From a virus, in IMG/VR virus record IMGVR_UViG_3300028558_000001, positions 112,661 through 176,660 of that record: 64,000 bases of DNA, one strand, 5' to 3'. Below, in pieces: positions 1 through 64,000 of the stretch; within the stretch, counting starts at the first letter, position 1, and each line of letters opens with the position of its first letter. Under the pieces are notes generated by a model that was not told where the DNA came from, did no database searches, and saw only the letters and a list, made by a program, of their open reading frames with translations. The position numbers and the translations under genes were made by a program.

Positions 1-125
1 ACCATCTGTACATTAATGTCTCGTTCAAAGGGGAACCTGTTTTCCTGTTCCTCTATGTCCCATCCGTGATGTTGTTTCATTGAATATTCAGTAGTATAAT
101 AGTTGCTTAGACTATTATAGCTCAT
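1..125 (-). CDS. Partial CDS at window edge, possible baseplate hub assembly protein (gp51-like)
   Basis: An ATG at 125 opens a frame that stays open to the window edge (41 codons visible), so the gene is truncated by the window, not broken. Its start overlaps the stop of the upstream gp26-like gene by four bases (ATGA), the usual coupling in this genome. The visible part is polar and aromatic, with a His-His-Gly-Trp-Asp motif followed by a Glu-rich stretch. In T4-like genomes the gene after gp26 is often the hub assembly catalyst gp51; that identity is inferred from position and is not proven by the short fragment. Confidence 0.5.
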   Translation of the reverse strand, partial: MSYNSLSNYYTTEYSMKQHHGWDIEEQENRFPFERDINVQM

Positions 126-838
126 AGAAAGTAAAAAAAATCCATAAATGTTGTTAATTCAATTTTACGATCAGTGTCTAGTGAATTCTTATACTTAATG
201 ACATGTTCAATGTTTGGAAGATTATTTAGGAAGGTCTGAATCTTTTCAAATGCCTTGGCATCTAGATTTTCTTCGATCCATGTAACTACTTCTTCCTTTG
301 GATATGAAGAAGGATCATAAACTGTATCGCCTTCATAAATTTTATCAATTGTATTGATAATTAATTCAAATAATGATTCATTAACATCAGTTAAGTTAAG
401 AAACTCTTTATCTTCATATAGAGAAGCGGCAGGATATTTTAGAGTTACAACAATGTCTTTTGTTACCTGAATCTTCTTATCGACGGTCTCAGGAAAATTG
501 ACGTGTAACTCGTCTAGAGGAATTTCAAAGTTATAAACTTTGTCGTCCATATTGTCCTTGAAGGCAGCTTTGATTTTATTGTTTACGGATGCGGCATATA
601 GCTTGAGATAGATATACTCAAGATCGAAAATAGCGATATTGTCAACGTTAAAGTCAGTATCAATAGCGCAGTTGTTGACGATCTGCTTTACAGCTAATAG
701 AACATCTGACACATTACCGGCAGTCTTGGCAATGAGAAGAATCTTCTCTTCCTTAACTAGGAATGGTCTGAACTTTGCTTTCTTTTTTGTTGAGGGAATA
801 TCAATATTAAAAATAGGATGTTTAATCTTAGGAAGCAT
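122..838 (-). CDS. 26: Baseplate hub/assembly protein, gp26-like (T4 baseplate protein family)
   Basis: The 238-residue protein opens with the family-typical pattern of a short Pro-Lys segment followed by I-P-S-T-K-K-K and F-R-P-F-L-V-K-E-E-K. This is the signature of the T4 baseplate family that includes gp26. Family members act in assembly of the central baseplate hub in the infected cell. T4 gp26 is about 208 residues, so the length is compatible. It lies among other baseplate and tail-tube-like genes and overlaps the partial gene at 1-125. Recognition is by motif and context only. Confidence 0.75.
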   Translation of the reverse strand: MLPKIKHPIFNIDIPSTKKKAKFRPFLVKEEKILLIAKTAGNVSDVLLAVKQIVNNCAIDTDFNVDNIAIFDLEYIYLKLYAASVNNKIKAAFKDNMDDKVYNFEIPLDELHVNFPETVDKKIQVTKDIVVTLKYPAASLYEDKEFLNLTDVNESLFELIINTIDKIYEGDTVYDPSSYPKEEVVTWIEENLDAKAFEKIQTFLNNLPNIEHVIKYKNSLDTDRKIELTTFMDFFYFL

Positions 839-856
839 TAAATAGAAACTCCAATA

Positions 857-1432
857 TTATGTTAATTGCAAACTCCAAGTAAAGTAGGAAATGCCTACAG
901 TTACTTTCATTAAATTAGAACCATTTTCCCAACTTAAAGGTATTTCTTCTAAGTATGTAGGAAACGCCTTATTTAATGTATGGGTCATGACTGGATTTCC
1001 CTCATTTTCAAAAGTCTTAATTGTTATACTAGTTGTATAATTGTCTTTATATGCTAATTGAAATGAAGGGATTCCTCCATTATTTATAGTAGAAAATTGA
1101 ATTATATAGTTTAACCACCCATAAAAGAAGTTGTATATTTCTCCATTGGCGTCTGAAATAAAGGATATTGTACTATCAGTATATGTTATATTATATGGCA
1201 TCTTCTGTGCTGGACCGATACCATAAATTAGGTTATCTCCAGTCTGTATTTTTAATCCCGGTAAAGCAGTATCACATGCCCTAAACGTCATTAGCTTAGC
1301 TAGATCAGATGATCCCATTGTAGAAATTTTACCTAACGCCGCATTAACAGGAATGGACACTTCAAATTTGTTATTTTGAAGTGTTCCATAATTTCCTATA
1401 TTTTGTTTAAATGCGTTAACGTCAAACGCCAT
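857..1432 (-). CDS. Tail-tube-fold protein (gp19-like paralog, possible tube initiator)
   Basis: The start is taken at the ATG at 1432, which overlaps the upstream stop by one base (TAATG). A longer in-frame extension to 1522 would run into the upstream gene and has no relation to the family. The 191-residue product begins Met-Ala-Phe-Asp-Val-Asn-x-Phe-Lys-Gln-Asn, almost the same as the tail tube protein at 54819-55466. It is therefore a tube-fold paralog, plausibly the first ring or initiator joining baseplate and tube as gp54/gp48 do in T4. The specific role is inferred. Confidence 0.65.
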   Translation of the reverse strand: MAFDVNAFKQNIGNYGTLQNNKFEVSIPVNAALGKISTMGSSDLAKLMTFRACDTALPGLKIQTGDNLIYGIGPAQKMPYNITYTDSTISFISDANGEIYNFFYGWLNYIIQFSTINNGGIPSFQLAYKDNYTTSITIKTFENEGNPVMTHTLNKAFPTYLEEIPLSWENGSNLMKVTVGISYFTWSLQLT

Positions 1433-1884
1433 TAAGGATGAACTTTCTGTACTAATGTTATAGCGGTATAACCATATTGACCGATCCACATTAATACAGC
1501 ACCGCCACCAACAGCTAACCAAATATATTTTGTTAGGGAATCAAGCTTGCTACCAAGAGAATCAATTTTAGTAGATAATACTTTAATGTCTTCATCTTTC
1601 TCGGTTAACTTCTTTTCTACGGTTGCGTAATGATCCTTGAGCTTATTATCTAGTTCTGTACGGCTTTTATCGAGTGAGTCTCTATAATTATTATTGTTCT
1701 GTTCGTGATATGCCAAACGCTGTTCGTGAACTGCTAATAGATTAGTTACATTAGATGAAACCTCAGTTAACTTATCTATCGTAATATCCATCTTTTCAAC
1801 TAGAATAGATATTTGTGCCATGTTTTTTTGAAGCTCCGATACGTCGTCTCGTATTTTTTCTACACGTTCTACTGACACGATCAT
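1432..1884 (-). CDS. Coiled-coil protein with C-terminal membrane anchor
   Basis: The 150-residue protein has a long, charged coiled-coil region (about residues 5-115, Lys/Glu/Asp-rich with regular hydrophobic spacing). It is followed by a short Gly/Ala-rich hydrophobic segment (about 118-142) that can span the membrane. The design (coiled coil plus tail anchor) resembles XhlA-like lysis accessories, but the coil is longer than in that family. It sits in a coupled run with baseplate genes, overlapping by four bases upstream and one downstream. No function is assigned. Confidence 0.7.
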   Translation of the reverse strand: MIVSVERVEKIRDDVSELQKNMAQISILVEKMDITIDKLTEVSSNVTNLLAVHEQRLAYHEQNNNNYRDSLDKSRTELDNKLKDHYATVEKKLTEKDEDIKVLSTKIDSLGSKLDSLTKYIWLAVGGGAVLMWIGQYGYTAITLVQKVHP

Positions 1885-2057
1885 GCCCCTTTTCTTTTTA
1901 TGATAGAGTAAAGAGGCTTCTTTTTCTTACGGGTGTCTTTTCCGGGTTCTGCTTGATTTGGAAGGTTAGGATTATTTACACCAATGCCAGCAACGTTTCC
2001 GCCGCCCGCACAATTTGTAGGAGTTCCATCCTCCGCTATTGTTTTTATTTTTGACAT
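1881..2057 (-). CDS. Small conserved Gly-rich/basic phage protein (58 aa)
   Basis: ATG at 2057, stop at 1881, overlapping the next gene by ATGA. The product has an N-terminal E-D-G-T-P-T-N segment, a Gly-rich G-G-G-N-V-A-G-I-G-V core, and a C-terminus of R-K-K-K-K followed by I-K-R-K. Small proteins of this pattern recur beside structural genes in many tailed phages; their function is unknown. The gene is read directly from the sequence and is supported by coupling on its downstream side. Confidence 0.65.
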   Translation of the reverse strand: MSKIKTIAEDGTPTNCAGGGNVAGIGVNNPNLPNQAEPGKDTRKKKKPLYSIIKRKGA

Positions 2058-2068
2058 TCCATTTCCCT

Positions 2069-2455
2069 TTATATTTTTCTTAATATGTCTATAATGCCAA
2101 CGTCCATAGGGACGGCGGCGGTTTCTATATGTACGCCCTTAATATTATAAACATATTCTGGTAAAATATTTAGAGTTAAGAGAAACGGTTTAATTAACTC
2201 TAAATATTTTTCCATTTTTAAAAATATAATTCTACACAACGCCTCTGGACCGAAAACATTATTTAGGATAATAAGGTGATTTAGAACTAGACGTTCATCT
2301 ATTAAACCACTTGTCTTATACTTAGTTAGTGTTTTCTTTATGTATTTAATGCGTTTTAAATCATCAAGAAATTCTTCTGTTGAATGACAATGAATATTAT
2401 CATATTTGTTTGCACAGTATAGAATGAAGTTATCGTCATTCAATTCAGGTATCAT
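2069..2455 (-). CDS. Conserved T4-like protein of unknown function
   Basis: 128 residues, mostly helical, with the motif L-x-N-H-L-I-I-L-x-N-V-F-G-P-E-A in the middle (about residues 60-75), followed by Leu-rich helices. Proteins with this R-L-x-L-N-H-L-I-x-L-x-N-x-F-G-P-E-A pattern are common in T4-like phages near tail and neck genes and have no known role. The gene is followed 11 bases later by the 58-residue gene. I see no catalytic motif, signal peptide or membrane segment. Confidence 0.7.
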   Translation of the reverse strand: MIPELNDDNFILYCANKYDNIHCHSTEEFLDDLKRIKYIKKTLTKYKTSGLIDERLVLNHLIILNNVFGPEALCRIIFLKMEKYLELIKPFLLTLNILPEYVYNIKGVHIETAAVPMDVGIIDILRKI

Positions 2456-2459
2456 TTAC

Positions 2460-2747
2460 TTAAAATGCTCCTAGAGCTACTCTCTTTAATACATTGTTGG
2501 CTACTGCCACATAGAGATAATTTAAATCCATAAAAATAGACCCCTGTGAAACAGTGATTGAACTGTTCGCAGGGGTATTAGCAACATTAATTGAATTAGC
2601 AGTAGTATAGATATTACTAATTGATATTGTTTCTAACGCAGGGTTAGAAGGGTTAGCGAGTGAGACTAGAACTAGTCTGTCACTCGTCCCTGCTGTGTTA
2701 GCAATTGGTAATTGTGAAAATTTTATAGTATTAGTATTCGCGCTCAT
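2460..2747 (-). CDS. Small putative virion protein
   Basis: 95 residues, rich in Asn, Thr, Ser and Ala with short beta-strand-like repeats, a composition shared with the fibre- and head-decoration-like products at 47231-50327. It lies four bases from the next gene and within the structural run. A virion role is inferred from composition and neighbours. Confidence 0.6.
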   Translation of the reverse strand: MSANTNTIKFSQLPIANTAGTSDRLVLVSLANPSNPALETISISNIYTTANSINVANTPANSSITVSQGSIFMDLNYLYVAVANNVLKRVALGAF

Positions 2748-2760
2748 GCTACTTTATTCC

Positions 2761-3309
2761 TTATGGAACGTTAGCTGTAGCTTGAATTGTTCCTGCTGCA
2801 ACTAGTGTTTCATACTGTTTACGTCCTGCGCGACCACCAAATGTTAGTGAAAATGCTGCTAGAGTACCGTTTGCTGTACCGCCTGTTGAGTTGGCTACAA
2901 CTGCTGTTTCAGTACCAAGGAATCCAGAAGATGAACTTGTTAGTGTAACAGTATTAATAGTACCATTTGCATAGGTAGTAATAGCGCCTAGGGCAGGAGC
3001 ATTGTTTGTATCATATGATACAACCTTAGCAATGTCTAGATTTGAATAACCAGAACCACCATTAGTTACAGTAAACTTAGTGACTGGACCAGTGCCAGTA
3101 CGGACTAGAACCCAACCATCATGGGACATTTTAAATCCATTATTATTTGCTGTAGTTGAATTTGCTGGAAATACACCTACAACTTGGTTCTGTGTAAATG
3201 CATCTAGATTTGTATTAGAATACAAAGTATTACCACGCGCTTTGCTCGTAGCTAGAATGTGATACTTAGGTGCTGAGTTAGCGTTTGCTGTGTTTCCCCA
3301 AAGAGACAT
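2761..3309 (-). CDS. Putative virion structural protein with C-terminal GGRAGRxxYETLVA motif
   Basis: 182 residues starting Met-Ser-Leu-Trp-Gly-Asn. The middle (about 75-150) is Thr/Ser/Asn/Gly-rich with repeated G-G-x-G-Y-like turns. The C-terminus carries F-G-G-R-A-G-R-K-Q-Y-E-T-L-V-A-A-G, a motif I recognise from T4-like marine and soil phage structural proteins. It ends one base into the following gene junction (its ATG shares 3309 with the upstream stop). Exact virion position is unknown. Confidence 0.6.
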   Translation of the reverse strand: MSLWGNTANANSAPKYHILATSKARGNTLYSNTNLDAFTQNQVVGVFPANSTTANNNGFKMSHDGWVLVRTGTGPVTKFTVTNGGSGYSNLDIAKVVSYDTNNAPALGAITTYANGTINTVTLTSSSSGFLGTETAVVANSTGGTANGTLAAFSLTFGGRAGRKQYETLVAAGTIQATANVP

Positions 3310-3659
3310 TATTGATTTCCTTCTGTGTTGTTGATTATTTTGTCGAAATGAGCAATTTCTGAATCAGAAAAAGTCACATCAATATTTTCACGTACAGAAG
3401 ATTTCTTCTTTGGCTTTACGGACTTTTCTTTCTTTTCTTTGTCCTGTAAATTATCATCGTCTTTTTCTTCATTTCCGTCCCCATCGACACCATTAATTTT
3501 TGGGTCGGTTTCGACTTCTGTTTTTTCCGTTGGCTTCGTCTTAACGTCGCCTTCGTCTTTTTCTTCTTTATCAGTATCTTTAGCTTCTACTATCTTAGCG
3601 ATAGTATTTAGAAAATCTTTTGATACCAATTCTCTAATATCTGTAATAAAAATAGACAT
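3309..3659 (-). CDS. Highly charged low-complexity protein (possible core/internal protein)
   Basis: 116 residues. The first 25 form an amphipathic helix, residues 27-90 are almost entirely Lys, Glu and Asp, and the last 20 are again ordered-looking. This resembles prohead core or internal proteins of T4-like phages (gp67/gp68 type), but no specific motif fixes that. It is the first gene behind the tandem late promoter boxes at 3685-3700, which fits a late product. Confidence 0.6.
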   Translation of the reverse strand: MSIFITDIRELVSKDFLNTIAKIVEAKDTDKEEKDEGDVKTKPTEKTEVETDPKINGVDGDGNEEKDDDNLQDKEKKEKSVKPKKKSSVRENIDVTFSDSEIAHFDKIINNTEGNQ

Positions 3660-3684
3660 TTGTTTCCCTATATAATAAAAACTA

Positions 3685-3700
3685 TATTTATTATATTTAT
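3685..3700 (-). promoter_or_regulatory. Tandem late promoter boxes (ATAAATA twice)
   Basis: On the minus strand the heptamer ATAAATA occurs twice, at 3700-3694 and 3691-3685, nine bases apart and about 30-40 bases upstream of the gene starting at 3659. This matches the T4 late -10 element TATAAATA read by the gp55 sigma. The doubled box is unusual in this window. Confidence 0.65.
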
Positions 3701-3721
3701 TGGAATCAAATGCCTATTAAA

Positions 3722-3919
3722 TTAAATAGCAATCTGTTTGAGGATTTTTCTTGCAGTACCGGGAGCTAGGTTTCCTTCATGTCTTGGGAGGGCGACAATT
3801 ATACAAAACTCAGGATGAGAGTAGATTTCATGCGGGCCACTGTTTCGTTTCAGGGACCATCCCTTTTTATAGAGAAGGGTTTTCATTTCTGATCGGGAGA
3901 ATTGAATATTAGTTTTCAT
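3722..3919 (-). CDS. hicA: HicA-like mRNA interferase (YcfA family), solitary
   Basis: The start is the ATG at 3919, one base after the upstream stop; the longer open frame to 3991 lies inside the upstream gene. The 65-residue product matches the HicA dsRBD-like toxin fold. It has an N-terminal helix with K-G-W-S-L, then a S-G-P-H-E-I-Y stretch whose His30 corresponds to the catalytic His, then a V-A-L-P-R-H strand and a C-terminal G-T-A-R-K-I-L-K-Q-I helix. HicA proteins cleave mRNA and are normally neutralised by HicB. No HicB-like gene is adjacent: the upstream 70-residue product lacks the HicB pattern. Confidence 0.75.
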   Translation of the reverse strand: MKTNIQFSRSEMKTLLYKKGWSLKRNSGPHEIYSHPEFCIIVALPRHEGNLAPGTARKILKQIAI

Positions 3920-3920
3920 A

Positions 3921-4133
3921 TCAATTCTCCGTGGAAGGTAAGCCTTCGACGGTAAAGAACTTTGGAATCCAACCTTCAAATGCCTTACCATCCTTTAGGT
4001 TAGAAAGAACTTTGTTTGCGGCAGAATATGTAGGGAAGTTACCAAACATGATTTCAGAAGTCTTTTCATAGATAGCGAACTTGTTCTGATTAGTAGTTCT
4101 TAACTCATATACGTTTGTTAGGTTGTCCATCAT
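3921..4133 (-). CDS. Hypothetical protein (70 aa) upstream of hicA-like gene
   Basis: Starts at a double ATG (4133 or 4130) that overlaps the upstream stop (ATGA). No recognised domain. It contains a short beta-strand pattern and a W-I-P-K-F-F motif near the C-terminus. It does not show the ribbon-helix-helix or HicB partial RNase H pattern expected of a HicA antidote, although its position would suit one. Confidence 0.6.
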   Translation of the reverse strand: MMDNLTNVYELRTTNQNKFAIYEKTSEIMFGNFPTYSAANKVLSNLKDGKAFEGWIPKFFTVEGLPSTEN

Positions 4134-4441
4134 TCGTCTTCCCCTGAACGAAAATAAGTATCGGATTCTTTAATCTTATTATAAAGATTTACGATTTCTG
4201 TTTGAGTAGAATCATGTATATCTGATAACCAATTAATAAGTTTATTTCTCTTCTCTACTAAAAGCTGTATTCTCTGATACTCTGCTTCCCTTCGTGTAGC
4301 AAAGGTATTAGCGAAAGGGATATAATAACGATTTTCTAATTCATCGCCAACTAGGTATTCCTTAGCTTCATATTCTGTTCTAAGCACTTCGTATTTATAT
4401 AAATCGTAAGTAACATCTGCTATAAACCATACTGTAGACAT
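4130..4441 (-). CDS. Hypothetical protein (103 aa)
   Basis: An open frame with a good start at 4441 and a coupled stop. The N-terminal half is beta-rich (V-W-F-I-A-D-V-T). The C-terminal half is a charged helix with a predicted coiled coil at about residues 50-90. Not recognised. Confidence 0.65.
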   Translation of the reverse strand: MSTVWFIADVTYDLYKYEVLRTEYEAKEYLVGDELENRYYIPFANTFATRREAEYQRIQLLVEKRNKLINWLSDIHDSTQTEIVNLYNKIKESDTYFRSGEDE

Positions 4442-4450
4442 GCTATTCTC

Positions 4451-4873
4451 CTAGTTTAAGTGGATTGTGGGTGGATCGTAGAGAAGTATTCCGGTTTCAT
4501 TTTCGAACTTTTCTTTATTATCTTCTGGAAGATAGATTGATGCTTGTACATACGACCTTTTAAAGTTTCTATTGAAACAATATAGATCGTTCAACCTTCC
4601 TCCATTTGTCATCAAAGAAAAACAGAATTCACCAAGAACTTTCTTTGATAACGATAATTTCTTACCGTCCTGACCAGCATCAGGAGTTACGTAATTCTTA
4701 CCATTACAAATATGAATTTTTTCAAACATATTGTACTGTTCACGAAATAACTGAAAAATTCTGGTAATCTTATCAGAGGTAGCTTTCTTTTTATTAAGAT
4801 AGTCTTTAACCATCATGGTAATATCCATATCATTCAAGTCTGGTTCAAGAATATCGAATAACGCATCCCACAT
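4451..4873 (-). CDS. Hypothetical protein (140 aa)
   Basis: The frame opens at a TTG at 4903, but the ATG at 4873 has AAGGA about ten bases upstream, so 4873 is the preferred start. It is an acidic N-terminal helical protein with a central Lys-rich helix and a C-terminal Y-D-P-P-T-I-H motif. Not recognised. Confidence 0.65.
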   Translation of the reverse strand: MWDALFDILEPDLNDMDITMMVKDYLNKKKATSDKITRIFQLFREQYNMFEKIHICNGKNYVTPDAGQDGKKLSLSKKVLGEFCFSLMTNGGRLNDLYCFNRNFKRSYVQASIYLPEDNKEKFENETGILLYDPPTIHLN

Positions 4874-4896
4874 ATTAAAATATTCCTTAAATCTAT

Positions 4897-5061
4897 TTAC
4901 CAATGATGCACCACGTTTACTATTAGTATCAAATTAGTGACAATGTATACCAATACAATTCCACTTCTTATTAAAGCAACTTTATCGGATTCTGAATGGG
5001 AATGAGGCAAAGCCTTGTCTCCAAGGGCTTTGCTCCAATAATACCATATATTATCAATCAT
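4897..5061 (-). CDS. Small membrane protein (54 aa)
   Basis: ATG at 5061, stop at 4897. A polar His/Ser-containing N-terminus is followed by a single hydrophobic stretch (about residues 28-51, Ile/Val/Leu-rich) and a short His-His-Trp tail. The gene fills the otherwise empty gap between the helicase and the 140-residue gene. Membrane localisation is predicted from composition; function unknown. Confidence 0.55.
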   Translation of the reverse strand: MIDNIWYYWSKALGDKALPHSHSESDKVALIRSGIVLVYIVTNLILIVNVVHHW

Positions 5062-5070
5062 ACGTTATTC

Positions 5071-6501
5071 CTATGAGAAATTATCAAATAGACTTTTGTT
5101 GAATTTACCTTTCTTCCTAGAACGGTCATTATCCTGTTCTCCAAAGAAAGTAGAATCCATAACAGGTCTATCGTCCTGAATTACTCCATCCCCATCAACG
5201 AGCAAGTTCTGGGCTGAGTCGTCTACATTGTAGAGACGCATCTTAGACTTGTCAACTCCGACTACGAACTTATTATGTAGATCAAGAGAACCAAATCTAT
5301 TTTTCAATTGCTTGAATACTAATTGTCCGAGTTTTCTAAGTTCTTCATTCTCGATAATGCCAAGCATGAAGTCTACCGTAAATGGAAGACCAGCAGATTC
5401 GGAAGTATCGGCAAGTGTAGGATCGGAGGATGACATGCCCTGTCTATTATACTGAGTACCAGAAATAATAGGAACATTTGCTTCTACTGCAAGACCACGT
5501 AATTCTTCTGCAATAGCTTTAATGTAGGAATATGAGTTAACCGTTCCGCCCATCTTAATTCTAGATGAACAACAAATATTGATATAGTCAATATAGATAA
5601 CATCTGGAATGAACTTCTTTTTAATCTTTAGTTCGTTTAGAAGATAACGGAAATGGGAAGCCCCGGCTGATCCAGTTGGATATTCTTTGATAATAAGTTT
5701 GCCGGTTGTTTTCTTCTTAACTCTGGCGATCTTCTTGTTATACATTTCCTCTGGAATAGTTCCCATTTCGTCAAGAGGAATGTCGAGAAGGTTCGCGTCA
5801 ATACGTTCTGCAATTCTTTCTTCTGCCATTTCAAGTGTGATGTATAGGACGTTCCTACCATCCATTAGATTTGTAGCGGCCATGTGACACATAGCGCCGG
5901 TTTTAAACACGCCAGTACCGCCTAGAAGTACTGAGAGGGACTTGCGAGGCAATCCGCCCTTTGTGATCTTGTTTAGATAATCAATATCGAATGGAATACG
6001 TTCTTCGATCTTATGATAGAATTCATATCTCTGATTAAAATCTTCTAAGAAGTCATGTCCGATATTGGTATCAAAAGAAACTGCTAGGGCGTCTTGGAGA
6101 ATGCCGGGAATGGCATCCTTAGTTAATGTTGACTTCTCCTTTTCATTTAAAATTTTAATTGATGAATGAATAGCATTATAGATAGATTTGTCCTGACAGA
6201 ATGTTTCTGTTTGATCAAATAGCCAGTCTGTTGACGTTTTCTCGTCAAGCGAGAAGTTGGCGATCTTATCTTTGATTTCTTCAAATTGATCATCTGAAAT
6301 CTTACTTGAATTTGATAGGTCAATGGCTAGTGATTCCTGTGATGGGAATGAGCCGTACTTGTTAACGTATGTATCAATTAGTTCAAATAAAACTTTGTCT
6401 TGATAGTCTGAGAAGTATTCTGTTTTGAGGAAGGGGAAAATCTTTCTAGAATATGTTTCATTTAGTATTAGATTAGAAAAAATGATATTCTCGAAACTCA
6501 A
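5071..6501 (-). CDS. 41: DnaB-like replicative helicase gp41
   Basis: The 476-residue protein has the DnaB/gp41 layout. An N-terminal helical domain (1-150) is followed by a RecA-type motor with Walker A G-G-T-G-V-F-K-T-G at about 194-202, an E-M/acidic catalytic region after it, a Walker B strand ending V-I-Y-I-D-Y (about 300), and a H3-like S-G-T-Q-Y-N-R-Q motif. It unwinds the lagging-strand template at the fork with the primase. The start is a TTG at 6501 with AAGGAT six bases upstream; no ATG is available nearby and the N-terminus aligns with T4 gp41. T4 gp41 is 475 residues. Confidence 0.92.
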   Translation of the reverse strand: MSFENIIFSNLILNETYSRKIFPFLKTEYFSDYQDKVLFELIDTYVNKYGSFPSQESLAIDLSNSSKISDDQFEEIKDKIANFSLDEKTSTDWLFDQTETFCQDKSIYNAIHSSIKILNEKEKSTLTKDAIPGILQDALAVSFDTNIGHDFLEDFNQRYEFYHKIEERIPFDIDYLNKITKGGLPRKSLSVLLGGTGVFKTGAMCHMAATNLMDGRNVLYITLEMAEERIAERIDANLLDIPLDEMGTIPEEMYNKKIARVKKKTTGKLIIKEYPTGSAGASHFRYLLNELKIKKKFIPDVIYIDYINICCSSRIKMGGTVNSYSYIKAIAEELRGLAVEANVPIISGTQYNRQGMSSSDPTLADTSESAGLPFTVDFMLGIIENEELRKLGQLVFKQLKNRFGSLDLHNKFVVGVDKSKMRLYNVDDSAQNLLVDGDGVIQDDRPVMDSTFFGEQDNDRSRKKGKFNKSLFDNFS

Positions 6502-6504
6502 TTA

Positions 6505-6747
6505 TTATCCTTCGTATGGTTGTTGTGGGATTGACTTAATTACCAGATTGATTGTTTTTACTTGATGTTCAATCGTAGAATTAATATAAGCTACCGCTTC
6601 TTCCTTTGAAGAAAACTGGTGATATGTGGCGTTGTTTGTCACAACGCCACTATCTGGATGCTCGGAGATAATTCTAAAATTAGTCTTAAAGTCATATAGA
6701 ACGTAGTCGAAAACAACGTACCACGTTAAGGCTAATTCATTACTCAT
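6505..6747 (-). CDS. Hypothetical protein (80 aa) between uvsX and gp41
   Basis: Strong AAGGAG ribosome site ahead of the ATG at 6747. Beta-rich N-terminus (L-T-W-Y-V-V-F-D-Y-V) and a helix with S-S-K-E-E-A-V-A-Y. Its stop precedes the gp41 TTG by three bases, so it may supply translational coupling for the helicase. Not recognised. Confidence 0.65.
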   Translation of the reverse strand: MSNELALTWYVVFDYVLYDFKTNFRIISEHPDSGVVTNNATYHQFSSKEEAVAYINSTIEHQVKTINLVIKSIPQQPYEG

Positions 6748-6772
6748 AATATATCACTCCTTCAAGTAATTG

Positions 6773-7876
6773 TCAATGCAACATTTGCTTTCCTGTAGAC
6801 CAATCTGGATCGGAGTCAGTATCAATTTCGTAGTCGGTTGGTTCAGACTCATAAGTATCATTATGAGAATTAACTAACTTGAACTTGTCAGATACGAACT
6901 TCGTAAACTTTGGATTGGCTAGAATATCATCCCAAAACTCGGCTGTATTTGTCGCACTTTCGCGAAGACTTGGTTCTGAGACAACCCCATCTTCATCTAC
7001 CTTGGCGTACCAACCAACTTTAGGTTTAACAACAATTCCGCAGTCAAGAGCTAGATCAAGTAGACCAGAATACTTCTGAATTCCCTTGTCATAAAGAACT
7101 TGGAATGGTAACTTGGAACGTTCCTTGACGAAACGGGACTTCTCTACATTGAGAGTAAAGTTCCAACCGACAATATCAGTTCCTACTTTTTCTTGTGCCT
7201 TAGAGATAATGAAAGCCTGATTGGCAGAATACATTAGTCCAGTACCACCAGAAATAATGGTTTTGCCATACATCTTCATTTCTTCATAAGTGTGACAGAT
7301 AGCAATACAAGGAACGTCCTTGGCTACGAGAGAGGGTGTTACCATACGGAACAGTCCCTTCATAACCTTTGCTCTTTGCATTTCTGCCTTGCTCTCACCA
7401 TCTAGAGCATCTTCTAGTTCCTTAAGAGAAGCAGTATTGCCTACTGAGTCAATTAGGAAGATTACCTTATCTCCACGATTGATTTCCTTTAACTGCTTAA
7501 CAATATCGTACTTAAGCATTTCAAGATGTTCAATCGGAACGTGCATAACACGTTTCGGATCAATGCCCTGAGATTCTAGATATTTTGGAGTAATTCCACC
7601 TTCTGAGTCATAGAAGATACAGACAGCATCTTCATACTTGCTTAAATAAGCTCTGACACATACTAGTGAGATATTTGTTTTGAATGTCTTACTTGGACCG
7701 GCAATGAGGGTTAGACCAGAAGATAGTCCACCATCAACTTCACCTGAGAACGCAATATTAACGATTGGAATATCGGTAGCAATTACGTCTTTATCATTAA
7801 AAAATTCGGATTCATCTAAGACAGAAGCAAATTTTGTTGGAGAGTTTTTTAATAGCCTCTGCATAAGTTTATTCAT
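6773..7876 (-). CDS. uvsX: RecA-like recombinase UvsX
   Basis: 367 residues with the UvsX variant of Walker A, G-P-S-K-T-F-K-T, at residues 60-67. A Walker B-like strand V-I-F-L-I-D-S-V-G-N follows near 140-149, with a conserved I-S-G-G-T-G-L-M-Y-S-A segment near 210. The protein forms filaments on single-stranded DNA and drives strand exchange in recombination-dependent replication with UvsY (42198-42629). T4 UvsX is 391 residues. It is preceded by a hairpin and a late-type box at 7911-7941. Confidence 0.93.
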   Translation of the reverse strand: MNKLMQRLLKNSPTKFASVLDESEFFNDKDVIATDIPIVNIAFSGEVDGGLSSGLTLIAGPSKTFKTNISLVCVRAYLSKYEDAVCIFYDSEGGITPKYLESQGIDPKRVMHVPIEHLEMLKYDIVKQLKEINRGDKVIFLIDSVGNTASLKELEDALDGESKAEMQRAKVMKGLFRMVTPSLVAKDVPCIAICHTYEEMKMYGKTIISGGTGLMYSANQAFIISKAQEKVGTDIVGWNFTLNVEKSRFVKERSKLPFQVLYDKGIQKYSGLLDLALDCGIVVKPKVGWYAKVDEDGVVSEPSLRESATNTAEFWDDILANPKFTKFVSDKFKLVNSHNDTYESEPTDYEIDTDSDPDWSTGKQMLH

Positions 7877-7910
7877 TTAGTTTCCTTTTGTTATGAGTTT
7901 ATTGTAGTTA

Positions 7911-7941
7911 ATGTCCGTTCTCACGCGGACATACTATTTAT
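7911..7941 (-). promoter_or_regulatory. Late promoter box plus hairpin upstream of uvsX
   Basis: On the minus strand ATAAATAG (7941-7934) is followed at once by an inverted repeat (arms 7911-7917 and 7926-7932, ATGTCCG/CGGACAT) and then the uvsX leader. The box matches the T4 late -10 element. The hairpin would be at the 5' end of a late uvsX transcript. It could also end the transcript of the macro-like gene, though it lacks a clear T-run. Confidence 0.5.
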
Positions 7942-8375
7942 CAAACATCATAACCAAAACTCATCTTTGTCCTTTCTTTTAATGGCATACCTAACCATGT
8001 AAATTCATCAGAATCGTTACCCTCTAGAATATCTAGAAATCTAGCTGGCAACTTGACATTATCTAAGTCCATAGTTTCTTTGAATAGTGGAGCAATTTCT
8101 TCTGGAGTATAACCAGCAAGACCGCATCCAATTTCTGTAACCATAAAAGTAAAGACTCCATGAATTTTGGCGTCTTTGATAAATTCGTTTACATAGACTT
8201 TGATCTTATCTAGGTCTAGTGTTTTTAGTTTTCTATCTTTAGTTGGAATTGCATAGGAATAGCCTTGAATTCCTACGCCCTGACCAATGATAGCGCCATG
8301 ATTTTTATAGGCGAACAGAGCGGCACCCGCGCCATGTCTACCAGCTTCGTTAGAACCGAATACGAAAATGTTCAT
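7941..8375 (-). CDS. Macro-domain-like protein
   Basis: 144 residues with the phage macro-like pattern. F-V-F-G-S-N-E-A-G-R-H-G-A-G-A-A at residues 4-19 is the glycine-rich phosphate-binding region, Q-G-V-G-I-Q-G-Y-S-Y-A-I-P-T follows at about 32-45, and T-E-I-G-C-G-L-A-G-Y near 80. Macro folds bind ADP-ribose or related nucleotides. In phages such proteins may process NAD-derived signals, but substrate and activity here are inference. It sits between uvsX and the polymerase. Confidence 0.75.
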   Translation of the reverse strand: MNIFVFGSNEAGRHGAGAALFAYKNHGAIIGQGVGIQGYSYAIPTKDRKLKTLDLDKIKVYVNEFIKDAKIHGVFTFMVTEIGCGLAGYTPEEIAPLFKETMDLDNVKLPARFLDILEGNDSDEFTWLGMPLKERTKMSFGYDV

Positions 8376-8377
8376 GA

Positions 8378-8707
8378 TTAATCCGTTGTGGTTGGAGTTG
8401 CCAAAGGTACTGCTTGATAGTGATCAAATAAACTACTCATATCATATTCAATATATTGTACTCCATGAGTTTCTTGGGGGATTTCAACAGTATATTCAGA
8501 ACTTAAATTCCTAGCTCCTTCCTGTACTGTAGTACGAACATATTCAATTGGTGGGGAATATTCATACTGGAGAGTAGCGCCACCACAGGGATTCTGCCCT
8601 GTTGGAAAAGGTTCACTAGTTTCCGTTACTTCGTCTACCCAAGCTATATTATATTTCTTTATTGGTGGCTCTATTACAGAATATTCAACTAATGGGTGTT
8701 TAAACAT
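8378..8707 (-). CDS. Hypothetical protein (109 aa)
   Basis: Pro/Glu/Thr-rich, apparently extended, with repeated Y-x-x-P-P-I-like segments and no membrane or signal segment. Two bases separate it from the macro-like gene, so the two are probably co-translated. Not recognised. Confidence 0.6.
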   Translation of the reverse strand: MFKHPLVEYSVIEPPIKKYNIAWVDEVTETSEPFPTGQNPCGGATLQYEYSPPIEYVRTTVQEGARNLSSEYTVEIPQETHGVQYIEYDMSSLFDHYQAVPLATPTTTD

Positions 8708-8722
8708 AATATTCTCCTTTTG

Positions 8723-11233
8723 TTACCAACCTAGATCAAATATGTCGTCTAAAGTAGCTGACTTATTTGGTTCCCATCCTACTGCTTTAAGAATAGTTGT
8801 GATTGGTGTTAGATAGTTCTTCTCAAACTGACGTTGATAATCAATATATTGATCTAACCCTAATTCTTCTGGAAGCTCATCCACTACAGAAATAACTTCA
8901 CTAAATGTAGGATTAGGCATTTTAAGATAAGTAATTCTGATCTTATCTTCACTCTTAACCAAAGGTAGTTTTTTATCAAGTTTTTTCTTGACTAGAAAAT
9001 CATTATAGACTAATGCCCCTTTGACATGATAAGGAGAACCTTTAAGATAGATGTTAGAAGAAGACTGATAACCTTTTAGATTATTAGCTGTGCCGGGAGT
9101 TGAAATATCTTTAAATGATTTGGTAAAGAAGTCTTTCTTTACTTCCTCAATATATTTGACAACAGTATCCTCATCTGTTGTCATAATAAGTTTAATAGAC
9201 TTCTTCAAATAATCTTTACAAATCATAGGTGTAGAAGACCTATTTGTTTCTAGTCCAACAGTTTTTAACTTAGGCTCGTCATAAGTAATTCCTTTGGAAT
9301 TCATTACACTAAGAGCGTAGTGCTTCTTACCTGTCCAGATTGCACGATCAGCAATATTCTCTCGCGCCATCCGAATCTTGTTTTTATAAGAATTCATGTA
9401 GACATGAAGTTCTTCAAAGGCGTCCTTAATGACCTTATCAAGATGGTTATTATAGAACTTCTCAAGGGCTTTGACAATCTCTTTTTTGTCAGTAATGCCA
9501 AGTTTTTTGACTAGAGCCTCAAGTGTAAAGTAGCAAGAATCGGTATCTCCACCGACTAGATAATCTACGTCTACCGTCTTGAGAACTTTGTTTAGATACT
9601 TGTTGATCCTGTCTGCTACCCACCGTACTGCTAACTGACCAGAGAGCGTTACAGCTTCCGCCAGATCGACAGAATACCAACGACAATACTTGTTTGACAA
9701 CATTCCATAGAAAGCGTTAATAGCGATCTTTAGTGCCATCTGCATAGCATCTAGGGAAGCCATCTTGTTCTTTGTCTCTAAGTCAATCTCTTTCCCGTTT
9801 GTTTCTTTCTCTAGTTTCTCTAACTGATCCTGATAGAAAGCTCTCTTATCGAAGAATGATTCCATGATTTCTGCCATAAATCCTTTGTTACCTTTAGAGA
9901 AGCAACAAAGATTTCCAGCAACAGACATATCATTAGCATCAATCTGACCGCGATGAACTTCTAGCGCACCATCAAGTAACTGATCAATAGTTAGTCTACC
10001 AATTTTTCCTAAGAATGATTCAGGAGAAATATTATAACTCATAATCTGATGTGGATAACTTGATTTAATATCAACTGACAAAAGCCAGTGATACATTCCC
10101 GGTTCAGTTTCCTTAACGAAACCTCCTTCAAATGGGCGCATGATTTCGGGCATGTCAAACTTGGGAATGACTTGATTCTTATCACCAAGAATATGATGAA
10201 TACCAACATCCCAAGGCTTCACGGTTCCAAAAGCGTCTTTATAATTACATTTATAAAGATAAGCTAGAGAGAATGCAACATTAAGAAATCCTAGCTTGGC
10301 GTCAAGCATATCGACTAGAACAACGTCATGAATATTATAATCAATAAACAATTCAAAATTCTTTTCATATAGATCATTTAGATTTTTATAACCCAATGTT
10401 CTATAATCAATCTTGTTCTCGTTTAATTCAACTGATACGATATAATCTAGAGAATATGATTCTTGGTTCTTAAATGAGAACTTCTTATATAGAGCCATAT
10501 AATCTAGGACAGCTACACCAGCAATATCCCATACCTGATTTTCATCACCGAACTTGCCAGCTACCTCGTGTGACTCAAGAAGACCCCAAGGAGACATGCG
10601 CTTGGCAGCTTCTTCTGATAATACAAGACTGATACGATTGATTAGAAATGGAATATCGTATGTTTCAATATTCCATCCGGTAACTACATCTGGATCAAGC
10701 ATTTGCCAGATTTCAAGGAATTTATATAGTAATTCCTTTTCATCTTTACAAAGGTAGTAGAAGATATTATCTTCCTTTACTTTGTAATACTTTGTTCCAA
10801 TGATATATGTCTTGCCATCTTTTCTTAATGTGATAGCCGTGATAGGTACTGGAGTGTTACGAACATCAATTGGACCATCAATCCAATTTTCAATATCCAA
10901 TGAAACAACAGAAATAAGGGAACGGTCAAAATGAACCTCTCCCTTAAATTCATCATTAATATAAAGATATTCGAAATTTGTTAAACCAAAGTAATCAAAA
11001 CCAGAAGTATCTTTATTTTCCCATAGATACTTTTTGGCAGAAGAAATAGAATCAAACTCTTTCTTATAGACGTGCTTTCCTTCTACGGTAGTATAACCAG
11101 TAGGCTTATTTGATGGAAGAAAGATATATGGTTCATAATTGAACTTCTCTTGAATTCTTTTACCATTCTGAATACCACGATATAAAATCTTACCCTTATG
11201 TACTCGACAGTTTGTATAAAATGTATTATTCAT
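8723..11233 (-). CDS. 43: Family B DNA polymerase gp43
   Basis: 836 residues with both active sites intact. Exonuclease: motif I S-L-D-I-E-N (Asp113, Glu115), motif II V-T-G-W-N-I-E-T-Y-D, motif III Y-N-I-H-D-V. Polymerase: motif A S-V-D-I-K-S-S-Y-P, motif B K-I-A-I-N-A-F-Y-G, motif C G-G-D-T-D-S. It is the replicative polymerase that works with the clamp at 30955-31635. T4 gp43 is 898 residues; the C-terminal end is a little shorter but keeps a hydrophobic tail (final D-I-F-D-L-G-W) that could bind the clamp. Confidence 0.95.
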   Translation of the reverse strand: MNNTFYTNCRVHKGKILYRGIQNGKRIQEKFNYEPYIFLPSNKPTGYTTVEGKHVYKKEFDSISSAKKYLWENKDTSGFDYFGLTNFEYLYINDEFKGEVHFDRSLISVVSLDIENWIDGPIDVRNTPVPITAITLRKDGKTYIIGTKYYKVKEDNIFYYLCKDEKELLYKFLEIWQMLDPDVVTGWNIETYDIPFLINRISLVLSEEAAKRMSPWGLLESHEVAGKFGDENQVWDIAGVAVLDYMALYKKFSFKNQESYSLDYIVSVELNENKIDYRTLGYKNLNDLYEKNFELFIDYNIHDVVLVDMLDAKLGFLNVAFSLAYLYKCNYKDAFGTVKPWDVGIHHILGDKNQVIPKFDMPEIMRPFEGGFVKETEPGMYHWLLSVDIKSSYPHQIMSYNISPESFLGKIGRLTIDQLLDGALEVHRGQIDANDMSVAGNLCCFSKGNKGFMAEIMESFFDKRAFYQDQLEKLEKETNGKEIDLETKNKMASLDAMQMALKIAINAFYGMLSNKYCRWYSVDLAEAVTLSGQLAVRWVADRINKYLNKVLKTVDVDYLVGGDTDSCYFTLEALVKKLGITDKKEIVKALEKFYNNHLDKVIKDAFEELHVYMNSYKNKIRMARENIADRAIWTGKKHYALSVMNSKGITYDEPKLKTVGLETNRSSTPMICKDYLKKSIKLIMTTDEDTVVKYIEEVKKDFFTKSFKDISTPGTANNLKGYQSSSNIYLKGSPYHVKGALVYNDFLVKKKLDKKLPLVKSEDKIRITYLKMPNPTFSEVISVVDELPEELGLDQYIDYQRQFEKNYLTPITTILKAVGWEPNKSATLDDIFDLGW

Positions 11234-11240
11234 GATTTCC

Positions 11241-11465
11241 TTAGTGTAGTGTTACGGTTTTGTCAATATATTCTTGTGGCATAACGTATAGTGAACTTTC
11301 TACACTATCATAAAGATAGACTGGAGTCAACCCTGCATTTTCATAAATCAGTCCCTTGGCAAACGCTCGCCCGTAACCAGTGTCAAGACCAGCTTTATAC
11401 ATAGCCGTGATGATCGAATACGTTGGAATTACCTGTACATCATCAAGGTTAAATTCTTTTGCCAT
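11241..11465 (-). CDS. Hypothetical protein (74 aa) upstream of gp43
   Basis: The ATG at 11465 is chosen over the longer frame to 11480 because AAAGGA lies about seven bases upstream. Small acidic protein with a G-Y-G-R-A-F-A-K-G-L segment. It is the first gene of the minus-strand polymerase run and faces the plus-strand spanin operon. Not recognised. Confidence 0.6.
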   Translation of the reverse strand: MAKEFNLDDVQVIPTYSIITAMYKAGLDTGYGRAFAKGLIYENAGLTPVYLYDSVESSLYVMPQEYIDKTVTLH

Positions 11466-11479
11466 TTTAGTTCCTTTCA

Positions 11480-11486
11480 ATAAATA
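11480..11486 (+). promoter_or_regulatory. Late promoter box for the spanin genes
   Basis: ATAAATAG occurs on the plus strand 25 bases before the start of the first spanin gene, followed by AAGGAG as its ribosome site. It is the clearest plus-strand late-type box in the window and puts lysis genes under late control, as expected for spanins. Confidence 0.65.
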
Positions 11487-11510
11487 GTATTATATAACCA
11501 AGGAGTATTT

Positions 11511-11879
11511 ATGTTAGCGTTTTTATTAAGTCCACTAGGAAAAATTGCTATGTATGTTGTGGCAGGACTTACAGCAATTACCATTGTTTGGGGAGCCGTG
11601 GCCTACCACGATAGCCAAGTCAAACAAATGGCTACATACGAATATAACCAGAAGCAGCTTGAACAGACTGTTAAAGATCAGGCCGACCAGATCAGTAAGC
11701 TTCGACAAACAGATGTTGACCAGCAAGCAATTGTTGATGCTGTTTCCCAAAAGAACAATGATCTAAATCAAAAAACTGATGCTATTAATAATTACATTTC
11801 AAATCAACCAGCAGATAAGAATGCTGTTTCTCCAATTATTATTGATACTCTAAACAAGTTAAAGGTATTACAACAATGA
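11511..11879 (+). CDS. Inner-membrane spanin subunit (i-spanin, Rz-like)
   Basis: 122 residues with a cytoplasmic-short N-terminus, one transmembrane helix (about 10-31) and a long Gln/Asp/Lys-rich periplasmic coiled coil (about 35-95). This is the i-spanin design. Its stop overlaps the start of a lipoprotein gene (ATGA), the usual nested or adjacent Rz/Rz1 pairing. Spanins fuse the inner and outer membranes in the last step of Gram-negative lysis. Assigned by architecture, since spanin sequences diverge quickly. Confidence 0.75.
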   Translation: MLAFLLSPLGKIAMYVVAGLTAITIVWGAVAYHDSQVKQMATYEYNQKQLEQTVKDQADQISKLRQTDVDQQAIVDAVSQKNNDLNQKTDAINNYISNQPADKNAVSPIIIDTLNKLKVLQQ

Positions 11880-12151
11880 AGAAACTTTTTATTCTACCAA
11901 TCCTTTTAATGCTAGGTGCATGTGATCCTACTGGTGGTCAAGTAATAAGAGCTAATAGCTATATTGTTATCTCACCGCCAGCAGAATTATATAACTGTCC
12001 TGTTGTGCGCGTTCCTGATACCAAAGGATTGACAAATCAAGATGTTGCTAGATTTATTCTACAACAATATAAGGCAAATGTCACATGCTATAATAGCTTA
12101 ATGGCTATCAAGAAATACGCAGATCAGGTTAAGAAAATCTATACAAATTAA
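11876..12151 (+). CDS. Outer-membrane spanin lipoprotein (o-spanin, Rz1-like)
   Basis: 91 residues with a Lys-Lys signal peptide and a lipobox L-G-A-C; Cys16 is the expected lipidation site. The mature part has P-P-A-E-L-Y-N-C-P and paired cysteines. It would sit in the outer-membrane inner leaflet and pair with the preceding i-spanin. Its end overlaps the convergent minus-strand gene 12148-12264 by four bases. Confidence 0.75.
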   Translation: MKKLFILPILLMLGACDPTGGQVIRANSYIVISPPAELYNCPVVRVPDTKGLTNQDVARFILQQYKANVTCYNSLMAIKKYADQVKKIYTN

Positions 12152-12264
12152 CCAGCCTCACTCAATGGTTCATATCGAATAATATAAAAAGAAGTCCCTA
12201 CATAATAGCCGACTTCCCACATATTCAATTCAATATTATAACGTTTTGTTAATTTCTGTTCCAT
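12148..12264 (-). CDS. Small hypothetical protein (38 aa)
   Basis: ATG at 12264 shares a base with the upstream stop (TAATG) and has AGGGG ahead of it. The short product is Tyr-rich with a central G-Y-Y-V-G turn. It runs convergently into the o-spanin stop. Supported by coupling only. Confidence 0.5.
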   Translation of the reverse strand: MEQKLTKRYNIELNMWEVGYYVGTSFYIIRYEPLSEAG

Positions 12265-12434
12265 TAGTCTACCCCTATTAATGGTTTTCCAACTAAAGTA
12301 AAATTCTTGTAGAGAGACGAAAGCCTCTCTACAAATCGTTTGGCGTCTATAAACGAATCAAATCTAATTCTCTTTTCGATTAGAAAGTTTCTATTGACAG
12401 CCGACTTAATGTTATATGAAACTGTTACTGACAT
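12264..12434 (-). CDS. Small hypothetical protein (56 aa)
   Basis: Start at 12434 with a strong AAGGAG seven bases upstream; stop coupled by TAATG to the next gene. Basic, with a predicted beta-beta-helix-beta layout (N-terminal V-T-V-S-Y strand, a D-A-K-R-F-V-E-R-L helix). It is too short for many ORF cut-offs. Not recognised. Confidence 0.6.
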   Translation of the reverse strand: MSVTVSYNIKSAVNRNFLIEKRIRFDSFIDAKRFVERLSSLYKNFTLVGKPLIGVD

Positions 12435-12458
12435 TATCGGCTCCTTTTCTTTTTAAAA

Positions 12459-12764
12459 CTAATCCACCAAATCATGAAGTTTAGCAGAAGTTAAAATAGA
12501 TGTTAGGCATCTTGGTAGAATGGCTGGCTTGAAACGAGAAATATCGAATCCTTGTGGGTCTCTTTTTCTATTAATTTCATCTACCACAACTATAAAACCA
12601 GAAATAGACCTTTCCCATATCTCAATTGACCTAACAGTATAAAGACTTCCTTTTTTCAATCCATCTAAATCATCATCATATTTAATATGCTTTAATTGAC
12701 ATGATGTAGGATTATCATCAATACAAATGATAAAAGCTCCGGGTTGAGTCATTGCTGAAATCAT
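12459..12764 (-). CDS. Hypothetical protein (101 aa)
   Basis: Begins with a strand F-I-I-C-I-D-D and contains G-L-K-K-G-S-L-Y-T-V-R, resembling the small barrel proteins common in T4-like accessory regions that start with a V-C-I-D-N-like strand and a G-K-x-Y-x-V turn. Function unknown. Three bases separate it from the next upstream gene. Confidence 0.6.
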   Translation of the reverse strand: MISAMTQPGAFIICIDDNPTSCQLKHIKYDDDLDGLKKGSLYTVRSIEIWERSISGFIVVVDEINRKRDPQGFDISRFKPAILPRCLTSILTSAKLHDLVD

Positions 12765-12766
12765 TA

Positions 12767-12970
12767 TTAAAGCCCTTTCTCTCCTAGCTCAGTTTTACAA
12801 TACAAGTCTAGAGCAGTTAACACGTCTATATAGGATGAATATGGACCAATCTTATTTCCCCACGTTTCATCCCAAAAGTAGAAATCTTCTCCATCCTGCA
12901 AAACAACTTTATCTAAAAAGTCTTGCTCGTAATGTCGCATCCAAAGCTTATTGGTAATATTTGACACCAT
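12767..12970 (-). CDS. Hypothetical protein (67 aa)
   Basis: The ATG at 12970 has GGAG seven bases upstream and is preferred to a TTG at 12991. Rich in Trp, Tyr and Asp with a F-Y-F-W-D-E-T-W-G motif. It overlaps the upstream gene by 23 bases. Not recognised. Confidence 0.6.
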   Translation of the reverse strand: MVSNITNKLWMRHYEQDFLDKVVLQDGEDFYFWDETWGNKIGPYSSYIDVLTALDLYCKTELGEKGL

Positions 12971-13193
12971 ACATACTCCTGAGCACGTCAATTGTAATAT
13001 CCTGCTTGTAGTACGAATCTACGAACATTTTGATTTCATCATCTAGGAAATCATAATGGTCATAGTTGGTCAGACCTTCCGTAAAATCTTCAAAGTCCTC
13101 TTCGCTCAGCATTTCCCTCATTATGTCTTTGTAAGTGTCCTGATAGCTTCTTCTGCCATTACGGAAATGGTCTAGATAAATTAATACGCACAT
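12948..13193 (-). CDS. Hypothetical acidic protein (81 aa)
   Basis: Strongly acidic centre (E-E-D-F-E-D-F-T-E) and a helical C-terminus. AAGGAG lies 13 bases before the ATG, a long spacing. It is the first gene after a 170-base gap (13194-13365) in which I see only a weak 6-bp inverted repeat near 13315 and no convincing promoter. Confidence 0.55.
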   Translation of the reverse strand: MCVLIYLDHFRNGRRSYQDTYKDIMREMLSEEDFEDFTEGLTNYDHYDFLDDEIKMFVDSYYKQDITIDVLRSMYGVKYYQ

Positions 13194-13365
13194 TCTAATT
13201 CCAACTCCTTATTTCACCAAAATAACTGCGAATCAATCGCTTAGTTATTTGATATGCCACATTATGGACTAATTCAAGCAACCTGCGCCATCGAAATTAC
13301 ACAATTATCCACAGTGTCTTTTATGTCACTGTAAAATGGTTTAATACCAATTTGTGGAGGATTGC

Positions 13366-13539
13366 TTAAATTACGAGCATGTCAACGACTTGACCAGATG
13401 CATTAACAGCCCGTATCCTGCAACCGGGATGGGACCGGGAAGCCGATTGCATTGCCTGTAGGATTCGCTGAGAATTATTCAGGGTAGACGACGATGTTCG
13501 CCAAACTCCTGACTTATCTTGATATTGAATTTGAATCAT
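13366..13539 (-). CDS. Hypothetical small protein (57 aa)
   Basis: The ATG at 13539 has AGGAG at good spacing and is chosen over the frame extension to 13635, which lies in the next gene. The product has a S-R-S-H-P-G-C-R-I-R-A-V segment and ends in a short strand, suggesting a small beta-alpha-beta fold. Not recognised. Confidence 0.6.
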   Translation of the reverse strand: MIQIQYQDKSGVWRTSSSTLNNSQRILQAMQSASRSHPGCRIRAVNASGQVVDMLVI

Positions 13540-13540
13540 A

Positions 13541-13804
13541 TTAGTCTCCTTTCTCAAATACCCAATATTCAGAACATAGGTCACAAAGATCAAAGAAGGG
13601 AAGACGACGAATCTCTTTACAGTCTGGTAGATCAAACCAAAGGGAATGAAGGCGCTGGTATAGAGAACGATGGTCTTGATAAACTAACTCTTCGTTAGCA
13701 GCATTATCATCAAAATTAATATCAAAGCTTTTTGCATAGCCCTTTAGATGCGGCAAAATCGCCCTAGCGGCGATCCACCAATCTTCTTTGTTCTTTATGT
13801 CCAT
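13541..13804 (-). CDS. Hypothetical protein (87 aa), Cys/Trp-containing
   Basis: ATG at 13804 preferred to a GTG six bases upstream that would leave no room for a ribosome site. Trp-Trp at the N-terminus and F-D-L-C-D-L-C near the end. It follows the kinase-like gene with a short overlap region. Not recognised. Confidence 0.55.
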   Translation of the reverse strand: MDIKNKEDWWIAARAILPHLKGYAKSFDINFDDNAANEELVYQDHRSLYQRLHSLWFDLPDCKEIRRLPFFDLCDLCSEYWVFEKGD

Positions 13805-13809
13805 TTTCC

Positions 13810-14301
13810 TCACCCTTTGCGGTTAAATCGAATTACTTCGATTTCATTAATTCCCTCTGATTCTTGGGGATATTCATAACTATACCGCATCCGCTTCTGA
13901 ACGTCAAGTGGAATATTTTTTCCGGGGCGGGAATTTAAGTTGATTTCTAAATCTTCGCCAGAGATTTCAAAAACAACTGCCTTAATATAGTGAGTATTCC
14001 GTAACTTGTCAATTGTCTTTTTTCTAGACTTTGGGGAAAGATTCGTCCGATCTACAACAACGTTAACGCGCAAATCTACGGCGTAGTCGATACAGCTATT
14101 GAAATGACCTTCTGCGTCCTTAATGAAATCTTTAAACACGTCAGAATACGTTAGGCCATTCCGAAGGGCGATATAGTCAATATAATCATCAGAGGAAGCC
14201 TGAACATAAAAATCAGGGAGGGAAGCCCTATATGTTGACTTTCCAGAACCCGGCATTCCAATCAATAATAAAGCTACTGGTTTAACAGTTAAATCTGCCA
14301 C
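13810..14301 (-). CDS. P-loop kinase like the 5'-OH kinase domain of T4 polynucleotide kinase
   Basis: 163 residues. Walker A G-M-P-G-S-G-K-S-T at 15-23; an acidic S-S-D-D-Y segment at about 36-40 at the expected place for the catalytic Asp; V-V-D-R-T-N-L at about 86; and a lid with S-R-P-G-K-N-I-P-L-D-V, close to the T4 Pnkp lid pattern (R-x-x-x-x-x-x-V-P-I-D-V). Pnkp phosphorylates 5'-OH RNA or DNA ends in tRNA repair. The 3'-phosphatase half of T4 Pnkp is absent. The GTG start at 14301 has AAAGGA eight bases upstream. Confidence 0.8.
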   Translation of the reverse strand: MADLTVKPVALLLIGMPGSGKSTYRASLPDFYVQASSDDYIDYIALRNGLTYSDVFKDFIKDAEGHFNSCIDYAVDLRVNVVVDRTNLSPKSRKKTIDKLRNTHYIKAVVFEISGEDLEINLNSRPGKNIPLDVQKRMRYSYEYPQESEGINEIEVIRFNRKG

Positions 14302-14513
14302 TTAAAAATCCTTTCAAAGATATTTGCTTTCTCAAATAGTTTTCTTTCTGATCCACATTTACTGAATTGAAAAATAGGATTAGTCTCAACATCACAATAT
14401 CCTACAATGACATGTGATTGAGAAGTAACAATAGTATTACCACATTTATCAAATCTACCAGAGAATGGAGAAATCACTGATTTAAAACAAAACTTACATT
14501 CACGACACGTCAT
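14289..14513 (-). CDS. Cysteine-rich small protein (possible zinc ribbon)
   Basis: 74 residues with an N-terminal C-x-x-C-x-x-C pattern and three further cysteines (D-K-C-G, G-Y-C-D, S-K-C-G), enough for one zinc site or more. It overlaps the kinase gene by 13 bases and the SLOG gene by one base, so the three form a coupled set. Function unknown. Confidence 0.65.
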   Translation of the reverse strand: MTCRECKFCFKSVISPFSGRFDKCGNTIVTSQSHVIVGYCDVETNPIFQFSKCGSERKLFEKANIFERIFKWQI

Positions 14514-15043
14514 TAAACTTCTCCCAATACTTCATCAAGAATATCATCATATGTGAAAAGGCTTTGATAATTAGCCAGATTATAAACTTTAATTCCCCTC
14601 AGAGAGGCAATAGAAATAGCCATACCAGTTCCCCCGGTATCTCTAGTTCTTTGGGAATCATGCTCACAACCATCTTTCGTATAACATATAACAAATCGCG
14701 AGGGGGAAGTCAAGTCAAATCCCAATACTTGATAGACATTCCGAGCCATTAATTTCTTAGCGGCTCCTGATAATCTATCCCATACAGGATGATGTTTAGA
14801 TGCAATCTCCATAGCGCCCATAGACACTACTTGAAACTGTGATTTGTTTCCATTAAAATTCTTCCAAGGTAGAAAAATTTCCTTATTGCTACTTCCTCTT
14901 TCAAAGGCGGTATCCGCACCATCTGCGCCACCAGAACGAAGGGTAAACCCATGATGGTTTAATTCCTTGGCAATTTTAGTCATTTGTCTTAGGATACGAT
15001 CAGGAGTTTCCCTTGACCCAATACCAGTATAAGGAAGATACAT
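14513..15043 (-). CDS. SLOG/Rossmann-fold nucleotide-binding protein
   Basis: 176 residues from the ATG at 15043 (GGAGAG upstream). Features: Y-T-G-I-G-S-R-E-T-P at the N-terminus, T-L-R-S-G-G-A-D-G-A-D near residue 40, and D-T-G-G-T-G-M-A near 140. This is the SLOG pattern seen in DprA/LOG/TIR-associated sensors that bind nucleotides. Phage copies are common and uncharacterised. A role in nucleotide signalling or counter-defence is possible but not shown. Confidence 0.75.
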   Translation of the reverse strand: MYLPYTGIGSRETPDRILRQMTKIAKELNHHGFTLRSGGADGADTAFERGSSNKEIFLPWKNFNGNKSQFQVVSMGAMEIASKHHPVWDRLSGAAKKLMARNVYQVLGFDLTSPSRFVICYTKDGCEHDSQRTRDTGGTGMAISIASLRGIKVYNLANYQSLFTYDDILDEVLGEV

Positions 15044-15044
15044 A

Positions 15045-15188
15045 TTACTCTCCAATTAAATTAGTAATAATAACTTTCCAATCATAGCCACTTGCGATTC
15101 CTTCATTAGTTACATATCCATCATAACCAATGCGTTTGGCGATAGTTAGCGCCTTCATAGCTGTTTTAAAATTACCAAATATGTACAT
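15045..15188 (-). CDS. Small hypothetical protein (47 aa)
   Basis: ATG at 15188 overlaps the stop of the membrane-protein gene (TAATG) with AAGGA upstream. Small alpha/beta product with a V-T-N-E-G-I-A-S-G-Y segment. Not recognised. Confidence 0.55.
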   Translation of the reverse strand: MYIFGNFKTAMKALTIAKRIGYDGYVTNEGIASGYDWKVIITNLIGE

Positions 15189-15448
15189 TACTTCTTTTCC
15201 TTGTATTTGATAATCATAATCAACCAAATTAGGTTAGTCCCGAACATAACAATTGCGGCGGAAGCCGACCAGTATTGGTGTAGAGTTGGATAATAGAAGC
15301 AATTCCAAAGTCCCCATATTGTAAAGAAGATTGGACTAATCCAATGAACTCCAACAATAAGCTTCTTTGAGAATGCTTCAAGTAATGTAGGAACAAGGAA
15401 TACTGCTCCAAGTAATTCTAGGGCAGCATTGATTTGATCGGAAGTCAT
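15188..15448 (-). CDS. Small integral membrane protein (86 aa, three predicted helices)
   Basis: Hydrophobic segments at about 9-24, 37-52 and 60-80, with a G-V-H-W-I-S-P-I-F-F-T-I-W-G-L-W-N motif between the first two. Similar small tri-helical proteins are common in phage accessory regions; role unknown. Overlaps the next upstream gene by ATGA. Confidence 0.65.
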   Translation of the reverse strand: MTSDQINAALELLGAVFLVPTLLEAFSKKLIVGVHWISPIFFTIWGLWNCFYYPTLHQYWSASAAIVMFGTNLIWLIMIIKYKEKK

Positions 15449-15606
15449 TTAAGCTTCTCTATTAGAGTGAGATAATTACCATATGCCATAACGCCCATTA
15501 AAATAGTGAAAAACAGATTTAGTAGTGAATTAGCTAATAGGCAAGCAGCTAGATTAGCTCCAGCTAAAAACATATCAACCATAATCCAAAATAGTTCTAT
15601 AGGCAT
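15445..15606 (-). CDS. Small membrane protein (53 aa)
   Basis: ATG at 15606 with AAGGA eight bases upstream, overlapping the deaminase gene stop, and a 4-base overlap with the following gene. Mostly hydrophobic (one or two helices, residues 5-38). Not recognised. Its coupling on both sides supports it as a real gene. Confidence 0.55.
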   Translation of the reverse strand: MPIELFWIMVDMFLAGANLAACLLANSLLNLFFTILMGVMAYGNYLTLIEKLK

Positions 15607-16007
15607 TCCACGGTTCCTTCCTCAGTTGTGTAGTAAATAGTTTTGATATTAAAAGCTGCGAGAGCGCGAGTGCATCCCTCACAAGGTTTGACCATCCCAT
15701 AACCGAATGGAGAATGCTTATTCAGTTTCTTGGCTCTGGCTATATAGATAGTGGATTTAGACAAATCAGAAACACTAATACGCTTAAGAGCCTTCACGAT
15801 AGCATCGTTCTCGGCATGAAGAATGATGGAATCAGGGTGTTTGCAAAACCTTTTCTGAAAGGGATGAGTCTTATTTTTATTACGACCAATCGAAATGATT
15901 TTGTTTTTAAAAACAATTGCAGCCGTGATACGAGCGCCGCAAACAGGCACCATTTCAGATGCCTCATCAAAAAGAAGGTCCATAACGGATTGATTATAGG
16001 AAGCCAT
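15597..16007 (-). CDS. Cytidine/dCMP deaminase-like enzyme
   Basis: 136 residues with the zinc-dependent deaminase signature: H-A-E-N (His64, Glu66 proton shuttle) and P-C-E-G-C (Cys109, Cys112). dCMP deaminases make dUMP for thymidylate synthesis, which would fit the phage nucleotide genes at 33761-35235. The protein is shorter than T4 Cd (193 residues) and substrate specificity cannot be told. Confidence 0.8.
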   Translation of the reverse strand: MASYNQSVMDLLFDEASEMVPVCGARITAAIVFKNKIISIGRNKNKTHPFQKRFCKHPDSIILHAENDAIVKALKRISVSDLSKSTIYIARAKKLNKHSPFGYGMVKPCEGCTRALAAFNIKTIYYTTEEGTVECL

Positions 16008-16020
16008 TTTGCGCCTCCTA

Positions 16021-16134
16021 TCAATACATTACTTTTTGGGAATCCTTTGTTGGAGGGTCATTATCTTTGATAACGATTTCGGAAAACGGCGACAAGTAGG
16101 ATTTATTGAATACCAATTCATTCCAAGAAAACAT
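16021..16134 (-). CDS. Possible very small ORF (37 aa)
   Basis: ATG at 16134 with GGAGAG about nine bases upstream; acidic product without motifs. It fills the gap between the deaminase and the hairpin at 16157-16186. Weakly supported. Confidence 0.35.
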   Translation of the reverse strand: MFSWNELVFNKSYLSPFSEIVIKDNDPPTKDSQKVMY

Positions 16135-16156
16135 TCCAAAAACTCTCCATATATGT

Positions 16157-16186
16157 GAAGGGGTACGCCTTTCGATGTACCCCTTC
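16157..16186 (-). terminator. Strong hairpin, possible terminator
   Basis: A perfect 10-bp inverted repeat, GAAGGGGTAC/GTACCCCTTC, with a 10-base loop. It lies downstream of the 88-residue membrane-anchored gene on the minus strand. There is no T-run, so intrinsic termination is uncertain. It may instead protect an mRNA end. Confidence 0.5.
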
Positions 16187-16240
16187 TAGGTGATTCTACT
16201 CAGACCGTCAACCAGACAGTCACGGTCTTGTGAACATTAT

Positions 16241-16507
16241 TTAGAGAAAGAAGTGCCAGACTGCTAGAACTAGAACTACTACGACACCAACACCAGCAGC
16301 CAAGACTTCTAAATTAGTGAGCTTAACTCCCTTAGCAGAAGCAGCGGCGATAACCGTATCCTCTACCTTAGTTGCAACTGTAGAAACCGCTTCTCCAACG
16401 GCTGGAGCTTTGGAGACTACATTTGCTGCTACTGTCTTGACAGTATCCTCTACTGAGGTTGTGACTGCGATAACTGTATTTGCTAACTTTGACTTTGACT
16501 TTGCCAT
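16241..16507 (-). CDS. Ala/Val-rich tail-anchored membrane protein (88 aa)
   Basis: Low-complexity Val-Ala-Thr repeats (residues 10-60) with two V-E-D-T-V motifs, then a Val/Leu-rich transmembrane helix (about 68-86) ending W-H-F-F-L. It probably sits in the inner membrane with the repeats in the cytoplasm. Function unknown. Confidence 0.65.
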   Translation of the reverse strand: MAKSKSKLANTVIAVTTSVEDTVKTVAANVVSKAPAVGEAVSTVATKVEDTVIAAASAKGVKLTNLEVLAAGVGVVVVLVLAVWHFFL

Positions 16508-16522
16508 TTAATTTTCCTTTAA

Positions 16523-16657
16523 TTATGGACGGCCTTGGCCGCGATATGGTTTGAAACTTCTCTTCTTGCTCTTATTCTTAGGGCGAGAATTAGGTGAATC
16601 TCCATCAGAAGTCTTACGATGACTCTGTGAATTTAACTTCTTTGTCTGTGCTGCCAT
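16523..16657 (-). CDS. Small very basic protein (44 aa)
   Basis: ATG at 16657 overlaps the upstream stop (TAATG). Almost half the residues are Lys, Arg, Ser or Asn, with K-S-K-K-R-S at about 29-34, suggesting nucleic-acid binding or an internal peptide. Not recognised. Confidence 0.55.
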   Translation of the reverse strand: MAAQTKKLNSQSHRKTSDGDSPNSRPKNKSKKRSFKPYRGQGRP

Positions 16658-16998
16658 TATTTAGTTTCCTTTCGATCTTTATTAGAATACTTGATTGATT
16701 CATATCTTGGACGCATACATTGATTTCTTACATCATCATAAAAATCTTGTAATGGACCCTTTACTTTATATGCAAGTCGTCCACCAAAATAAACATATGC
16801 ATATTCATAATCATTAATTACTACTACATATGACGTAGTAATTGCTTGTCCACCAATGCCGCCAAATCCTAAAGTAGTGTCAGAAAAAGCTTGAGGGAAC
16901 ATAGTTACCGTTACATCATAATATGTCATGTTTCGGTTTTCAGGTTGTTCAAAATAATGTAGTAATGCATTTTCTAAACATACTTTAGGATCAATCAT
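16657..16998 (-). CDS. Conserved hypothetical protein (113 aa)
   Basis: Contains a beta-rich centre with G-F-G-G-I-G-G-Q-A and a Y-V-Y-F-G-G-R-L strand and a basic C-terminus. Coupled by TAATG to the small basic protein. Not recognised. Confidence 0.65.
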   Translation of the reverse strand: MIDPKVCLENALLHYFEQPENRNMTYYDVTVTMFPQAFSDTTLGFGGIGGQAITTSYVVVINDYEYAYVYFGGRLAYKVKGPLQDFYDDVRNQCMRPRYESIKYSNKDRKETK

Positions 16999-17007
16999 AA
17001 TCTAACC

Positions 17008-17688
17008 TTACTTAAATGTGACTAGTGGATACTGCTTTAGTTCTTCTCTCTTGTACCAAGGAACAGGATTGATTGCAGATGCAATAATCTTATTACCAAT
17101 ATCTGGTTCAACGAAATGATGAAATTCAAACTTATTATGAAATGTTTCTAAATCTTTAGCTGAAACCAAGGAAGGACGATGGACGACCTGAAAATAGATT
17201 TCGTGTGGATTAAGGTTAGCAGCCATGTTCTTCCCGGCTACCATTGCAGCATGAGTTGCTTGAACCATTGCATATTCTGGTGAAACTGTTTCAGTATCGA
17301 CAAAAATATAGCAATAGTGGCGGTCTAACTTGTTTACATCGTAGTTATAGAGAGCTATAACTAGCTCTCTATATTTTTCAAATTCTTCTGGTGTATCGAA
17401 GAAATCTTGTGCCGGAACACCAAAGATAACATGCTTTTCTCCGTCCTTCCAAGTAACATACTTATTAAGTATATATAAAGCATGTTCAAGAGCCTGATAT
17501 GGCTTTGCACCGCTGTTTAACTTATTTGGATTACGGATTGGCGTAAATGCCTTTGATAAGAAGATTTTAGTTAGTTCAAACTTATCTTCTGTCTTAGCGG
17601 AGAGAGCCTTGACGATGCAGTAATTAACAACATCAATAGCAACCATGTTATTGTTTAGGGTCTTCCAGATTGTCTTATAGTTTTTCAT
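17008..17688 (-). CDS. Protein with PTH2-like C-terminal domain
   Basis: 226 residues. The C-terminal half (from about 128) has the type 2 peptidyl-tRNA-hydrolase pattern: strand Y-C-Y-I-F-V-D, helix M-V-Q-A-T-H-A-A, then F-V-E-P-D-I-G-N. The N-terminal 125 residues are helical with no recognised fold. PTH2 enzymes release peptides from peptidyl-tRNA. Activity is not assured, and the location beside the tRNA region is only suggestive. Confidence 0.6.
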   Translation of the reverse strand: MKNYKTIWKTLNNNMVAIDVVNYCIVKALSAKTEDKFELTKIFLSKAFTPIRNPNKLNSGAKPYQALEHALYILNKYVTWKDGEKHVIFGVPAQDFFDTPEEFEKYRELVIALYNYDVNKLDRHYCYIFVDTETVSPEYAMVQATHAAMVAGKNMAANLNPHEIYFQVVHRPSLVSAKDLETFHNKFEFHHFVEPDIGNKIIASAINPVPWYKREELKQYPLVTFK

Positions 17689-17801
17689 TTTAATTTTCCT
17701 TTTGATCGTTTTACATTGAGTTTATAAATTTATTCCACTTGATCAGAAGGGAGGGCCGGTACTAAGCTAGAATAAGATAATTTCCTTATAATTCATTTGC
17801 T

Positions 17802-17993
17802 TTATCCTTTCTTTACTTCGAAGGGTTTATAGGTTGTTTCGATAGTTTTTACTAACCTACCTGAACCATTACATGCTTTACATGGTTCAGTATGTGTTTC
17901 ATAGTCATTCTTATGGTAATCAACAAGCTCATCCCATTGAATGACTCCTTCACCAGAACATTTTACACATAGAATTAATTCTACTTTCTTCAT
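17802..17993 (-). CDS. Small DnaJ-type zinc-finger protein (63 aa)
   Basis: Two C-x-x-C-x-G-x-G-type motifs, C-V-K-C-S-G-E-G near residue 9 and C-K-A-C-N-G-S-G near residue 38, separated by about 28 residues. This is the zinc-binding unit of DnaJ/RNA-associated zinc ribbons. It lies first behind the late-type box at 18009. A stand-alone finger could bind RNA or protein; role unknown. Confidence 0.7.
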   Translation of the reverse strand: MKKVELILCVKCSGEGVIQWDELVDYHKNDYETHTEPCKACNGSGRLVKTIETTYKPFEVKKG

Positions 17994-18008
17994 TACATCA
18001 TCACCTAT

Positions 18009-18015
18009 TATTTAT
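18009..18015 (-). promoter_or_regulatory. Late promoter box (TATAAATA)
   Basis: The minus strand reads CTATAAATAATA, the only exact eight-base T4-like TATAAATA I noted, 15 bases before the zinc-finger gene start. Confidence 0.6.
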
Positions 18016-18021
18016 AGTAAA

Positions 18022-18099
18022 TGAAGGTTCTTTTACGGGTGAAACCTACAATATCCCTAAAGGTTCTTTCTGTAAGAAGGTGAATCCTATAATATCCTC
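18022..18099. repeat. Imperfect tandem repeat, two copies of about 40 bases
   Basis: Both copies begin AAGGTTCTTT and contain CCTA(C/T)AATATCC. The repeat lies in the non-coding stretch between the zinc-finger gene and the tRNA region. Confidence 0.5.
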
Positions 18100-18105
18100 G
18101 TTTAG

Positions 18106-18211
18106 TTCGGAACTTGACTAAATGCAACCTATGGTTAGGATTTATCGAGTCTCTCAGCACTTTATTGTCATTCACAGGAAGTAACCATTTAATTTTCCTG
18201 TTAGTTCCGAA
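18106..18211 (-). other. Structured non-coding region next to tRNA-Arg
   Basis: TTCGGAACT (18106-18114) pairs perfectly with AGTTCCGAA (18203-18211). The enclosed loop holds a second perfect 7-bp hairpin (18174-18180 with 18195-18201). No ORF with a ribosome site is seen. It begins four bases from the tRNA-Arg 3' end, so it may be a trailer structure or a small RNA released by tRNA processing. Confidence 0.45.
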
Positions 18212-18214
18212 TTC

Positions 18215-18290
18215 TGGCGGCGGCGAGGGGGATCGAACCCCTGACCAAGAATTTTAGAGATTCCTGCTCTACCATCTGAGCTACGCCGCC
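18215..18290 (-). tRNA. tRNA-Arg (UCU)
   Basis: Acceptor GGCGGCG/CGCCGCC, anticodon loop CTCTAAA (anticodon TCT), T-arm with TTCGATC, encoded CCA. It reads AGA, a codon frequent in AT-rich phage genes. Confidence 0.93.
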
Positions 18291-18296
18291 TAAACT

Positions 18297-18608
18297 TTAA
18301 TTATTACAGATATAAACTCTGGACTTATGAGCATGACTAGTTTTAATAGCTGATGCCCTGAATTCATTTGTTGGAGTTAATGTACCAAAACGAATTAGTG
18401 AATTAATTGCAGCACCCCATGAATTATAATGCTTTGGTGGAGCATAGCCAGCACCTAGATATAAGATACGAATATCTTCTCCAGTAATAGATGCTCCAGA
18501 AGATACATTATTCTCAATATACTCTCTTAGAGTAACTACCCATGACTTATTGTTTTCATTGATAGTATTTAAAATCTGTTCCTTTAAAATCTGACCTTCA
18601 CTTTGCAT
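18297..18608 (-). CDS. Hypothetical protein (103 aa), possibly winged-helix-like
   Basis: ATG at 18608 with AAAGGT upstream is preferred to 18623. Contains L-R-E-Y-I-E-N-N and G-A-A-I-N-S-L-I-R-F-G segments suggesting a helical DNA-binding-like fold with a basic His-rich end. It ends six bases from tRNA-Arg. Not recognised. Confidence 0.6.
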   Translation of the reverse strand: MQSEGQILKEQILNTINENNKSWVVTLREYIENNVSSGASITGEDIRILYLGAGYAPPKHYNSWGAAINSLIRFGTLTPTNEFRASAIKTSHAHKSRVYICNN

Positions 18609-18619
18609 TATATTACCTT

Positions 18620-19132
18620 TCACTTAAAGAATGAGTCTGAGATTGACTGTAGACGCTTTGAAGACCAAGCATATACTGTATCAAAGATAATTCGAATTGG
18701 ATCGTTTAGGAGGGTCCATGCGGCTGAGAAAGGCCATAGGGAGAACCATGTGAGAAGTTCTGACTTCCACTCAGACACCTTAAATGGGATACTCTTTGAG
18801 CTTCCATTATAGTAATAGCGATTTCCTACATCTTTACCATTCCAAAGAGCTTTATCATTTGATGCACGATGAGCAACGAAAGCCCACTTGACATACATGT
18901 AAACAAAACCAACTAGGAAATAAGCACCAGTAATCCAGATAGCCTTGAGTGGATCATTTACGATAAATGATAGTGGCTGGTAGCTTGAGAACAACTGGAA
19001 ACCAGTTAGTAAACCACCAATAATAAAACCAGCAAGAACACCATGATTGTTCTCAGCTAGGGCGGCGAACAGACCGAAGGCAAGTAAAGCTAAAGGCCAG
19101 AGTAGCCATGAAGCAAAAATAAAATCTAACAT
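18620..19132 (-). CDS. Multi-pass membrane protein (170 aa)
   Basis: Hydrophobic segments at about 3-25, 30-50, 60-85 (with A-Y-F-L-V-G-F-V-Y) and a weaker one near 125-140. The polar loop at 88-120 carries a Y-Y-Y-N-G-S motif. Similar proteins occur in T4-like genomes without known function. Confidence 0.65.
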   Translation of the reverse strand: MLDFIFASWLLWPLALLAFGLFAALAENNHGVLAGFIIGGLLTGFQLFSSYQPLSFIVNDPLKAIWITGAYFLVGFVYMYVKWAFVAHRASNDKALWNGKDVGNRYYYNGSSKSIPFKVSEWKSELLTWFSLWPFSAAWTLLNDPIRIIFDTVYAWSSKRLQSISDSFFK

Positions 19133-19144
19133 AATTTAATCTCC

Positions 19145-19357
19145 TTATGAGTTTTGAGAATCAAGTTCTTTCCTAATCCATCGCATGAATAGCATTGCTT
19201 TATCTTCAATAAAGATAAAGAATGTCGCATCGCCAGTATCAGAAACAGGTACGCGGAAAACAAGGCCATTCTGGCACTGGTAATATAGTTCTTCCTTACG
19301 ATAATAAAGGAAGAATACGTTACCCTTTACACAGTCTTTAAGATCATACTTAGTCAT
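19145..19357 (-). CDS. Hypothetical protein (70 aa)
   Basis: Beta-rich with N-V-F-F-L-Y-Y-R and F-F-I-F-I-E-D strands and a helical C-terminus. Two bases from the next gene. Not recognised. Confidence 0.6.
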   Translation of the reverse strand: MTKYDLKDCVKGNVFFLYYRKEELYYQCQNGLVFRVPVSDTGDATFFIFIEDKAMLFMRWIRKELDSQNS

Positions 19358-19359
19358 TA

Positions 19360-19599
19360 TTAACTCCTAAAATATTTGTTATCAACAACAGGAGTAAAAT
19401 AATTAAGTGCTGTTGGATGATTGTTGGCCGCTGCTTGGAGCGAAGCAATTTCTTTAAGTAAGACTGCTTCAATAGTTTGAAGATGAGAGATAATCCTTTG
19501 AAACCTATTATAGGTATCAATGTCAGTTACCGTAGTTGTGGCAATCTGCTCTCTTTCCGATCTAACCCAAGTAATAACTTCATTTAAGTCTTCTGTCAT
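19360..19599 (-). CDS. Hypothetical helical protein (79 aa)
   Basis: A predicted helical hairpin or coiled coil (residues 4-60, with I-I-S-H-L-Q-T-I-E-A-V-L-L-K-E-I). No other motif. Overlaps the tiny ORF at 19580-19672 by 20 bases. Confidence 0.6.
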   Translation of the reverse strand: MTEDLNEVITWVRSEREQIATTTVTDIDTYNRFQRIISHLQTIEAVLLKEIASLQAAANNHPTALNYFTPVVDNKYFRS

Positions 19600-19672
19600 A
19601 ACAATCCTTTAACATCATAGAAGTAAAACCCAAGATGAATAGTAACACGCCGATACTATCCAAGTCAAGCAT
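19580..19672 (-). CDS. Possible tiny membrane ORF (30 aa)
   Basis: ATG at 19672 with AGGAT five bases upstream. Single hydrophobic stretch (residues 7-20) with a basic end. It overlaps both neighbours, by 8 bases upstream and 20 downstream, and bridges them. Confidence 0.4.
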   Translation of the reverse strand: MLDLDSIGVLLFILGFTSMMLKDCYDRRLK

Positions 19673-19874
19673 TTTTAATCCTCTTACATAAAGTTTTAGC
19701 ATACTCAGTTGTGAAATTTGGTTTAATAGCTAGTTTTGCAATCCACGGTTGGGGATTGTTACATTCTAGAGAATTAGAGAACTCTGGACTTTCATACATC
19801 ATTAAATTTGCTGATTCTGTACAATCATTTGGAGAAGTACCTAAAGAACAAATTAATACAATCACTTTAAACAT
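19665..19874 (-). CDS. Small putative exported protein (69 aa)
   Basis: Short hydrophobic N-terminus (V-I-V-L-I-C-S-L-G), four cysteines and a basic C-terminal end. Looks like a small secreted disulfide-bonded protein, but the signal peptide is short. Not recognised. Confidence 0.5.
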   Translation of the reverse strand: MFKVIVLICSLGTSPNDCTESANLMMYESPEFSNSLECNNPQPWIAKLAIKPNFTTEYAKTLCKRIKNA

Positions 19875-19934
19875 TATCTAGTCCTTTCATAAGTTATCAT
19901 AGTAGGATTCCCGATTCTCCACCTACTCTAATAT

Positions 19935-19960
19935 GTTTCTATACTTCACAGTATAGAAAC
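19935..19960. other. Perfect 10-bp hairpin between tRNA-Trp and the exported-protein gene
   Basis: GTTTCTATAC/GTATAGAAAC with a six-base loop. It lies in a 150-base stretch without a gene. No T-run follows on either strand, so it may be a processing or stability element. Confidence 0.4.
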
Positions 19961-20026
19961 TCTCAGGGAGAGCTAGTACCGCATATTGTGCTTTTTGTTG
20001 ATCGTCTACTTACACTATATGATAAT

Positions 20027-20104
20027 TGGCAGGGGAATACGGATTCGAACCGTAGATCGGAGTTTTGGAGACTCCTGCTTTAGGCCAGACTAAGCTATAC
20101 CCCA
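20027..20104 (-). tRNA. tRNA-Trp (CCA)
   Basis: Anticodon arm GGAGT-CTCCAAA-ACTCC, T-arm TACGG-TTCGAAT-CCGTA, G discriminator typical of tRNA-Trp and encoded CCA. The acceptor stem has a GGGG/CCCC core but T-T oppositions at the first and sixth positions. Confidence 0.85.
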
Positions 20105-20112
20105 TCAATAAC

Positions 20113-20604
20113 TTATTTAACTAACTGTGCGTACTTAAACTTACTTGTTACGTTTTCAATTTCCATTGGAATGAAGTAAACTTCATAACTATCAAATACA
20201 CGACAGAAATTAAATATATCAAGATAATACTGATCTTCGGGCCATCCTAAAACAGTATCACAAAGCCAATCATATAAAATTGAATATTCATCATAATCAT
20301 CTTCATTGACTTCATCAAAAGCACTAATAGATTCAGTTAGGTATTCATTCTTTACAAAAGGTGAAAGAACATCTTTATATTTATCATAAAGTTCTTTTAC
20401 AGTAGTATCTAATAAATGGGAATTAACTCCATTATTACCTAGGCCGGGATCATCCCAATTATTCTTTGATTTAAACTTTGATGCTAATTCAATAAGAAAA
20501 ATAACATCAGCTTCCTCTAATCCAGAAATAACTTGTGTTTTACATGCATCTAAATCATTTTCCCAAGTCTTGATATGTAACTGATAACCAGCAGGAATAT
20601 TCAT
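20113..20604 (-). CDS. Hypothetical acidic protein (163 aa)
   Basis: ATG at 20604 with GGAAG upstream. Alternating helices and Asp/Glu-rich loops, including a V-N-E-D-D-Y-D-E-Y stretch. It lies between tRNA-Trp and tRNA-Ile. Not recognised. Confidence 0.6.
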   Translation of the reverse strand: MNIPAGYQLHIKTWENDLDACKTQVISGLEEADVIFLIELASKFKSKNNWDDPGLGNNGVNSHLLDTTVKELYDKYKDVLSPFVKNEYLTESISAFDEVNEDDYDEYSILYDWLCDTVLGWPEDQYYLDIFNFCRVFDSYEVYFIPMEIENVTSKFKYAQLVK

Positions 20605-20626
20605 GTCACTTCCTTTCATAATAAAA

Positions 20627-20703
20627 TGGTTGTTCTAACTGGATTTGAACCAATATCTAACGATTATCAATCGCTTGCTCTAACCAGATTGAGCTATAGA
20701 ACA
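20627..20703 (-). tRNA. tRNA-Ile (GAU)
   Basis: Acceptor TGTTCTA/TAGAACA, D-arm GCTC..GAGC, anticodon loop TTGATAA, T-arm ATTGG-TTCAAAT-CCAGT, A discriminator, encoded CCA. Confidence 0.93.
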
Positions 20704-20976
20704 TTAACCGTACATCTTTTTTAAACGTTCATACACTGGATCAAGTATATATTCTGGAAAATCTTTAAGAAATCGTTCCATACAGGAGGGGATGGAAGTA
20801 AAGTTTAAACATAATCCTACATCAGAAGTAACAGCAAAATTAAAGTTTTCTAAACTAATATTAACTGCACCATAATAATATAAACTAACTATTAGATTAC
20901 CTAGTTTATCTCTACTTTCAGCATCATTCTTAATTCCAGTATAAATTTTATATGTTTGAAAATCAAATAAACTCAT
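20704..20976 (-). CDS. Hypothetical protein (90 aa)
   Basis: The stop codon directly abuts the first base of tRNA-Ile. N-terminal F-D-F-Q-T-Y-K-I-Y strand and C-terminal helix. Not recognised. Confidence 0.6.
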   Translation of the reverse strand: MSLFDFQTYKIYTGIKNDAESRDKLGNLIVSLYYYGAVNISLENFNFAVTSDVGLCLNFTSIPSCMERFLKDFPEYILDPVYERLKKMYG

Positions 20977-20991
20977 ATCATATCCTTAAAA

Positions 20992-21067
20992 TGGTAGAGA
21001 ATGACGGAATCGAACCGCCTCAATAGAAGGGTGTAAACCTACTGCCGTCCCATCTGGCTCATTCTCC
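20992..21067 (-). tRNA. tRNA-Val (UAC)
   Basis: Acceptor GGAGAAT/ATTCTCT, anticodon loop TTTACAC (anticodon TAC), T-loop TTCGATT, encoded CCA. One T-T opposition in the anticodon stem and a G at position 8. Confidence 0.85.
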
Positions 21068-21074
21068 TTATTCT

Positions 21075-21227
21075 TTACTGCCATACATGAAAAGTCCCAT
21101 CTGGATATTTTATCGCAAATGATGCTTGTCCTGCATGGTCTTCGACAAATTTAAGAGCTTCTTCTAAAGAATCAAATACACATTCTTTAGAACCGCCTTG
21201 ACCCTGTGATACCCATAACTCATACAT
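21075..21227 (-). CDS. Small hypothetical protein (50 aa)
   Basis: ATG at 21227 with AAGGAT five bases upstream. Ser/Gly/Gln N-terminus, then an F-D-S-L-E-E-A-L-K-F-V helix and a Y-P-D-G-T-F strand pair. It lies between tRNA-Val and tRNA-Ser and matches the tRNA-ORF alternation of the region. Confidence 0.6.
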   Translation of the reverse strand: MYELWVSQGQGGSKECVFDSLEEALKFVEDHAGQASFAIKYPDGTFHVWQ

Positions 21228-21242
21228 AATTTATCCTTAATA

Positions 21243-21330
21243 TGGCGGAAGATATAGGATTCGAACCTATGGAACCAGAAGGTTCGCTTCTTTAGCAAAG
21301 AAGTGGTTTAAACCGCTCACCCAATCTCCC
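21243..21330 (-). tRNA. tRNA-Ser (GCU)
   Basis: Class II tRNA: acceptor GGGAGAT/ATCTTCC, anticodon arm CTTCT-TTGCTAA-AGAAG, long variable arm, T-loop TTCGAAT, G discriminator, encoded CCA. Confidence 0.93.
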
Positions 21331-21335
21331 ATAAC

Positions 21336-21410
21336 TGGAACTAATGTCAGGATTTGAACCTAACCTAACTGATCCACAATCAGTTGTGCTGACCACTACA
21401 CTACACTAGC
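21336..21410 (-). tRNA. tRNA-His (GUG)
   Basis: Acceptor GCTAGTG/CATTAGT, anticodon arm ACTGA-TTGTGGA-TCAGT, T-loop TTCAAAT, encoded CCA. The base before position 1 is T, not the G-1 usual for tRNA-His; the discriminator is also T. Confidence 0.88.
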
Positions 21411-21512
21411 AAATATTGGCCAACCAAATTAACGTCTAGCTTACTTATTCAGTTCTCTTTCAAACCTACTACAAGAGCGGCTTGCGGCCTTTGTCTCGTT
21501 AATCTAGTAGAC

Positions 21513-21604
21513 TGGCGGATAGGGTAGGATTCGAACCCACGGAACCCTTTCAGGTTCGACGGTTTTCAAGACCGTTGCAATAATCCAGACTCTGCCACCT
21601 ATCC
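21513..21604 (-). tRNA. tRNA-Ser (UGA)
   Basis: Class II tRNA: acceptor GGATAGG/CCTATCC, anticodon arm ACGGT-CTTGAAA-ACCGT, long variable arm, T-loop TTCGAAT, encoded CCA. Confidence 0.93.
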
Positions 21605-21622
21605 AATTCTTTTAACTCTTAC

Positions 21623-21751
21623 TTAAAATACAACCTTAACAAAACTAATTACAATCACCATAAAGATAACACCAGAAAGAAATCCTGCCGGTGCCGCCCC
21701 AAGAGGACTAGATGGACCAAGAAAATGCTCAATACTAACAATAGTTTCCAT
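21623..21751 (-). CDS. Small membrane protein (42 aa)
   Basis: ATG at 21751 with AAAGGA eight bases upstream. Gly/Pro/Ala segment followed by one hydrophobic helix (residues 23-42). Sits between tRNA-Glu and tRNA-Ser(UGA). Confidence 0.5.
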   Translation of the reverse strand: METIVSIEHFLGPSSPLGAAPAGFLSGVIFMVIVISFVKVVF

Positions 21752-21775
21752 CACATAATTCCTTTCATAACAAAA

Positions 21776-21851
21776 TGGTGCTGCGAAACGGATTCGAACC
21801 GATATTCTCCTGAGTGAAAGTCAGGTTTCCTAGCCATTAGAAGACCGCAGC
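21776..21851 (-). tRNA. tRNA-Glu (UUC)
   Basis: Acceptor GCTGCGG/TCGCAGC, anticodon arm CCTGA-CTTTCAC-TCAGG, T-loop TTCGAAT, encoded CCA. Confidence 0.92.
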
Positions 21852-21857
21852 AATTCT

Positions 21858-22208
21858 TTAATTCAAAACTTCAATCTTTAGATTACCAACTCCATCAAAA
21901 CCAAGAGCCTTTCGGCCACCATAGGTTAGATCAAGTTCAACGCCTTTTCGAAACGGACCACGATCTAGAACCGTTACTTGGAGTGTACGGCCATTCCGCA
22001 CATTTGTCAACAGCAACTTGGTCCCAAACGGGAAGTGTTTATGGGCTGCAATATGTGGATCATAAGCATTAAATGCTTTACCCGAAGCAGTACGATGAGA
22101 GCAACCATCCCCGATACCGTACCACGTTGCCTTACCATAATAAACTCTATTGGCATATGCCGGTGAAGTTAAAAGAAGCGATAAAGCAATTATTAGAATG
22201 TTCTTCAT
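21858..22208 (-). CDS. RlpA-like secreted double-psi beta-barrel protein
   Basis: 116 residues: signal peptide (about 1-19, ending S-P-A-Y-A), then A-T-W-Y-G near 28, H-R-T-A-S-G-K-A-F-N near 38, F-G-T-K-L-L-L-T-N near 61 and V-T-V-L-D-R-G-P-F near 78. These are the RlpA barrel signatures. Bacterial RlpA acts on peptidoglycan glycans in the periplasm. The Asp-Arg-Gly-Pro catalytic loop is present. A phage copy could act in lysis or envelope remodelling. Its AAGGAG ribosome site lies inside a hairpin (22213-22233). Confidence 0.8.
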   Translation of the reverse strand: MKNILIIALSLLLTSPAYANRVYYGKATWYGIGDGCSHRTASGKAFNAYDPHIAAHKHFPFGTKLLLTNVRNGRTLQVTVLDRGPFRKGVELDLTYGGRKALGFDGVGNLKIEVLN

Positions 22209-22212
22209 TTGA

Positions 22213-22233
22213 AAAACTCCTTGTTAAAGGGAG
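22213..22233 (-). promoter_or_regulatory. Hairpin masking the RlpA-like ribosome site
   Basis: AACTCC pairs with GGAGTT of the Shine-Dalgarno AAGGAGTT, eight loop bases between them. The arrangement would sequester the ribosome site of the RlpA-like gene. Confidence 0.5.
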
Positions 22234-22277
22234 TTGACTGTTCCTCTTACCATCGAGTCACAGACAATCCTGTTAAA

Positions 22278-22417
22278 TGGTCAAGTGTGATAGGGATCGA
22301 ACCTATATTTCCTCTAGTTAAACGTTGTCATATATTCCGGTTTCAAACAACGATGTTACTAACCATTGGAACTCCCGTTCTTTCGGCGGGGGTGTTTTCC
22401 ATTTCACCACACACTTA
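22278..22417 (-). tRNA. Unusual tRNA-like element of 140 nt (extended or interrupted)
   Basis: A 7-bp acceptor (AAGTGTG at 22416-22410 with CACACTT at 22289-22283, extended by a T-G pair), a perfect T-arm ATAGG-TTCGATC-CCTAT and a terminal CCA are present. The interior is about 50 nt longer than a class II tRNA. It contains a Leu-like D-arm (GTG..CAC), a CCCG/CGGG hairpin, a second D-arm-like segment (AATGGTTAGTAAC) and a CGTTGT/ACAACG stem with an 18-nt loop. No anticodon can be assigned with confidence. Confidence 0.5.
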
Positions 22418-22422
22418 TTTGT

Positions 22423-22493
22423 ATCGGCATCCTATCAATTAGACGACTCGGGGGATTGTCCCCCAAGACTGGATTTGAACCAGTATCTCCGAT
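22423..22493 (-). tRNA. Candidate circularly permuted tRNA (3' half before 5' half)
   Basis: Read on the minus strand, the order is: ATCGG, AGAT, T-arm ACTGG-TTCAAAT-CCAGT, acceptor 3' strand CTTGGGG, GACAAT linker, acceptor 5' strand CCCCGAG, TC, D-arm GTCT-8-GGAT, G, CCGAT. Both acceptor strands pair (7 bp, one wobble) and CCGAT pairs with ATCGG as a 5-bp anticodon stem. Re-ordered, it matches a tRNA-Glu/Gln-type scaffold, lacking only a contiguous anticodon loop. An 8-bp GAAA-loop hairpin (22501-22520) lies just upstream. Confidence 0.5.
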
Positions 22494-22500
22494 TCTTTTG

Positions 22501-22520
22501 ATACCAAGTTTCCTTGGTAT
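22501..22520 (-). other. 8-bp hairpin with GAAA tetraloop between tRNA-Ala and the permuted element
   Basis: ATACCAAG-GAAA-CTTGGTAT, perfect pairing. It starts three bases after the tRNA-Ala CCA and ends seven bases before the permuted tRNA core, so it would cap the 5' side of that RNA. Confidence 0.65.
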
Positions 22521-22523
22521 AAA

Positions 22524-22599
22524 TGGTGGACCTGACAGGAATCGAACCCGCGACCTAGTGCTTGCAAAGCACCCGCTCTCCCTACTGAGCTACAAGCCC
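22524..22599 (-). tRNA. tRNA-Ala (UGC)
   Basis: Acceptor GGGCTTG/CAGGTCC (two wobble pairs), anticodon loop TTTGCAA, T-loop TTCGATT, A discriminator, encoded CCA. Confidence 0.92.
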
Positions 22600-22797
22600 T
22601 TAATCTTCGTAACGTATATCTTTAGAAGTAAATGTTAGATTAAAACTCTTATCTCCATTACCAACAAAAGATAACATTCTGTAACCTTGTAAGTGCATTT
22701 CAGCAATCATCTTGTTTGCCTCAAATTCACTCTTTACTTTTTTACTAATTATACCCAACTTACGGAGATAATCATATATCATTTGTTCATGTTTCAT
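22600..22797 (-). CDS. Hypothetical protein (65 aa)
   Basis: The stop codon abuts tRNA-Ala. N-terminal helical segment (E-Q-M-I-Y-D-Y-L-R-K-L-G) and a beta hairpin M-L-S-F-V-G-N-G-D. Not recognised. Confidence 0.55.
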   Translation of the reverse strand: MKHEQMIYDYLRKLGIISKKVKSEFEANKMIAEMHLQGYRMLSFVGNGDKSFNLTFTSKDIRYED

Positions 22798-22817
22798 AAT
22801 ATATCTCCGTAATAAAT

Positions 22818-22895
22818 TGGTCGGGAAAGCAGGATTCGAACCTGCGACCTCACCGTTCCAAACGGCACACGCTGACCTGACTGCGCTATTTCCCG
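22818..22895 (-). tRNA. tRNA-Pro (UGG)
   Basis: Acceptor CGGGAAA/TTTCCCG, anticodon loop TTTGGAA, T-loop TTCGAAT, encoded CCA. Confidence 0.92.
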
Positions 22896-22901
22896 TATTC
22901 T

Positions 22902-23138
22902 TTAATAGTACTTATAACTCTCAGAAGGATTTTCTGATTTCAGAATTCTACCTTCCTCAATCTTTTTTCTTGCATCATTAATACAACTTTCTGTAAAAGA
23001 AAAAAGATAATCACATGGTCTAGTCATTTCCTCAGAAGTTTTTGGCAATGCTTCTAAAAATAACTTTAGATTAGCAATAGCAACTTCAATATCTTCCTCG
23101 GCAGAATTAGAACCGATATTCATTGCGAAATAACCCAT
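22902..23138 (-). CDS. Hypothetical protein (78 aa)
   Basis: The frame is open to 23261, but GGAGG five bases before the ATG at 23138 marks that start. Helical protein with a K-L-F-L-E-A-L-P segment and a charged C-terminus. Not recognised. Confidence 0.55.
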   Translation of the reverse strand: MGYFAMNIGSNSAEEDIEVAIANLKLFLEALPKTSEEMTRPCDYLFSFTESCINDARKKIEEGRILKSENPSESYKYY

Positions 23139-23333
23139 ATCATCCTCCAAATATAACATGAAGGTTTCCAATCTGTCTGAGCATACAGTCCACCTACAAA
23201 CCTCTATCCTCTTTAAACTGCGCCCCGTCCTCTTACCCTTAGACAACCCTATTAGAAGCATTTATAAACCTTGCTGCTTCTAACATCATCGGACCTTGAT
23301 AGATGTACTTACCAAGGCGTGGGGCTTATAAAC

Positions 23334-23409
23334 TGGTGCTGGTTGTCGGAATTGAACTGACGACCTACTGCTTACAAGGCAGTTGCTCTACCTACTGAGC
23401 TAAACCAGC
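23334..23409 (-). tRNA. tRNA-Thr (UGU)
   Basis: Acceptor GCTGGTT/AACCAGC, anticodon arm ACTGC-CTTGTAA-GCAGT, T-loop TTCAATT, encoded CCA. Its first 18 bases are also the last codons of the gene at 23392-23616. Confidence 0.92.
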
Positions 23410-23616
23410 TAAACCATTCATAAATTCATTTAACATACCAGAATGTTCAAATGGCATTCTAATAACCTTTCCATCTGGAAATATTCTAGAATGACTATTT
23501 TCTTTTTTAATATGAACACATGGACCATTTGACATATCAGGAAATGTACTCTCTACCTGATACCATCCATCATCAATATATTCAGCTAAAACTTTTAATT
23601 GAATAGCATTAAACAT
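23392..23616 (-). CDS. Hypothetical protein (74 aa) whose 3' end overlaps tRNA-Thr
   Basis: The coding frame runs 18 bases into tRNA-Thr, taking its stop codon from the D-arm region (CAG TAG). The tail is Gly-Leu-Ala-Gly-Leu-Ala-Gln, from a GGTTTAGCT repeat that includes the tRNA 5' strand. A late-type box lies at 23634-23640 upstream. Contains C-V-H-I-K-K-E-N; not recognised. Confidence 0.6.
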   Translation of the reverse strand: MFNAIQLKVLAEYIDDGWYQVESTFPDMSNGPCVHIKKENSHSRIFPDGKVIRMPFEHSGMLNEFMNGLAGLAQ

Positions 23617-23633
23617 AAAATTACCTATTAATC

Positions 23634-23640
23634 TATTTAT
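23634..23640 (-). promoter_or_regulatory. Late promoter box (ACCATAAATAG)
   Basis: Minus-strand ACCATAAATAG, 18 bases before the start of the 74-residue gene. It carries the ACC extension also found at 28962, 38544, 40758 and 46001. Confidence 0.55.
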
Positions 23641-23643
23641 GGT

Positions 23644-23841
23644 TCAAATTAGCACATATCTTACCATTGACAATTTAAATGCATCAATTCTTCTTAATTT
23701 ATCTTGATCATAATCATAAACTACAATATCGCCACAATCTGCATATAAATCTACATCAACTACAAGTAAAGTATTTTTCGATCCATCAGCGGGAACATAC
23801 TTCTGTTCCACCTTGATATTATATTTTTCATAATCATACAT
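23644..23841 (-). CDS. Conserved hypothetical protein (65 aa)
   Basis: Beta-rich, with Y-V-P-A-D-G-S-K-N-T-L-L-V-V-D-V-D and L-R-R-I-D-A-F-K-L-S-M-V-R-Y. The pattern looks like a conserved small phage/bacterial family, but I cannot name it. Lies between tRNA-Gln and the late box at 23634. Confidence 0.6.
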   Translation of the reverse strand: MYDYEKYNIKVEQKYVPADGSKNTLLVVDVDLYADCGDIVVYDYDQDKLRRIDAFKLSMVRYVLI

Positions 23842-23860
23842 AACAAAATACTTTCAAAAT

Positions 23861-23934
23861 TGGTTCTCCCCCAAGGATTCGAACCTCGATTGTCTGAGTC
23901 AAAGTCAGAAGTCCTACCATTGAACGAAGGGAGA
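23861..23934 (-). tRNA. tRNA-Gln (UUG)
   Basis: Acceptor TCTCCCT/GGGGAGA, anticodon arm TCTGA-CTTTGAC-TCAGA, T-loop TTCGAAT, encoded CCA. Confidence 0.92.
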
Positions 23935-23935
23935 A

Positions 23936-24018
23936 TGGTGCGAGTAGAGGGACTTGAACCCCCACGGTTGCCCGCCAGATTCTAAGTCTGGTGCGTCTGC
24001 CAATTTCGCCATACTCGC
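23936..24018 (-). tRNA. tRNA-Leu (UAG)
   Basis: Acceptor GCGAGTA/TACTCGC, anticodon arm CCAGA-CTTAGAA-TCTGG, class II variable arm, T-loop TTCAAGT, encoded CCA one base from the tRNA-Gln 5' end. Confidence 0.93.
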
Positions 24019-24027
24019 ATATTCTAT

Positions 24028-24285
24028 TTATTCTAAAATAACTAGGACTTCCTTTTCACGACATACAGTATATGTAATATCGGCTTCCTTAAAAGTGTAA
24101 TACGTTAGTGGAGATAGAAGAACCTTATCTGATACCTTAACAATCTCTACAGTATTACCTACTTCTACAACAGTACCAGTAATCTTATTTGTCTTAACAG
24201 TACCAGTGTAAATACCAGAAGCCGTAGTATCCTTAACTTCATCTACTACAACTAAGACAACATCATTTAAAGCTTTTAGTGACAA
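24028..24285 (-). CDS. GroES-like co-chaperonin (gp31 functional analogue)
   Basis: 85 residues with the Cpn10 layout: L-K-A-L-N-D-V-V-L-V near the N-terminus, a mobile-loop region T-A-S-G-I-Y at about 21-26, and G-T-V-V-E-V-G-N-T-V-E then D-K-V-L-L-S-P in the barrel. Co-chaperonins cap GroEL; T4 gp31 is required to fold gp23, and the major capsid gene here (44610-45965) would be the natural client. The start is TTG at 24285 with AAAGGA eight bases upstream. It is shorter than GroES (97) and gp31 (111). Confidence 0.8.
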   Translation of the reverse strand: MSLKALNDVVLVVVDEVKDTTASGIYTGTVKTNKITGTVVEVGNTVEIVKVSDKVLLSPLTYYTFKEADITYTVCREKEVLVILE

Positions 24286-24301
24286 TTTATTTTCCTTTTT
24301 A

Positions 24302-24496
24302 TTAAAGTAATTTCCCGGCGATAAAAGCCAGAAACACGGCGACGGGAGTTAGAGCGACAAGAGTGAAAGCAGCCTTGTCCTTATTTAAAATGTCTCCACG
24401 TTGAAGGAATTCTTGGAATACTGCACCCTGCACCCCAATCCAGAATGTAATAAGTAATGATGCAATTAGAAAGATAACAGCTAAAAATACGATCAA
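24302..24496 (-). CDS. Small membrane protein with two predicted helices (64 aa)
   Basis: Hydrophobic segments at about 2-25 and 43-62 around a charged loop (R-G-D-I-L-N-K-D-K). TTG start with GGGAG upstream at rather long spacing. Followed by the GroES-like gene. Not recognised. Confidence 0.55.
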   Translation of the reverse strand: MIVFLAVIFLIASLLITFWIGVQGAVFQEFLQRGDILNKDKAAFTLVALTPVAVFLAFIAGKLL

Positions 24497-24499
24497 AAT

Positions 24500-24703
24500 T
24501 TAATAACTCCCTACAGAAAAGATATGAATAACAAAAGATGCAAAACCCATTACTGCACCCCACATAATTGTTATAAGACTAACTAACGTAATATCTTCAT
24601 CCTGATCAAATTTACTAAATGAAGTAACTACCATAGAACCAAAGAACATAAGCATACCAATTAAAATAATTATAAGAGAAATCTTTAATACAATATAGTC
24701 CAC
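24500..24703 (-). CDS. Small membrane protein with two predicted helices (67 aa)
   Basis: GTG start at 24703 with AAAGGA seven bases upstream. Hydrophobic segments at about 4-26 and 40-62 separated by an acidic loop (D-Q-D-E-D). Paired with the preceding-type membrane gene, four bases apart. Function unknown. Confidence 0.55.
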   Translation of the reverse strand: MDYIVLKISLIIILIGMLMFFGSMVVTSFSKFDQDEDITLVSLITIMWGAVMGFASFVIHIFSVGSY

Positions 24704-24726
24704 GACATTTCCTTTTCATAACAAAA

Positions 24727-24801
24727 TGGCACTCCATATCGGACTCGAACCGATGTTTTTTCCCTGAGAAGGAAGTGTACTTGCCGCTATACGAATGGAG
24801 T
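24727..24801 (-). tRNA. tRNA, probable Glu (CUC)
   Basis: Acceptor ACTCCAT/ATGGAGT, D-arm GTA..TAC, anticodon loop TTCTCAG, T-arm ATCGG-TTCGAGT-CCGAT, G discriminator, encoded CCA. The last anticodon-stem pair is mismatched. Confidence 0.8.
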
Positions 24802-24806
24802 TAAAC

Positions 24807-24883
24807 TGGCACATCATGTTGGATTCGCACCAACGTCTGCTTCCTGAGAGGGAAACTGTACTTGACTGCTATACGAATGATGT
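24807..24883 (-). tRNA. Degenerate second copy of the tRNA(CUC)
   Basis: Same D-arm and CTCTCA loop core as the neighbour and an acceptor ACATCAT/ATGATGT with CCA. The anticodon stem does not fit a 7-base loop cleanly and the T-loop reads TGCGAAT in place of TTCGAAT. It looks like a diverged tandem duplicate, perhaps inactive. Confidence 0.6.
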
Positions 24884-24889
24884 AATTCT

Positions 24890-25096
24890 TTAATTCTTGT
24901 TTCTAAGATCAGCTTTAGACCAATCAAATGGATAAGGCTCACTATATAACAGTGAAACAATCTGATATGTTTGTATTGAGGATAATGGTTTCAAATCTTT
25001 TAGAAACTTCTCATCCGCACCATTTTCCTTGGCCCAATTAACGGCTATAGATTTCATTCCTTTTTCTACAATATCTAAAAGCCTTAAATCTACCAT
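24890..25096 (-). CDS. Hypothetical protein (68 aa)
   Basis: All-helical pattern with W-A-K-E-N-G-A-D-E-K-F-L and a C-terminal F-D-W-S-K-A-D. Preceded by the conserved tRNA-to-ORF linker. Not recognised. Confidence 0.6.
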   Translation of the reverse strand: MVDLRLLDIVEKGMKSIAVNWAKENGADEKFLKDLKPLSSIQTYQIVSLLYSEPYPFDWSKADLRNKN

Positions 25097-25118
25097 AACA
25101 ATTCCTTTTAAACCAAAT

Positions 25119-25203
25119 TGGTGCGGGTAGAGGGACTTGAACCCACACTCCTTGCGGAACTCGATTTTGAGTCGAGCGCGTCTACCAATTCCACCATACC
25201 CGC
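25119..25203 (-). tRNA. tRNA-Leu (CAA)
   Basis: Acceptor GCGGGTA/TACCCGC, anticodon arm CTCGA-CTCAAAA-TCGAG, class II variable arm, T-loop TTCAAGT, encoded CCA. Confidence 0.93.
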
Positions 25204-25217
25204 TTTTTACTGTGCCG

Positions 25218-25385
25218 TCAAGGCGAATTCTTAAATCGTTCTTCTAATTTGGATACATACCTAAGCAACACAAGAACGACTAGATTGATTGCAGTTAAGT
25301 ATAGCACAATCGTTGTAAGCTGTCCACACGCATAAGTGAATAAAATGAAGGACAGTGCAACTAAAACCCATGAAGTATATTTCAT
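25218..25385 (-). CDS. Small membrane protein (55 aa)
   Basis: ATG at 25385 with AGAGG six bases upstream. Two hydrophobic segments (about 6-20 and 24-42) and a charged C-terminal end. Located between the hairpin after the secreted-protein gene and tRNA-Leu(CAA). Confidence 0.6.
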   Translation of the reverse strand: MKYTSWVLVALSFILFTYACGQLTTIVLYLTAINLVVLVLLRYVSKLEERFKNSP

Positions 25386-25401
25386 AACTAACCTCTGGAT
25401 G

Positions 25402-25431
25402 AATGGGGAAGGTAATCACACCTTCCCCATT
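25402..25431 (-). terminator. 12-bp perfect hairpin downstream of the secreted-protein gene
   Basis: AATGGGGAAGGT/ACCTTCCCCATT with a six-base loop, seven bases after the stop of 25438-25890. Very stable, but not followed by a T-run, so either a terminator of another type or a transcript-end protector. Confidence 0.6.
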
Positions 25432-25437
25432 ATTATA

Positions 25438-25890
25438 TTAGCGGAGGAAGGTAACTAGAGTGGCGTCGGTAAACGAACCGTTGGTATCGTTTAGCTGACC
25501 ACGAATGACGTTGCCGAACTGAGGATGACCGACAACACCATCCTTACAATAACCATCAAACTCATTGGTCTTAATGATGGTAATTGAGAAAGGCTTTAGA
25601 GCCGCTGGATTGCCTACAACTGACTTATAGACATTGGCACCAACAATGGTCCACTTGTCACAAGTTAGAGTTAGTTCCTCACTAGTTGCGTTCATAACTG
25701 CAACATATGGAGTGCCAACAAGAGTGCCTAGCTGGAGATAACGAGCTTCCATTGCCGCCCACTGAGCGGGCGGAAGACCAGTGACAGGATCATTTGGATT
25801 TGTAGTAAGATTTAGTTGCTGAGCGGTAGCGACCTCGGCAGAACCAAACATAGTTAGAAGAACAGCAGCAACCTTAAAAAACTTATTCAT
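25438..25890 (-). CDS. Secreted protein of unknown function (150 aa)
   Basis: Clear signal peptide: basic start, hydrophobic core at about 6-18 and an A-T-A-Q-Q cleavage-like site at 21-25. The mature part has two cysteines (about 76 and 114) and is Asn/Thr-rich. It likely enters the periplasm. A perfect sigma70-type promoter (26015-26043) lies upstream with tRNA-Cys between them. Confidence 0.65.
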   Translation of the reverse strand: MNKFFKVAAVLLTMFGSAEVATAQQLNLTTNPNDPVTGLPPAQWAAMEARYLQLGTLVGTPYVAVMNATSEELTLTCDKWTIVGANVYKSVVGNPAALKPFSITIIKTNEFDGYCKDGVVGHPQFGNVIRGQLNDTNGSFTDATLVTFLR

Positions 25891-25928
25891 ATTATAACTC
25901 TCCTAGTTTTTGTTAAAAGATATTGGTT

Positions 25929-26002
25929 TGGAGTTGTGAGAGGGAATTGAACCCCCGTAGGTGGATTTGCAGTCCACCGCCTAACCGCTCGACCACCACA
26001 AC
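25929..26002 (-). tRNA. tRNA-Cys (GCA)
   Basis: Acceptor GTTGTGG/TCACAAC, anticodon loop CTGCAAA, T-loop TTCAATT, T discriminator as required by CysRS, encoded CCA. It is the first transcribed unit behind the promoter at 26015-26043. Confidence 0.92.
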
Positions 26003-26014
26003 TTCGATTTTTGT

Positions 26015-26043
26015 ATTATACTCACTCGTTACTTTCGTGTCAA
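26015..26043 (-). promoter_or_regulatory. Consensus sigma70 promoter (early)
   Basis: Minus strand TTGACA (26043-26038), 17-base spacer, TATAAT (26020-26015), a perfect match to the host consensus. It would fire immediately after infection and transcribe tRNA-Cys and the genes and tRNAs beyond it. Confidence 0.8.
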
Positions 26044-26061
26044 CCCACTATTTCAACTTTT

Positions 26062-26445
26062 TCACAGAACGGCCAAAGCAATTAGAAGGTAACACACTTG
26101 ATGTAAGAATTGGTCTACTCCTAGAAGATACCAAAACTCAGAATTTTTGTCGGGGCTATACTTGTAATGCTTGTTTATGTTCATCTTTGAATAATCAATC
26201 AGATAATGAGCAACAAACTCAGCAAAAGCAATTAGAAACACCAACGCGACATTGTGATTGAATATGATTAGAATTGCAATTGTTATTACTGCATGTTTAA
26301 GAGAATGGATAATCCCGCCGGGATGACCAAACGTTCCCTTATTTCTCCACTCATATTCAGGTTGCCATAGAAAGTCAATAACCAAATGTTTCAATTGTAG
26401 TAGAAACAGAACTAGAAAACACTGAATAACCATCATAACTTCCAT
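26062..26445 (-). CDS. DUF3307-like membrane protein
   Basis: About 127 residues from the ATG at 26445 (the frame continues to a GTG at 26508, but a hairpin lies in between). Pattern: L-L-Q-L-K-H-L-V-I-D-F-L-W-Q followed by several helices with H-S-L-K-H-A and A-H-Y-L-I-D-Y. This H-x-x-x-D-x-x-x-Q signature and layout fit the DUF3307 family of phage and bacterial membrane proteins, function unknown. The start is uncertain. Confidence 0.65.
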   Translation of the reverse strand: MEVMMVIQCFLVLFLLQLKHLVIDFLWQPEYEWRNKGTFGHPGGIIHSLKHAVITIAILIIFNHNVALVFLIAFAEFVAHYLIDYSKMNINKHYKYSPDKNSEFWYLLGVDQFLHQVCYLLIALAVL

Positions 26446-26458
26446 TATGTGGACGACC

Positions 26459-26484
26459 CTTCCGGTATATTCTAATACCGGAAG
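26459..26484 (-). terminator. 10-bp hairpin after the lipoprotein gene
   Basis: CTTCCGGTAT/ATACCGGAAG with a six-base loop, 21 bases past the lipoprotein stop. No T-run follows. Its 3' arm holds the GGAAGGG that may serve as the ribosome site of the next gene, so folding could limit that gene's translation. Confidence 0.5.
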
Positions 26485-26504
26485 AATCATATGTTGTAGG
26501 TGAA

Positions 26505-27029
26505 TCACTTACCGAATGGAACCGGAATAAGTGTGATGGGGAAGGGAGAGACAATTACCTTTGGTTCTAGATAAACTGCCTTATCTTTCTTATCAGAAGG
26601 ATCGAGACACATTACCCAAGTACCATCAGATGATGCGGGCGAGAAAAGTCCATTTGGATCGGCTTGTGGAATTGCTAGATAAGCATAATTTCCCCCACGA
26701 GCAAAATCAGAAACCTTCTGAGGATTGGTATATTGAGTCGAAGCAGGGAAACCATAACCAATCGAATCACAGACCTTGAAAAGCTGACCAGTCTGTTCTG
26801 CTACAATATAAGTAGTAGTAGAAATACCTTGGTCACGAAGTTCAATGATTGCCTTGAGAGTACGCTTCTCAAAGAAGTTAGTAATGGCAGGAAGACCGAC
26901 TTGCTGTACAGCTTCGCGGGACATTTGTTCCTGCTGCCGATTCATAATCTGGTCGGAAGTAGCAGGTCTAGTATCATCACAACCAGCAAGAAGTGTAAGG
27001 ACAGGAAGTGCAAATAAAATCTTTTTCAT
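26505..27029 (-). CDS. Lipoprotein (174 aa)
   Basis: ATG at 27029 with AGGGA upstream; the longer frame to 27056 is less likely. Signal peptide with lipobox L-L-A-G-C (Cys at about residue 17). The mature part contains a Gln-rich helix, then a beta-rich region with two further cysteines and ends P-V-P-F-G-K. Probably anchored in the cell envelope of the infected host. Possible superinfection or envelope role is speculation. Confidence 0.7.
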   Translation of the reverse strand: MKKILFALPVLTLLAGCDDTRPATSDQIMNRQQEQMSREAVQQVGLPAITNFFEKRTLKAIIELRDQGISTTTYIVAEQTGQLFKVCDSIGYGFPASTQYTNPQKVSDFARGGNYAYLAIPQADPNGLFSPASSDGTWVMCLDPSDKKDKAVYLEPKVIVSPFPITLIPVPFGK

Positions 27030-27030
27030 A

Positions 27031-27354
27031 TCAATTCCCTGAAATGAGTTGTTCACGGAAGGAAAGAATATCAGCGGTCAGAGCGGACTCAGGTAGACCA
27101 TTGATCTGGTGAAGGGCAAAGGAGCGAATAGCGGCCTTCTTCTCAGGAGTAGCGCCAATATATTCCATGCGAAGTTCACCAATCTGGCGGCGCTGACCTT
27201 CAACATAACTCTGACTCTGTTCAGTAGTCTCACGGCGAAGCTGCTCATACTTTGGAGCAAAATAACGCTGCATGATAAGATCATAGTCAGTGATAACCCA
27301 ACCAATACCAAACACCAGCGCAATTGCTGAAACAGAACCTAGTACAACTTTCAT
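27031..27354 (-). CDS. Membrane-anchored coiled-coil protein (107 aa)
   Basis: ATG at 27354 with GGAGA upstream, chosen over the frame to 27453. One N-terminal transmembrane helix (about 3-22) and a periplasmic-type helical region with Q-L-R-R-E-T-T-E-Q-S-Q. Two bases from the lipoprotein gene, so the two probably act together, as in i-spanin/o-spanin-like pairs. Confidence 0.65.
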   Translation of the reverse strand: MKVVLGSVSAIALVFGIGWVITDYDLIMQRYFAPKYEQLRRETTEQSQSYVEGQRRQIGELRMEYIGATPEKKAAIRSFALHQINGLPESALTADILSFREQLISGN

Positions 27355-27449
27355 AAAATATTCTCCACTTTGTTTGAAACCTAATTTATGGGGCGGTGAA
27401 TGTTTCCGCCGCGCCAATGTTTGTCTTATAGCCTTCCTGATTTTTCCCG

Positions 27450-28292
27450 TCAATAACTTTTTACGGGATCAGGACAAAAATTTTCAAGACCGGGAAATGG
27501 ATTTGGCTTTAAAGGTGCGACTGGCTTTAAAGTGATTCCCCTCTGCCTGAGTCCTGTAGCATCGTCGTAATAGAATGTAAAGGACTCAGAATGAGCATCC
27601 ACGAATTCATTATCTACTGTTTTAGTTTTGAATGCAACATCAGAACCAAATTCAGTACCAAGAGAAGCAGTAGCAACTGGAATAGATGCGGTTGCACTAT
27701 TCATAGTCGCAGTTGCCATAGCAGAGGAATTACATCCTGTTAGATTACTGGCAATATTAGCAATTCCCTTAGTTCTAGGCATTGAAGAATCATAAGCTGT
27801 TGCGGAAGTTGTAAATGTAGCTAACTGTCCAGAAGGAATTCCACCAGTTAATTCCCAATTAGGATCGTTACCTAGAATACCATATGGATACCGTGGAACA
27901 TAATTATTGATCTTAACTACTTCATCAAATACAAGACAGCCGATAACCCCAATGTTCTGAATTTCTCCAGATACATTTTGCTGATTATATGATTCTTTAA
28001 TTGATGAGAAAGTAAATGCGGCGGCTGTACCTTGATCACGCTTAAAACCGGGAATAGCCATCTGTGAATATGGTTTAATAACATATCCCCGCTTCCAGTC
28101 ACGATTTCCTGTGATGACGTTTAAACCATCTACAGATACAACAATTTTCTTGGTGAGATAAGAATTGTTCTTGAAAACAATTTCATATTGTGAGCCTTTG
28201 CGGCCTTCAATAAACGTGTCGCCCTCATGGGAATATTCTGTAATTTTGCGACCGTTAATAGTTACGAAAAATTCGTATTGTGATTTTAACAT
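27450..28292 (-). CDS. Conserved phage protein of unknown function (280 aa)
   Basis: Mostly beta protein. An N-terminal domain has F-I-E-G-R-K-G-S-Q-Y-E-I and P-Y-S-Q-M-A-I-P-G-F-K-R-D-Q-G-T-A-A-A-F-T-F, a block I recognise from large phages without a known role. A Ser/Thr/Ala-rich middle follows. It has its own late-type box at 28371 and two leader hairpins. No signal peptide. Confidence 0.65.
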   Translation of the reverse strand: MLKSQYEFFVTINGRKITEYSHEGDTFIEGRKGSQYEIVFKNNSYLTKKIVVSVDGLNVITGNRDWKRGYVIKPYSQMAIPGFKRDQGTAAAFTFSSIKESYNQQNVSGEIQNIGVIGCLVFDEVVKINNYVPRYPYGILGNDPNWELTGGIPSGQLATFTTSATAYDSSMPRTKGIANIASNLTGCNSSAMATATMNSATASIPVATASLGTEFGSDVAFKTKTVDNEFVDAHSESFTFYYDDATGLRQRGITLKPVAPLKPNPFPGLENFCPDPVKSY

Positions 28293-28327
28293 TTTTGTTT
28301 CTCCTACTTGAGACTACGTTTTAATAC

Positions 28328-28377
28328 TTGAGCCTACTTGCTCAACTTTTGTAACCACATGTTACAAAACTATTTAT
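28328..28377 (-). promoter_or_regulatory. Late promoter box with two leader hairpins upstream of 27450-28292
   Basis: Minus-strand CATAAATAG at 28377-28371 is followed by TTGTAAC/GTTACAA (28349-28367) and TTGAGC/GCTCAA (28328-28345) inverted repeats before the gene. Confidence 0.5.
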
Positions 28378-28538
28378 GTAGCTGTATTAGCTACCTTATT
28401 CTTTTCCTCATATTCTTTTCTGAGTTTAAATACTTCTGCGGATGGTGGAACCAATGGAGGCATACCGGGACCATCCCAAATAAAATTAGGCATAACTCTA
28501 CGAACTAACTCTATTCTTGTATTAGATGATTCCGTCAT
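28374..28538 (-). CDS. Small hypothetical protein (54 aa)
   Basis: ATG at 28538 with GGAG upstream, overlapping the upstream gene by 17 bases. Pro-rich middle (W-D-G-P-G-M-P-P-L-V-P-P) and a charged C-terminal helix. Its stop overlaps the late box at 28371-28377. Confidence 0.55.
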   Translation of the reverse strand: MTESSNTRIELVRRVMPNFIWDGPGMPPLVPPSAEVFKLRKEYEEKNKVANTAT

Positions 28539-28878
28539 TCTCGACTACTCCTAAATCAGCTAACTTATCATCATAATTATTTGAAATAGTATAATGATTA
28601 ATGTTTGCAGGAATAGCACGATGCTCGGCTAGAATATCTCTAATAAGATAAATCTGATCACAGACATAACGAATGGTGTTTCTTACAACCTCATCATTAT
28701 TACCTTCATATAGATCATATAGAGCACCTTCTAGATTTGAATCTACTGAATAATCAACATAATACTTATCTCCATTCTCATCATCCCTGATCTGTTCAGG
28801 AGGAAACAAGATAGAAGAAATCTTCTCTAACTTTAGCTGATCTTTTGTTTTTGGATTCTTCTTAAAGAAATTGAACAT
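28522..28878 (-). CDS. Hypothetical protein (118 aa)
   Basis: ATG at 28878 (GGAG upstream) preferred to a GTG at 28884. Basic N-terminus, then an acidic helical region with D-L-Y-E-G-N-N-D-E. Not recognised. Preceded by the large inverted repeat with late boxes. Confidence 0.6.
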   Translation of the reverse strand: MFNFFKKNPKTKDQLKLEKISSILFPPEQIRDDENGDKYYVDYSVDSNLEGALYDLYEGNNDEVVRNTIRYVCDQIYLIRDILAEHRAIPANINHYTISNNYDDKLADLGVVENDGII

Positions 28879-28928
28879 TCTCACTCCATAATTATTGTTT
28901 CATCTTACGACCTTATTAAAGTGCTAAC

Positions 28929-28978
28929 CTCCGAAACCATAAATAGACTTATTTTCATAGCTATTTATGGTTTCGGAG
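28929..28978. promoter_or_regulatory. 18-bp perfect inverted repeat carrying a late box on each arm
   Basis: CTCCGAAACCATAAATAG (28929-28946) and its exact reverse complement (28961-28978) flank a 14-base spacer. Each arm contains ATAAATA, one on each strand (plus 28939-28945, minus 28968-28962). It could act as a divergent late promoter or as a large transcript hairpin between tRNA-Met and the 118-residue gene. Confidence 0.65.
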
Positions 28979-28986
28979 TGCTTATG

Positions 28987-29060
28987 TTGCGGGGGCGGGA
29001 TTTGAACCCGCGACCGTCTGCTTATGAGGCAGCTTAGCTACCGGGCTGCTACACCCCGCA
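28987..29060 (-). tRNA. tRNA-Met (CAU), initiator-derived
   Basis: D-arm AGCAGCCCGGTAGCT and acceptor GCGGGG/CCCCGC match bacterial initiator tRNA closely; loop CTCATAA. But position 1 is T pairing with A72, the three G-C pairs of the initiator anticodon stem are absent, and the sequence after the discriminator is CAT, not CCA. Confidence 0.85.
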
Positions 29061-29074
29061 AAACCTTTATAAAC

Positions 29075-29149
29075 TGGCTGGAGAGGAAGGATTCGAACCT
29101 CCGACCAAGAAGTTAACAGCTTCCTGCTCTACCACTGAGCTACACTCCA
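29075..29149 (-). tRNA. tRNA-Asn (GUU)
   Basis: Acceptor TGGAGTG/CTCTCCA (one T-T opposition), anticodon loop CTGTTAA, T-loop TTCGAAT, G discriminator, encoded CCA. First tRNA after regA on the minus strand. Confidence 0.9.
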
Positions 29150-29158
29150 TTAAGCTCT

Positions 29159-29578
29159 TTACTTCTTATTAAACCACTTATTCCCAACAGTATATTTGGA
29201 AACAAGATTGTATTCATTCTTTTCCTCATGAGAGAGAACTTTTATTTTAGACATAGGAACCCTATCAGGGAATTTGTCTGGATTTACAATTTCTACCAGA
29301 TTCCACTCTTCGAGTAAAGAGGCAATCGTGTTAATTCTAGCGCGATCTTCCTCAGTAAAATTAGCTTCCTTCCCGTCAAGTATAAAAAATTCTAGGAAAG
29401 ATAGTATATAGTATTTTCCCTGCTTGTGCAAGATGTGTGCTGACTGATATAGCGTTTTATTTTTACGGGACGCGATACCAATTCTTGTAAGTGTTTCCTT
29501 GATAATTAGAAAATCAGATGGATCATTTAGCTTTACTTCAAGAAATGAGCTAATTAACTCCTGTTGATTATTTATCAT
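29159..29578 (-). CDS. regA: Translational repressor RegA
   Basis: 139 residues from the ATG at 29578 (AAAGG upstream). Conserved blocks D-F-L-I-I-K-E-T-L-T-R-I-G-I-A near 22-36, L-Y-Q-S-A-H-I-L near 43-50 and S-L-L-E-E-W-N-L-V-E-I-V near 93. RegA binds the start region of early mRNAs and blocks their translation. It sits beside gp62/44/45, as in T4. Length 122 in T4; the extra residues are at both ends. Confidence 0.93.
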   Translation of the reverse strand: MINNQQELISSFLEVKLNDPSDFLIIKETLTRIGIASRKNKTLYQSAHILHKQGKYYILSFLEFFILDGKEANFTEEDRARINTIASLLEEWNLVEIVNPDKFPDRVPMSKIKVLSHEEKNEYNLVSKYTVGNKWFNKK

Positions 29579-29615
29579 TATTTGTTCACCTTTCTTAATT
29601 ATTTCTATAATATAT

Positions 29616-29966
29616 TTATCCGCCCAAATTAGTGATCTTTTTAATCTCTTCAATATCAGTTTCGGATAAGACTTTCAAAGCTTCTAGGGCTTTGTTTTCA
29701 GACAACTCATAATATCTCATTATAAGTTCAAGATTATCATACTTCTCTTTCTTATGCCATTTAGTGAAACGCTTACGAGGGCGGATGGAATTAAAAAGGT
29801 AATTATAGTGACTTTGATTATCAACTCTATATTGATTTAATTCTGCCGCATAAAGTAAAGTATCAGGAAAGTATGATAAATGTCGGGTGACTACGAACTG
29901 AGAGTAATCTGAGGAAACTTCAATTTCCTCATGTTTGTTGATGCTTTCTATATATTGAAAGGTCAT
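29616..29966 (-). CDS. 62: Clamp loader small subunit gp62
   Basis: 116 residues with the gp62 pattern: R-H-L-S-Y-F-P-D-T-L near 29, F-N-S-I-R-P-R-K-R-F-T-K-W-H-K near 58, and A-L-E-A-L-K-V-L-S near 93. It joins four gp44 subunits in the ATP-driven clamp loader. T4 gp62 is 187 residues; this one is shorter, mainly at the N-terminus. Follows gp44 after 34 bases. Confidence 0.85.
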   Translation of the reverse strand: MTFQYIESINKHEEIEVSSDYSQFVVTRHLSYFPDTLLYAAELNQYRVDNQSHYNYLFNSIRPRKRFTKWHKKEKYDNLELIMRYYELSENKALEALKVLSETDIEEIKKITNLGG

Positions 29967-30000
29967 GTCAAAACCACCAATCTTCTTTTCTGAGATTCAC

Positions 30001-30936
30001 TCATTTTTTGAATTCACTGTCTACCATAATCTCAATGAGACACGCCACTAGATTAATCTCTTGATCGACCACGAAAGCAGCCTGATATTCATACTTAGCT
30101 AATGTAAGAATAACAAGAGGAACGGCAGAAGGAGTGAATACGTCAGTTGCCGTATCGAAAATCTTTCTGAAAATTACTGATACGTCTGAATCAATATTTT
30201 CAGATACCCACTTCCTGACATTTGAGAAGGACTTATCAGACATGAAGCCATAAAGTTCATTAATTGAAATATCTTTGATAGCTGCTAAGATACCAGAGTC
30301 GATTGGACCTCTTTTAGAATATGCATGAAGTTCATTTACTGCCCTACGGAAATCAGGAAAAAACTTCGCTATTAATTTGGCCACAACCGCTTTATCATAA
30401 GTAACATTCTCAGTATCTAGAATGTGGATTGCTCTCTTATAGTATTGGGTTAGAATACTCTTTGCTTCATCCTTATTGATCTTGAATTCAATAGTAGCAC
30501 AACGAGAATGAATTGGGGCAATGATCTTCTTGGAATTATTTGAAGTTAAGATAAAGGTACAGTTGTCAGAATACTCTTCCATGAAGGCTTTAAGACCGTC
30601 CTGCATTTGTGGAGTCATTCTTTCAGCTTCGTCAATAATAACAGCTTTTCTTGCTCCTGTAAAGGATAAAGATGAGACGAACTGTTGTACATCGTAACGA
30701 AGTTTATCGACGCCGTTATCAAGTGAACCATTAATAAAGTAAATGTCATACTCTAGTTCATTTAATAGTGCGTAGGCTACAGAAGTCTTCCCAATCCCTG
30801 CGGAACCATTAAAGATGAGACTAGGAAGACTACCTGAATTAACCATACCTTCTAAAGTAGCCTTTAGATCAGATGTAAGAATACAGTCAGCAATAGTATG
30901 TGGACGGTACTTTTCTGTCCATAAAAACTTTTTCAT
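30001..30936 (-). CDS. 44: Clamp loader ATPase subunit gp44
   Basis: 311 residues, AAA+ family. W-T-E-K-Y-R-P-H-T-I at the start, Walker A G-S-A-G-I-G-K-T-S at about 44-52, Walker B A-V-I-I-D-E-A-E-R at about 97-105, sensor 1 T-S-N-N and the S-R-C arginine-finger motif. Opens and loads the gp45 clamp on DNA with gp62. T4 gp44 is 319 residues. Confidence 0.95.
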   Translation of the reverse strand: MKKFLWTEKYRPHTIADCILTSDLKATLEGMVNSGSLPSLIFNGSAGIGKTSVAYALLNELEYDIYFINGSLDNGVDKLRYDVQQFVSSLSFTGARKAVIIDEAERMTPQMQDGLKAFMEEYSDNCTFILTSNNSKKIIAPIHSRCATIEFKINKDEAKSILTQYYKRAIHILDTENVTYDKAVVAKLIAKFFPDFRRAVNELHAYSKRGPIDSGILAAIKDISINELYGFMSDKSFSNVRKWVSENIDSDVSVIFRKIFDTATDVFTPSAVPLVILTLAKYEYQAAFVVDQEINLVACLIEIMVDSEFKK

Positions 30937-30954
30937 AATATATTACCCTTTCAA

Positions 30955-31635
30955 TTATAGAATAGAATTTGTTTCCGCAATATTATAGTAAATGATACTG
31001 TCACTAACAAACTTCACTAAAATAGCTCCCTTGCTTGTCTTATACAGACAAACATTATAGGTATCTGTCAATAGCTTAAGATTTTCTACTGTTAGAATGA
31101 TTCTAAACTTCTTATCAGTCTCATCGACAATTACCGAATAAGTATTATCGGAAGGGTTTTCTGAATTAATACCCTGAATTGAGACGTTCTTTCCATCACC
31201 AATGATAGCAATTTCTGGTGAGCGAAGGATTGAAGTTCCCTTAAGGATACCAACTAACTGCTTGTCAGTCAAGTTAAAACTTACAAGTGGCTCGCCAAAA
31301 TCATTCTTTTCGGACGCAGGAGGAACGCGAATATTTGACGGATCACAGAAAGTATAGTTTACGGAACGAGTACCTTCCGTGATTGTACAATAGTTATCTA
31401 GGATAGCGATTTCTGGTGTATCAAAGATTGATAGAATTGATAGAAACTTTGCTAGATCATAAATCGCAAAAGCTGAATCAAATTCTTCCTTAACAGTAGC
31501 ATATGCCATAACTGTCTTTGATGGGGAAATCGTCGCTACGGTAGAACCTTCACGAAAATAGATTGAAGGATTGATATGTGCAAAATTCTTAAGAACTGAA
31601 ATAGTCTTAGGATCAAATGTTAAAGTCTGAGTCAT
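30955..31635 (-). CDS. 45: Sliding clamp gp45
   Basis: 226 residues with the gp45 order: a basic N-terminal strand-helix pair, the V-M-A-Y-A-T-V segment near 42, and a C-terminal beta-rich half. It lies directly upstream of gp44/gp62. It tethers gp43 and, with gp55, activates late promoters. Length matches T4 (228). Confidence 0.92.
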   Translation of the reverse strand: MTQTLTFDPKTISVLKNFAHINPSIYFREGSTVATISPSKTVMAYATVKEEFDSAFAIYDLAKFLSILSIFDTPEIAILDNYCTITEGTRSVNYTFCDPSNIRVPPASEKNDFGEPLVSFNLTDKQLVGILKGTSILRSPEIAIIGDGKNVSIQGINSENPSDNTYSVIVDETDKKFRIILTVENLKLLTDTYNVCLYKTSKGAILVKFVSDSIIYYNIAETNSIL

Positions 31636-31658
31636 TAATTACCTTTCATAGTTTATAA

Positions 31659-31681
31659 AAGAAGGGGAGATTCCCCTTCTT
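31659..31681 (-). terminator. Rho-independent terminator after the glycosyltransferase gene
   Basis: A 10-bp stem AAGAAGGGGA/TCCCCTTCTT followed on the minus strand by TTTTAT. It overlaps the glycosyltransferase stop and separates that run from gp45. Confidence 0.75.
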
Positions 31682-32534
31682 ACTTTTTCTTCTTGTTCTT
31701 TGCGAGCATGGATGGATCGACTGTTGCTGAGACTCCTAGAGAAGCAATATCAGATAGTGTTCCACCAAAGGTCATTGAACCTGTATGGTTTAGACCGATC
31801 CAAGGACAGAACCAAGTCTTCAAACCAATTTCCCAACACTTCTGATTAAACCAATAATCTTCTGATAGGTAACGCTTGGTTTTAGGATCAATTTCAGCTT
31901 GGAAAAACTGAGTGATTTCGCGGGAACCATCAAAATGTTCTGTGCGAGCATGATCAGGAAGATACTTGTATTGAGGGAATGCGTCAGCAAACTTATCAAG
32001 AGTACTCTTACGAATCATCATGAAACCAGTACCAGCTTCTAGAACTTCGAATGGTTCTCCTAGGGAGAATGATCCACCACCATTCTTGGGATTGAAGACA
32101 TAATCACCAACGAACTTACTTAGTTCTTCTGGATTCTCGTCAGCTAGTCCCTTATCTACTGCTACCTTAATCTTTTCCCAAGAAATACACTTCTTAGGAT
32201 ATGGCGCAGCTAGAATATCATATTCAGACTCATCGGTCTGCAACGCAAGCATTGCAATTACGTCATTGGCATTAAAGCCAATATCTGAGTCGATGAATAG
32301 AGCATGAGTATAACCGGAACGAAGGAATTCGTCAATAGCATAATTCCTTGCGCGAGTGATTAATGACTCATTATATAGGAAGTATGGACGCATTTCAATC
32401 CCATACTGAGTACAGAGGATTGAGAGGTTCATCATTCCGGCAGTATAATTGCCGTGACAGACACCCCCATACATAGGGGTCAATACCATTAACTTACGCT
32501 TTTGTAACTCTTCTGCGGTAGTTTTAATTTCCAA
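31680..32534 (-). CDS. GT-A-type glycosyltransferase
   Basis: About 284 residues. A V-L-T-P-M-Y-G-G start, the nucleotide-sugar/metal motif F-I-D-S-D-I-G-F (DxD), E-A-G-T-G-F-M-M-I and late E-D-Y-W-F fit small Anp1-like GT-A enzymes found in T4-like phages. It may glycosylate DNA or a surface; substrate unknown. The start is taken as the TTG at 32534 (AGGA upstream); 32570 (also TTG) is an alternative within the upstream gene. Confidence 0.75.
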   Translation of the reverse strand: MEIKTTAEELQKRKLMVLTPMYGGVCHGNYTAGMMNLSILCTQYGIEMRPYFLYNESLITRARNYAIDEFLRSGYTHALFIDSDIGFNANDVIAMLALQTDESEYDILAAPYPKKCISWEKIKVAVDKGLADENPEELSKFVGDYVFNPKNGGGSFSLGEPFEVLEAGTGFMMIRKSTLDKFADAFPQYKYLPDHARTEHFDGSREITQFFQAEIDPKTKRYLSEDYWFNQKCWEIGLKTWFCPWIGLNHTGSMTFGGTLSDIASLGVSATVDPSMLAKNKKKK

Positions 32535-33153
32535 CGTTTCCTGCCTTTCTCTTTGTTCTTTTCTTTGCAACTGGTGCTGGTTCTGTGGTTTCTACTACTG
32601 GCTGTTCTGATGGAACTTCCAAGTATTGATCCCTGAAATCAGTTAGATTTACATAACTAGACCAATCAGTAGGTTCTTTTTCTAGAATTTCAAAGCTTGG
32701 TTCTGCTTCATGAATTTCTAGAGGATCAATATCAGGAACTTCTTCTACTCCTACTGGAGCATTAAGATCAATGTTCTTCATGATAGTAGAAATTAGTTCT
32801 TCTTCCGCCTTAATAGATTCATCATTAACATCAAAGAGGTTCTTGTAAATGTCTAGAATGTCTCTCTTTTCAGGAAGCTGTTTATTGGTAACTTTTTTTG
32901 AATTAACATTATTTTTAGATAGTCTGTTAATTTCTCTATTAGAGAACCAGATGATTTTCTCTAAGTCGTAGATTGCATCTACTCCGGGCTTTTCCCCAAT
33001 ACGATAGATTGCTTTCAAAATATTACCCTGTGCAAAATTCATATTACGATATTCAATTAAATCCTGAATATCGGTAGCATCTTCTGGAAGTTTATAATAT
33101 GCTGATGAACTTCCAGTTAAATCATCTTTACCAATAGTAAAATGTTTTGTCAT
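32524..33153 (-). CDS. DUF3310-domain protein
   Basis: 209 residues from the ATG at 33153 (GAGG upstream). Residues about 35-75 carry Y-R-N-M-N-F-A-Q-G-N-I-L-K-A-I-Y-R-I-G and Y-D-L-E-K-I-I-W-F, the DUF3310 signature (T7 gp1.7-like nucleotide-related proteins). The rest is acidic and disordered, ending in K-K-R-T-K-R-K. Precise activity unknown. Confidence 0.7.
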   Translation of the reverse strand: MTKHFTIGKDDLTGSSSAYYKLPEDATDIQDLIEYRNMNFAQGNILKAIYRIGEKPGVDAIYDLEKIIWFSNREINRLSKNNVNSKKVTNKQLPEKRDILDIYKNLFDVNDESIKAEEELISTIMKNIDLNAPVGVEEVPDIDPLEIHEAEPSFEILEKEPTDWSSYVNLTDFRDQYLEVPSEQPVVETTEPAPVAKKRTKRKAGNVGN

Positions 33154-33164
33154 TATTATCCTCT

Positions 33165-33761
33165 TCAAATCCAATCAAGTTGTGATGGGCCAGTATGGGC
33201 CCAATCCCAAATAAACCATGCAAAAGCAATCATTGATGTTTCTTTTTTGCCTTCATAATCAAATCTATGCATTCGTGGTAATCTAGATGAGAACACTAGG
33301 CATTTAGAAAATGGAAGGTCTTTAAATAAAGGACGGCGAGTAGACCCTTCAAGGAAGGTTAACTTTTGAAGGATTGCTACTTTACCATTCTGTGGTTTTG
33401 TTAGTTCTAATCCTCTTTCAACAAACTTTCCTGAGATACCTCTAGGAATATTGAATGGAGGATTTGTTATGACAGCATCTAAGTCTAAATTATTATAAAA
33501 ATTAGTTGTTAGAAAGTCATGGCCGGGAACTCCATATCCCCAATCATTTAAATCAGTTGAGTAAACGGTATAACAATATTCATCTAGGATAGATGAAATA
33601 GCACCATTACCACAAGCTGGTTCTGCTACAATTGGACCAAACTTTTCGTAATCTAGTAGTTTGGTGACTGCAATTCTTGGGGAAGGATAGAATTCACCCT
33701 TTGGTTTATCCGTACCATGACCGATATACGAATGGGCTGTCTTTGTATTATTTATAGCCAT
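33165..33761 (-). CDS. SAM-dependent DNA methyltransferase-like protein
   Basis: 198 residues. Motif I A-E-P-A-C-G-N-G-A near 45-53 and motif IV I-T-N-P-P-F near 100 mark an amino-methyltransferase fold (N6-adenine or N4-cytosine type). No target-recognition domain is obvious, so it may be small or partnered. Overlaps the neighbouring genes by a few bases (TK start at 33761 region). Confidence 0.8.
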   Translation of the reverse strand: MAINNTKTAHSYIGHGTDKPKGEFYPSPRIAVTKLLDYEKFGPIVAEPACGNGAISSILDEYCYTVYSTDLNDWGYGVPGHDFLTTNFYNNLDLDAVITNPPFNIPRGISGKFVERGLELTKPQNGKVAILQKLTFLEGSTRRPLFKDLPFSKCLVFSSRLPRMHRFDYEGKKETSMIAFAWFIWDWAHTGPSQLDWI

Positions 33762-34303
33762 TATACCTCACTCCAATGATTATTACAACGACTTTCGTAA
33801 ATATCTGACGATCCAAGTAAAATTCTTTCGTCATTCTTTACTTTCTTGAAAGTCTTTGATGCTGGAGCGCCGCAAATAGAACAGACTGCTTTTAGCTTAT
33901 GGATTTCATCTGCCATTGCTGATAATATCGCAGTATTATCAAACACAAATCCATTGGTATCCATATCCAATCCAACAGCAATAACATCATTATTGTTCTG
34001 TAATAATGAATATACCCAATCAACTACATCAACATCAAAAAATTGAACTTCATCAAGAACAATTAGATTTCCTTCTCCATCAATTTCAGGAAACTCAATT
34101 CCAACATTATGTGCCATGACAGATAGTCCATCATGACTCACAACCTCGTCTAATGAGTACCTAACATCTTTAGTTGGCTTGAAAACACATACTTTACGAC
34201 CAATATGCTTATTCCAGAGAACGTTCTTTAGAAGAGAAGTAGTCTTTCCAGAAAACATTGGTCCAATGAATAATTCTAACTTACCGTATTTTCTAAAATT
34301 CAT
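33761..34303 (-). CDS. tk: Thymidine kinase (type II)
   Basis: 180 residues. Walker A G-P-M-F-S-G-K-T at 14-21, a Walker B strand L-I-V-L-D-E-V-Q-F-F near 81, and a zinc site from the C-S-I-C near 143 and a later Cys. Makes dTMP from thymidine. T4 Tk is 193 residues. Part of the nucleotide run with HD and MazG-like genes. Confidence 0.93.
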   Translation of the reverse strand: MNFRKYGKLELFIGPMFSGKTTSLLKNVLWNKHIGRKVCVFKPTKDVRYSLDEVVSHDGLSVMAHNVGIEFPEIDGEGNLIVLDEVQFFDVDVVDWVYSLLQNNNDVIAVGLDMDTNGFVFDNTAILSAMADEIHKLKAVCSICGAPASKTFKKVKNDERILLGSSDIYESRCNNHWSEV

Positions 34304-34842
34304 TGTTCTCTTTTTCTTTTAAGTTCAAAATAACGCTCTAGAAAGGCAGTCTTGGCTTCTCTATGATTATAGAAATGAAGCTTAATATGTGGCTTCTCAA
34401 TACCAGTAAGAAAGTCAAAGTCATCAAAATTATTGATAACCAATTCCTTTTCCAAATAAAACATTTGCGTATCAGCGTACTTTACTGCTTTTGGTAATGG
34501 AAACTGTAATCCAAATCTCCTACACATATCCTTTTCAATATTAAGTTCAATTACTTTATATTCAGGAAGTAGCTGTTTAAGTGGAGTACTTACATCACCA
34601 ATAACAAACTCTGTAGCATCATGCATAAGACCATCCATAGCTAATTCTTCTGAAACTAGATATGATACATGGATTGCATGTTCGGCTACTGAGTAGAAAT
34701 TATCTCCCTGACCAGTAAAACGACAGATTTTAGATAATGCATTAGCTACGTCATAGACTGTAAAATCTGCGTTCTCTGGTTCTAGAAAATTAAAATATGA
34801 ACCATTATTCAACGAAATTGTTGGTTCTAGTGTTGTTAACAT
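34300..34842 (-). CDS. HD-domain phosphohydrolase (YfbR-like)
   Basis: 180 residues. V-A-E-H-A near 66 and D-G-L-M-H-D-A-T-E near 82-90 are the HD metal motifs. A downstream K-Y-A-D-T-Q matches the later metal aspartate region. YfbR-type enzymes remove phosphate from dNMPs, which would feed the adjacent thymidine kinase and deaminase pathway. Overlaps tk by four bases. Confidence 0.85.
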   Translation of the reverse strand: MLTTLEPTISLNNGSYFNFLEPENADFTVYDVANALSKICRFTGQGDNFYSVAEHAIHVSYLVSEELAMDGLMHDATEFVIGDVSTPLKQLLPEYKVIELNIEKDMCRRFGLQFPLPKAVKYADTQMFYLEKELVINNFDDFDFLTGIEKPHIKLHFYNHREAKTAFLERYFELKRKREQ

Positions 34843-34857
34843 TATATATCCTTTATG

Positions 34858-35235
34858 TTAAAACTTCTTCCCGCCTGTAGCCTCGCGGTTCTCTAGCTTA
34901 TGGTCGGCTCTCTGCTTGTTGTATTCATTCTTCTCAGAGATTGCACCAGCTAGATCAAAGCCTTCTCTACCAGCATAATCAAAGATACGAATCATTGCAT
35001 CTGCTAGTTCAACTTCAACACCATTACGATGAGGTAGATGATCATCATTGCCGCCCTTACGAGCATACTCTAGTGCTTCTGATAACTCAGAATGGATTAG
35101 GGCAATGATAGTACCGTCTTCGCGTGGCTTCTTGTGCCATCCTGCATTAAAGGCGGTCTGATATAACTTACGCTGTACAGATGCAATCGCATCAATCTCA
35201 TTTTGTGTAATAACTAAATCTTCGTTCAATTTCAC
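34858..35235 (-). CDS. MazG-like nucleotide pyrophosphohydrolase
   Basis: 125 residues. Helix 1 has H-S-E-L-S-E-A-L-E (E-x-x-E metal motif) near 48, helix 2 V-E-L-A-D-A-M-I-R-I-F-D near 76. These are the MazG/dUTPase-like signatures. It may lower ppGpp or clean up dNTPs. GTG start at 35235 preceded closely by AAGGA; four-base overlap with the PDF-like gene. Confidence 0.85.
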   Translation of the reverse strand: MKLNEDLVITQNEIDAIASVQRKLYQTAFNAGWHKKPREDGTIIALIHSELSEALEYARKGGNDDHLPHRNGVEVELADAMIRIFDYAGREGFDLAGAISEKNEYNKQRADHKLENREATGGKKF

Positions 35236-35696
35236 TTTCCTTTCTTTTTCAAAGCCTTTTCGCGATGATAGCGATTGGCGCGAGCATAAAATACAACACC
35301 ATCTAGATTATCCATTAATTGCTGGAAGATTCTAGAAGTCAAACCTGTGAATGTTTTAGAATAAGTTTGTCCATCTGGACCTTCAAAACGAACACGAATT
35401 TCATGGTATCGTCTAACCTTACATGTGATACCGGGATTAGAAGCACAAACCTCATCTAATACAACGGTATTATCGTCAGACATATGAACAATACGTGGAT
35501 TGAAACATACGAATGATTCTGGATATGATCTAAGAGCAATTACTCGGTATTCATTACCGCATTGATTGGCAGATACCCCATAATAATTGGTATCTTCAAT
35601 AGAAGCTAATAAATCCTTGGCAAATGCTTCTGATAAATCAAAATCAGTAAAAACCCACTTCCTTGTAGGAATGGTCAACTTATTCTCAATTTTCAT
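35232..35696 (-). CDS. Peptide deformylase-like protein lacking the metal-binding HExxH
   Basis: 154 residues with the deformylase layout: motif 1 G-V-S-A-N-Q-C at 40-46, motif 2 D-E-V-C-A-S-N at 81-87, motif 3 F-Q-Q-L-M-D-N-L-D-G at 124-133. Motif 3 normally reads Q-H-E-x-D-H-L, so both metal His and the catalytic Glu are replaced (Gln126, Leu127, Asn130). Motif 2 still has its Cys. The protein is probably not an active deformylase; it may bind peptides or be a decoy. Confidence 0.75.
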   Translation of the reverse strand: MKIENKLTIPTRKWVFTDFDLSEAFAKDLLASIEDTNYYGVSANQCGNEYRVIALRSYPESFVCFNPRIVHMSDDNTVVLDEVCASNPGITCKVRRYHEIRVRFEGPDGQTYSKTFTGLTSRIFQQLMDNLDGVVFYARANRYHREKALKKKGK

Positions 35697-35698
35697 TA

Positions 35699-35944
35699 TT
35701 AGTCCCTTGTCATTTTAATATAAGGATGATTAGAGTATCCAGAGTAATCCCAATTGGGCTGATATTCTATCACTCTTAATTCATTGATACCTTTAGAAGT
35801 ATCAAAATAAGGATTGCTCTTTATCAAAGCAATCATTTCTTCTATCTTTTCTTGAGAATCATATATACCGATTATTTTTTCACCATATGTTAGGAGAATA
35901 CCATTATGGTCTGTATTATTCTTCAATACTAATACATATAACAT
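35699..35944 (-). CDS. Hypothetical protein (81 aa)
   Basis: Beta-rich start (L-Y-V-L-V-L-K), a helix I-E-E-M-I-A-L-I-K and a Tyr/Trp-rich end. It lies between the gp46 and PDF-like genes. Not recognised. Confidence 0.6.
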   Translation of the reverse strand: MLYVLVLKNNTDHNGILLTYGEKIIGIYDSQEKIEEMIALIKSNPYFDTSKGINELRVIEYQPNWDYSGYSNHPYIKMTRD

Positions 35945-35953
35945 TATATTTCC

Positions 35954-37654
35954 TTATCTAAGGATAGAGAATCCCTTTACTTTTTCAAATTCAATTGCAG
36001 GGAAGATGTTTTCAAGCCCTCGCGCATTGTGAGTAATAATAAAGCAATTTGAGTTGTTTGTCAACCCCTTTATTATCTCTACGAAACTTTCTACTCCCTC
36101 ACCGTCAAGTGAACCATCCAATACTTCATCGAAGATCATGAGATTCGTGGATACTGAATTTCTCATCTTGGCTACTTCTCTAAAAGCAAATAGTATTGCC
36201 AAGTCGATACGCATCTTTTCTCCCTGAGAGAATGAAGCATATGAGAATGTATCTCTATATCGTGACTTGATTGTTTCATTAAAGTTTTCGTCAAGTTCAA
36301 ACTGACATAGGAAATTGAAGCTTAATAGATAGTCATTAATTAGTTTATTAAGAACAGGAATAAACTGCTTAATAATTCTAGCTTTAATACCAGTATCTTT
36401 TAGAAGGATAGAAGCATTCCCAAGCAAATTGCGATCATTAAAAACACTATCGTATCTATCGTTAAGGACCGAAAGTTCATCTTGATATTCCTTAATTAAT
36501 TCTTCTGCATTTCCAATATTGAGATTAGTTAATTTCTTAATATCATTTTGTAATGAAATTATGTAGTCATTGGCAGATGCTATTTTAGACTTTGTAGAAG
36601 CCAATGAAGTCTTTAATCCATTAGCTGCCTTTTCCATATCAGAACAACGATTATATTCTTCTGATAAAATATCATACTTTTCAATTAGAACAGCTAGACC
36701 ATCTTCTTTAGACTCGATAGCTGCCTTCTTTGTTGTAATTTCAGAAGTCTTAAATTCAATGTCAATATCTTGTTGACACGTTGGACAGGTATCGTTCTTC
36801 TCATAGAATGATATTTCTGTTCTATAGTTCTTAATTAATGTTTCTACTTGACTTTTAACAGCAGATAGCTTTTGAAGCTTGGCATTAATCTCTTTGAAAT
36901 TTGGGATACCTACATCTTCGATCTGCCTAGTTAGAAGCTTTACTTGAAGTTGTAACTCTTCAATCTTATTTTCTGTATCATTAATTAAAGCTGTTTTCTC
37001 TTTAATAAGAATTTCATTATTGATTTTGGCGTTAGCGATATGTGTATGCTGAGACTTGATATTTGCCTGAACAACCTTACGATCTGTCTCAATAGATTCT
37101 AGTGCCGTCTTATTATCTGAAATCTTTGTCTTTAATAGAGCATTCATTACTGAGAACACTTCTAGGTCAAGAATATCTTCAATGACCGATCTACGTGGAG
37201 CAGCCTTTAATTCCATGAAAGGAACATATGAAGCTGATCCAAGAATGACTACTTGGACGAAAGTCTCATAATCTACCTTGAGGATTTGGTTCTCTAGAAT
37301 CTTTTGATAGTCTTTTTTATCGGCAGGAGGATTCTTAAGGACTCCATTCTCATACACTTCAAACTTAATAGGGGCAATTCCTCTAATAACTTTGTATTGT
37401 ATAGAACCAATATCAAACTCAAGCTCAACGACACAATCTTTCTTATTGATTGAATTAACAATCTGAGCAAGATTAATGTTTCTGAAAGGCTTCTTAAATA
37501 GAGCAAAGGTAATTGGATCGAGAAGGCCGGATGACTTACCGGCACCGTTCTTACCAGAAATAGTTGTTACCTGAGAACGATCTAATTCAATTTCAGTCCA
37601 ATTATTACCAAAACCAATAAAGTTCTTATAACGTACTTTACGAAAAATTATCAT
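35954..37654 (-). CDS. 46: Recombination endonuclease subunit gp46 (SbcC/Rad50-like)
   Basis: 566 residues. Walker A G-K-N-G-A-G-K-S-S at 34-42, long coiled coil with the zinc hook C-P-T-C near residue 292, ABC signature F-S-Q-G-E-K near 480 and Walker B L-M-I-F-D-E-V near 510. With gp47 it resects DNA ends for recombination-dependent replication. T4 gp46 is 560 residues. Confidence 0.95.
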   Translation of the reverse strand: MIIFRKVRYKNFIGFGNNWTEIELDRSQVTTISGKNGAGKSSGLLDPITFALFKKPFRNINLAQIVNSINKKDCVVELEFDIGSIQYKVIRGIAPIKFEVYENGVLKNPPADKKDYQKILENQILKVDYETFVQVVILGSASYVPFMELKAAPRRSVIEDILDLEVFSVMNALLKTKISDNKTALESIETDRKVVQANIKSQHTHIANAKINNEILIKEKTALINDTENKIEELQLQVKLLTRQIEDVGIPNFKEINAKLQKLSAVKSQVETLIKNYRTEISFYEKNDTCPTCQQDIDIEFKTSEITTKKAAIESKEDGLAVLIEKYDILSEEYNRCSDMEKAANGLKTSLASTKSKIASANDYIISLQNDIKKLTNLNIGNAEELIKEYQDELSVLNDRYDSVFNDRNLLGNASILLKDTGIKARIIKQFIPVLNKLINDYLLSFNFLCQFELDENFNETIKSRYRDTFSYASFSQGEKMRIDLAILFAFREVAKMRNSVSTNLMIFDEVLDGSLDGEGVESFVEIIKGLTNNSNCFIITHNARGLENIFPAIEFEKVKGFSILR

Positions 37655-37662
37655 TGTTACCT

Positions 37663-37884
37663 TTACTTAGGATAAACATCATAGTTATCGGCCAAATATG
37701 TAGCCAACTGGTCATAGGTATGAAAGTCAGTAGCATGATGATTTTCAACGAGATAATTACAAATCAAATATGCACCAGTACCAACATTAAAATTCTTTTC
37801 TAGATAATCAACAAAGAAATCAATACAATTTAAATGTTCTTCATACTTATATTGTGCTTGATGCAAATAATGTAAATCTTTCAT
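37663..37884 (-). CDS. Hypothetical protein (73 aa)
   Basis: Tyr/His-rich helical protein with a V-G-T-G-A-Y-L-I-C-N-Y-L motif. It lies between the homing endonuclease gene and gp46. Not recognised. Confidence 0.6.
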   Translation of the reverse strand: MKDLHYLHQAQYKYEEHLNCIDFFVDYLEKNFNVGTGAYLICNYLVENHHATDFHTYDQLATYLADNYDVYPK

Positions 37885-38522
37885 TTTATACCTCTTTTAA
37901 TTCTTCCACGGTTCCAAGTATCATCTGGTGCTGTTTTTGAAAACTTTTCTTCAAAACCATTATTCCACCACATTACCCCGTCTTTTCTTTCTCTCAATAT
38001 ATTTTTAACTTCTTCTGAATGTTTCTTACCATAACTAGATTCACTTATCTTCTGTCTGGTTTCTTCTGAACGACATTTACTAAATTGAGGGTGATTTTCA
38101 CCAGAATTTAATTTGCTTAGTTTTTGTTTAGTCTCATCTGAGCGTATTTTACCTTTATTGGCTTTACTGATATTAGCTGCTCTATTCGGAGCAGCCGATA
38201 TTTTCTGACCCACTGTCAATAACTTATTAGGATCAGAAGACCAATGACCAACAGTAACATGTAAATTAAAATATCTAATTCTAACTTCTTCTGGTTTAAT
38301 CATATTAAGATAACGCTGTTCTTCTAAAAATAATTCCTGTCGGTTAGTATACACTCGTTTTATGATACGTCTTTTAAAATCTTCTGGTCTTCTTCGATAG
38401 GTATTTCTCATCCAGTTAGAAGAACAAATATACCCGTCATCTTCTGTTCCCCAATGGCAACCTACATAATATCTTTTATCACGCTTATCAAACCAAATAT
38501 AGACAAAACCATATTTTTCCAT
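37881..38522 (-). CDS. GIY-YIG homing endonuclease with NUMOD3-type motifs
   Basis: 213 residues. The N-terminal catalytic region has G-F-V-Y-I-W-F-D and Y-Y-V-G-C-H-W-G (GIY-YIG-like) with a downstream basic helix. The C-terminal part has repeated S-D-E-T-K-Q-K-L-S and S-E-E-T-R-Q-K-I-S, the NUMOD3 DNA-binding repeats. It sits between gp46 and gp47, a typical intergenic insertion site. A late-type box overlaps its start region in an inverted repeat. Confidence 0.85.
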   Translation of the reverse strand: MEKYGFVYIWFDKRDKRYYVGCHWGTEDDGYICSSNWMRNTYRRRPEDFKRRIIKRVYTNRQELFLEEQRYLNMIKPEEVRIRYFNLHVTVGHWSSDPNKLLTVGQKISAAPNRAANISKANKGKIRSDETKQKLSKLNSGENHPQFSKCRSEETRQKISESSYGKKHSEEVKNILRERKDGVMWWNNGFEEKFSKTAPDDTWNRGRIKRGIK

Positions 38523-38552
38523 AAATACCTCCTGTTAAAGAAGTATTTATGG
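38519..38552. promoter_or_regulatory. Inverted repeat with late boxes at the homing endonuclease start
   Basis: CCATAAATAC (38519-38528) pairs with GTATTTATGG (38543-38552). The minus-strand late box is at 38550-38544, 22 bases before the start codon; the opposite arm contains the codon itself (38522-38520). Confidence 0.55.
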
Positions 38553-38563
38553 TTTTGTATGTC

Positions 38564-39619
38564 TCAGAACTTTCCCATCTGATTCATGGCATTGGTGAAT
38601 AAGTCGCCCATCAAAGTTTTCATACCAATTTTGTCGATTGGATCATCTAGCTCGTCAATGTAATGAGTGATGATAGAAAGAGTGCTTTCCAGTTCGATAT
38701 TCTCGATGGAATCAAATAGCACGATCTTTGAGGCTTCTGGAATTATAGTATAGTCACATGTTCCGGCATTGTCAAGCTCGGCCACAAATTCATCAAATTT
38801 AGATTGACTCTGTTTATTCTTAGGATTTACCTTAAGAATCATTCCCTCATATGCTTTTAAATCAATTTCTTGATCTTCGTCATAATCAACGATAGCATAC
38901 ATCTTGAATGGATTTTCAATGAATTCCAATTCTCTCGATTCAGTATCGAAAATATGAAATCCCCTTGGATCATTATAATCAGCCCAAGTGAACTCATAAG
39001 GAGCGCCAAGATACTCAATATTGGAATTACGAGACTTAGTATGATAATGGCCTGAAAAAACCCTATCGAATTTCTTATAGACGTTGGCACTTTCGCCATG
39101 CTGTGATACAATTCCTTTGTAAAATTCAAAACCAGCTAACTCAAGATGGCCGTAGACTACTTGTGCATCTGTAGCTTTAATTAGATTATAGGTATCATTT
39201 CTATTTTCTTCACAAATCCAAGGAACAAGCAGCATTTTTAAATTATCGAATACTACTTCTGTTGCTGTTTCATATAAATTAAATGGGTACTTGACGTTCT
39301 CAGAATGAAAGAGAACGTCAAGTGAATTTGGCTTTATGGTGCGAGAATGAAACTGATCATGATTGCCCATAATAAAATGGGCGTCAATACCCATATTAAG
39401 AATTGGATCGAGAAACGTCTTATGGAGCGAATCCGCCGCAAGATAGTTGATGAATTTACGAGAGTCAACTAAATCTCCACCATGAATGAGGGTCGTTACC
39501 CCGCGCTCCTTGAGGGCAGGGAAGAACACCTTATCATAAAATTTACGAAAGTAATCAAGAAAAATTGGGGAGGCCGATTTGACTCCCCAATGTGTATCAT
39601 TTATTAAAGCAATTTTCAA
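38564..39619 (-). CDS. 47: Recombination endonuclease subunit gp47 (SbcD/Mre11-like)
   Basis: 351 residues with all metallophosphoesterase motifs: N-D-T-H-W-G at the start, H-G-G-D-L-V-D near 45, M-G-N-H-D near 92 and F-S-G-H-Y-H near 185. Partner of gp46. The start is a TTG at 39619 with AAGGA six bases upstream; the first in-frame ATG lies well inside the catalytic domain. T4 gp47 is 339 residues. Confidence 0.95.
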   Translation of the reverse strand: MKIALINDTHWGVKSASPIFLDYFRKFYDKVFFPALKERGVTTLIHGGDLVDSRKFINYLAADSLHKTFLDPILNMGIDAHFIMGNHDQFHSRTIKPNSLDVLFHSENVKYPFNLYETATEVVFDNLKMLLVPWICEENRNDTYNLIKATDAQVVYGHLELAGFEFYKGIVSQHGESANVYKKFDRVFSGHYHTKSRNSNIEYLGAPYEFTWADYNDPRGFHIFDTESRELEFIENPFKMYAIVDYDEDQEIDLKAYEGMILKVNPKNKQSQSKFDEFVAELDNAGTCDYTIIPEASKIVLFDSIENIELESTLSIITHYIDELDDPIDKIGMKTLMGDLFTNAMNQMGKF

Positions 39620-39628
39620 TTTGATTCC

Positions 39629-39778
39629 TTATTCAATAGGAGGGATAGCGATAGCTTCCTCTAATTTCTTTTTAAAATATTCAATATCATCCCAAATGAT
39701 TGCCTCTTCTGGCGTAGGAAGAGTTGTTACAAATGAACCTTTATCTTTTTCAGTAGGAAGCCATTCATTCACACACAT
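39629..39778 (-). CDS. Small hypothetical protein (49 aa)
   Basis: ATG at 39778 with AAGGA upstream, overlapping the preceding stop (TAATG). Contains a P-T-P-E-E-A-I-I-W-D-D helix. Not recognised. Confidence 0.6.
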   Translation of the reverse strand: MCVNEWLPTEKDKGSFVTTLPTPEEAIIWDDIEYFKKKLEEAIAIPPIE

Positions 39779-39969
39779 TATTTCTTCCTTGAAGGTGATT
39801 TTGTAAATATACTATTTTTCTCAGCCTGTGTCAAGGCGCTTTGGCAATATTCAATAATAGCCTCAAGACGAATCTGATAATTGTAGTATTCGTTCTGGTT
39901 GATGGGCTTGGCGTTAATCTTCTGTGCTAGATCAACTACGATCTGCGGAATTAAATGGTCGTTATTCAT
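39778..39969 (-). CDS. Small hypothetical protein (63 aa)
   Basis: Helical with R-L-E-A-I-I-E-Y-C-Q-S-A-L-T. Overlaps gp55 by eight bases. Not recognised. Confidence 0.6.
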   Translation of the reverse strand: MNNDHLIPQIVVDLAQKINAKPINQNEYYNYQIRLEAIIEYCQSALTQAEKNSIFTKSPSRKK

Positions 39970-40522
39970 CTACTACTTCCTCTACTGTTAGTTTCTTATT
40001 TTTCTTGGCTTTGACTTGATCTTCTATTCTTTTTTCATAATCACTGATAACAGAATAGTGATAATCCTGATTGAATGTAACATTCTTATCATGGGATAAC
40101 ATATTTTCATTAATTAAATCAATCTGATGCATCATATCAAAATTCTTATGCTTAACATAATGCTGCTTCATTTCTTTCTCTGCTCGATTGACGAAAGCGT
40201 TCCAAGCAATCTGAGTAAAGTAAGCGAATGGGTTCTGTGTTTCATGACCAATATCGAAGTTACCGATCTTCTCAATACATTTTTCGATTGCATCTGAAAT
40301 CATTTCCTGCTTATAATCGTCAGTATAGGCGTAGAAGCGGGAATGTTTCGTTAGCTTATTGGAAATTTGTATGATACACTCTCCAATATAGTTCATGACC
40401 TTATATGGTACTTCCTCTCCTGCCCTAGTAGCCTTCTGATATTCCACTAGATTCTCGTAGAAAGTACGGCCATTGATGTAGTTCTTATTGGTTCTTGGCT
40501 TATTACTTCGTGTACGTTTCAT
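39962..40522 (-). CDS. 55: Late transcription sigma factor gp55
   Basis: 186 residues from the ATG at 40522 (AGAGG upstream), one more than T4 gp55 (185). Conserved Y-I-G-E-C, D-E/Y-K-Q-E-M-I-S-D-A-I-E-K-C and Q-N-P-F-A-Y-F-T-Q-I-A-W-N-A-F segments. It directs RNA polymerase to the ATAAATA late promoters, with gp45 as activator. The gene itself is downstream of a late-type box at 40758 and a uvsW terminator. Confidence 0.93.
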   Translation of the reverse strand: MKRTRSNKPRTNKNYINGRTFYENLVEYQKATRAGEEVPYKVMNYIGECIIQISNKLTKHSRFYAYTDDYKQEMISDAIEKCIEKIGNFDIGHETQNPFAYFTQIAWNAFVNRAEKEMKQHYVKHKNFDMMHQIDLINENMLSHDKNVTFNQDYHYSVISDYEKRIEDQVKAKKNKKLTVEEVVDE

Positions 40523-40560
40523 ATTACCTCTAAAAATGTTATAAAAATTGTAAAAAGGAC

Positions 40561-40589
40561 TTGACATGTCTTTAAAAACTTGTTATAAT
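40561..40589 (+). promoter_or_regulatory. Consensus sigma70 promoter on the plus strand
   Basis: TTGACA, 17-base spacer, TATAAT, a perfect host consensus pointing away from gp55 into the gp55-uvsW gap. No ORF with a ribosome site follows on the plus strand before uvsW, so the product would be a non-coding RNA or antisense RNA. Confidence 0.75.
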
Positions 40590-40594
40590 CCATA

Positions 40595-40706
40595 TGTCTT
40601 TAGGAAGATAGTAACTGTTTTTAGCCACTTAAAAGTCCTAACAGTTAACCCATAGAAAATAGTCAACGAAGTTCTTTCCGAATGAAATGAGGAAAGTCAC
40701 AAAAAT
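40595..40706 (+). ncRNA. Candidate small RNA from the plus-strand promoter
   Basis: Starting about 6 bases after the -10 box, the transcript would contain a perfect 8-bp hairpin TAACTGTT/AACAGTTA (40612-40619 with 40640-40647) and would run into the 9-bp hairpin at 40707-40733. Limits are approximate. Existence is inferred from the promoter. Confidence 0.4.
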
Positions 40707-40733
40707 AAGACTAGTGTTTTTATTACTAGTCTT
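40707..40733 (-). terminator. uvsW terminator
   Basis: Nine-bp stem AAGACTAGT/ACTAGTCTT with ATTTTTG following on the minus strand, 34 bases past the uvsW stop. Confidence 0.7.
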
Positions 40734-40757
40734 AAGGAGAAAACCATATTGGTATAA

Positions 40758-40764
40758 CTATTTA
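40758..40764 (-). promoter_or_regulatory. Late-type box between uvsW and its terminator
   Basis: Minus-strand ACCATAAATAG, reading toward gp55 but upstream of the uvsW terminator hairpin. If active, its transcript would meet the hairpin after about 25 bases, so it may be weak or serve gp55 by read-through. Confidence 0.4.
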
Positions 40765-40767
40765 TGG

Positions 40768-42198
40768 TTATTTCAACTCTTTTGTGAAAAGCTGGTATTC
40801 AAAGCCTTCTTCGTTATACATCTTGATACGTTCAATGAAATGTTGAAGCGTATAGTTTTTGTATTTCTTATAAGAAAAATCATCTGATAGATCAACTAAT
40901 AGACATGATAACTTTTCTTTGCTCATTCTGAGACCTCTACCAATTGATTGTAGAGTTTTAATTCTAGCTTTAGATGGCGATGTAAAGACCATATTATGGA
41001 TTTTCTTAATAGAAATACCAGTAGTAAAAACATCAGATGCAATAACAATAACATCATCTTCTGCTTCTAGGATAGCTTTAATAGCATCCCGTTCCTCGTC
41101 CTCAACGTCTCCTGATACATAATATACTTTACGATCAGGTGCATGTTCTTTAAGAAGTTCATAAAGTGGAATACCATGCTTTTCTTTATATCTAAAGAGA
41201 ACTAGAGTATTTCCTTTAAGGGAAAGGATAAGGTTCTTGATAAAAATGTTTCGTCTAGGATGCTGTAGGATAAAGTCTAATTCTTGAGGATAATCAAGTT
41301 TACGACAAGCTTTCCTATCGGCTTCTGGATAACGAAGGGTAATTGCTTTGATTTTAATATCGGCTGCAAATCCTTGGTCAATCAGTTCTCTTGTTGTAAT
41401 ACCCCTAGAGATAATACCAAATAGACCCTTTAACTGCATTTCAGAAGTTTTAGAATCCTTTAGCGTTCCCGTTAGTCCGAAACGATATTTTGCATATGGT
41501 AGATTAGAAATTATCTTTGATAGAACAACAGCGTCAGCAGAATGTACTTCATCTACAATTACTAGGTCAAATTGATCAAACCAATCTTGATCTTTAATAA
41601 ACTGAATTGTCTGCCAAGTTAGGGTAATGATCTGTGCTTTGGAATTCTTATCAGAAGAAACATATTTATTTGCTTCATATCCATAAGAATCAAAGTCTCC
41701 ATATACCTGAGTGATAAGGCCGGTTAGTGGAGTAATGATCAGTGTCTTTAGATTATAATATCTAATAAGATAATACATCAACATAGTTTTACCTGATGAC
41801 GTAGCAGATAAAGTAATGTTACGAGAACTGTTTACTGACTCTACGAAAGACTGTACTTGATATTCTCTAATATCGAATTCAGATGGAATATTAAGAGACT
41901 TGATAAATTCAATAGCTTCGTCTCTCGTTATCTTAGGTTCATCGTCTTTTTCGAAGGCATATGTATAATCTCGTTCTTCACAGAACTTAATTAAATCTTC
42001 TTTAAGACCGACTGGAATGGTGTGTTCTTTGAGGTTGACAAGTTTAATCTTACCATCCCACCATCCCTTTTTAAACTTAGGATTCCATTTATAATTCTCG
42101 GCAAAGAAAGAAAAGCAGTCATTAAGTTCCATAAGGACAGACCGCTCACAATTAATTCTATATATAGATTCGTTTAGTTTTATGAATTCAATATGCAT
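40768..42198 (-). CDS. uvsW: DNA/RNA helicase UvsW
   Basis: 476 residues. N-terminal R-Y-like DNA-binding region (W-W-D-G-K near 46), motif I S-A-T-S-S-G-K-T near 131, motif II V-I-V-D-E-V-H near 209, motif III G-L-T-G-T near 240, motif VI Q-S-I-G-R-G-L-R near 420. Removes R-loops and branches, promoting origin shut-off and recombination repair. Length similar to T4 UvsW (503). Confidence 0.95.
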   Translation of the reverse strand: MHIEFIKLNESIYRINCERSVLMELNDCFSFFAENYKWNPKFKKGWWDGKIKLVNLKEHTIPVGLKEDLIKFCEERDYTYAFEKDDEPKITRDEAIEFIKSLNIPSEFDIREYQVQSFVESVNSSRNITLSATSSGKTMLMYYLIRYYNLKTLIITPLTGLITQVYGDFDSYGYEANKYVSSDKNSKAQIITLTWQTIQFIKDQDWFDQFDLVIVDEVHSADAVVLSKIISNLPYAKYRFGLTGTLKDSKTSEMQLKGLFGIISRGITTRELIDQGFAADIKIKAITLRYPEADRKACRKLDYPQELDFILQHPRRNIFIKNLILSLKGNTLVLFRYKEKHGIPLYELLKEHAPDRKVYYVSGDVEDEERDAIKAILEAEDDVIVIASDVFTTGISIKKIHNMVFTSPSKARIKTLQSIGRGLRMSKEKLSCLLVDLSDDFSYKKYKNYTLQHFIERIKMYNEEGFEYQLFTKELK

Positions 42199-42629
42199 TA
42201 GCCGCCACTAGACCATTTTAAGAATTCCCTAGCATTAGTGATATGGAAGCTTCTATTGCTAATTTCTTTTAGAATTGATGATAGCAGATCAACTAATTCG
42301 TCTTGCGCTGAAACTTTCAATACCATCTTGATAACATCTTGGTCAGAATTAACATAGTCCATTCCCATTGTTTTAATGATAGTTCCTGTTAGGATAGGCC
42401 AACCGCGAGCAGTAGTCTCATTAGTTGAACCTTTGGTGTAATACTCATATTTTTCATTCTTGAGTTTCTTTAGATCAGTTTCCCATTTAAGAGATTTTAA
42501 CTTCTCAGCTACATAGAATCTCTTATACTTTGCATGGAGTGATACAGACTTACGGCTTTCTTCTGCTAGATCAGTAATATCTAACTCTGAATCGACGGTC
42601 CATAGGTCTAGAATTTCATCAAACGTCAT
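42198..42629 (-). CDS. uvsY: Recombination mediator UvsY
   Basis: 143 residues adjacent to uvsW, as in T4. A central helical region with L-H-A-K-Y-K-R-F-Y, Y-E-Y-Y-T-K-G and a C-terminal T-N-A-R-E-F-L-K-W-S match the UvsY family (137 residues in T4). It loads UvsX on gp32-coated ssDNA. Coupled to uvsW by a one-base overlap. Confidence 0.9.
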   Translation of the reverse strand: MTFDEILDLWTVDSELDITDLAEESRKSVSLHAKYKRFYVAEKLKSLKWETDLKKLKNEKYEYYTKGSTNETTARGWPILTGTIIKTMGMDYVNSDQDVIKMVLKVSAQDELVDLLSSILKEISNRSFHITNAREFLKWSSGG

Positions 42630-42638
42630 TTATAATCC

Positions 42639-43160
42639 TTAGCTTTTTGTAATAATGTAATCTGTATATTTGAAAACGGCGGTAGTACTTAGATAGTTAA
42701 TATCATTAACTGTTGTATCGAAGTCTAATTGTGATAGGCCAACTGGATATGCATCACGATATGTAATGTTATAACTTGGATTTTTATTGGAATCTACTAC
42801 AATTACTGTAATATCTGATTTAATACCAAGTCCAGAAAACATGCTTTGATGTTCAATGCCATAATATTCTGTAGGGCTTTCATGAGCGGCAATCGCTAGA
42901 ATCCAGTTAAATATTTCAAACCAAGAACTTAGGTCTTCTGATACCTTATAACGAATACGTAAATCTTCCCATTTCATGTGATCGCCAACTTCTGGCAATC
43001 CCATCATGGGAGTGGCATACTCCGTGGGGGTTAGGGCAATTCCCGGTAGGTTAATCTTCTGAATAAACCAATCTACGTTTGGACACCTTTTAATTGTCAT
43101 AGCGAAATTAACAGGAGAAAGCATAGATTGGGTAGATGGATTCTGATCCAAAGCAGTCAT
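42639..43160 (-). CDS. Tail-tube-fold protein (gp19-like paralog, possible tail completion)
   Basis: 173 residues. L-S-P-V-N-F-A-M-T-I-K-R-C-P near 15, F-x-Q-K-I-N-L-P-G-I near 34, Y-K-V-S-E-D near 71 and N-W-I-L near 86 fit the tube/initiator family together with the products at 857-1432 and 54819-55466. It may be a tail completion or baseplate-tube protein. Preceded by a sigma70-type and a late-type promoter. Confidence 0.65.
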   Translation of the reverse strand: MTALDQNPSTQSMLSPVNFAMTIKRCPNVDWFIQKINLPGIALTPTEYATPMMGLPEVGDHMKWEDLRIRYKVSEDLSSWFEIFNWILAIAAHESPTEYYGIEHQSMFSGLGIKSDITVIVVDSNKNPSYNITYRDAYPVGLSQLDFDTTVNDINYLSTTAVFKYTDYIITKS

Positions 43161-43181
43161 AGGAGTCCTTTTATTTTTATA

Positions 43182-43210
43182 AGTATATAGTATTTATTAA
43201 CGTTTGTCAA
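43182..43210 (-). promoter_or_regulatory. Overlapping sigma70-type and late promoters upstream of 42639-43160
   Basis: Minus strand TTGACA (43210-43205), 17-base spacer, TATACT (43187-43182), with ATAAATA (43197-43191) inside the spacer. Both signals would serve the tube-like gene, giving early and late expression. Confidence 0.6.
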
Positions 43211-43221
43211 CAGCTTAAATA

Positions 43222-43228
43222 GTAAATA
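43222..43228 (+). promoter_or_regulatory. Weak late-type box (GTAAATA) for the plus-strand module
   Basis: GTAAATA on the plus strand, 31 bases before the homing-endonuclease-like gene. One mismatch to the common ATAAATA. Confidence 0.35.
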
Positions 43229-43259
43229 AGCAGTATTTTCTCAATTTAAAGGTAAAGGA

Positions 43260-44009
43260 ATGTCAGATAAAAAGTTTTTTATCTATATCATAGGGTCAAC
43301 TCATCAACTTAGACAACCATATGATACTTGTTATATGTATTACGGCGACAATATGGAAGTCGAATGGAATAGATGTTCTAATGCAGATTCTAAAATTGGA
43401 CGTTATATTAGAATGAATAATTTGAGCTTTGATAAAAACTTCATGGTCATTCATTTTGGTAGTTTCGATCAATGCCGTGAAATATACAAACAGAATAGAC
43501 CAGTTCATGGATTGGGTTTAAATGATGAAGCTGATGAAGAACATTACAAAAAGAAAGTGTCTAACTGGAAAGCCCCAACTAAAAAGCCTTGGGAAATGAC
43601 CAGAGAGGAATATAAGGCATGGGAAAAGAGACAGTCTGGAGAAAATCTAGGTAAAGGAAAGGGATTTAACTTTAAAGGACAATTGAATCCCAATGCCGTT
43701 ATCTGGAAGATAACTGATCCAGAGGGAAATGAAACTATCATTGAAGGTGGAATCAGAAATTACTGTAATGAACATAATATATCTGAATTTACATTAAAGG
43801 ATCATCTAGGAGACGTTATTCAGGAACCAAACTATAGTTCTGATAACGGTCAATGTAATGGATATATCCCTAAGAGCGAAGAATTACATAAAAGAAGGCT
43901 TAATACGGTAGGATTTAAACTTGAACGCTTGACTCCGAAGAAGTTTAGGTATAGAAAGGACTGGCAAAGAGATTTGGGGATAAGGGTTTATAAGAACCTT
44001 CGTCCATAA
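43260..44009 (+). CDS. Homing-endonuclease-like protein
   Basis: 249 residues. An N-terminal F-F-I-Y-I-I-G...Y-M-Y-Y-G-D arrangement recalls a divergent GIY-YIG nuclease. Residues about 155-185 (D-P-E-G-N-E-T-I-I-E-G-G-I-R-N-Y-C) followed by an H-N-I-S-E-F-T-L helix match a NUMOD-type DNA-binding unit. The basic C-terminus would bind DNA. Plus-strand orientation inside a minus-strand structural region suggests insertion. AAAGG ribosome site present. Confidence 0.65.
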   Translation: MSDKKFFIYIIGSTHQLRQPYDTCYMYYGDNMEVEWNRCSNADSKIGRYIRMNNLSFDKNFMVIHFGSFDQCREIYKQNRPVHGLGLNDEADEEHYKKKVSNWKAPTKKPWEMTREEYKAWEKRQSGENLGKGKGFNFKGQLNPNAVIWKITDPEGNETIIEGGIRNYCNEHNISEFTLKDHLGDVIQEPNYSSDNGQCNGYIPKSEELHKRRLNTVGFKLERLTPKKFRYRKDWQRDLGIRVYKNLRP

Positions 44010-44030
44010 ACGTTATGAAAGGAAGTAATA

Positions 44031-44561
44031 ATGGCAGACATATGGTTTATTTCAGATACCCATTTCGGGCATCGAAACATTCTAACATTTAAAGAAGAAG
44101 ACGGACGCCCTGTTCGCGGTCAATTTTCTACAGTTGAAGAAATGAACGAACATATGATTAATGAATGGAACAAGCTTGTTAAACCTCAAGACAAGGTTTA
44201 CCACCTTGGCGATGTTGGTTTTGGATCATTCATTAATGATGGTATTCTTTATCGTCTTACTGGAAAAAAGAGACTTGTTCTTGGAAATCATGATGATAGG
44301 TATCTCAAGAACAATGAGTTTACCAAGCATTTTGATAAGATTATGCTTTGGAGAGTATTCAAGGGATTTGATTTTATCTGTACTCACGTTCCCCTAAGAG
44401 AAGATCAGTTTAGGGATGGGTGTACATTTAATGTTCATGGTCATATCCATACACGCCCTCTTGCTTCTAAAAATCATGCGGCTGTCTGTGTAGAGTTGAC
44501 TGATTACCGTCCACTTCATCTAGACGAAGTTATGCAGAAGATCAAGGAAACTAGACAATAA
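44031..44561 (+). CDS. Calcineurin-like metallophosphoesterase
   Basis: 176 residues: S-D-T-H-F-G-H near 8, L-G-D-V near 60, L-G-N-H-D-D near 86, C-T-H-V-P near 117 and V-H-G-H-I-H near 136, a complete metallophosphoesterase set in the small form. Substrate unknown. Follows the homing-endonuclease-like gene by 21 bases and ends in the shared terminator. Confidence 0.88.
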   Translation: MADIWFISDTHFGHRNILTFKEEDGRPVRGQFSTVEEMNEHMINEWNKLVKPQDKVYHLGDVGFGSFINDGILYRLTGKKRLVLGNHDDRYLKNNEFTKHFDKIMLWRVFKGFDFICTHVPLREDQFRDGCTFNVHGHIHTRPLASKNHAAVCVELTDYRPLHLDEVMQKIKETRQ

Positions 44562-44564
44562 AAA

Positions 44565-44585
44565 AGGGAGGCTAAATGCCTCCCT
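44565..44585. terminator. Bidirectional terminator between the phosphoesterase gene and gp23
   Basis: AGGGAGGC/GCCTCCCT with a five-base loop. On the minus strand (after gp23) it is followed by TTTTTTATTG; on the plus strand by AATTT. It ends both convergent transcripts. Confidence 0.85.
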
Positions 44586-44609
44586 AATTTGTTTCTTAAT
44601 GTGAATAGA

Positions 44610-45965
44610 TCACATAAGATGCTGCACCATAACTCTACGATAGTAGAGATTTGAGTCTTGTACTAGAGCGCCTGAACCAACGGTTAGACCCTGAGCGAAT
44701 GGGTTGGCTACCATGCCGTAACGAGTCTTGAAACCAATCTTTGGCTGATAGGTGTTTGGATCAACTGCACGGACCATCTGTAGTGGAACGTATGGGCAGT
44801 AGAATAGACCAGCATCATACTGATTGCCGCCCTTTAGACCTAGGGTTAGATAGTTGCCAGTTGTATATGGATCAATATAGACCTTAATACGACCGTTTAG
44901 AAGACCAGCAAAAGTATTACCAGTATCATCAACGCCTAGCTTGATAGCTAGTTCTGGAGTATAATCTAGTAGTTCGGCCATGTTTAGAGCAGAAGCCACG
45001 TCTGATGAACAGATCATGATGTTGCCCTTACCACGTCTGGTTGTCTTAGCGATCTGGTTAGCTTCACGCTCGATCTGATAGACTAGACCCTTGAACTTTT
45101 CAACTGACCAACGACCATTTGAGTCAACGTCTAGATCGAAGAAACCAGCAGTTGTGGTATCGGTCTGAGCGCCGGGAACGGCTGTGATGTTAATTGTACG
45201 AACTAGTTCGCGGTTAATTTCAGCTAGAAGTTCGCCCTGAATAATATTGGCTAGTTCTGTTTCAGCATCAAGACCGTGAATTGCCTTTAAGTCTTGTGCT
45301 AGTTCGATTGAATAAGAACCCTGTAGCCCGCGTGAACCGGCTGTTACAGTTGTCTTTTCAATGTCGAAAGCGACTTCTGGGAATACAGAGTTACCTGATC
45401 CTAGACCTTCGGCCTGTGCTGTTGAGATTGAACGACCATAGTTGTATAGTGCTGCACCAGAGTTGTTAGAAACTGATGGAGTAGTACCAACCTGACCACC
45501 ACCTAGAACGGAAGTATTTGCAGTACCAACGTTTGCACCAGCAAATGAAGTGAAAGCAGTATTAACTTCGTTATAGAAGTTTTCTGGACCAGTCTGTGAA
45601 GCATAGCGTGAACGCATTGCGAAGATGATACCAGTTGGGCCAGTCATTGGCTGGACGCCAGCAATATCATAAGCAATTAGGTTAGGCATTGCTCTACGAA
45701 CTAGAGAAATTAGAATTGGATCGAAGGTGTCGATAGCACCGGAACCGGCTGTTGATGAAGATGTACCCATTGAGTTGGTTGGTGCGCCTTCGAATAGTGT
45801 CTGGCGTGAACCAGCAGAAGAAGCGGAACCTAGCTCACGGACCATGTTCTCAAGAACAGTAGCCGTTACGAACTTGCGGTGATTATCCTTAATCTCGGGC
45901 ATTTCGTCGTGCTCTAGAATTGGATTCCACTTATTAAAAAGGTCTTCTTTTAGATACTGTTGCAT
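44610..45965 (-). CDS. 23: Major capsid protein gp23
   Basis: 451 residues with gp23 features: N-terminal delta domain with a W-N-P-I-L-E region, L-V-R-R-A-M-P-N-L-I-A-Y-D near 88-100, V-Q-P-M-T-G-P-T-G near 104-112, and D-L-K-A-I-H-G-L-D-A-E-T-E near 228. The precursor is cleaved by gp21; T4 needs gp31 to fold gp23, and a GroES-like gene (24028-24285) may serve here. T4 gp23 is 521 residues. Late box at 46001. Confidence 0.95.
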   Translation of the reverse strand: MQQYLKEDLFNKWNPILEHDEMPEIKDNHRKFVTATVLENMVRELGSASSAGSRQTLFEGAPTNSMGTSSSTAGSGAIDTFDPILISLVRRAMPNLIAYDIAGVQPMTGPTGIIFAMRSRYASQTGPENFYNEVNTAFTSFAGANVGTANTSVLGGGQVGTTPSVSNNSGAALYNYGRSISTAQAEGLGSGNSVFPEVAFDIEKTTVTAGSRGLQGSYSIELAQDLKAIHGLDAETELANIIQGELLAEINRELVRTINITAVPGAQTDTTTAGFFDLDVDSNGRWSVEKFKGLVYQIEREANQIAKTTRRGKGNIMICSSDVASALNMAELLDYTPELAIKLGVDDTGNTFAGLLNGRIKVYIDPYTTGNYLTLGLKGGNQYDAGLFYCPYVPLQMVRAVDPNTYQPKIGFKTRYGMVANPFAQGLTVGSGALVQDSNLYYRRVMVQHLM

Positions 45966-46000
45966 TTTTGTAAAAACTCCTAGTTGTAATTTCTTTTATA

Positions 46001-46007
46001 TATTTAT
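46001..46007 (-). promoter_or_regulatory. Late promoter for gp23
   Basis: Minus-strand ACCATAAATATATAAAAG, 36 bases before the gp23 start. Best-placed late box of the structural region. Confidence 0.7.
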
Positions 46008-46025
46008 GGTTTTGTTATTTTTAAC

Positions 46026-47153
46026 TTATTTACTTCTCTTGATAGCTCTTGCTAACTGAGCAATTGTAGGATCAATGTACTTTGTTCCCTCAGTAATTGT
46101 CTGTTCCTCAACTGTATCAGATGTAAGTGCTGTATCGCTCTTAGTATTCTTGGAGAAATAATTCTCCTTAACTACTAATAGCTTTGCCTTATATGTATCA
46201 AGATCAGTAAATTCGATACCTTCGGCTAGGGTTCTGAACTTCTCAAGCTGAGTTAAAGTTAGACCTTCTTTAATGTCATCAAATACTTCATTCTTAGCAG
46301 CTTCTTCTAGAACCTTAGTTAGCTCAATATTTTCGTTAACAAGGTCATTATACTTAGCTTCTAGTTTTTCTTTTTCTGAAACTACAGAGGTAAGTACATC
46401 AATCTTGTCTTCTGGAATATCAATATAATGTTCTTCGAATAGACCTTTTAGACCATCAATAAATCCACTCATCATTTCATTACGTAAAGTAGATTCTACG
46501 GCAACTTGATTATCCTCAAGCCACTTCTCAGCAACGTAATCTAGATAATCATTTAGATTTTCTGTTAGTGCTGTTTCGATTTCTTCGACTGCTTCTGCTA
46601 GAGAAACTTCATAAGCTTCCTCTAGGCGAACTGTTTCTTCTGTAATTTTTAGAGAAACAGCAGCATCAAATAGGGTTGAAGCCTTTGACTTAAATTCTTC
46701 TGTGAATTCTGTACCAGCAAAGATTGTATCCATATCTTCCTTAACAGCGGCAGAAGGCTTAGCCTTAATTGAAGCTGCATTTGAAGAAGCATTAGCTGAA
46801 CCGGGAAGCTTCTCTGTCTCTTTACCAATCTGAGCAATCATTTCATTATAATGATTGATTACGTCTGTGGTTGATCTAGCAGCTAGATTATGCATAATAG
46901 CTTTCAAAGCATCTAGCTTTGACTTTGGATCGGAATTTGAAGAATCAGCGGACGCATGAGTCTTAAGGGTTTCAGCAGCAGTTGTTTCAGTTACTTCTGT
47001 CTTGTCTTCAAATGATTCAGTTAGTTCTTCTTTTGAAACTTCTTCCTTTGAACCATCTTCCCACTCTAGTACGATTGAGGACTCTTTAACTTCTACTACT
47101 GTGGCTTTCTTGCCTTCATCTTCAAGAATGTCGCCAATTTTAAAATTTAGCAT
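46026..47153 (-). CDS. 22: Prohead core scaffold gp22
   Basis: 375 residues, acidic and helical with long Glu/Lys/Ala coiled coils. The C-terminal block K-E-G-L-T-L-T-Q-L-E-K-F-R-T-L-A-E-G-I-E is characteristic of gp22. Forms the scaffold and is degraded by gp21. The N-terminal S-H3-like barrel (G-D-I-L-E-D-E-G-K, V-L-E-W-E-D-G-S) is an addition relative to T4 gp22 (269 residues). Confidence 0.9.
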   Translation of the reverse strand: MLNFKIGDILEDEGKKATVVEVKESSIVLEWEDGSKEEVSKEELTESFEDKTEVTETTAAETLKTHASADSSNSDPKSKLDALKAIMHNLAARSTTDVINHYNEMIAQIGKETEKLPGSANASSNAASIKAKPSAAVKEDMDTIFAGTEFTEEFKSKASTLFDAAVSLKITEETVRLEEAYEVSLAEAVEEIETALTENLNDYLDYVAEKWLEDNQVAVESTLRNEMMSGFIDGLKGLFEEHYIDIPEDKIDVLTSVVSEKEKLEAKYNDLVNENIELTKVLEEAAKNEVFDDIKEGLTLTQLEKFRTLAEGIEFTDLDTYKAKLLVVKENYFSKNTKSDTALTSDTVEEQTITEGTKYIDPTIAQLARAIKRSK

Positions 47154-47192
47154 ATTTACCTACTCCAATATATTATGAGAAAATCTTTTAAT

Positions 47193-47199
47193 TATTTAT
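47193..47199 (-). promoter_or_regulatory. Late promoter for gp22
   Basis: Minus-strand CAATAAATAATTAAAAG, 40 bases before the gp22 start. Confidence 0.65.
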
Positions 47200-47230
47200 T
47201 GTTTTTATACGTTTATGTGCCTATCAGGTA

Positions 47231-48301
47231 TTACTGATAGAACCCATGAATAACACCAGCTTCAATAGTATTACCGGCACCAAAAGAAGGAACGTTTAGA
47301 GTAATAGCAGTATTGATAGCAGAAGCAGGAATTGGTGGCATAAACTTTACAATTACTGGATTGATACCTAATGTAACACCGGCAGGAATTGGAATAGCAT
47401 ATGAAAGAGTAGTTGCTGTTCCGGTAATTGTTGCAGTAATAACAGAAGCAGCAGTAGCACCGCCGCCTGTAATTTCAAAGCCAGCAATGTAATTAGTCTT
47501 ACCAGCCTGTGCTGCTAGGACTGGAGCAATAGCAGTTGCGGCAGCAGTAGCAGAGTTTGCAACTGGAGTTTGAACACCTGTATAAGGAAGGACACCTACG
47601 TTACCAAGAGTATTAGTACCGGCTGGTAGTGGAGAAGTAGGATCAAGACCTACAGTTACTAGTGATGTATCTGGAGCAGATGAAACGATTGATACGATGG
47701 TTGTAGAACCAGTACCAGTCATAGCAGTTGATAGTCTAACTCTAGCTTGTGGATAACCAGCTACAGGAACCTGCCATGAATGCTGGCCGGGGTTTCCTGA
47801 TAGGGTAAATGTAGCATCTGTTAGATATGAATCTGTTCTTGGAGCCTTAATCGTAACCCAATTAAATCCATCATATGCTTCGAATGTAACCGCACCGGCA
47901 GTTAAAGCAGATGTTGGAACTACTGTAAAGATAACAGTATCATAACCAGCAGTTGTGACTGTGACAGCGGTATTTAATGCTGTAGTATTAGCCCAAGATG
48001 TAGTAGTAGGAGCTTGGAATGCATCATAAATTGGTAATGGATTTCCTGCGGCAATCGCAGAACCACCTAGATCAAGGTTAACTGCACCAATTGTATTAGC
48101 GCCTGTTGGTAAACCAGCATTAATTGCAACGTTTGCAGTTGATGTAAATGCTACTGTATTATTAGAAAATGCAACGTTAACGGCTGATTGGTCGGAGGCA
48201 ATAACTACGCCAACGGAATTAACAGAAACTTGCTGACCGATTGGTGTAACCGGAACTGATATTGTATTATTACTTGCGTCTTTAACTGAAATATTTGACA
48301 T
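47231..48301 (-). CDS. Virion structural protein, head-fibre/decoration-like
   Basis: 356 residues, low-charge, Thr/Ala/Val/Gly-rich, with several beta-strand repeats including A-G-x-N-T-(I/L)-G-x-V motifs near 60 and 225. The composition is that of fibre or capsid-decoration proteins. It lies between gp22 and spike-like genes and has its own late box at 48332. A virion role is inferred; the target is unknown. Confidence 0.6.
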   Translation of the reverse strand: MSNISVKDASNNTISVPVTPIGQQVSVNSVGVVIASDQSAVNVAFSNNTVAFTSTANVAINAGLPTGANTIGAVNLDLGGSAIAAGNPLPIYDAFQAPTTTSWANTTALNTAVTVTTAGYDTVIFTVVPTSALTAGAVTFEAYDGFNWVTIKAPRTDSYLTDATFTLSGNPGQHSWQVPVAGYPQARVRLSTAMTGTGSTTIVSIVSSAPDTSLVTVGLDPTSPLPAGTNTLGNVGVLPYTGVQTPVANSATAAATAIAPVLAAQAGKTNYIAGFEITGGGATAASVITATITGTATTLSYAIPIPAGVTLGINPVIVKFMPPIPASAINTAITLNVPSFGAGNTIEAGVIHGFYQ

Positions 48302-48331
48302 TTAAGAATCCTTTAAATTAATCTTTAATAC

Positions 48332-48338
48332 TATTTAT
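48332..48338 (-). promoter_or_regulatory. Late promoter box for 47231-48301
   Basis: Minus-strand AATAAATAGTATTAAAG, 31 bases before the start. Confidence 0.65.
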
Positions 48339-48496
48339 TATAAACCAAATGGGAATAAAGCAACATATGAACTATGTGATGGAATAGTAAAACTAAACTG
48401 AACTCCAGTCTTATTATTAGTAATAGTAGCTTCTACCACTCCATGATGACCTACTACAGTAGTTAATGCCCATACGTTCAACCCATATGATAACAT
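48338..48496 (-). CDS. Small hypothetical protein (52 aa)
   Basis: ATG at 48496 shares one base with the upstream stop (TAATG). Beta-rich, with T-N-N-K-T-G-V-Q-F-S-F-T and a short hydrophobic end. No clear ribosome site, so translation probably depends on coupling. Confidence 0.5.
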   Translation of the reverse strand: MLSYGLNVWALTTVVGHHGVVEATITNNKTGVQFSFTIPSHSSYVALFPFGL

Positions 48497-48756
48497 TAGT
48501 ATAATGCCAAAATACTAGATGCAGTAGTTCCAGTAGCTAGAACGTAATTAGCACGTACAGGAAGGATAGTTCCTCCAAGAACATTCATGAAAGTAGTATT
48601 TGCAATTGGTGCTCCGTTCTGATAAACACCCCAAGAAATGGTAATATTTCCACCAGTACCAATATAAAGACCGCGAGTGACCTGTGGTAATACAGTTGAA
48701 TCTGATGGGGTTACAGTATTAGCTGCAATAATTGGACCGTCTAAGGCTCCTAACAT
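48496..48756 (-). CDS. Spike-base-like small structural protein (RCAP_rcc01079 family type)
   Basis: 86 residues: D-S-T-V-L-P-Q-V-T-R-G-L-Y-I-G-T-G-G-N near 19-37, and I-L-P-V-R-A-N-Y-V-L-A-T-G-T-T-A-S near 64-80. I recognise this order from phage and GTA spike-base proteins. Such proteins bind fibres or form head spikes. Late box at 48789. Confidence 0.65.
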   Translation of the reverse strand: MLGALDGPIIAANTVTPSDSTVLPQVTRGLYIGTGGNITISWGVYQNGAPIANTTFMNVLGGTILPVRANYVLATGTTASSILALY

Positions 48757-48788
48757 TTATAAAATCTCCTTAATATGTTAATTATAAC

Positions 48789-48795
48789 TATTTAT
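48789..48795 (-). promoter_or_regulatory. Late promoter box for 48496-48756
   Basis: Minus-strand AATAAATAGTTATAAT, 33 bases before the start and just beyond the stop of the glycine-rich gene. Confidence 0.65.
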
Positions 48796-48798
48796 TCG

Positions 48799-49815
48799 TT
48801 AGAAATGTTCGATAATAAGACCATAACCAGCGCCCCCGGCACCACCGATACCGGCAGTTCCACCATTTTGAGCACAACCGCCGCCTCCACCGCCACCGCC
48901 ATAGTTAGTGCCAGTTCCACCATTTCCTGCGGTTGTTAATGATGAACCGCCACCACCAGAACCACCGGCAACTAAAATAGATGAACTTGGGAAAGATGAT
49001 AGACCAAGACCAACAGAACCAGTAACACCAGCAGAACCACCATTACCAGCATTTGAAGCAATCTGGTTAGTAACAGGTGATCCAGCGCCACCAGAAAATA
49101 CAGCATTACCAGTAGAAATACCGCCACCAGCACCGCCGCCACCAGCACCAGATGTTGAAATTGCACCGTTTCCCGGTCCTGCCGCTCCATTTAGACCTCC
49201 AGAGCCGCCCCCGCCGTAGTTTGTAGGTGAATTTGACGCGCCACCCCCATAACCACCAACTGCCACTGCATATGCAGAAAAACCACCAGATGATGAGCTT
49301 CCATTATTACCAGTTTGTGGCGGTCCACCGCCCCCGCCCCCGCCTGAGTTAGACGCAAGCTGTCCACCAGCACCGCCACCACCGCCACCGGCCATTGCAA
49401 TAGTACCTAAAGTTGTAGCACCACCAGCACCACCAGTTCCACCAGCTGTTGTTGAAGAAGTTGCTTTAGCTCCAGCAGTTCCGCCTGTTCCAATTGTAAC
49501 GGCCTGTGAAGAACCGATCTGCGCCGATGTGAATTGTCCTACAAAGTAGCCACCGCCGCCACCGCCGCCACCACCAGAACAAGCATTAGAAGCAGCCTGT
49601 AAAGGACCGCCACCACCACCGCCGCCAGCACCGACAAGATAAACATCAGCATATACTATACCATTAGTAGGAGTATATGTGCCTGACGAAGTAAAAACAA
49701 CTACGTTTGATTTTGGATTATTAACAAACATTCCATCAGCAAATAATGGAACATTAGAAATAGCTAATAATGAAACTGAAAGTACTAAAGTACGCAAAAT
49801 ATTTTTAAAATACAT
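48799..49815 (-). CDS. Glycine-rich protein with signal peptide
   Basis: 338 residues. The first 26 form a signal peptide (basic start, hydrophobic core, F-A-D site). Then F-T-S-S-G-T-Y-T-P and V-Y-L-V-G-A precede a long region of Gly runs (up to nine) interrupted by Ser/Ala/Thr, ending G-Y-G-L-I-I-E-H-F. The glycine domain resembles gp38-type tail-fibre adhesins and glycine-rich phage domains. A signal peptide on a virion protein would be unusual. GC content is higher here because of Gly codons. Confidence 0.7.
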   Translation of the reverse strand: MYFKNILRTLVLSVSLLAISNVPLFADGMFVNNPKSNVVVFTSSGTYTPTNGIVYADVYLVGAGGGGGGGPLQAASNACSGGGGGGGGGYFVGQFTSAQIGSSQAVTIGTGGTAGAKATSSTTAGGTGGAGGATTLGTIAMAGGGGGGAGGQLASNSGGGGGGGPPQTGNNGSSSSGGFSAYAVAVGGYGGGASNSPTNYGGGGSGGLNGAAGPGNGAISTSGAGGGGAGGGISTGNAVFSGGAGSPVTNQIASNAGNGGSAGVTGSVGLGLSSFPSSSILVAGGSGGGGSSLTTAGNGGTGTNYGGGGGGGGCAQNGGTAGIGGAGGAGYGLIIEHF

Positions 49816-50327
49816 TAGAATGACTCCAATACAGAAACCTTGGTAGTACCAGAAGTAGTAACTCCATAGATAGCAGCAGTTGTATTAAGTGTGAGTACCG
49901 CACCAAATGGAATTGGAACACCAGTCGTTGTAGTTACAGCACTGTTTCCAACATATACTGTATTGGCACTAAAGTTATATAGAGTAGCTGATACACGTCC
50001 TGTTCCGCTTGCACCAGTTCTGGCATTTGCAATTATTGTAGCGGAAGTTGTTACTGTAATCTGAGCGGTTGCTAGGGCGGCAGTTCCAACTGGATTTACC
50101 ATAGTTGAAATAGCAACGTTTCCAGAGAATGTTAGATTGGCTACTCCAATATCTACTGGCATTCTATTTGAAGCTGAAACAACAGCATTGTTTACTACTA
50201 ATGATACTTGAGCATTAGCAACACCAAAAGTATTAATAATTCCGCCTGTTGAATTGGCTACCACAATAACTTCTGTTACTGTGTTATTTGATACATAAGC
50301 ATTATTGGCCGTATTATATTGAGACAT
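49815..50327 (-). CDS. Virion-associated Ala/Thr-rich protein (170 aa)
   Basis: Beta-rich, low charge, Asn/Thr/Val/Ala repeats like those of 47231-48301 and 2460-2747. One base from the glycine-rich gene. Probable head-fibre or decoration component. Confidence 0.55.
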   Translation of the reverse strand: MSQYNTANNAYVSNNTVTEVIVVANSTGGIINTFGVANAQVSLVVNNAVVSASNRMPVDIGVANLTFSGNVAISTMVNPVGTAALATAQITVTTSATIIANARTGASGTGRVSATLYNFSANTVYVGNSAVTTTTGVPIPFGAVLTLNTTAAIYGVTTSGTTKVSVLESF

Positions 50328-50330
50328 TAA

Positions 50331-50582
50331 TTACCCCTGATTTTTATCTTTATTCGTTGAAATAATATCGTCTTTTTCTTTAGAGCCAACAGAAGACCCT
50401 AGCCAATAATCGACAACTGTGGAGAACTTTGCAGTAATAGCACCAGCTAAAAGCTTGGCAAAGTCAGCAATGTTTGGATCAATAGTTCCCTTTTGAATAA
50501 ACATGAGTGTAATTAGTGTTAATAGAATTAATAACACTATTACAGAAACTATAGTAGCAGCTATAGTTGAACCTTTACTCAT
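50331..50582 (-). CDS. Small membrane protein, holin-like (83 aa)
   Basis: A hydrophobic helix at about 8-30 and a second weakly hydrophobic helix at about 42-60 ending W-L-G-S-S-V-G-S-K-E-K-D-D. The W-L-G-S-S-x-G-S-K pattern is seen in phage proteins annotated as holin-like. No direct evidence of hole formation; the spanins are far away at 11511. Confidence 0.5.
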   Translation of the reverse strand: MSKGSTIAATIVSVIVLLILLTLITLMFIQKGTIDPNIADFAKLLAGAITAKFSTVVDYWLGSSVGSKEKDDIISTNKDKNQG

Positions 50583-50584
50583 GA

Positions 50585-51250
50585 TTACCCCTGTTTATTA
50601 ACCTCTAATAGATAATTCTCAAAAAGAGCTAGAGTTTGTTCTTCAAGCTGTCTCTTTGATAATTTCTTGATATAATATTTAGCCTTCATAGCTGCCTCTG
50701 GCATGTAAACGCCATGTTCTTCGTTATAGAACCACTCAACATTTTCCATGATACCAGCAACCCAACAATCAGGGCCGGAAGGATCAGAAACAATGTCGCC
50801 AGCAGTAACTAGACGGAAATCAGGCTGTACATAAACTGCTTCATTGGTAGTTTTTAGAGTACCCATTCCTCTTGAAGAAATGCCTAGTTTACCACCAGAC
50901 TCTTGAAGACCCTTTACAATTTCACCATTTGGAGTAGATGTGATAACAGCCTTGGAAATCCAGTTCTTACCTTCCTTAACAATCTCAACGAATCTATGTG
51001 AGACTTGTTTTAGATCGACAGTTGGGCCTTTCTCAGGGTGATTTAACTCACCCCAAGCGCAGTTGTTATCAACCTTTTCTTTAATGTAACGACGAACTTC
51101 ATTAGAAAGTACGTTCTCTGGATAAATTCTACCATTACGGTTCTTTACTTCTTCTTGTAGAGTAATACCTTTAATGTAATATTGCTTACCCTTTGAAGTA
51201 TTTTCTTCAATAAAGTCTACTTGATCGAATAGTTCCGTAATGATTTTCAT
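50585..51250 (-). CDS. 21: Prohead protease gp21
   Basis: 221 residues. Y-Y-I-K-G-I-T-L-Q near the start, G-E-L-N-H-P near 67 with the catalytic His, and L-G-I-S-S-R-G-M-G near 122 with the nucleophilic Ser. Herpes-type serine protease that matures the head. T4 gp21 is 212 residues. Confidence 0.93.
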   Translation of the reverse strand: MKIITELFDQVDFIEENTSKGKQYYIKGITLQEEVKNRNGRIYPENVLSNEVRRYIKEKVDNNCAWGELNHPEKGPTVDLKQVSHRFVEIVKEGKNWISKAVITSTPNGEIVKGLQESGGKLGISSRGMGTLKTTNEAVYVQPDFRLVTAGDIVSDPSGPDCWVAGIMENVEWFYNEEHGVYMPEAAMKAKYYIKKLSKRQLEEQTLALFENYLLEVNKQG

Positions 51251-52540
51251 TTAAAATCCGCCTTTTAGTCCTTCGGTTAGTTCCGAAATTGATTTCTTCT
51301 TTGGTTTCTGAGTTACAACTGGTTCAATAACAGTTTCAGTAGAACCAGCTTCACCGGGAGTAACTGACTTGAAGTTATTAACTAATGAATCTGTACCAAC
51401 TTCTCTATCAGATGGATTAGGTGAAACCTTCTCTGCTACTGGTTCTAGAAGTAATGGCTTAGTATTGACAATATCTAGGAAAGCCTCAGATGCAGGAACC
51501 TTTGTCTTTGGCTTAGAGATAATACGCTTGGCATCATTACGCTTGTCAGTAGCTAGACCAATGCCGTTATCACGATTTTTTTCTTTACGACTGTCAAGTT
51601 CACCGCTGTCAAGTTCTTTAGTTGCTTTTCTTGAATAAGAGCGTAGGGTTTCGTCACCAATTTCTTCGATCTTTTCTTCTGCTACTTTGCTTCTGAATTT
51701 CTTAACAATATCAGATGCAGATAGTGAAGCTGCCTTGGGCTTTTCTTTTTCAACAGTTCTTGTATTGAGAGCCTTTTCGCCATCCCACTTCTTAAACTCT
51801 TTCTTTTCGCCTTTATTCATAATAGCTAGTTTAAGACGCTCAGATGAAATTTCTTCCTTAACTGATTTTTTAGATGCAGGAACTTTAATTGCTGGTCTTA
51901 TCTCATGACCATTGCGTGTAACAGCATCCCTCGCATGTGGATTTGGATTAGATTTGCGTTTAGCTACCCATTCGCCGGTTGTTCTATTATCTAATTTGCG
52001 TCTATCATCAGGATTTGCATTAATGCTAAAAGCATTATTGTCATGTTTATCAACAATATCCTTCTGCTCTTTTTTAGATTTTTTAATATAAGAACGTAAA
52101 ACCTTATGTGATAGTTCTTCTACCTGTTCAACTTCTTCTTTAGCAATTTTTTTTTCTGTAGGCTTGCCATAACGCTTTGATAGAATATATGATGCTAGAT
52201 CAGTCTTAGCTCTGTCATTGATCTTTTTATCAACTGGCTTTAGGCATTGTGCTTTATTAAGTTCTTCTGAAACTTCCTCAGTAGCAACCATCTTTACGTT
52301 CTTCTGTAGAGGATTCTTCTTATGCTTATTGCCATCCTCTACAGATGGTTCCTGACCAAAACGATTGGACTTGCGCTGGAAAGTCTTAATATTGGTTGCA
52401 TTGAAAACATCGTCGCCATTACCGTTACGGTCAGCAATCTTTTCAATCTTATTAGTGTCTGTAACTTCTCTTTCATCCTTTGCTTGTGGCTTAAAAGAGT
52501 CCTTGTTGACTGCTTCGATAATGTCTCTTAGATGTTTCAT
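51251..52540 (-). CDS. Large basic prohead core/internal protein
   Basis: 429 residues, about a quarter Lys/Arg, mostly disordered. It contains two copies of a core motif, E-E-L-S-H-K-V-L-R-S-Y-I-K-K near 143 and E-E-I-G-D-E-T-L-R-S-Y-S-R-K near 292. This L-S-x-x-T-L-x-S-Y motif is typical of prohead core proteins cut by gp21. One base from gp21. It may become an internal DNA-binding protein. Confidence 0.65.
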   Translation of the reverse strand: MKHLRDIIEAVNKDSFKPQAKDEREVTDTNKIEKIADRNGNGDDVFNATNIKTFQRKSNRFGQEPSVEDGNKHKKNPLQKNVKMVATEEVSEELNKAQCLKPVDKKINDRAKTDLASYILSKRYGKPTEKKIAKEEVEQVEELSHKVLRSYIKKSKKEQKDIVDKHDNNAFSINANPDDRRKLDNRTTGEWVAKRKSNPNPHARDAVTRNGHEIRPAIKVPASKKSVKEEISSERLKLAIMNKGEKKEFKKWDGEKALNTRTVEKEKPKAASLSASDIVKKFRSKVAEEKIEEIGDETLRSYSRKATKELDSGELDSRKEKNRDNGIGLATDKRNDAKRIISKPKTKVPASEAFLDIVNTKPLLLEPVAEKVSPNPSDREVGTDSLVNNFKSVTPGEAGSTETVIEPVVTQKPKKKSISELTEGLKGGF

Positions 52541-52549
52541 TTTAACCTC

Positions 52550-52903
52550 TTACTTAGTAATTCTTTTGAAGGTATTAACTTCTACTTCTTCATTAGACAT
52601 TGATTTATAGTCATCATTTTTCTTCTTTGGCTTCTTATCATCAGAAGAATATTCAGTTGTACCGTCTGCATTTAACTTTTTCTTTTTGCCAGCGGTATAC
52701 TTATCGTCACGAACACCTTCTTCACTAAGAATAGAGTGTGAAAGTACTTCTTTGTAATTTTCTACAATATCAGAAATCTTTGTTTCAATAAGAGTTTCGA
52801 AAACCTTACCAAACTCTAGAGCGTTTTCTTCAAGAGCAGAAACTAGTAATGGTTGAATATCTTCTTTAGCTAGTTTTTTTAATTCGTTAATTTCTTTTGA
52901 CAT
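52550..52903 (-). CDS. Prohead core protein, gp68/gp67-like
   Basis: 117 residues, helical N-terminus with L-L-V-S-A-L-E-E-N-A-L and a Lys/Asp-rich C-terminal half. Its place between portal and protease matches the T4 gp67/gp68 position. Assignment by composition and order. Confidence 0.65.
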   Translation of the reverse strand: MSKEINELKKLAKEDIQPLLVSALEENALEFGKVFETLIETKISDIVENYKEVLSHSILSEEGVRDDKYTAGKKKKLNADGTTEYSSDDKKPKKKNDDYKSMSNEEVEVNTFKRITK

Positions 52904-52938
52904 AACTATTCCTTTTTCTAAATATAATTATTTTAACT

Positions 52939-52945
52939 ATTTATT
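52939..52945 (-). promoter_or_regulatory. Late promoter box for the core-protein gene
   Basis: Minus-strand AATAAATAGTTAAAAT, overlapping the portal stop and 36 bases before 52903. Confidence 0.65.
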
Positions 52946-54734
52946 ATTTCTTGTCTCGCTTGATTTCAGCATGACTATCAGCTTTAGAATCAGTAGCTTT
53001 CTTAAACTTATGATTCTTGGCTAGAATTTGAGTTACCTTATGGAATTCCTCTTGATCAGATGGAGTTCTATTAGCTCTCTTCTTTAAAACATCATATCTA
53101 TTCTGTGCTTTTACGAACCTGTTAGCATCGTCTTCTTTACTTGATCCGACCTTATCTTCAACTGGAGGCGCCATTCCCTGCATATTAGGATCAACTGCAA
53201 TAGGTTGACCATCATCGCCCATGAATGTTGGTGGATTATATTGAGGCATAGTCTTTTCTAGTTCGATCTGTGCATTGATTTCTTCCTGTTCATCATCAGT
53301 CTGCTTAAGAATAGTCTTACGAACTTCTTCATGAGAATAGTATAGACCAATAAATGGCTGAATAGCAGATAGAGTATCTAGACGAGCAGCTAGAATTTCG
53401 AAATCTTTTAGTTCTGTAAAATGGTTATCCTTGGCAAAATCATACTTGATTTTACGTTCAATAGCTTCCCATTCCTCGATAGACATAATTTGTTTTAAAA
53501 CAACTTGCTTACCAAGAATACGAGTGAATAGCTGAGAGAACTTAGCTCTTAGTCTGGAAATAAACTTAGAAAACTTTACTTCGTCTCTAGAAATTTCAGT
53601 TGCACGACCAATTGAGAATAGAGCATCTGGATTTAGTCTTGTAACTGGAACGTTTAGGCATGAATATAGATACTTCTGGAAGTATACAACGTCATCCATC
53701 TGTGATAGATTTTGACCGCCAGCCAAGGTAGTAACTTCCGTACCTTTGGAATCTGCGCGGCGAGGTAGCCAATAGTCATCTAACATACTCATATACTTAC
53801 GAGTATCAGAAATGGCACCTGTATCTGAATCGTATACTAAACGATTCTTGTGCTTAGCCATAATATCGCGGATATATTGTTCCGCCTTTGGCCTTGGTAG
53901 ATTTCCTACGTCAATGTACCAAACACGTCTTTCTGGCGCTCTAGCAAGTCTGTAAACAATTAGAGAGTCTTCCATTGTTCTTAGCTGAGTGAGAGGACGA
54001 ATGGCCTTCTGTAGATATGATAGAATGAGTGTTCCATCAGTATTAGTTAGTCCAGATGTAACTTGAACGATAGCATCTGGTGAAATTTTTAGTCCAGTAG
54101 TGGCTTGCTGAGCGCCGGGAACTGAATTTCCCTTAACATTGAAACCCTTTTCGTTATAAATGTAATATTCATTCATAACCTTATCAATAACAGCATTATC
54201 GGCTGAGACGTTAATTTGTCCCTTAGCTGGCTTCTTTAGAACTTCTCTGATCTTACGAATCTTACGAGGATCAATATAACGGACTTCCTTTAGTCCATCT
54301 TCTGGCTTCTTTTCATCAATAATAGCATGATAATAAAGTCTACCATCAACATAATAGCGACGATAGATTTCATATGCTTGGTTATTGAAGTTAAGAAGAT
54401 CAAGAACTACATCGAAACTCTTTTCAATTTCTTTCTTAACTGCATCAGAATAAGGAATATCATCAAGAATTAGTTTAACAATATAGTCGTCATCTGTTGA
54501 AATAGAATCGTTAACGATTTCATCAATGGCGGAATCAACTTCTGGATGAAGCGCCATTTCTCTATATTTTGTGACTAATTCTGCTTCTGTACGGATAGTA
54601 CCATCAAGATCAACATATGTGCCATAGGAGCCACCGGCTACAACTAAAGCGCCGTCTTCATGTTCTTTTTGAACGAAAGAAACGGGTTGTTCTTCTTCTT
54701 GTCTTTTAAACTGCCATCCAAATAAACTTACCAA
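52944..54734 (-). CDS. 20: Portal vertex protein gp20
   Basis: 596 residues with portal blocks: Y-R-E-M-A-L-H-P-E-V-D-S-A-I near 55-68, E-V-R-Y-I-D-P-R-K-I near 150, L-P-R-P-K-A-E-Q-Y near 278 and F-S-K-F-I-S-R-L near 382. Twelve copies form the DNA entry ring. The start is TTG at 54734 with AAAGGA upstream; a longer C-terminal tail is present relative to T4 gp20 (524). Confidence 0.93.
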   Translation of the reverse strand: MVSLFGWQFKRQEEEQPVSFVQKEHEDGALVVAGGSYGTYVDLDGTIRTEAELVTKYREMALHPEVDSAIDEIVNDSISTDDDYIVKLILDDIPYSDAVKKEIEKSFDVVLDLLNFNNQAYEIYRRYYVDGRLYYHAIIDEKKPEDGLKEVRYIDPRKIRKIREVLKKPAKGQINVSADNAVIDKVMNEYYIYNEKGFNVKGNSVPGAQQATTGLKISPDAIVQVTSGLTNTDGTLILSYLQKAIRPLTQLRTMEDSLIVYRLARAPERRVWYIDVGNLPRPKAEQYIRDIMAKHKNRLVYDSDTGAISDTRKYMSMLDDYWLPRRADSKGTEVTTLAGGQNLSQMDDVVYFQKYLYSCLNVPVTRLNPDALFSIGRATEISRDEVKFSKFISRLRAKFSQLFTRILGKQVVLKQIMSIEEWEAIERKIKYDFAKDNHFTELKDFEILAARLDTLSAIQPFIGLYYSHEEVRKTILKQTDDEQEEINAQIELEKTMPQYNPPTFMGDDGQPIAVDPNMQGMAPPVEDKVGSSKEDDANRFVKAQNRYDVLKKRANRTPSDQEEFHKVTQILAKNHKFKKATDSKADSHAEIKRDKK

Positions 54735-54760
54735 ATCAAAAATCCTTTATGTAATATAAA

Positions 54761-54786
54761 ATGGTGGAAACCTAGGCTCCCACCAT
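54761..54786 (-). terminator. Hairpin between tail tube and portal genes
   Basis: ATGGTGG/CCACCAT (7 bp) followed on the minus strand by TTTTATATT, upstream of the portal start and downstream of the gp19 stop. Confidence 0.6.
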
Positions 54787-54787
54787 C

Positions 54788-54794
54788 TATTTAT
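54788..54794 (-). promoter_or_regulatory. Late promoter box for gp20
   Basis: Minus-strand AATAAATAGATGGTG, directly before the hairpin and 54 bases before the portal start. Confidence 0.55.
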
Positions 54795-54818
54795 TTTAAA
54801 AAACTAAGTCAATAAAAC

Positions 54819-55466
54819 TTAGTTAGTTGGAGCGCCAGAGGTTGCTTGACCTAGATATGGGTTAGAACCACCGGCTGTCTTTGAAGATGATTCTGTAATT
54901 GGTAGCCAATAATCGTAAGCGAATGAAACATCAAACTCTTCAATTGAATTAGCAGCATCCCAATTTAGATTGATCTTGCCGATTGTCATAGGCCATGCAC
55001 CAATGATGTTATAAGAACGAATTACTTCGCCATCCTTAGAGAATTGCTGAACAACAAGATCAGTCTTATAAGCTTCATTATATACGGCTGAACCAGAAGC
55101 ATTTACAGAAGTTGCAGTTGAAAGACCGCTCTGCATGATGTTTGATTGCATTGAATTGATCGCATTTGACCAAGCTTCAAACAATGAACGAACACCAAAA
55201 TCTTCGTCGTTATACACAGAAACGTCCCAATCTGAGAATGTTCTGTCACCGGGTTTCTTGATCTTACGTCCGAAATAAGAAACTTCAATTTCACTTAAAG
55301 CTGATTCTGGTAGAGAAGCAGAGTGACAAGTAAAAGTGAACTTCTTTTGAGAAGCAGTATCAAGAGATACGCCGGGAGGCGCAGTTAGAATTACGTTGAA
55401 TTTAGATGGTCTAGCGCCTGAATAGACTAGACCATTTTGTTTAAATTCGTTAATGTCAAAAGCCAA
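54819..55466 (-). CDS. 19: Tail tube protein gp19
   Basis: 215 residues. M-A-F-D-I-N-E-F-K-Q-N start, R-P-S-K-F-N-V near 20, A-S-L-P-E-S-A-L-S near 50 and G-A-W-P-M near 156, the gp19 order. Hexamers form the inner tail tube. TTG start at 55466 with AGGAGG about nine bases upstream. The C-terminal extension beyond T4 gp19 (163) is about 50 residues. Confidence 0.92.
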   Translation of the reverse strand: MAFDINEFKQNGLVYSGARPSKFNVILTAPPGVSLDTASQKKFTFTCHSASLPESALSEIEVSYFGRKIKKPGDRTFSDWDVSVYNDEDFGVRSLFEAWSNAINSMQSNIMQSGLSTATSVNASGSAVYNEAYKTDLVVQQFSKDGEVIRSYNIIGAWPMTIGKINLNWDAANSIEEFDVSFAYDYWLPITESSSKTAGGSNPYLGQATSGAPTN

Positions 55467-55484
55467 TGTAGTTTCCTCCTAGAA

Positions 55485-57611
55485 TTAGTAAATTGATCCT
55501 TCAATTTCAGAGAAGGTGGCACCAGTACCAACTGCTACGAAATTGAGGTTAATGCCATTGATTGAACGTGCTGGCTTGATATAAATATCGCCAACGAACT
55601 GTTCGTTATCTACAACTGTTGGTGTATTATTTGTAGCGTCACAAACAACATCGAAGGAGTTAATGCCACGGCGTCCTTGGACAGTTCTTAGGTAAGGAAC
55701 AACTAGGTTCTTGAACTGATTCTGTGTGAATACGTCATTAAACTCGAATAGAAGTCCCTGAGTAGCAATCGCAATTGCTTTTTCAATTACGATGAATAGT
55801 CTGCGGACACCAATTCTTGAAAATGCTGAGTTTGTACCAAGACCAGTCTTATCACCATATAGAACAGTGCCTTGACCGGGGAATGTAACTACAGCGTTAA
55901 CATCGTTTGAATATAGAATATCGCGTTCTGACTGACGAGGATTCCATGCAAGACGGACAATGTTCTTTAGTTGTCCACGGTTGAAACCGGCTGGAGAATT
56001 CCAAGGATCAGCAACAGAGTCAGTATTAACACATAGACCAGCAATGTCACCGTTTAGAGGTACATAGCGATATACGTTATTGTACTTGTCATACTGGTAT
56101 TTATAGCCAGAGTCGAATACGTGATATGAACCATATCTAACGTTTGTACGCCATGCAGCACAATCTAGGGCTTCGTTGCCTGAGTTGTTTACTGTGATTG
56201 CCTTATCTGGTGAGATTAGAGCAATACAGTCTTTTCTACGTGAAGTAATGTTATCAATGATATAGTTAGCTAACTGGAAGTTATTGTATGCCTTACCATT
56301 GATGGTATTTGTTCCGCCGATTGGCTTGCCCTGCATTACTAGAGAAACGTCTGCGATTTCGGCTGAATTGAAGAAATCGTAACCACCAGCAATTACTGAT
56401 AGTGGAACGTTTGATTCAGTATAGCCATCTGTACCAAGAGTGAATGGAATATTCAATGGAGCAGCGTTTGTTGATGAAGTAATTGCAGATGATAGTGCAG
56501 ATGAAGAACCAGAACGATCCTGAACTACCCATAGATATTTTGAACCGTAGTTAATTACAGTCTGGTAATAGTTATTGTTACCATCATATGTGGTAGCATC
56601 AGTAGCGCGTGATAGATGCTGATAAACTTCTAGAACAGTGCCGGGAACGCCTGTGAATAATCCGTTATCGTCAACAACTACTGCGTGAACTTCGTCAACT
56701 ACAGTATTAGCAACGCCACCGAACTTACCAACGTACCATGACTGAGTTGGAGCGCCAGTAACAAGTCTTGAGAATTCCCAAGTTCTCTGTACTGTATTTG
56801 CAACTGAATCAACGGCTAGGCGTGATGGAGAATTGAAACCAATAGTTACAGCAGTTACAGTTGAGTTAGTGGTTGGAGCGCCGATTGAGGCAATGTTTAG
56901 ATATTGGATACCAGCAGCAGATGTTGTATTACCGATAAGAACATTATCGCCAACTGAGATAGAAGCCATTACCTGTGCTGCGAAAGTATTACCAGTTGTA
57001 ACAGTTGAGGTATTTGATGCAGTAAAGACAACAGTACCAGTATTTGATCCAATTGGAACAGTAAGAACGCCAACGAAGCTGTTACCAGCAGAAGCGCCGT
57101 TTGCAATTGCACCTGATAGAGTTACGTTTGAAGAGTATGCGCTTGCTGAATCACAGAATGAAATTCTTAGTGAGTTACCTAGAGAACCGGGATAACGAGC
57201 AATTGAGAATACGTTAGTATCTGTAAATGATTTATTCTGGAAATCAATGTCATTTAGAATGACAGAGTTTACAATGCTGTTAGCACCACCATTAAGACCG
57301 CCAGTATTAGCAACAGCGTTTACGGCTGAAACTGATCCGTTTGCAGTTGAAGTATTAGCAGCACGAACAACTAATAGTGAATCACCGTAAGCTAAGAAGT
57401 TAGCTGCCGTGAAGAATGTTTCGTAGTTGTTATTTGTAGGCTGACCGAAAGTATTCCATAGAAGGGTTTCTGAATCAATAAGCATACGCTTACCGACTGG
57501 TCCCCAAGGGAAAATACCAGCAATAGCGCCGGTTGTGCTAGAAGCAGTAGAGACTACATTAGTAAGATCATACTCAGTAATCTTGATGCCGGGTGAAACT
57601 TGAAATCCCAT
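55485..57611 (-). CDS. 18: Tail sheath protein gp18
   Basis: 708 residues. N-terminal V-S-P-G-I-K-I-T-E-Y-D near 5, G-P-V-G-K near 37; C-terminal domain with R-R-L-F-I-V-I-E-K-A-I and D-x-x-x-N-T-P-x-V-V-D, typical of sheath proteins. Long Thr/Asn-rich middle. Contracts to drive the tube into the host. T4 gp18 is 659 residues. Confidence 0.94.
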   Translation of the reverse strand: MGFQVSPGIKITEYDLTNVVSTASSTTGAIAGIFPWGPVGKRMLIDSETLLWNTFGQPTNNNYETFFTAANFLAYGDSLLVVRAANTSTANGSVSAVNAVANTGGLNGGANSIVNSVILNDIDFQNKSFTDTNVFSIARYPGSLGNSLRISFCDSASAYSSNVTLSGAIANGASAGNSFVGVLTVPIGSNTGTVVFTASNTSTVTTGNTFAAQVMASISVGDNVLIGNTTSAAGIQYLNIASIGAPTTNSTVTAVTIGFNSPSRLAVDSVANTVQRTWEFSRLVTGAPTQSWYVGKFGGVANTVVDEVHAVVVDDNGLFTGVPGTVLEVYQHLSRATDATTYDGNNNYYQTVINYGSKYLWVVQDRSGSSSALSSAITSSTNAAPLNIPFTLGTDGYTESNVPLSVIAGGYDFFNSAEIADVSLVMQGKPIGGTNTINGKAYNNFQLANYIIDNITSRRKDCIALISPDKAITVNNSGNEALDCAAWRTNVRYGSYHVFDSGYKYQYDKYNNVYRYVPLNGDIAGLCVNTDSVADPWNSPAGFNRGQLKNIVRLAWNPRQSERDILYSNDVNAVVTFPGQGTVLYGDKTGLGTNSAFSRIGVRRLFIVIEKAIAIATQGLLFEFNDVFTQNQFKNLVVPYLRTVQGRRGINSFDVVCDATNNTPTVVDNEQFVGDIYIKPARSINGINLNFVAVGTGATFSEIEGSIY

Positions 57612-57658
57612 TAAACTAAATCCTCCTAAATGGAAATATTATATAAAAATCTTTTAGA

Positions 57659-57665
57659 TATTTAT
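57659..57665 (-). promoter_or_regulatory. Late promoter for gp18
   Basis: Minus-strand CAATAAATATCTAAAAG, 48 bases before the gp18 start. Confidence 0.65.
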
Positions 57666-57705
57666 TGTTTTTTCTAGTTCAGGAGTATTAGAGTCAATAA
57701 AAAAA

Positions 57706-57725
57706 GGGGAGCCGTGAAGCTCCCC
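57706..57725 (-). terminator. Terminator after the RlaP-like gene
   Basis: GGGGAGC/GCTCCCC (7 bp, six-base loop) followed on the minus strand by a run of seven T. A clear intrinsic terminator, 37 bases past the stop at 57762. A further ATAAATA box lies at 57747-57753. Confidence 0.85.
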
Positions 57726-57761
57726 CGTAAAGGTAGTGTTTTAATTTATTTATTGTTTGAG

Positions 57762-58760
57762 TTAAATTACCCCATCTTGATATAAATGACTTTCAAACTG
57801 TTCAACCACTTGTCTTCCATAGTAACAATAGATGAATTCATTACAGAAATCAGGATCAACAGCATCTACTAAGGATGAATGGGCTGACTTGGTATCAATG
57901 ATTTCCATATATTCTTCTAGACGTTCTGCTACTTGCTTGAAAGCAAAATATCCAGATTTGATGAGTTTAAGTTCCTCGGCATTAGGACGTGGGAAGGTAA
58001 TAAAACCAGTATCTAGAAGTTCAATTGCTTGCTGACATACGCGGACAGCATGGGCCGTTGACTTCCAATCGACGCCTTCATTGTTCTCAGCCTGTAAAGC
58101 CCTTTGACCATAGTTATCAAAGAGTTTTTGGAATATGTTAATTCCTTCTTTAACTGCAACAGTATATGGCATTTTCCTACCACATACCTCCACATGGAGC
58201 ATTGATTTACCAGATGGTTGAGGAATATCAATGATATTGATGAATTCATCAAACCTAGCTAGTATACGCCAATCTAGATCATAATCACCAATCTTGTCTG
58301 ATAATGTTTTATTATCTAGAAATTCTAGAACCTTACGTACAGCAGCTACCCGCGATCCCTTGACACCATACTTGGAAACTTGCTTTGAAACATATCCCTT
58401 GAAGCCACGAATCTCCTTGGAAATTAACTGCTTACGATTACAAATAACATCCTCCCAAATATCATTCCAAAAGATAGTCTTTTCCTTGGGAATGAATAGA
58501 AGTTCTGTTGCGATCATATCACCAGCAATTAACATCTGCATAAACTTATGAAGAGTAAAACATTCATCGTCAATGTCTTCGGCAGAGTTTTTAATGGTAT
58601 TATCAGTCTTGGTAGAGTTAGATAATACTCCCTTGGCCTTCTGGAGAATAATTTCTCTAGCAGAAGGGATATAGACTGACTTATAATCTGTATCTGATGT
58701 TGGAGTCGAAGTACCATATAACTGCGATCCAAAAATACTTCTCACAATAATATCGGTCAT
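57762..58760 (-). CDS. RlaP-like nucleotidyltransferase (Pol-beta superfamily)
   Basis: 332 residues from the ATG at 58760 (AAGGG upstream). G-S-Q-L-Y-G-T-S-T-P-T-S-D-T-D-Y near residue 10 is the nucleotidyltransferase G-S-x-x-x-G...D-x-D signature. The remainder is helical. It fits the RlaP family linked to RNA repair, and lies beside an ATP-dependent ligase and RNA ligase 1. Substrate is not known. It ends at a strong terminator. Confidence 0.75.
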   Translation of the reverse strand: MTDIIVRSIFGSQLYGTSTPTSDTDYKSVYIPSAREIILQKAKGVLSNSTKTDNTIKNSAEDIDDECFTLHKFMQMLIAGDMIATELLFIPKEKTIFWNDIWEDVICNRKQLISKEIRGFKGYVSKQVSKYGVKGSRVAAVRKVLEFLDNKTLSDKIGDYDLDWRILARFDEFINIIDIPQPSGKSMLHVEVCGRKMPYTVAVKEGINIFQKLFDNYGQRALQAENNEGVDWKSTAHAVRVCQQAIELLDTGFITFPRPNAEELKLIKSGYFAFKQVAERLEEYMEIIDTKSAHSSLVDAVDPDFCNEFIYCYYGRQVVEQFESHLYQDGVI

Positions 58761-58761
58761 T

Positions 58762-59883
58762 TTAAATATCCCTTTTGTTTTCATAGAAAGCAACTGCAAT
58801 TGGAAAACGAGGAATTCCAAGTGGAGTTAGATTCTGGTAGCGAACTGTAACGGTTTTTGGAACAGGACCATTTAGAAGCGCCTTGGCAAAGTCCTGATTT
58901 CCCTTGATACCGGCCTTGGGGCGCTCGCCATTCTCTAGGCGCTGATCATTTGGTAGAATGAATTCAACGGCTTTAGCATATCCAGACCAGTTACCAATAC
59001 CTTCAATGATCTTAGAAACAGCGAATTCCCTATCTTCGAATTCCTTACGCTTCATAAGCGTCTTGGATCGAGTTTGTTCATAAGGATAATCTAGTCTAAC
59101 CATCTGACCCTCATAACCATCTTCAAGAAATAGTGCATAATATTGATCTAGTGTCGCCGCATCCTCTACTTTCCATGTAGTAACAGCTACAATCTTAGTA
59201 GAATTAATGCGATCAACAACCCTAGAAACAAAACCAGTCCGTTCAGAAAATGGTTCAGAAGAAACAATATCATAGATATGATATTGAACTAGTTCCTCTG
59301 ACTTCCTAAGATCATCAGGGGTTGGTTTCTTCTGCTTGATAAGCGACATGATCGTATTGAAATCGTCCTTTAGATCATGATTATATAGTTCACCATCAAG
59401 AATAACATCTGGATTGTCAATAAAGAAATCCTCTAGCTCCTTGGAAATATGTGGAGCCGAAATGAATTCCTTGCCTTCACGCGAGAACATACCTTGTTTC
59501 GTCACCAGACAACGAGCGCCGTCTAGCTTTGGTTGAGTGAAAACATTGAACCAATCAAGCTTTCCATTTTCCCAAACTTCATATTTAGAAGCAAGCATTG
59601 GTTGAATAAACTTGGCACCTTCACTAATCGTATCTTCTGTTTCATGATACTTTCGTGACATTTTATGTTTATATTGAGCAATTACTTCCAAGTTTGCTTG
59701 TTCTTCCCCGGAAGTCTCATTCTTCTTGCCAATATTTTTACCAATGGCAGTAGTCCACGACGAAATGACTAGGTTTCCATCTTTAATTCCAGATATTGTT
59801 CGGAACTTCGCACCTTCTGTTTCCATGTACCAAATACGAACATTATCATTCTTATCTTGCTGGTATAGTGTGCGATAAATCAT
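58762..59883 (-). CDS. ATP-dependent DNA ligase
   Basis: 373 residues from the ATG at 59883 (AGAGG upstream, ATGA overlap with the previous gene). The nucleotidyl motif I T-Q-P-K-L-D-G-A-R near 120 with the adenylated Lys, motif III D-G-E-L-Y near 167, motif IV G-Q-M-V-R near 265 and motif V L-M-K-R-K near 284. Small phage DNA ligases of this type join nicks. T4 gp30 is 487 residues; the N-terminal region (1-85) is an unrelated extension. Confidence 0.88.
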   Translation of the reverse strand: MIYRTLYQQDKNDNVRIWYMETEGAKFRTISGIKDGNLVISSWTTAIGKNIGKKNETSGEEQANLEVIAQYKHKMSRKYHETEDTISEGAKFIQPMLASKYEVWENGKLDWFNVFTQPKLDGARCLVTKQGMFSREGKEFISAPHISKELEDFFIDNPDVILDGELYNHDLKDDFNTIMSLIKQKKPTPDDLRKSEELVQYHIYDIVSSEPFSERTGFVSRVVDRINSTKIVAVTTWKVEDAATLDQYYALFLEDGYEGQMVRLDYPYEQTRSKTLMKRKEFEDREFAVSKIIEGIGNWSGYAKAVEFILPNDQRLENGERPKAGIKGNQDFAKALLNGPVPKTVTVRYQNLTPLGIPRFPIAVAFYENKRDI

Positions 59884-60137
59884 AGCCAATCCTCTTTCTT
59901 AAACTTTTCCTTAGAGCCGTCGATATAGGGCCACTTTTCGATTTGTTCAAAATAGGCCGCATCTGGTTTTTGAGTCCCACGACCATATTCAGGCGAATCG
60001 AAGATCATGGGATTGTTGTTTCCCATGATCTTCTTAAGACGCATATATACAGTCATAAACTCACCAGTATCAGCATCATAGGTTTTACCATGTTCCCAAA
60101 GATCATCCTCGAAAGTGGTTTCATTTCTACTTGCCAT
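59880..60137 (-). CDS. Hypothetical protein (85 aa) coupled to the ligase
   Basis: Acidic and aromatic, with W-E-H-G-K-T-Y and P-Y-I-D-G-S-K. Overlaps the ligase start by four bases. Not recognised. Confidence 0.6.
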   Translation of the reverse strand: MASRNETTFEDDLWEHGKTYDADTGEFMTVYMRLKKIMGNNNPMIFDSPEYGRGTQKPDAAYFEQIEKWPYIDGSKEKFKKEDWL

Positions 60138-60212
60138 AAATATTTTTCCCTAGAAATATACCAACAATATAACAAAATAACCCATATAATATATATGTTA
60201 AAGTATCTAATA

Positions 60213-61331
60213 TCAATTCATAAACCTTTCCTTATATTCTTTCCAGTCAGAGTCCTTAGAAGTGGCCCGTCGAATAGTTTCGATAGCTAATTCACGACCT
60301 GTCTTATGACCATCCATTAAGGAGAACATAGCTGACTTCTGTTCGGAAGTCAACGTCTTGGAGAACTCCGATAAGGCAAATGTCTTCTTTGAATTGAACT
60401 TCTTCTCAACATATAGATATAAATCAATAATATTAAGGTTAGTTTGTTCAATCCTTTGCTCAACGAACTTCTCTAATTCATGAACTTTCTTAATGTCGTC
60501 CTCTAATAGCATTGGAATTAGATCATCAATCTCTTCATTGAGAATCATTTGAACAACACGATATTCCTGCGTGATTAGGTCGCGTGAATGGTGGCGAAGG
60601 CAATACCAATCTGACTTGGCTTTGACCATATCACCATCTGGAAACTGGACAACAAATCCTTCCTCTCCTTCAAGAGCCTTAGCTACTTTCATAAGTTCAT
60701 GAATAGAAGAAAAAGCATTATATCTCTTAACTACTGGAATATCAAAGATCACTCCAATATCTACTAAGGTTTGATGAGAAGAATATGCTCCTGTATGCAT
60801 ATCACGGATAGCCAACAGAACCAGATCATCTTGAGGATAATCAAGAACAATGCGATTCTTATTAGAAGTCCATTCAAAACATGGCGTAAATCCCCATTTA
60901 ACAGTAGTTGCCATAAGATTTTGGTAATCACGTTTACCAAAAATGAATTCTTCGGCCTGTAATGAAGTATCTGTGATACCCATTTTGGTGCATAAACGGA
61001 TTTGTTCATTGATCATTACTGGATGAATCATAGACCCATCCAGTTTAGGCATGATCGTATGCGGTTCATCAAACTTATGTGCAATTACATTAGGTTGAGT
61101 TTCCGCAGTCTGTCCGATATTGAACCATTTATGGAAAGGACGAGCAATGATGTTTCCGTTTTTATCAAACTTAATACCACGACATTCCCTAGCATATATG
61201 TTATCAAAGGTATTTTCAGTCGAAATCACGTAGTTAAGGACAGTGTAATCACCCTTATCCACGACAATGATTTCTGGTTTATCTTTGATATGAGGAAGAA
61301 CATCATCAATATGTCTGATTAACGGAAACAT
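60213..61331 (-). CDS. rnlA: RNA ligase 1 (Rnl1-type)
   Basis: 372 residues from the ATG at 61331 (AAAGGA upstream). R-E-C-R-G-I-K-F near 50, the adenylation motif M-P-K-L-D-G-S near 94, F-E-W-T-S near 145 and E-G-F-V-V-Q near 226. T4 Rnl1 (374 residues) repairs nicked anticodon loops with Pnkp. Here the kinase-like protein is at 13810-14301. Length and motif order match T4 Rnl1 well. Confidence 0.92.
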   Translation of the reverse strand: MFPLIRHIDDVLPHIKDKPEIIVVDKGDYTVLNYVISTENTFDNIYARECRGIKFDKNGNIIARPFHKWFNIGQTAETQPNVIAHKFDEPHTIMPKLDGSMIHPVMINEQIRLCTKMGITDTSLQAEEFIFGKRDYQNLMATTVKWGFTPCFEWTSNKNRIVLDYPQDDLVLLAIRDMHTGAYSSHQTLVDIGVIFDIPVVKRYNAFSSIHELMKVAKALEGEEGFVVQFPDGDMVKAKSDWYCLRHHSRDLITQEYRVVQMILNEEIDDLIPMLLEDDIKKVHELEKFVEQRIEQTNLNIIDLYLYVEKKFNSKKTFALSEFSKTLTSEQKSAMFSLMDGHKTGRELAIETIRRATSKDSDWKEYKERFMN

Positions 61332-61346
61332 CACTTAATCCTTTAT

Positions 61347-62372
61347 TTAAAATCCATGATGTAAACTATGAACATCATAATTAGTTAGATGACTTTCAGA
61401 GAAGTTCATTCCACCATGATGATAAACATGATCAGTAACATTAGTTGTTACAGGTGGGGTAGGAGCAATAGGTGTTACTGGAGTAACGGGAGTCGTTGGA
61501 GTTACTGGAGTAACAGGTGGAGTAGGGTTAGTCAACACTGGAGTTGGAGTTGTTGGCAGAATTAATTGCAATGAATCATTCACCGGAGTATCTAAAGTAG
61601 CCTGTAAATTTGCTCCGTCTAGTACATTTCCACTAACTGTTGGGTTAGTTCCATTGAAATCATACGATCCATAATAACCGCCACCAATATGATTACCAGA
61701 AATAGTGACACCATTAATTGGATTGGAATTAAACTGTGCATCATCATAGATTGTATATCCGCCGCCAATAAGAAGATTGTTGGTGACAGAGATATTATTA
61801 ATTGCACCAAAATAGTTATCAATCATAACAGCAGATGTTTGACCTTGATCATTGATAACAGTATTATGATTGATAGTGATATTAGAAAGCCCACCATCCA
61901 TCTGGATACCGTCATAATGAGGAGAACCAGATGCAAGTAGATTATGAATGTAATTATTTTGAATTAAAGAATTACTACCGGGACCAATACCGTTCTCTAC
62001 ATTGGTAATGTTATTTCCAATGAAAGTACCGGAACCTTCAATACCAAAGCTTCCATCATTACCAGTGCCGACTCCATTGATAGTATTATTCTGTACAATT
62101 GCGCCAGTGATACCATCAGCAATTTTAACAACCGCAGTATCAGTAGCAGAAGTAACTGAGCAATTCTGGATTGTGACATTAGCAGCAGAAATAGTGACGT
62201 TTCCAGAAATATTATAACCAGAAAGAACCAGTCCAGCCTTAGTAATATTAAAATTGCCACCAGAATCAATTTGGACTCCAGTTGGTAGATTAGATGCAGT
62301 AAGATTTACTAATTTAGTACCAGAAGTGACACCAGTATTAGTGTCATCTGGAAATGCTGTTGTAAGTGCCAT
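61347..62372 (-). CDS. Right-handed beta-helix protein with Thr-Pro linker
   Basis: 341 residues. About 30-245 are short turns of N-x-x-I-x-x-N and G-x-x-I-x-x-N repeats, the pattern of parallel beta-helix (pectate-lyase-like) spikes. Residues 260-305 are a Thr-Pro-Val linker (T-P-V-T-P repeats). The last 35 residues are His-rich (V-Y-H-H-G-G, S-L-H-H-G-F). It could be a fibre or depolymerase-type spike, or a secreted-like product; there is no signal peptide. It sits beside the RNA ligase gene and not with tail genes. Confidence 0.65.
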   Translation of the reverse strand: MALTTAFPDDTNTGVTSGTKLVNLTASNLPTGVQIDSGGNFNITKAGLVLSGYNISGNVTISAANVTIQNCSVTSATDTAVVKIADGITGAIVQNNTINGVGTGNDGSFGIEGSGTFIGNNITNVENGIGPGSNSLIQNNYIHNLLASGSPHYDGIQMDGGLSNITINHNTVINDQGQTSAVMIDNYFGAINNISVTNNLLIGGGYTIYDDAQFNSNPINGVTISGNHIGGGYYGSYDFNGTNPTVSGNVLDGANLQATLDTPVNDSLQLILPTTPTPVLTNPTPPVTPVTPTTPVTPVTPIAPTPPVTTNVTDHVYHHGGMNFSESHLTNYDVHSLHHGF

Positions 62373-62386
62373 TTATTACTCCTTTG

Positions 62387-63169
62387 TTAAAATTCCATTT
62401 GTTCAATAGCATCAACTAACTTACCAATGTTTGCGGCATATAGACCGGCAGCATTGAATGTATTAGTTTCAACAATCTTCTTTTCACCATTTTCTAACAG
62501 AGCAATATCAATAACAAACGCTCTCTTTGGTTGCCATTCATTAACTCTGTCCTGTGCAAACTGAATAATATCATCATCTACATCAGATGAGTATTGTACC
62601 CTATTACCAATCTTATATAGAGAAGAAGTAATTACCTTTCCATCTACTACCCAATTGCGATACTCTCTAAGAATATTCTTAATTGGTGAAATCATAATTT
62701 CAGTAGAACCACGAAGATTAGAACCATCATCTTCCTCTAGAATGACTACCTGTTCCCACCATTCACTGAATTCATCATTATAAAATATTGCTCCAGCAAA
62801 ATTCTTAGAATCTATTACTGGACGGCAGAAAAATGGTTCTGGTTTAACCAATGCAGCAGATTCTTTAAAAGAACAGAAAATTGAACCATAATTCAACATA
62901 TGCTCTCCCCATTTCGCAATATGATCCTGATAAGTTAAATCACCAAGATCGAAAGAACCGGGAACCCACGCATAACGCTTAGCGATATGGCGAAGGGCAT
63001 ATGAACCCATGACGATAACATTATCATCTGGATTTACATCAGGAATAATATCACCAACAAATGGAACTACTTTATGAATTGAATGAGGAATATCCGCCCG
63101 TTCTAGGATTTCAATTAACTCATTCATTCCAGCTTCATTAAAAGTATTCTCTTGGATTACCCAATACAT
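62387..63169 (-). CDS. ATP-grasp-domain protein
   Basis: 260 residues. V-I-V-M-G-S-Y-A-L near 50, a central K-x-x-x region (F-F-C-R-P) and a C-terminal metal-binding block A-F-V-I-D-I-A-L-L...V-E-T-N-T-F-N-A-A-G, typical of ATP-grasp carboxylate-amine ligases of the DUF4343 type in phages. Substrate unknown. One-base overlap with the next gene upstream. Confidence 0.75.
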   Translation of the reverse strand: MYWVIQENTFNEAGMNELIEILERADIPHSIHKVVPFVGDIIPDVNPDDNVIVMGSYALRHIAKRYAWVPGSFDLGDLTYQDHIAKWGEHMLNYGSIFCSFKESAALVKPEPFFCRPVIDSKNFAGAIFYNDEFSEWWEQVVILEEDDGSNLRGSTEIMISPIKNILREYRNWVVDGKVITSSLYKIGNRVQYSSDVDDDIIQFAQDRVNEWQPKRAFVIDIALLENGEKKIVETNTFNAAGLYAANIGKLVDAIEQMEF

Positions 63170-63567
63170 TATTCTTTTTCTTTCTTTGCCTTACGGAATG
63201 AGGCGCTCTCAGAATAATAACCATTTGAACTTCCATACCAACGAATCGTTACGGAACCTCGATTGCTTCTGATATTATAGAAAGTCCAAGTATATGACTC
63301 TTCATTTTCACATAATGGCTTCTCATCACAATTAGAATCCTCTGTTGCAGATAAAATTTCACAACCAACAAGATCATCTAAATCACCAATAATATCTTCG
63401 ATGTAAACGCTTTCACAACAATCTTGGACATGGAGCATGATATAGGTATCAGTTTCAGTTTTGAAAACTAATTGATCATCACCGATACCGCCCCTAATTG
63501 ATTGAATGACTTGTCCCTTTAATTCAGAGAAATCAACATGAATGGTATTCCAATAATCTAAAGACAT
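63169..63567 (-). CDS. Conserved hypothetical protein (DUF7448-like)
   Basis: 132 residues, beta-rich: L-K-G-Q-V-I near the start, H-V-Q-D-C-C-E-S-V-Y-I-E-D-I near 46-59, and T-W-T-F-Y-N-I-R-S-N-R-G-S-V-T-I-R-W-Y-G near 92. This order is typical of a small DUF7448-type family; function unknown. Paired cysteines could bind metal. Confidence 0.7.
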   Translation of the reverse strand: MSLDYWNTIHVDFSELKGQVIQSIRGGIGDDQLVFKTETDTYIMLHVQDCCESVYIEDIIGDLDDLVGCEILSATEDSNCDEKPLCENEESYTWTFYNIRSNRGSVTIRWYGSSNGYYSESASFRKAKKEKE

Positions 63568-63569
63568 TT

Positions 63570-63779
63570 TTATTTCCTTTTCGGTTTAGTTCTTAAAGAA
63601 AGTGTGCAGAAATCAGAAACGGCGTCAATGGCGTCTTCTGCCTCAATAACGAAACATTCCCACATGCAAGGGCGATTGTCAACCTCACAATGGGGGCAAA
63701 ATTCAGAATGACTCTTTGACGCCGACTTACAAATGGTTCTGGCAACATGTTCAACTAAATTAGGAGGCTTATTCTTCAT
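63570..63779 (-). CDS. Small cysteine-rich protein (69 aa)
   Basis: C-P-H-C near 28 with C-M-W-E-C near 38 could make a zinc knuckle. Basic C-terminal tail. Three bases from the next gene. Not recognised. Confidence 0.6.
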   Translation of the reverse strand: MKNKPPNLVEHVARTICKSASKSHSEFCPHCEVDNRPCMWECFVIEAEDAIDAVSDFCTLSLRTKPKRK

Positions 63780-63972
63780 TTAAACGGTCTTTGTAAATGA
63801 TTCGTGGATCAAGATGTTCTGGAATATTTTCACCACAAATGACTGGTTCTACCCAAAAATCATTCTCACTTTCAACCATTAGGAACAGATGAAGATAATT
63901 TTTCCTTCGTTTCACTAGCGTCCAAATCAGTTTCCAAAACGGTAGTGGTTGTCGTCCATATCCTATTTTCAT
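63769..63972 (-). CDS. Hypothetical protein (67 aa)
   Basis: Basic N-terminal part (V-K-R-R-K-N) and an acidic C-terminal half with W-V-E-P-V-I-C-G-E-N. Overlaps the next gene by 11 bases. Not recognised. Confidence 0.55.
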   Translation of the reverse strand: MKIGYGRQPLPFWKLIWTLVKRRKNYLHLFLMVESENDFWVEPVICGENIPEHLDPRIIYKDRLNEE

Positions 63973-64000
63973 AATTACTCCTTAAAATCAATATCAATGA

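What the first reader, a model, noticed from the sequence alone, without database searches (positions are those of the whole stretch)
22423..22520. Candidate circularly permuted tRNA gene in a phage tRNA cluster
Seen: on the minus strand a 71-nt core has, in order, ATCGG, a 4-nt variable segment, a canonical T-arm (ACTGG-TTCAAAT-CCAGT), the acceptor 3' strand CTTGGGG, a GACAAT linker, the acceptor 5' strand CCCCGAG, TC, a D-arm (GTCT..GGAT), G, and CCGAT. The acceptor strands pair (7 bp) and CCGAT pairs with ATCGG. All four tRNA helices are present, but the 3' half comes first. The linker replaces the usual CCA, and no canonical anticodon loop with U33 can be drawn, so the molecule could be a pseudogene, a nicked tRNA needing end joining, or a tRNA-like RNA. 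Permuted tRNA genes are known from red algae and some archaea; I know of none in phages. A kinase-like protein, Rnl1 and an RlaP-like enzyme in the same genome could in principle join the ends.
Basis: partly seen in the sequence, partly recalled or inferred. Interest (0 to 1): 0.85.

Follow-up and report, generated by a model that had tools for sequence, protein, structure and literature searches.

The report
Permuted tRNA-like RNA in phage tRNA cluster
In the middle of a phage's tRNA genes lies a small RNA gene that folds like a tRNA cut open at the anticodon and sealed shut at the amino-acid end; it is a real, structurally constrained RNA built like the tRNA-mimicking part of bacterial Y RNAs, but it is very unlikely to decode codons, and it belongs to a wider, largely uncharacterised set of such RNAs in phages.

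Summary
Minus strand 22493-22423 reads, in order, anticodon-stem 3' strand, T-arm, acceptor 3' strand, 5-nt linker, acceptor 5' strand, D-arm, anticodon-stem 5' strand. A covariance model built from 19 permuted cores in other contigs, window held out, scores it 61.9 bits (E 1.8e-24). Tandem tRNAs top out near 49 bits. The reading as a tRNA gene needing end-joining is not supported: no U33 can be formed, no CCA is encoded (18 of 19 neighbouring tRNAs encode it), no bulge-helix-bulge motif is seen, and the contigs of four similar elements lack Rnl1. The same architecture occurs beside Ro60/Rsr (TROVE) genes in phages and bacteria: it is the layout of the tRNA-like module of YrlA Y RNAs. The window's version lacks the closing Y stem, and no TROVE gene was found in its 176.7-kb contig. 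It follows tRNA-Ala, carries a 5' hairpin, and has a probable counterpart (L540) near the same DPBB gene with the same five helices; both acceptor-end pairs are replaced in compensated fashion. Best reading: a non-decoding, tRNA-derived structured RNA released by processing of flanking tRNAs. Its partner and function are unknown. New variant of a known kind.

The parts
22423..22493 (-). permuted tRNA-like core (71 nt): open anticodon stem, T-arm, closed acceptor hairpin, D-arm
   Evidence: (61.9 bits, E 1.8e-24)
22489..22493 (-). ATCGG, anticodon-stem 3' strand (comes first); pairs with 22427-22423
22468..22484 (-). T-arm ACTGG-TTCAAAT-CCAGT
22447..22467 (-). closed acceptor hairpin CTTGGGGG-ACAAT-CCCCCGAG; linker in place of discriminator + CCA
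   Evidence: linker compared with L099 (ACCATAACAT) and L023 (ACAAT)
22429..22444 (-). D-arm GTCT-AATTGATA-GGAT (G19 replaced by A)
22423..22427 (-). CCGAT, anticodon-stem 5' strand (comes last)
22501..22520 (-). 5' hairpin ATACCAAG-GAAA-CTTGGTAT, 3 nt after the CCA of tRNA-Ala; probable counterpart L540 has a 10-bp hairpin of different sequence at the same place
22524..22599 (-). upstream canonical tRNA-Ala(TGC); its 3' processing would set the 5' end of the element (inference)
22278..22416 (-). downstream tRNA-like gene with acceptor, D-arm, T-arm and CCA, no canonical anticodon loop and a ~65-nt insertion; not called by ARAGORN or Rfam
60603..61187 (-). Rnl1-type RNA ligase domain (PF09511, E 6e-29); candidate accessory only under the end-joining rival

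Best explanation
A non-decoding structured RNA gene derived from a circularly permuted tRNA and built like the tRNA-like module of YrlA Y RNAs, but without the Ro-binding closing stem. SHOWN: the permuted four-helix junction, its recurrence in many phages with compensated stems, identity of layout with cores beside Rsr genes, a 5' hairpin, and a probable counterpart in a related phage. INFERRED: it is transcribed with the tRNA cluster; cleavage after the CCA of tRNA-Ala and RNase P cleavage at the next tRNA-like RNA free a ~105-nt RNA (hairpin, 7-nt linker, cloverleaf closed at the acceptor and open at the anticodon stem). It needs no ligation. In the window, where the T-loop is canonical, it probably acts as a tRNA mimic that engages elbow- or T-arm-binding factors: PNPase-type partners as for YrlA, tRNA-modifying enzymes, or tRNA-cutting defence nucleases that it could occupy because it has no anticodon loop to cut. 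Which partner is unknown.
For: Held-out covariance score 61.9 bits from a model of 19 cores in other contigs (132 cells with changes on both sides against 42 +- 6 in shuffles). The same model hits next to bacterial Rsr genes in loci with no canonical tRNA: L300 59.8 bits, L296 52.7, L307 52.1, and phage contigs with permuted cores carry TROVE. Comparable stem-less cores sit 0, 5 and 4 nt after the CCA of a canonical tRNA in L106, L108 and L412. Probable counterpart in L540 (DPBB neighbour 70% identical): same five helices in the minimum free energy fold, acceptor pair 1 C-G to U-A, acceptor pair 7 G-C to A-U, hairpin and T-stem rewritten yet paired. No U33, no CCA. YrlA definition and PNPase binding: PMC8394870; proposal that the YrlA tRNA-like domain may inhibit an anticodon nuclease: PMC7790460.
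Against: No expression data. No TROVE in the contig, so the Y RNA pathway as such is absent or host-encoded. G19 of the D-loop is A, and L540 has lost T54, A58 and the D-loop GG, so an elbow-dependent role is weakened or L540 is decaying. L540's element is not similar by blastn and scores only 17.6 bits with the model; homology rests on position, segment lengths and pairing. Covariation in the model set is partly circular because some members were chosen for pairing.
Confidence: 0.55

Rival explanations
1. A true circularly permuted tRNA gene: the phage Rnl1, perhaps with the kinase-like protein, joins the ends in the anticodon loop to a circle, and RNase P and 3' processing open the acceptor linker to give a working tRNA.
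For: Rotated sequence is called a tRNA by ARAGORN; Rnl1, RlaP and a kinase-like protein are encoded; known precedents use circular intermediates and intervening sequences as short as 1 nt (PMC3978253).
Against: No join of native flanks gives U33; no CCA although 18 of 19 neighbours encode it; no flank helix for a bulge-helix-bulge (p 0.315); the natively joined circle is not called a tRNA; no Rnl1 in the contigs of L106, L108, L065 or L079 (some are fragments); elbow lost in L540.
Confidence: 0.08
2. A Y RNA (YrlA) proper that works with a host-encoded Rsr; the Ro-binding stem has been replaced by the 5' hairpin.
For: Same core architecture as cores next to Rsr genes; hairpin immediately 5' of the core in window and L540; Y RNAs have been reported bioinformatically in mycobacteriophages and proposed in a Listeria phage (PMC12282133).
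Against: No TROVE in the 176.7-kb contig, whereas GTTACTTC-type phage Y RNAs have one in 12 of 13 contigs; no GTTACTTC motif; no 5'-3' closing helix; the host is unknown.
Confidence: 0.17
3. A non-functional remnant: tandem duplication of a tRNA gene followed by loss of the outer halves, the pairs surviving only by descent.
For: Linker GACAAT resembles a decayed discriminator-CCA-spacer (comparison); phage tRNA clusters hold many odd tRNA-like pieces; D-loop G19 lost.
Against: The loss would have to stop exactly at the end of the anticodon stem on both sides, in the window and again in L106, L108 and L412; stems remain fully paired with double changes in the probable counterpart L540; fold z -5.4.
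Confidence: 0.17

Closest known systems
YrlA Y RNA tRNA-like module (Chen 2014; Wang 2018, PDB 6CU1; summarised in PMC8394870)
   Same: T-arm, closed acceptor arm and D-arm in the same permuted order; module joined to the rest of the RNA at the anticodon-stem side; the model built from phage cores also hits beside bacterial Rsr genes.
   Different: No closing 5'-3' Y stem, no GTTACTTC motif, no Rsr gene in the contig; fully paired 5-bp anticodon stem; sits inside a tRNA cluster after a canonical tRNA; 5' hairpin instead.
Circularly permuted tRNA genes of algae and Thermofilum pendens (PMC3978253)
   Same: 3' half precedes 5' half, short intervening sequence between acceptor strands, ends near the anticodon loop.
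   Different: No bulge-helix-bulge at the ends, no U33 or usable anticodon, no encoded CCA; bacterial virus.
Permuted tmRNA (Rfam RF04321)
   Same: tRNA-like part in permuted order.
   Different: Window element reaches only 13.8 bits against a cut-off of 47; no mRNA-like tag region; has a normal D-arm.
CAGCAA-type permuted tRNA-like RNAs of phages (described here)
   Same: Same permuted core, same setting in phage tRNA clusters, no TROVE gene (0 of 24 contigs).
   Different: They have a 7-11 bp closing stem and a conserved CAGCAA motif, which the window lacks.

Membership tests
Circularly permuted tRNA gene | acceptor, T, D and anticodon helices formed by 3' half placed before 5' half | tested here: met
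Circularly permuted tRNA gene | anticodon loop with U33 after joining | tested here: not met
   eight joined 7-nt loops, none with U33 (sequences)
Circularly permuted tRNA gene | bulge-helix-bulge or other joinable structure at the ends | tested here: not met
   no flank-to-flank helix beyond chance (p 0.315)
Circularly permuted tRNA gene | circular intermediate and mature tRNA in cells | not testable with these tools
   needs RNA from infected cells
YrlA Y RNA | tRNA-like module with T, closed acceptor and D arms | tested here: met
   the same model hits beside Rsr genes
YrlA Y RNA | long stem pairing 5' and 3' ends (Ro/Rsr binding) | tested here: not met
   replaced by a local 5' hairpin
YrlA Y RNA | rsr (TROVE) gene in the genome | tested here: not met
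   PF05731 no match at E <= 10; contig completeness unknown, a host Rsr is possible
YrlA Y RNA | binding to Rsr and PNPase | not testable with these tools
   needs biochemistry
Functional decoding tRNA | CCA end encoded or exposed 3' end | tested here: not met
   linker ACAAT closes the acceptor; 18 of 19 cluster tRNAs encode CCA
Permuted tmRNA RF04321 | score above the family cut-off | tested here: not met
   13.8 against 47 bits

The most novel reading that the evidence does not exclude
Phages carry a Ro/Rsr-independent class of stable, permuted tRNA-derived RNAs inside their tRNA operons, the window element being a hairpin-led form, in which the same cloverleaf is encoded in different circular permutations (opened at the anticodon or Y stem, or at the acceptor) and serves infection as a tRNA mimic rather than a decoder.
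Probability: 0.35. Interest if true: 0.8.

Novelty: new variant of a known kind. Interest (0 to 1): 0.58.

Why it matters
Standard tRNA finders miss these genes, and the only known relatives are the tRNA modules of Y RNAs, which work with Rsr. Finding permuted cores without Rsr, embedded between canonical tRNAs and kept by compensated changes, suggests that phage tRNA clusters encode tRNA mimics as well as decoders, and makes a direct test possible: do these RNAs bind PNPase, tRNA-modifying enzymes or tRNA-cutting defence nucleases? It also corrects the more exciting but unsupported reading of a ligase-dependent permuted tRNA gene in a phage.

Tried and rejected
Rfam at gathering score and at E <= 10: no family fits. 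Permuted tmRNA: 13.8 bits, rejected. End-joined permuted tRNA: rejected on U33, CCA, flanks and companions. Group I permuted intron-exon idea: rejected, the flanks (about 30 nt upstream, 6 nt downstream) are too short for intron halves. Y stem from flanking sequence: no helix beyond chance. Relatives by the hypothetical protein 22902-23261: none. Copies in 40 contigs of major-head-protein relatives: none above the tandem-tRNA background. Isolate phages by 71-nt blastn: only T-arm matches. Pattern CCCGAGTCGTCTA preceded by a T-arm: only L412, a permuted core with one A.C mismatch in the acceptor. RtcB as a companion: only in L024 and L065 contigs. MAFFT alignment of window and L540 does not register the 5' hairpins, so hairpin correspondence rests on position and folding.

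Full report
WHAT IS THERE. The stretch was re-read. On the minus strand, between tRNA-Ala (22599-22524) and a degenerate tRNA-like gene (22416-22278), lie: TTT, hairpin ATACCAAG-GAAA-CTTGGTAT (22520-22501), CAAAAGA, then a 71-nt core (22493-22423): anticodon-stem 3' strand ATCGG, variable AGAT, T-arm ACTGG-TTCAAAT-CCAGT, acceptor 3' strand CTTGGGGG, linker ACAAT, acceptor 5' strand CCCCCGAG, TC, D-arm GTCT-AATTGATA-GGAT, G, anticodon-stem 5' strand CCGAT; then ACAAAT. The minimum free energy fold is exactly the hairpin plus the four-helix junction (-38.5 kcal/mol, z -5.4, 0 of 200 shuffles as stable). ARAGORN and Rfam list nothing here. The window is part of a 176,660-base virus record with T4-like head, portal and sheath proteins.

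IS IT MORE THAN CHANCE. A pattern scan of viral contigs for a T-arm closely followed by a D-arm returned mostly tandem tRNAs, but also other contigs with the same permuted order and different, compensated stems. Nineteen such cores, window excluded, were aligned; the permuted pairs show 132 cells with changes on both sides against 42 +- 6 in shuffles, and slid registers fall to 21-38. A covariance model from them finds the held-out window element at 61.9 bits, E 1.8e-24, filters off; the next place in the genome is 36.8 bits. Tandem tRNAs reach at most about 46-49 bits in tRNA-rich contigs. Of 447 T-arm-to-D-arm junctions, the window is one of six with 12 of 12 acceptor plus anticodon pairs; random half combinations reach this with frequency 2.9e-4. 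Caveat: some members of the model set were selected for pairing, so covariation within that set is partly circular; the window score is not.

WHAT KIND OF THING. Several of the phage cores lie in contigs with an ORF that matches TROVE (Ro60/Rsr): contigs of L024, L014, L099, L086 and L047. A single scan of bacterial genomes for Rsr relatives gave 15 loci, and the phage-built model hits next to Rsr in loci that hold no canonical tRNA at all: L300 3838-3911 (59.8 bits, Rsr from 4001), L307 3864-3934 (52.1), L296 3806-3877 (52.7), also L297 (55.8). This is the known setting and architecture of YrlA Y RNAs: a tRNA-like domain with D, T and acceptor arms, attached through a long 5'-3' stem, tethering Rsr and PNPase (PMC8394870). 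The permuted cloverleaf is therefore not unprecedented; it is the layout of the YrlA module. Phage Y RNAs are also on record: the paper on Listeria phage CKA15 states they were identified in mycobacteriophages and proposes them for its own Rsr-encoding phage (PMC12282133).

WHERE THE WINDOW DIFFERS. It has no closing stem between its flanks (p 0.315; many comparators have one), no GTTACTTC motif, and its contig has no TROVE match even at E <= 10. GTTACTTC-type cores have TROVE in 12 of 13 contigs; a second phage type with a closing stem and a CAGCAA motif has it in 0 of 24, including contigs of 165-425 kb (Fisher p 7e-9). The window falls in a third, stem-less group found directly after the CCA of a canonical tRNA: L106 (0 nt), L108 (5 nt, and 9 nt before the next tRNA), L412 (4 nt). 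None of these three contigs has TROVE.

COUNTERPART. One relative carries a DPBB (lytic transglycosylase-like) protein 70% identical to window 21858-22208: L540. The two loci share tRNA and gene order in part. About 370 nt before that gene, 3 nt after the CCA of tRNA-Glu, L540 has a 10-bp hairpin, 6 nt, then TTCGG AACT GTGTG-GTCGTGC-CACAC TTTGGGA ATAGAC TCCCGAA TC GTTC-AAGTGTA-GGAC G CCGGG, then CCAAAT. Its minimum free energy fold has the same five helices. Between the two, acceptor pair 1 goes C-G to U-A, acceptor pair 7 G-C to A-U, anticodon pair 31-39 U-A to G.U, and the T-stem and 5' hairpin are rewritten yet paired. T54, A58 and the D-loop GG are gone in L540. Caveats: blastn finds no significant similarity for the element itself, the model gives it only 17.6 bits, and MAFFT does not register the hairpins. 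Correspondence is probable (my estimate about 0.75), not proven.

WHY NOT A PERMUTED tRNA GENE. Known permuted tRNA genes are opened by bulge-helix-bulge splicing, ligated to a circle and cut at the acceptor (PMC3978253). Here the rotated sequence is called a tRNA with any 7-nt loop, but the natively joined flanks are not, and no join gives U33. CCA is missing although 18 of 19 cluster tRNAs encode it; GACAAT looks like a decayed discriminator-CCA-spacer, as L099 keeps ACCATAACAT. The phage does encode Rnl1, an RlaP-like protein and a kinase-like protein, but contigs of L106, L108, L065 and L079 show no Rnl1, so the ligase is not a steady companion; several of these are fragments.

MOST LIKELY WORKING. 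Inferred: transcription with the tRNA cluster, release by maturation of the flanking tRNAs, no ligation, action as a structured tRNA mimic. Candidate partners are PNPase (as for YrlA), tRNA-modifying enzymes (YrlA is a substrate of DusA and TruB, PMC8394870), or tRNA-cutting nucleases; the authors of PMC7790460 suggested the last for YrlA. A phage with Rnl1 plausibly faces anticodon nucleases, so a mimic without an anticodon loop would make sense, but nothing here tests that. The loss of elbow residues in L540 counts against an elbow-dependent role or marks that copy as decaying.

VERDICT. Observation confirmed; interpretation partly supported; new variant of a known kind (permuted tRNA-like module as in YrlA, but stem-less, Rsr-less on the contig, tRNA-operon-embedded and hairpin-led).

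Noticed in passing
L023, L030, L054, L082, L085, L103, L112, L125, L329, L356, L388, L482, L493, L496, L508 and others: A family of phage RNAs with a 7-11 bp closing stem (typically UAGR... paired with ...YCUG), a conserved CAGCAA motif just inside the 5' strand, and the permuted tRNA-like core; about 33 good examples, none of 24 contigs has a TROVE gene. Looks like a Y-RNA-like family independent of Rsr.
   Followed up: partly
L023:479, L030:5837, L054:3091, L071:1671, L075:4695, L112:1064, L125:1080, L235:1691, L400:8953 and 9185, L483:10157-10714: The same CAGCAA element also occurs as a normal-order tRNA gene: the acceptor is open, often with CCA, and the stem that is open in the other form is closed by a 2-7 nt loop in place of the anticodon arm. 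One RNA thus seems to exist in two circular permutations, sometimes on the same contig.
   Followed up: partly
L065:4076-4217, L079:6007-6126, L048:1984-2143: Permuted cores in direct tandem, separated by one to about a dozen nucleotides; in L079 the first core has almost no acceptor helix.
   Followed up: no
window 22416-22278 (-): tRNA-like gene with acceptor, D-arm, T-arm and CCA but a 9-nt anticodon loop without U33 and a ~65-nt hairpin insertion in the variable region; missed by ARAGORN and Rfam.
   Followed up: partly
window 22274-22209 (-) and L540:2933-2996: Conserved leader of the DPBB gene with a D-arm-like segment and a hairpin that holds the Shine-Dalgarno sequence (ACTCCCTTTAACAAGGAGT); could be a translational switch.
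   Followed up: no
window 18290-18215 (-): tRNA with anticodon CTA (named Pyl by ARAGORN), a likely amber suppressor at the end of the cluster.
   Followed up: no
L024 contig (G002:60635-63562): Two Y RNA-like permuted cores, a TROVE gene and RtcB in a row: a phage-borne version of the bacterial RNA repair operon.
   Followed up: no
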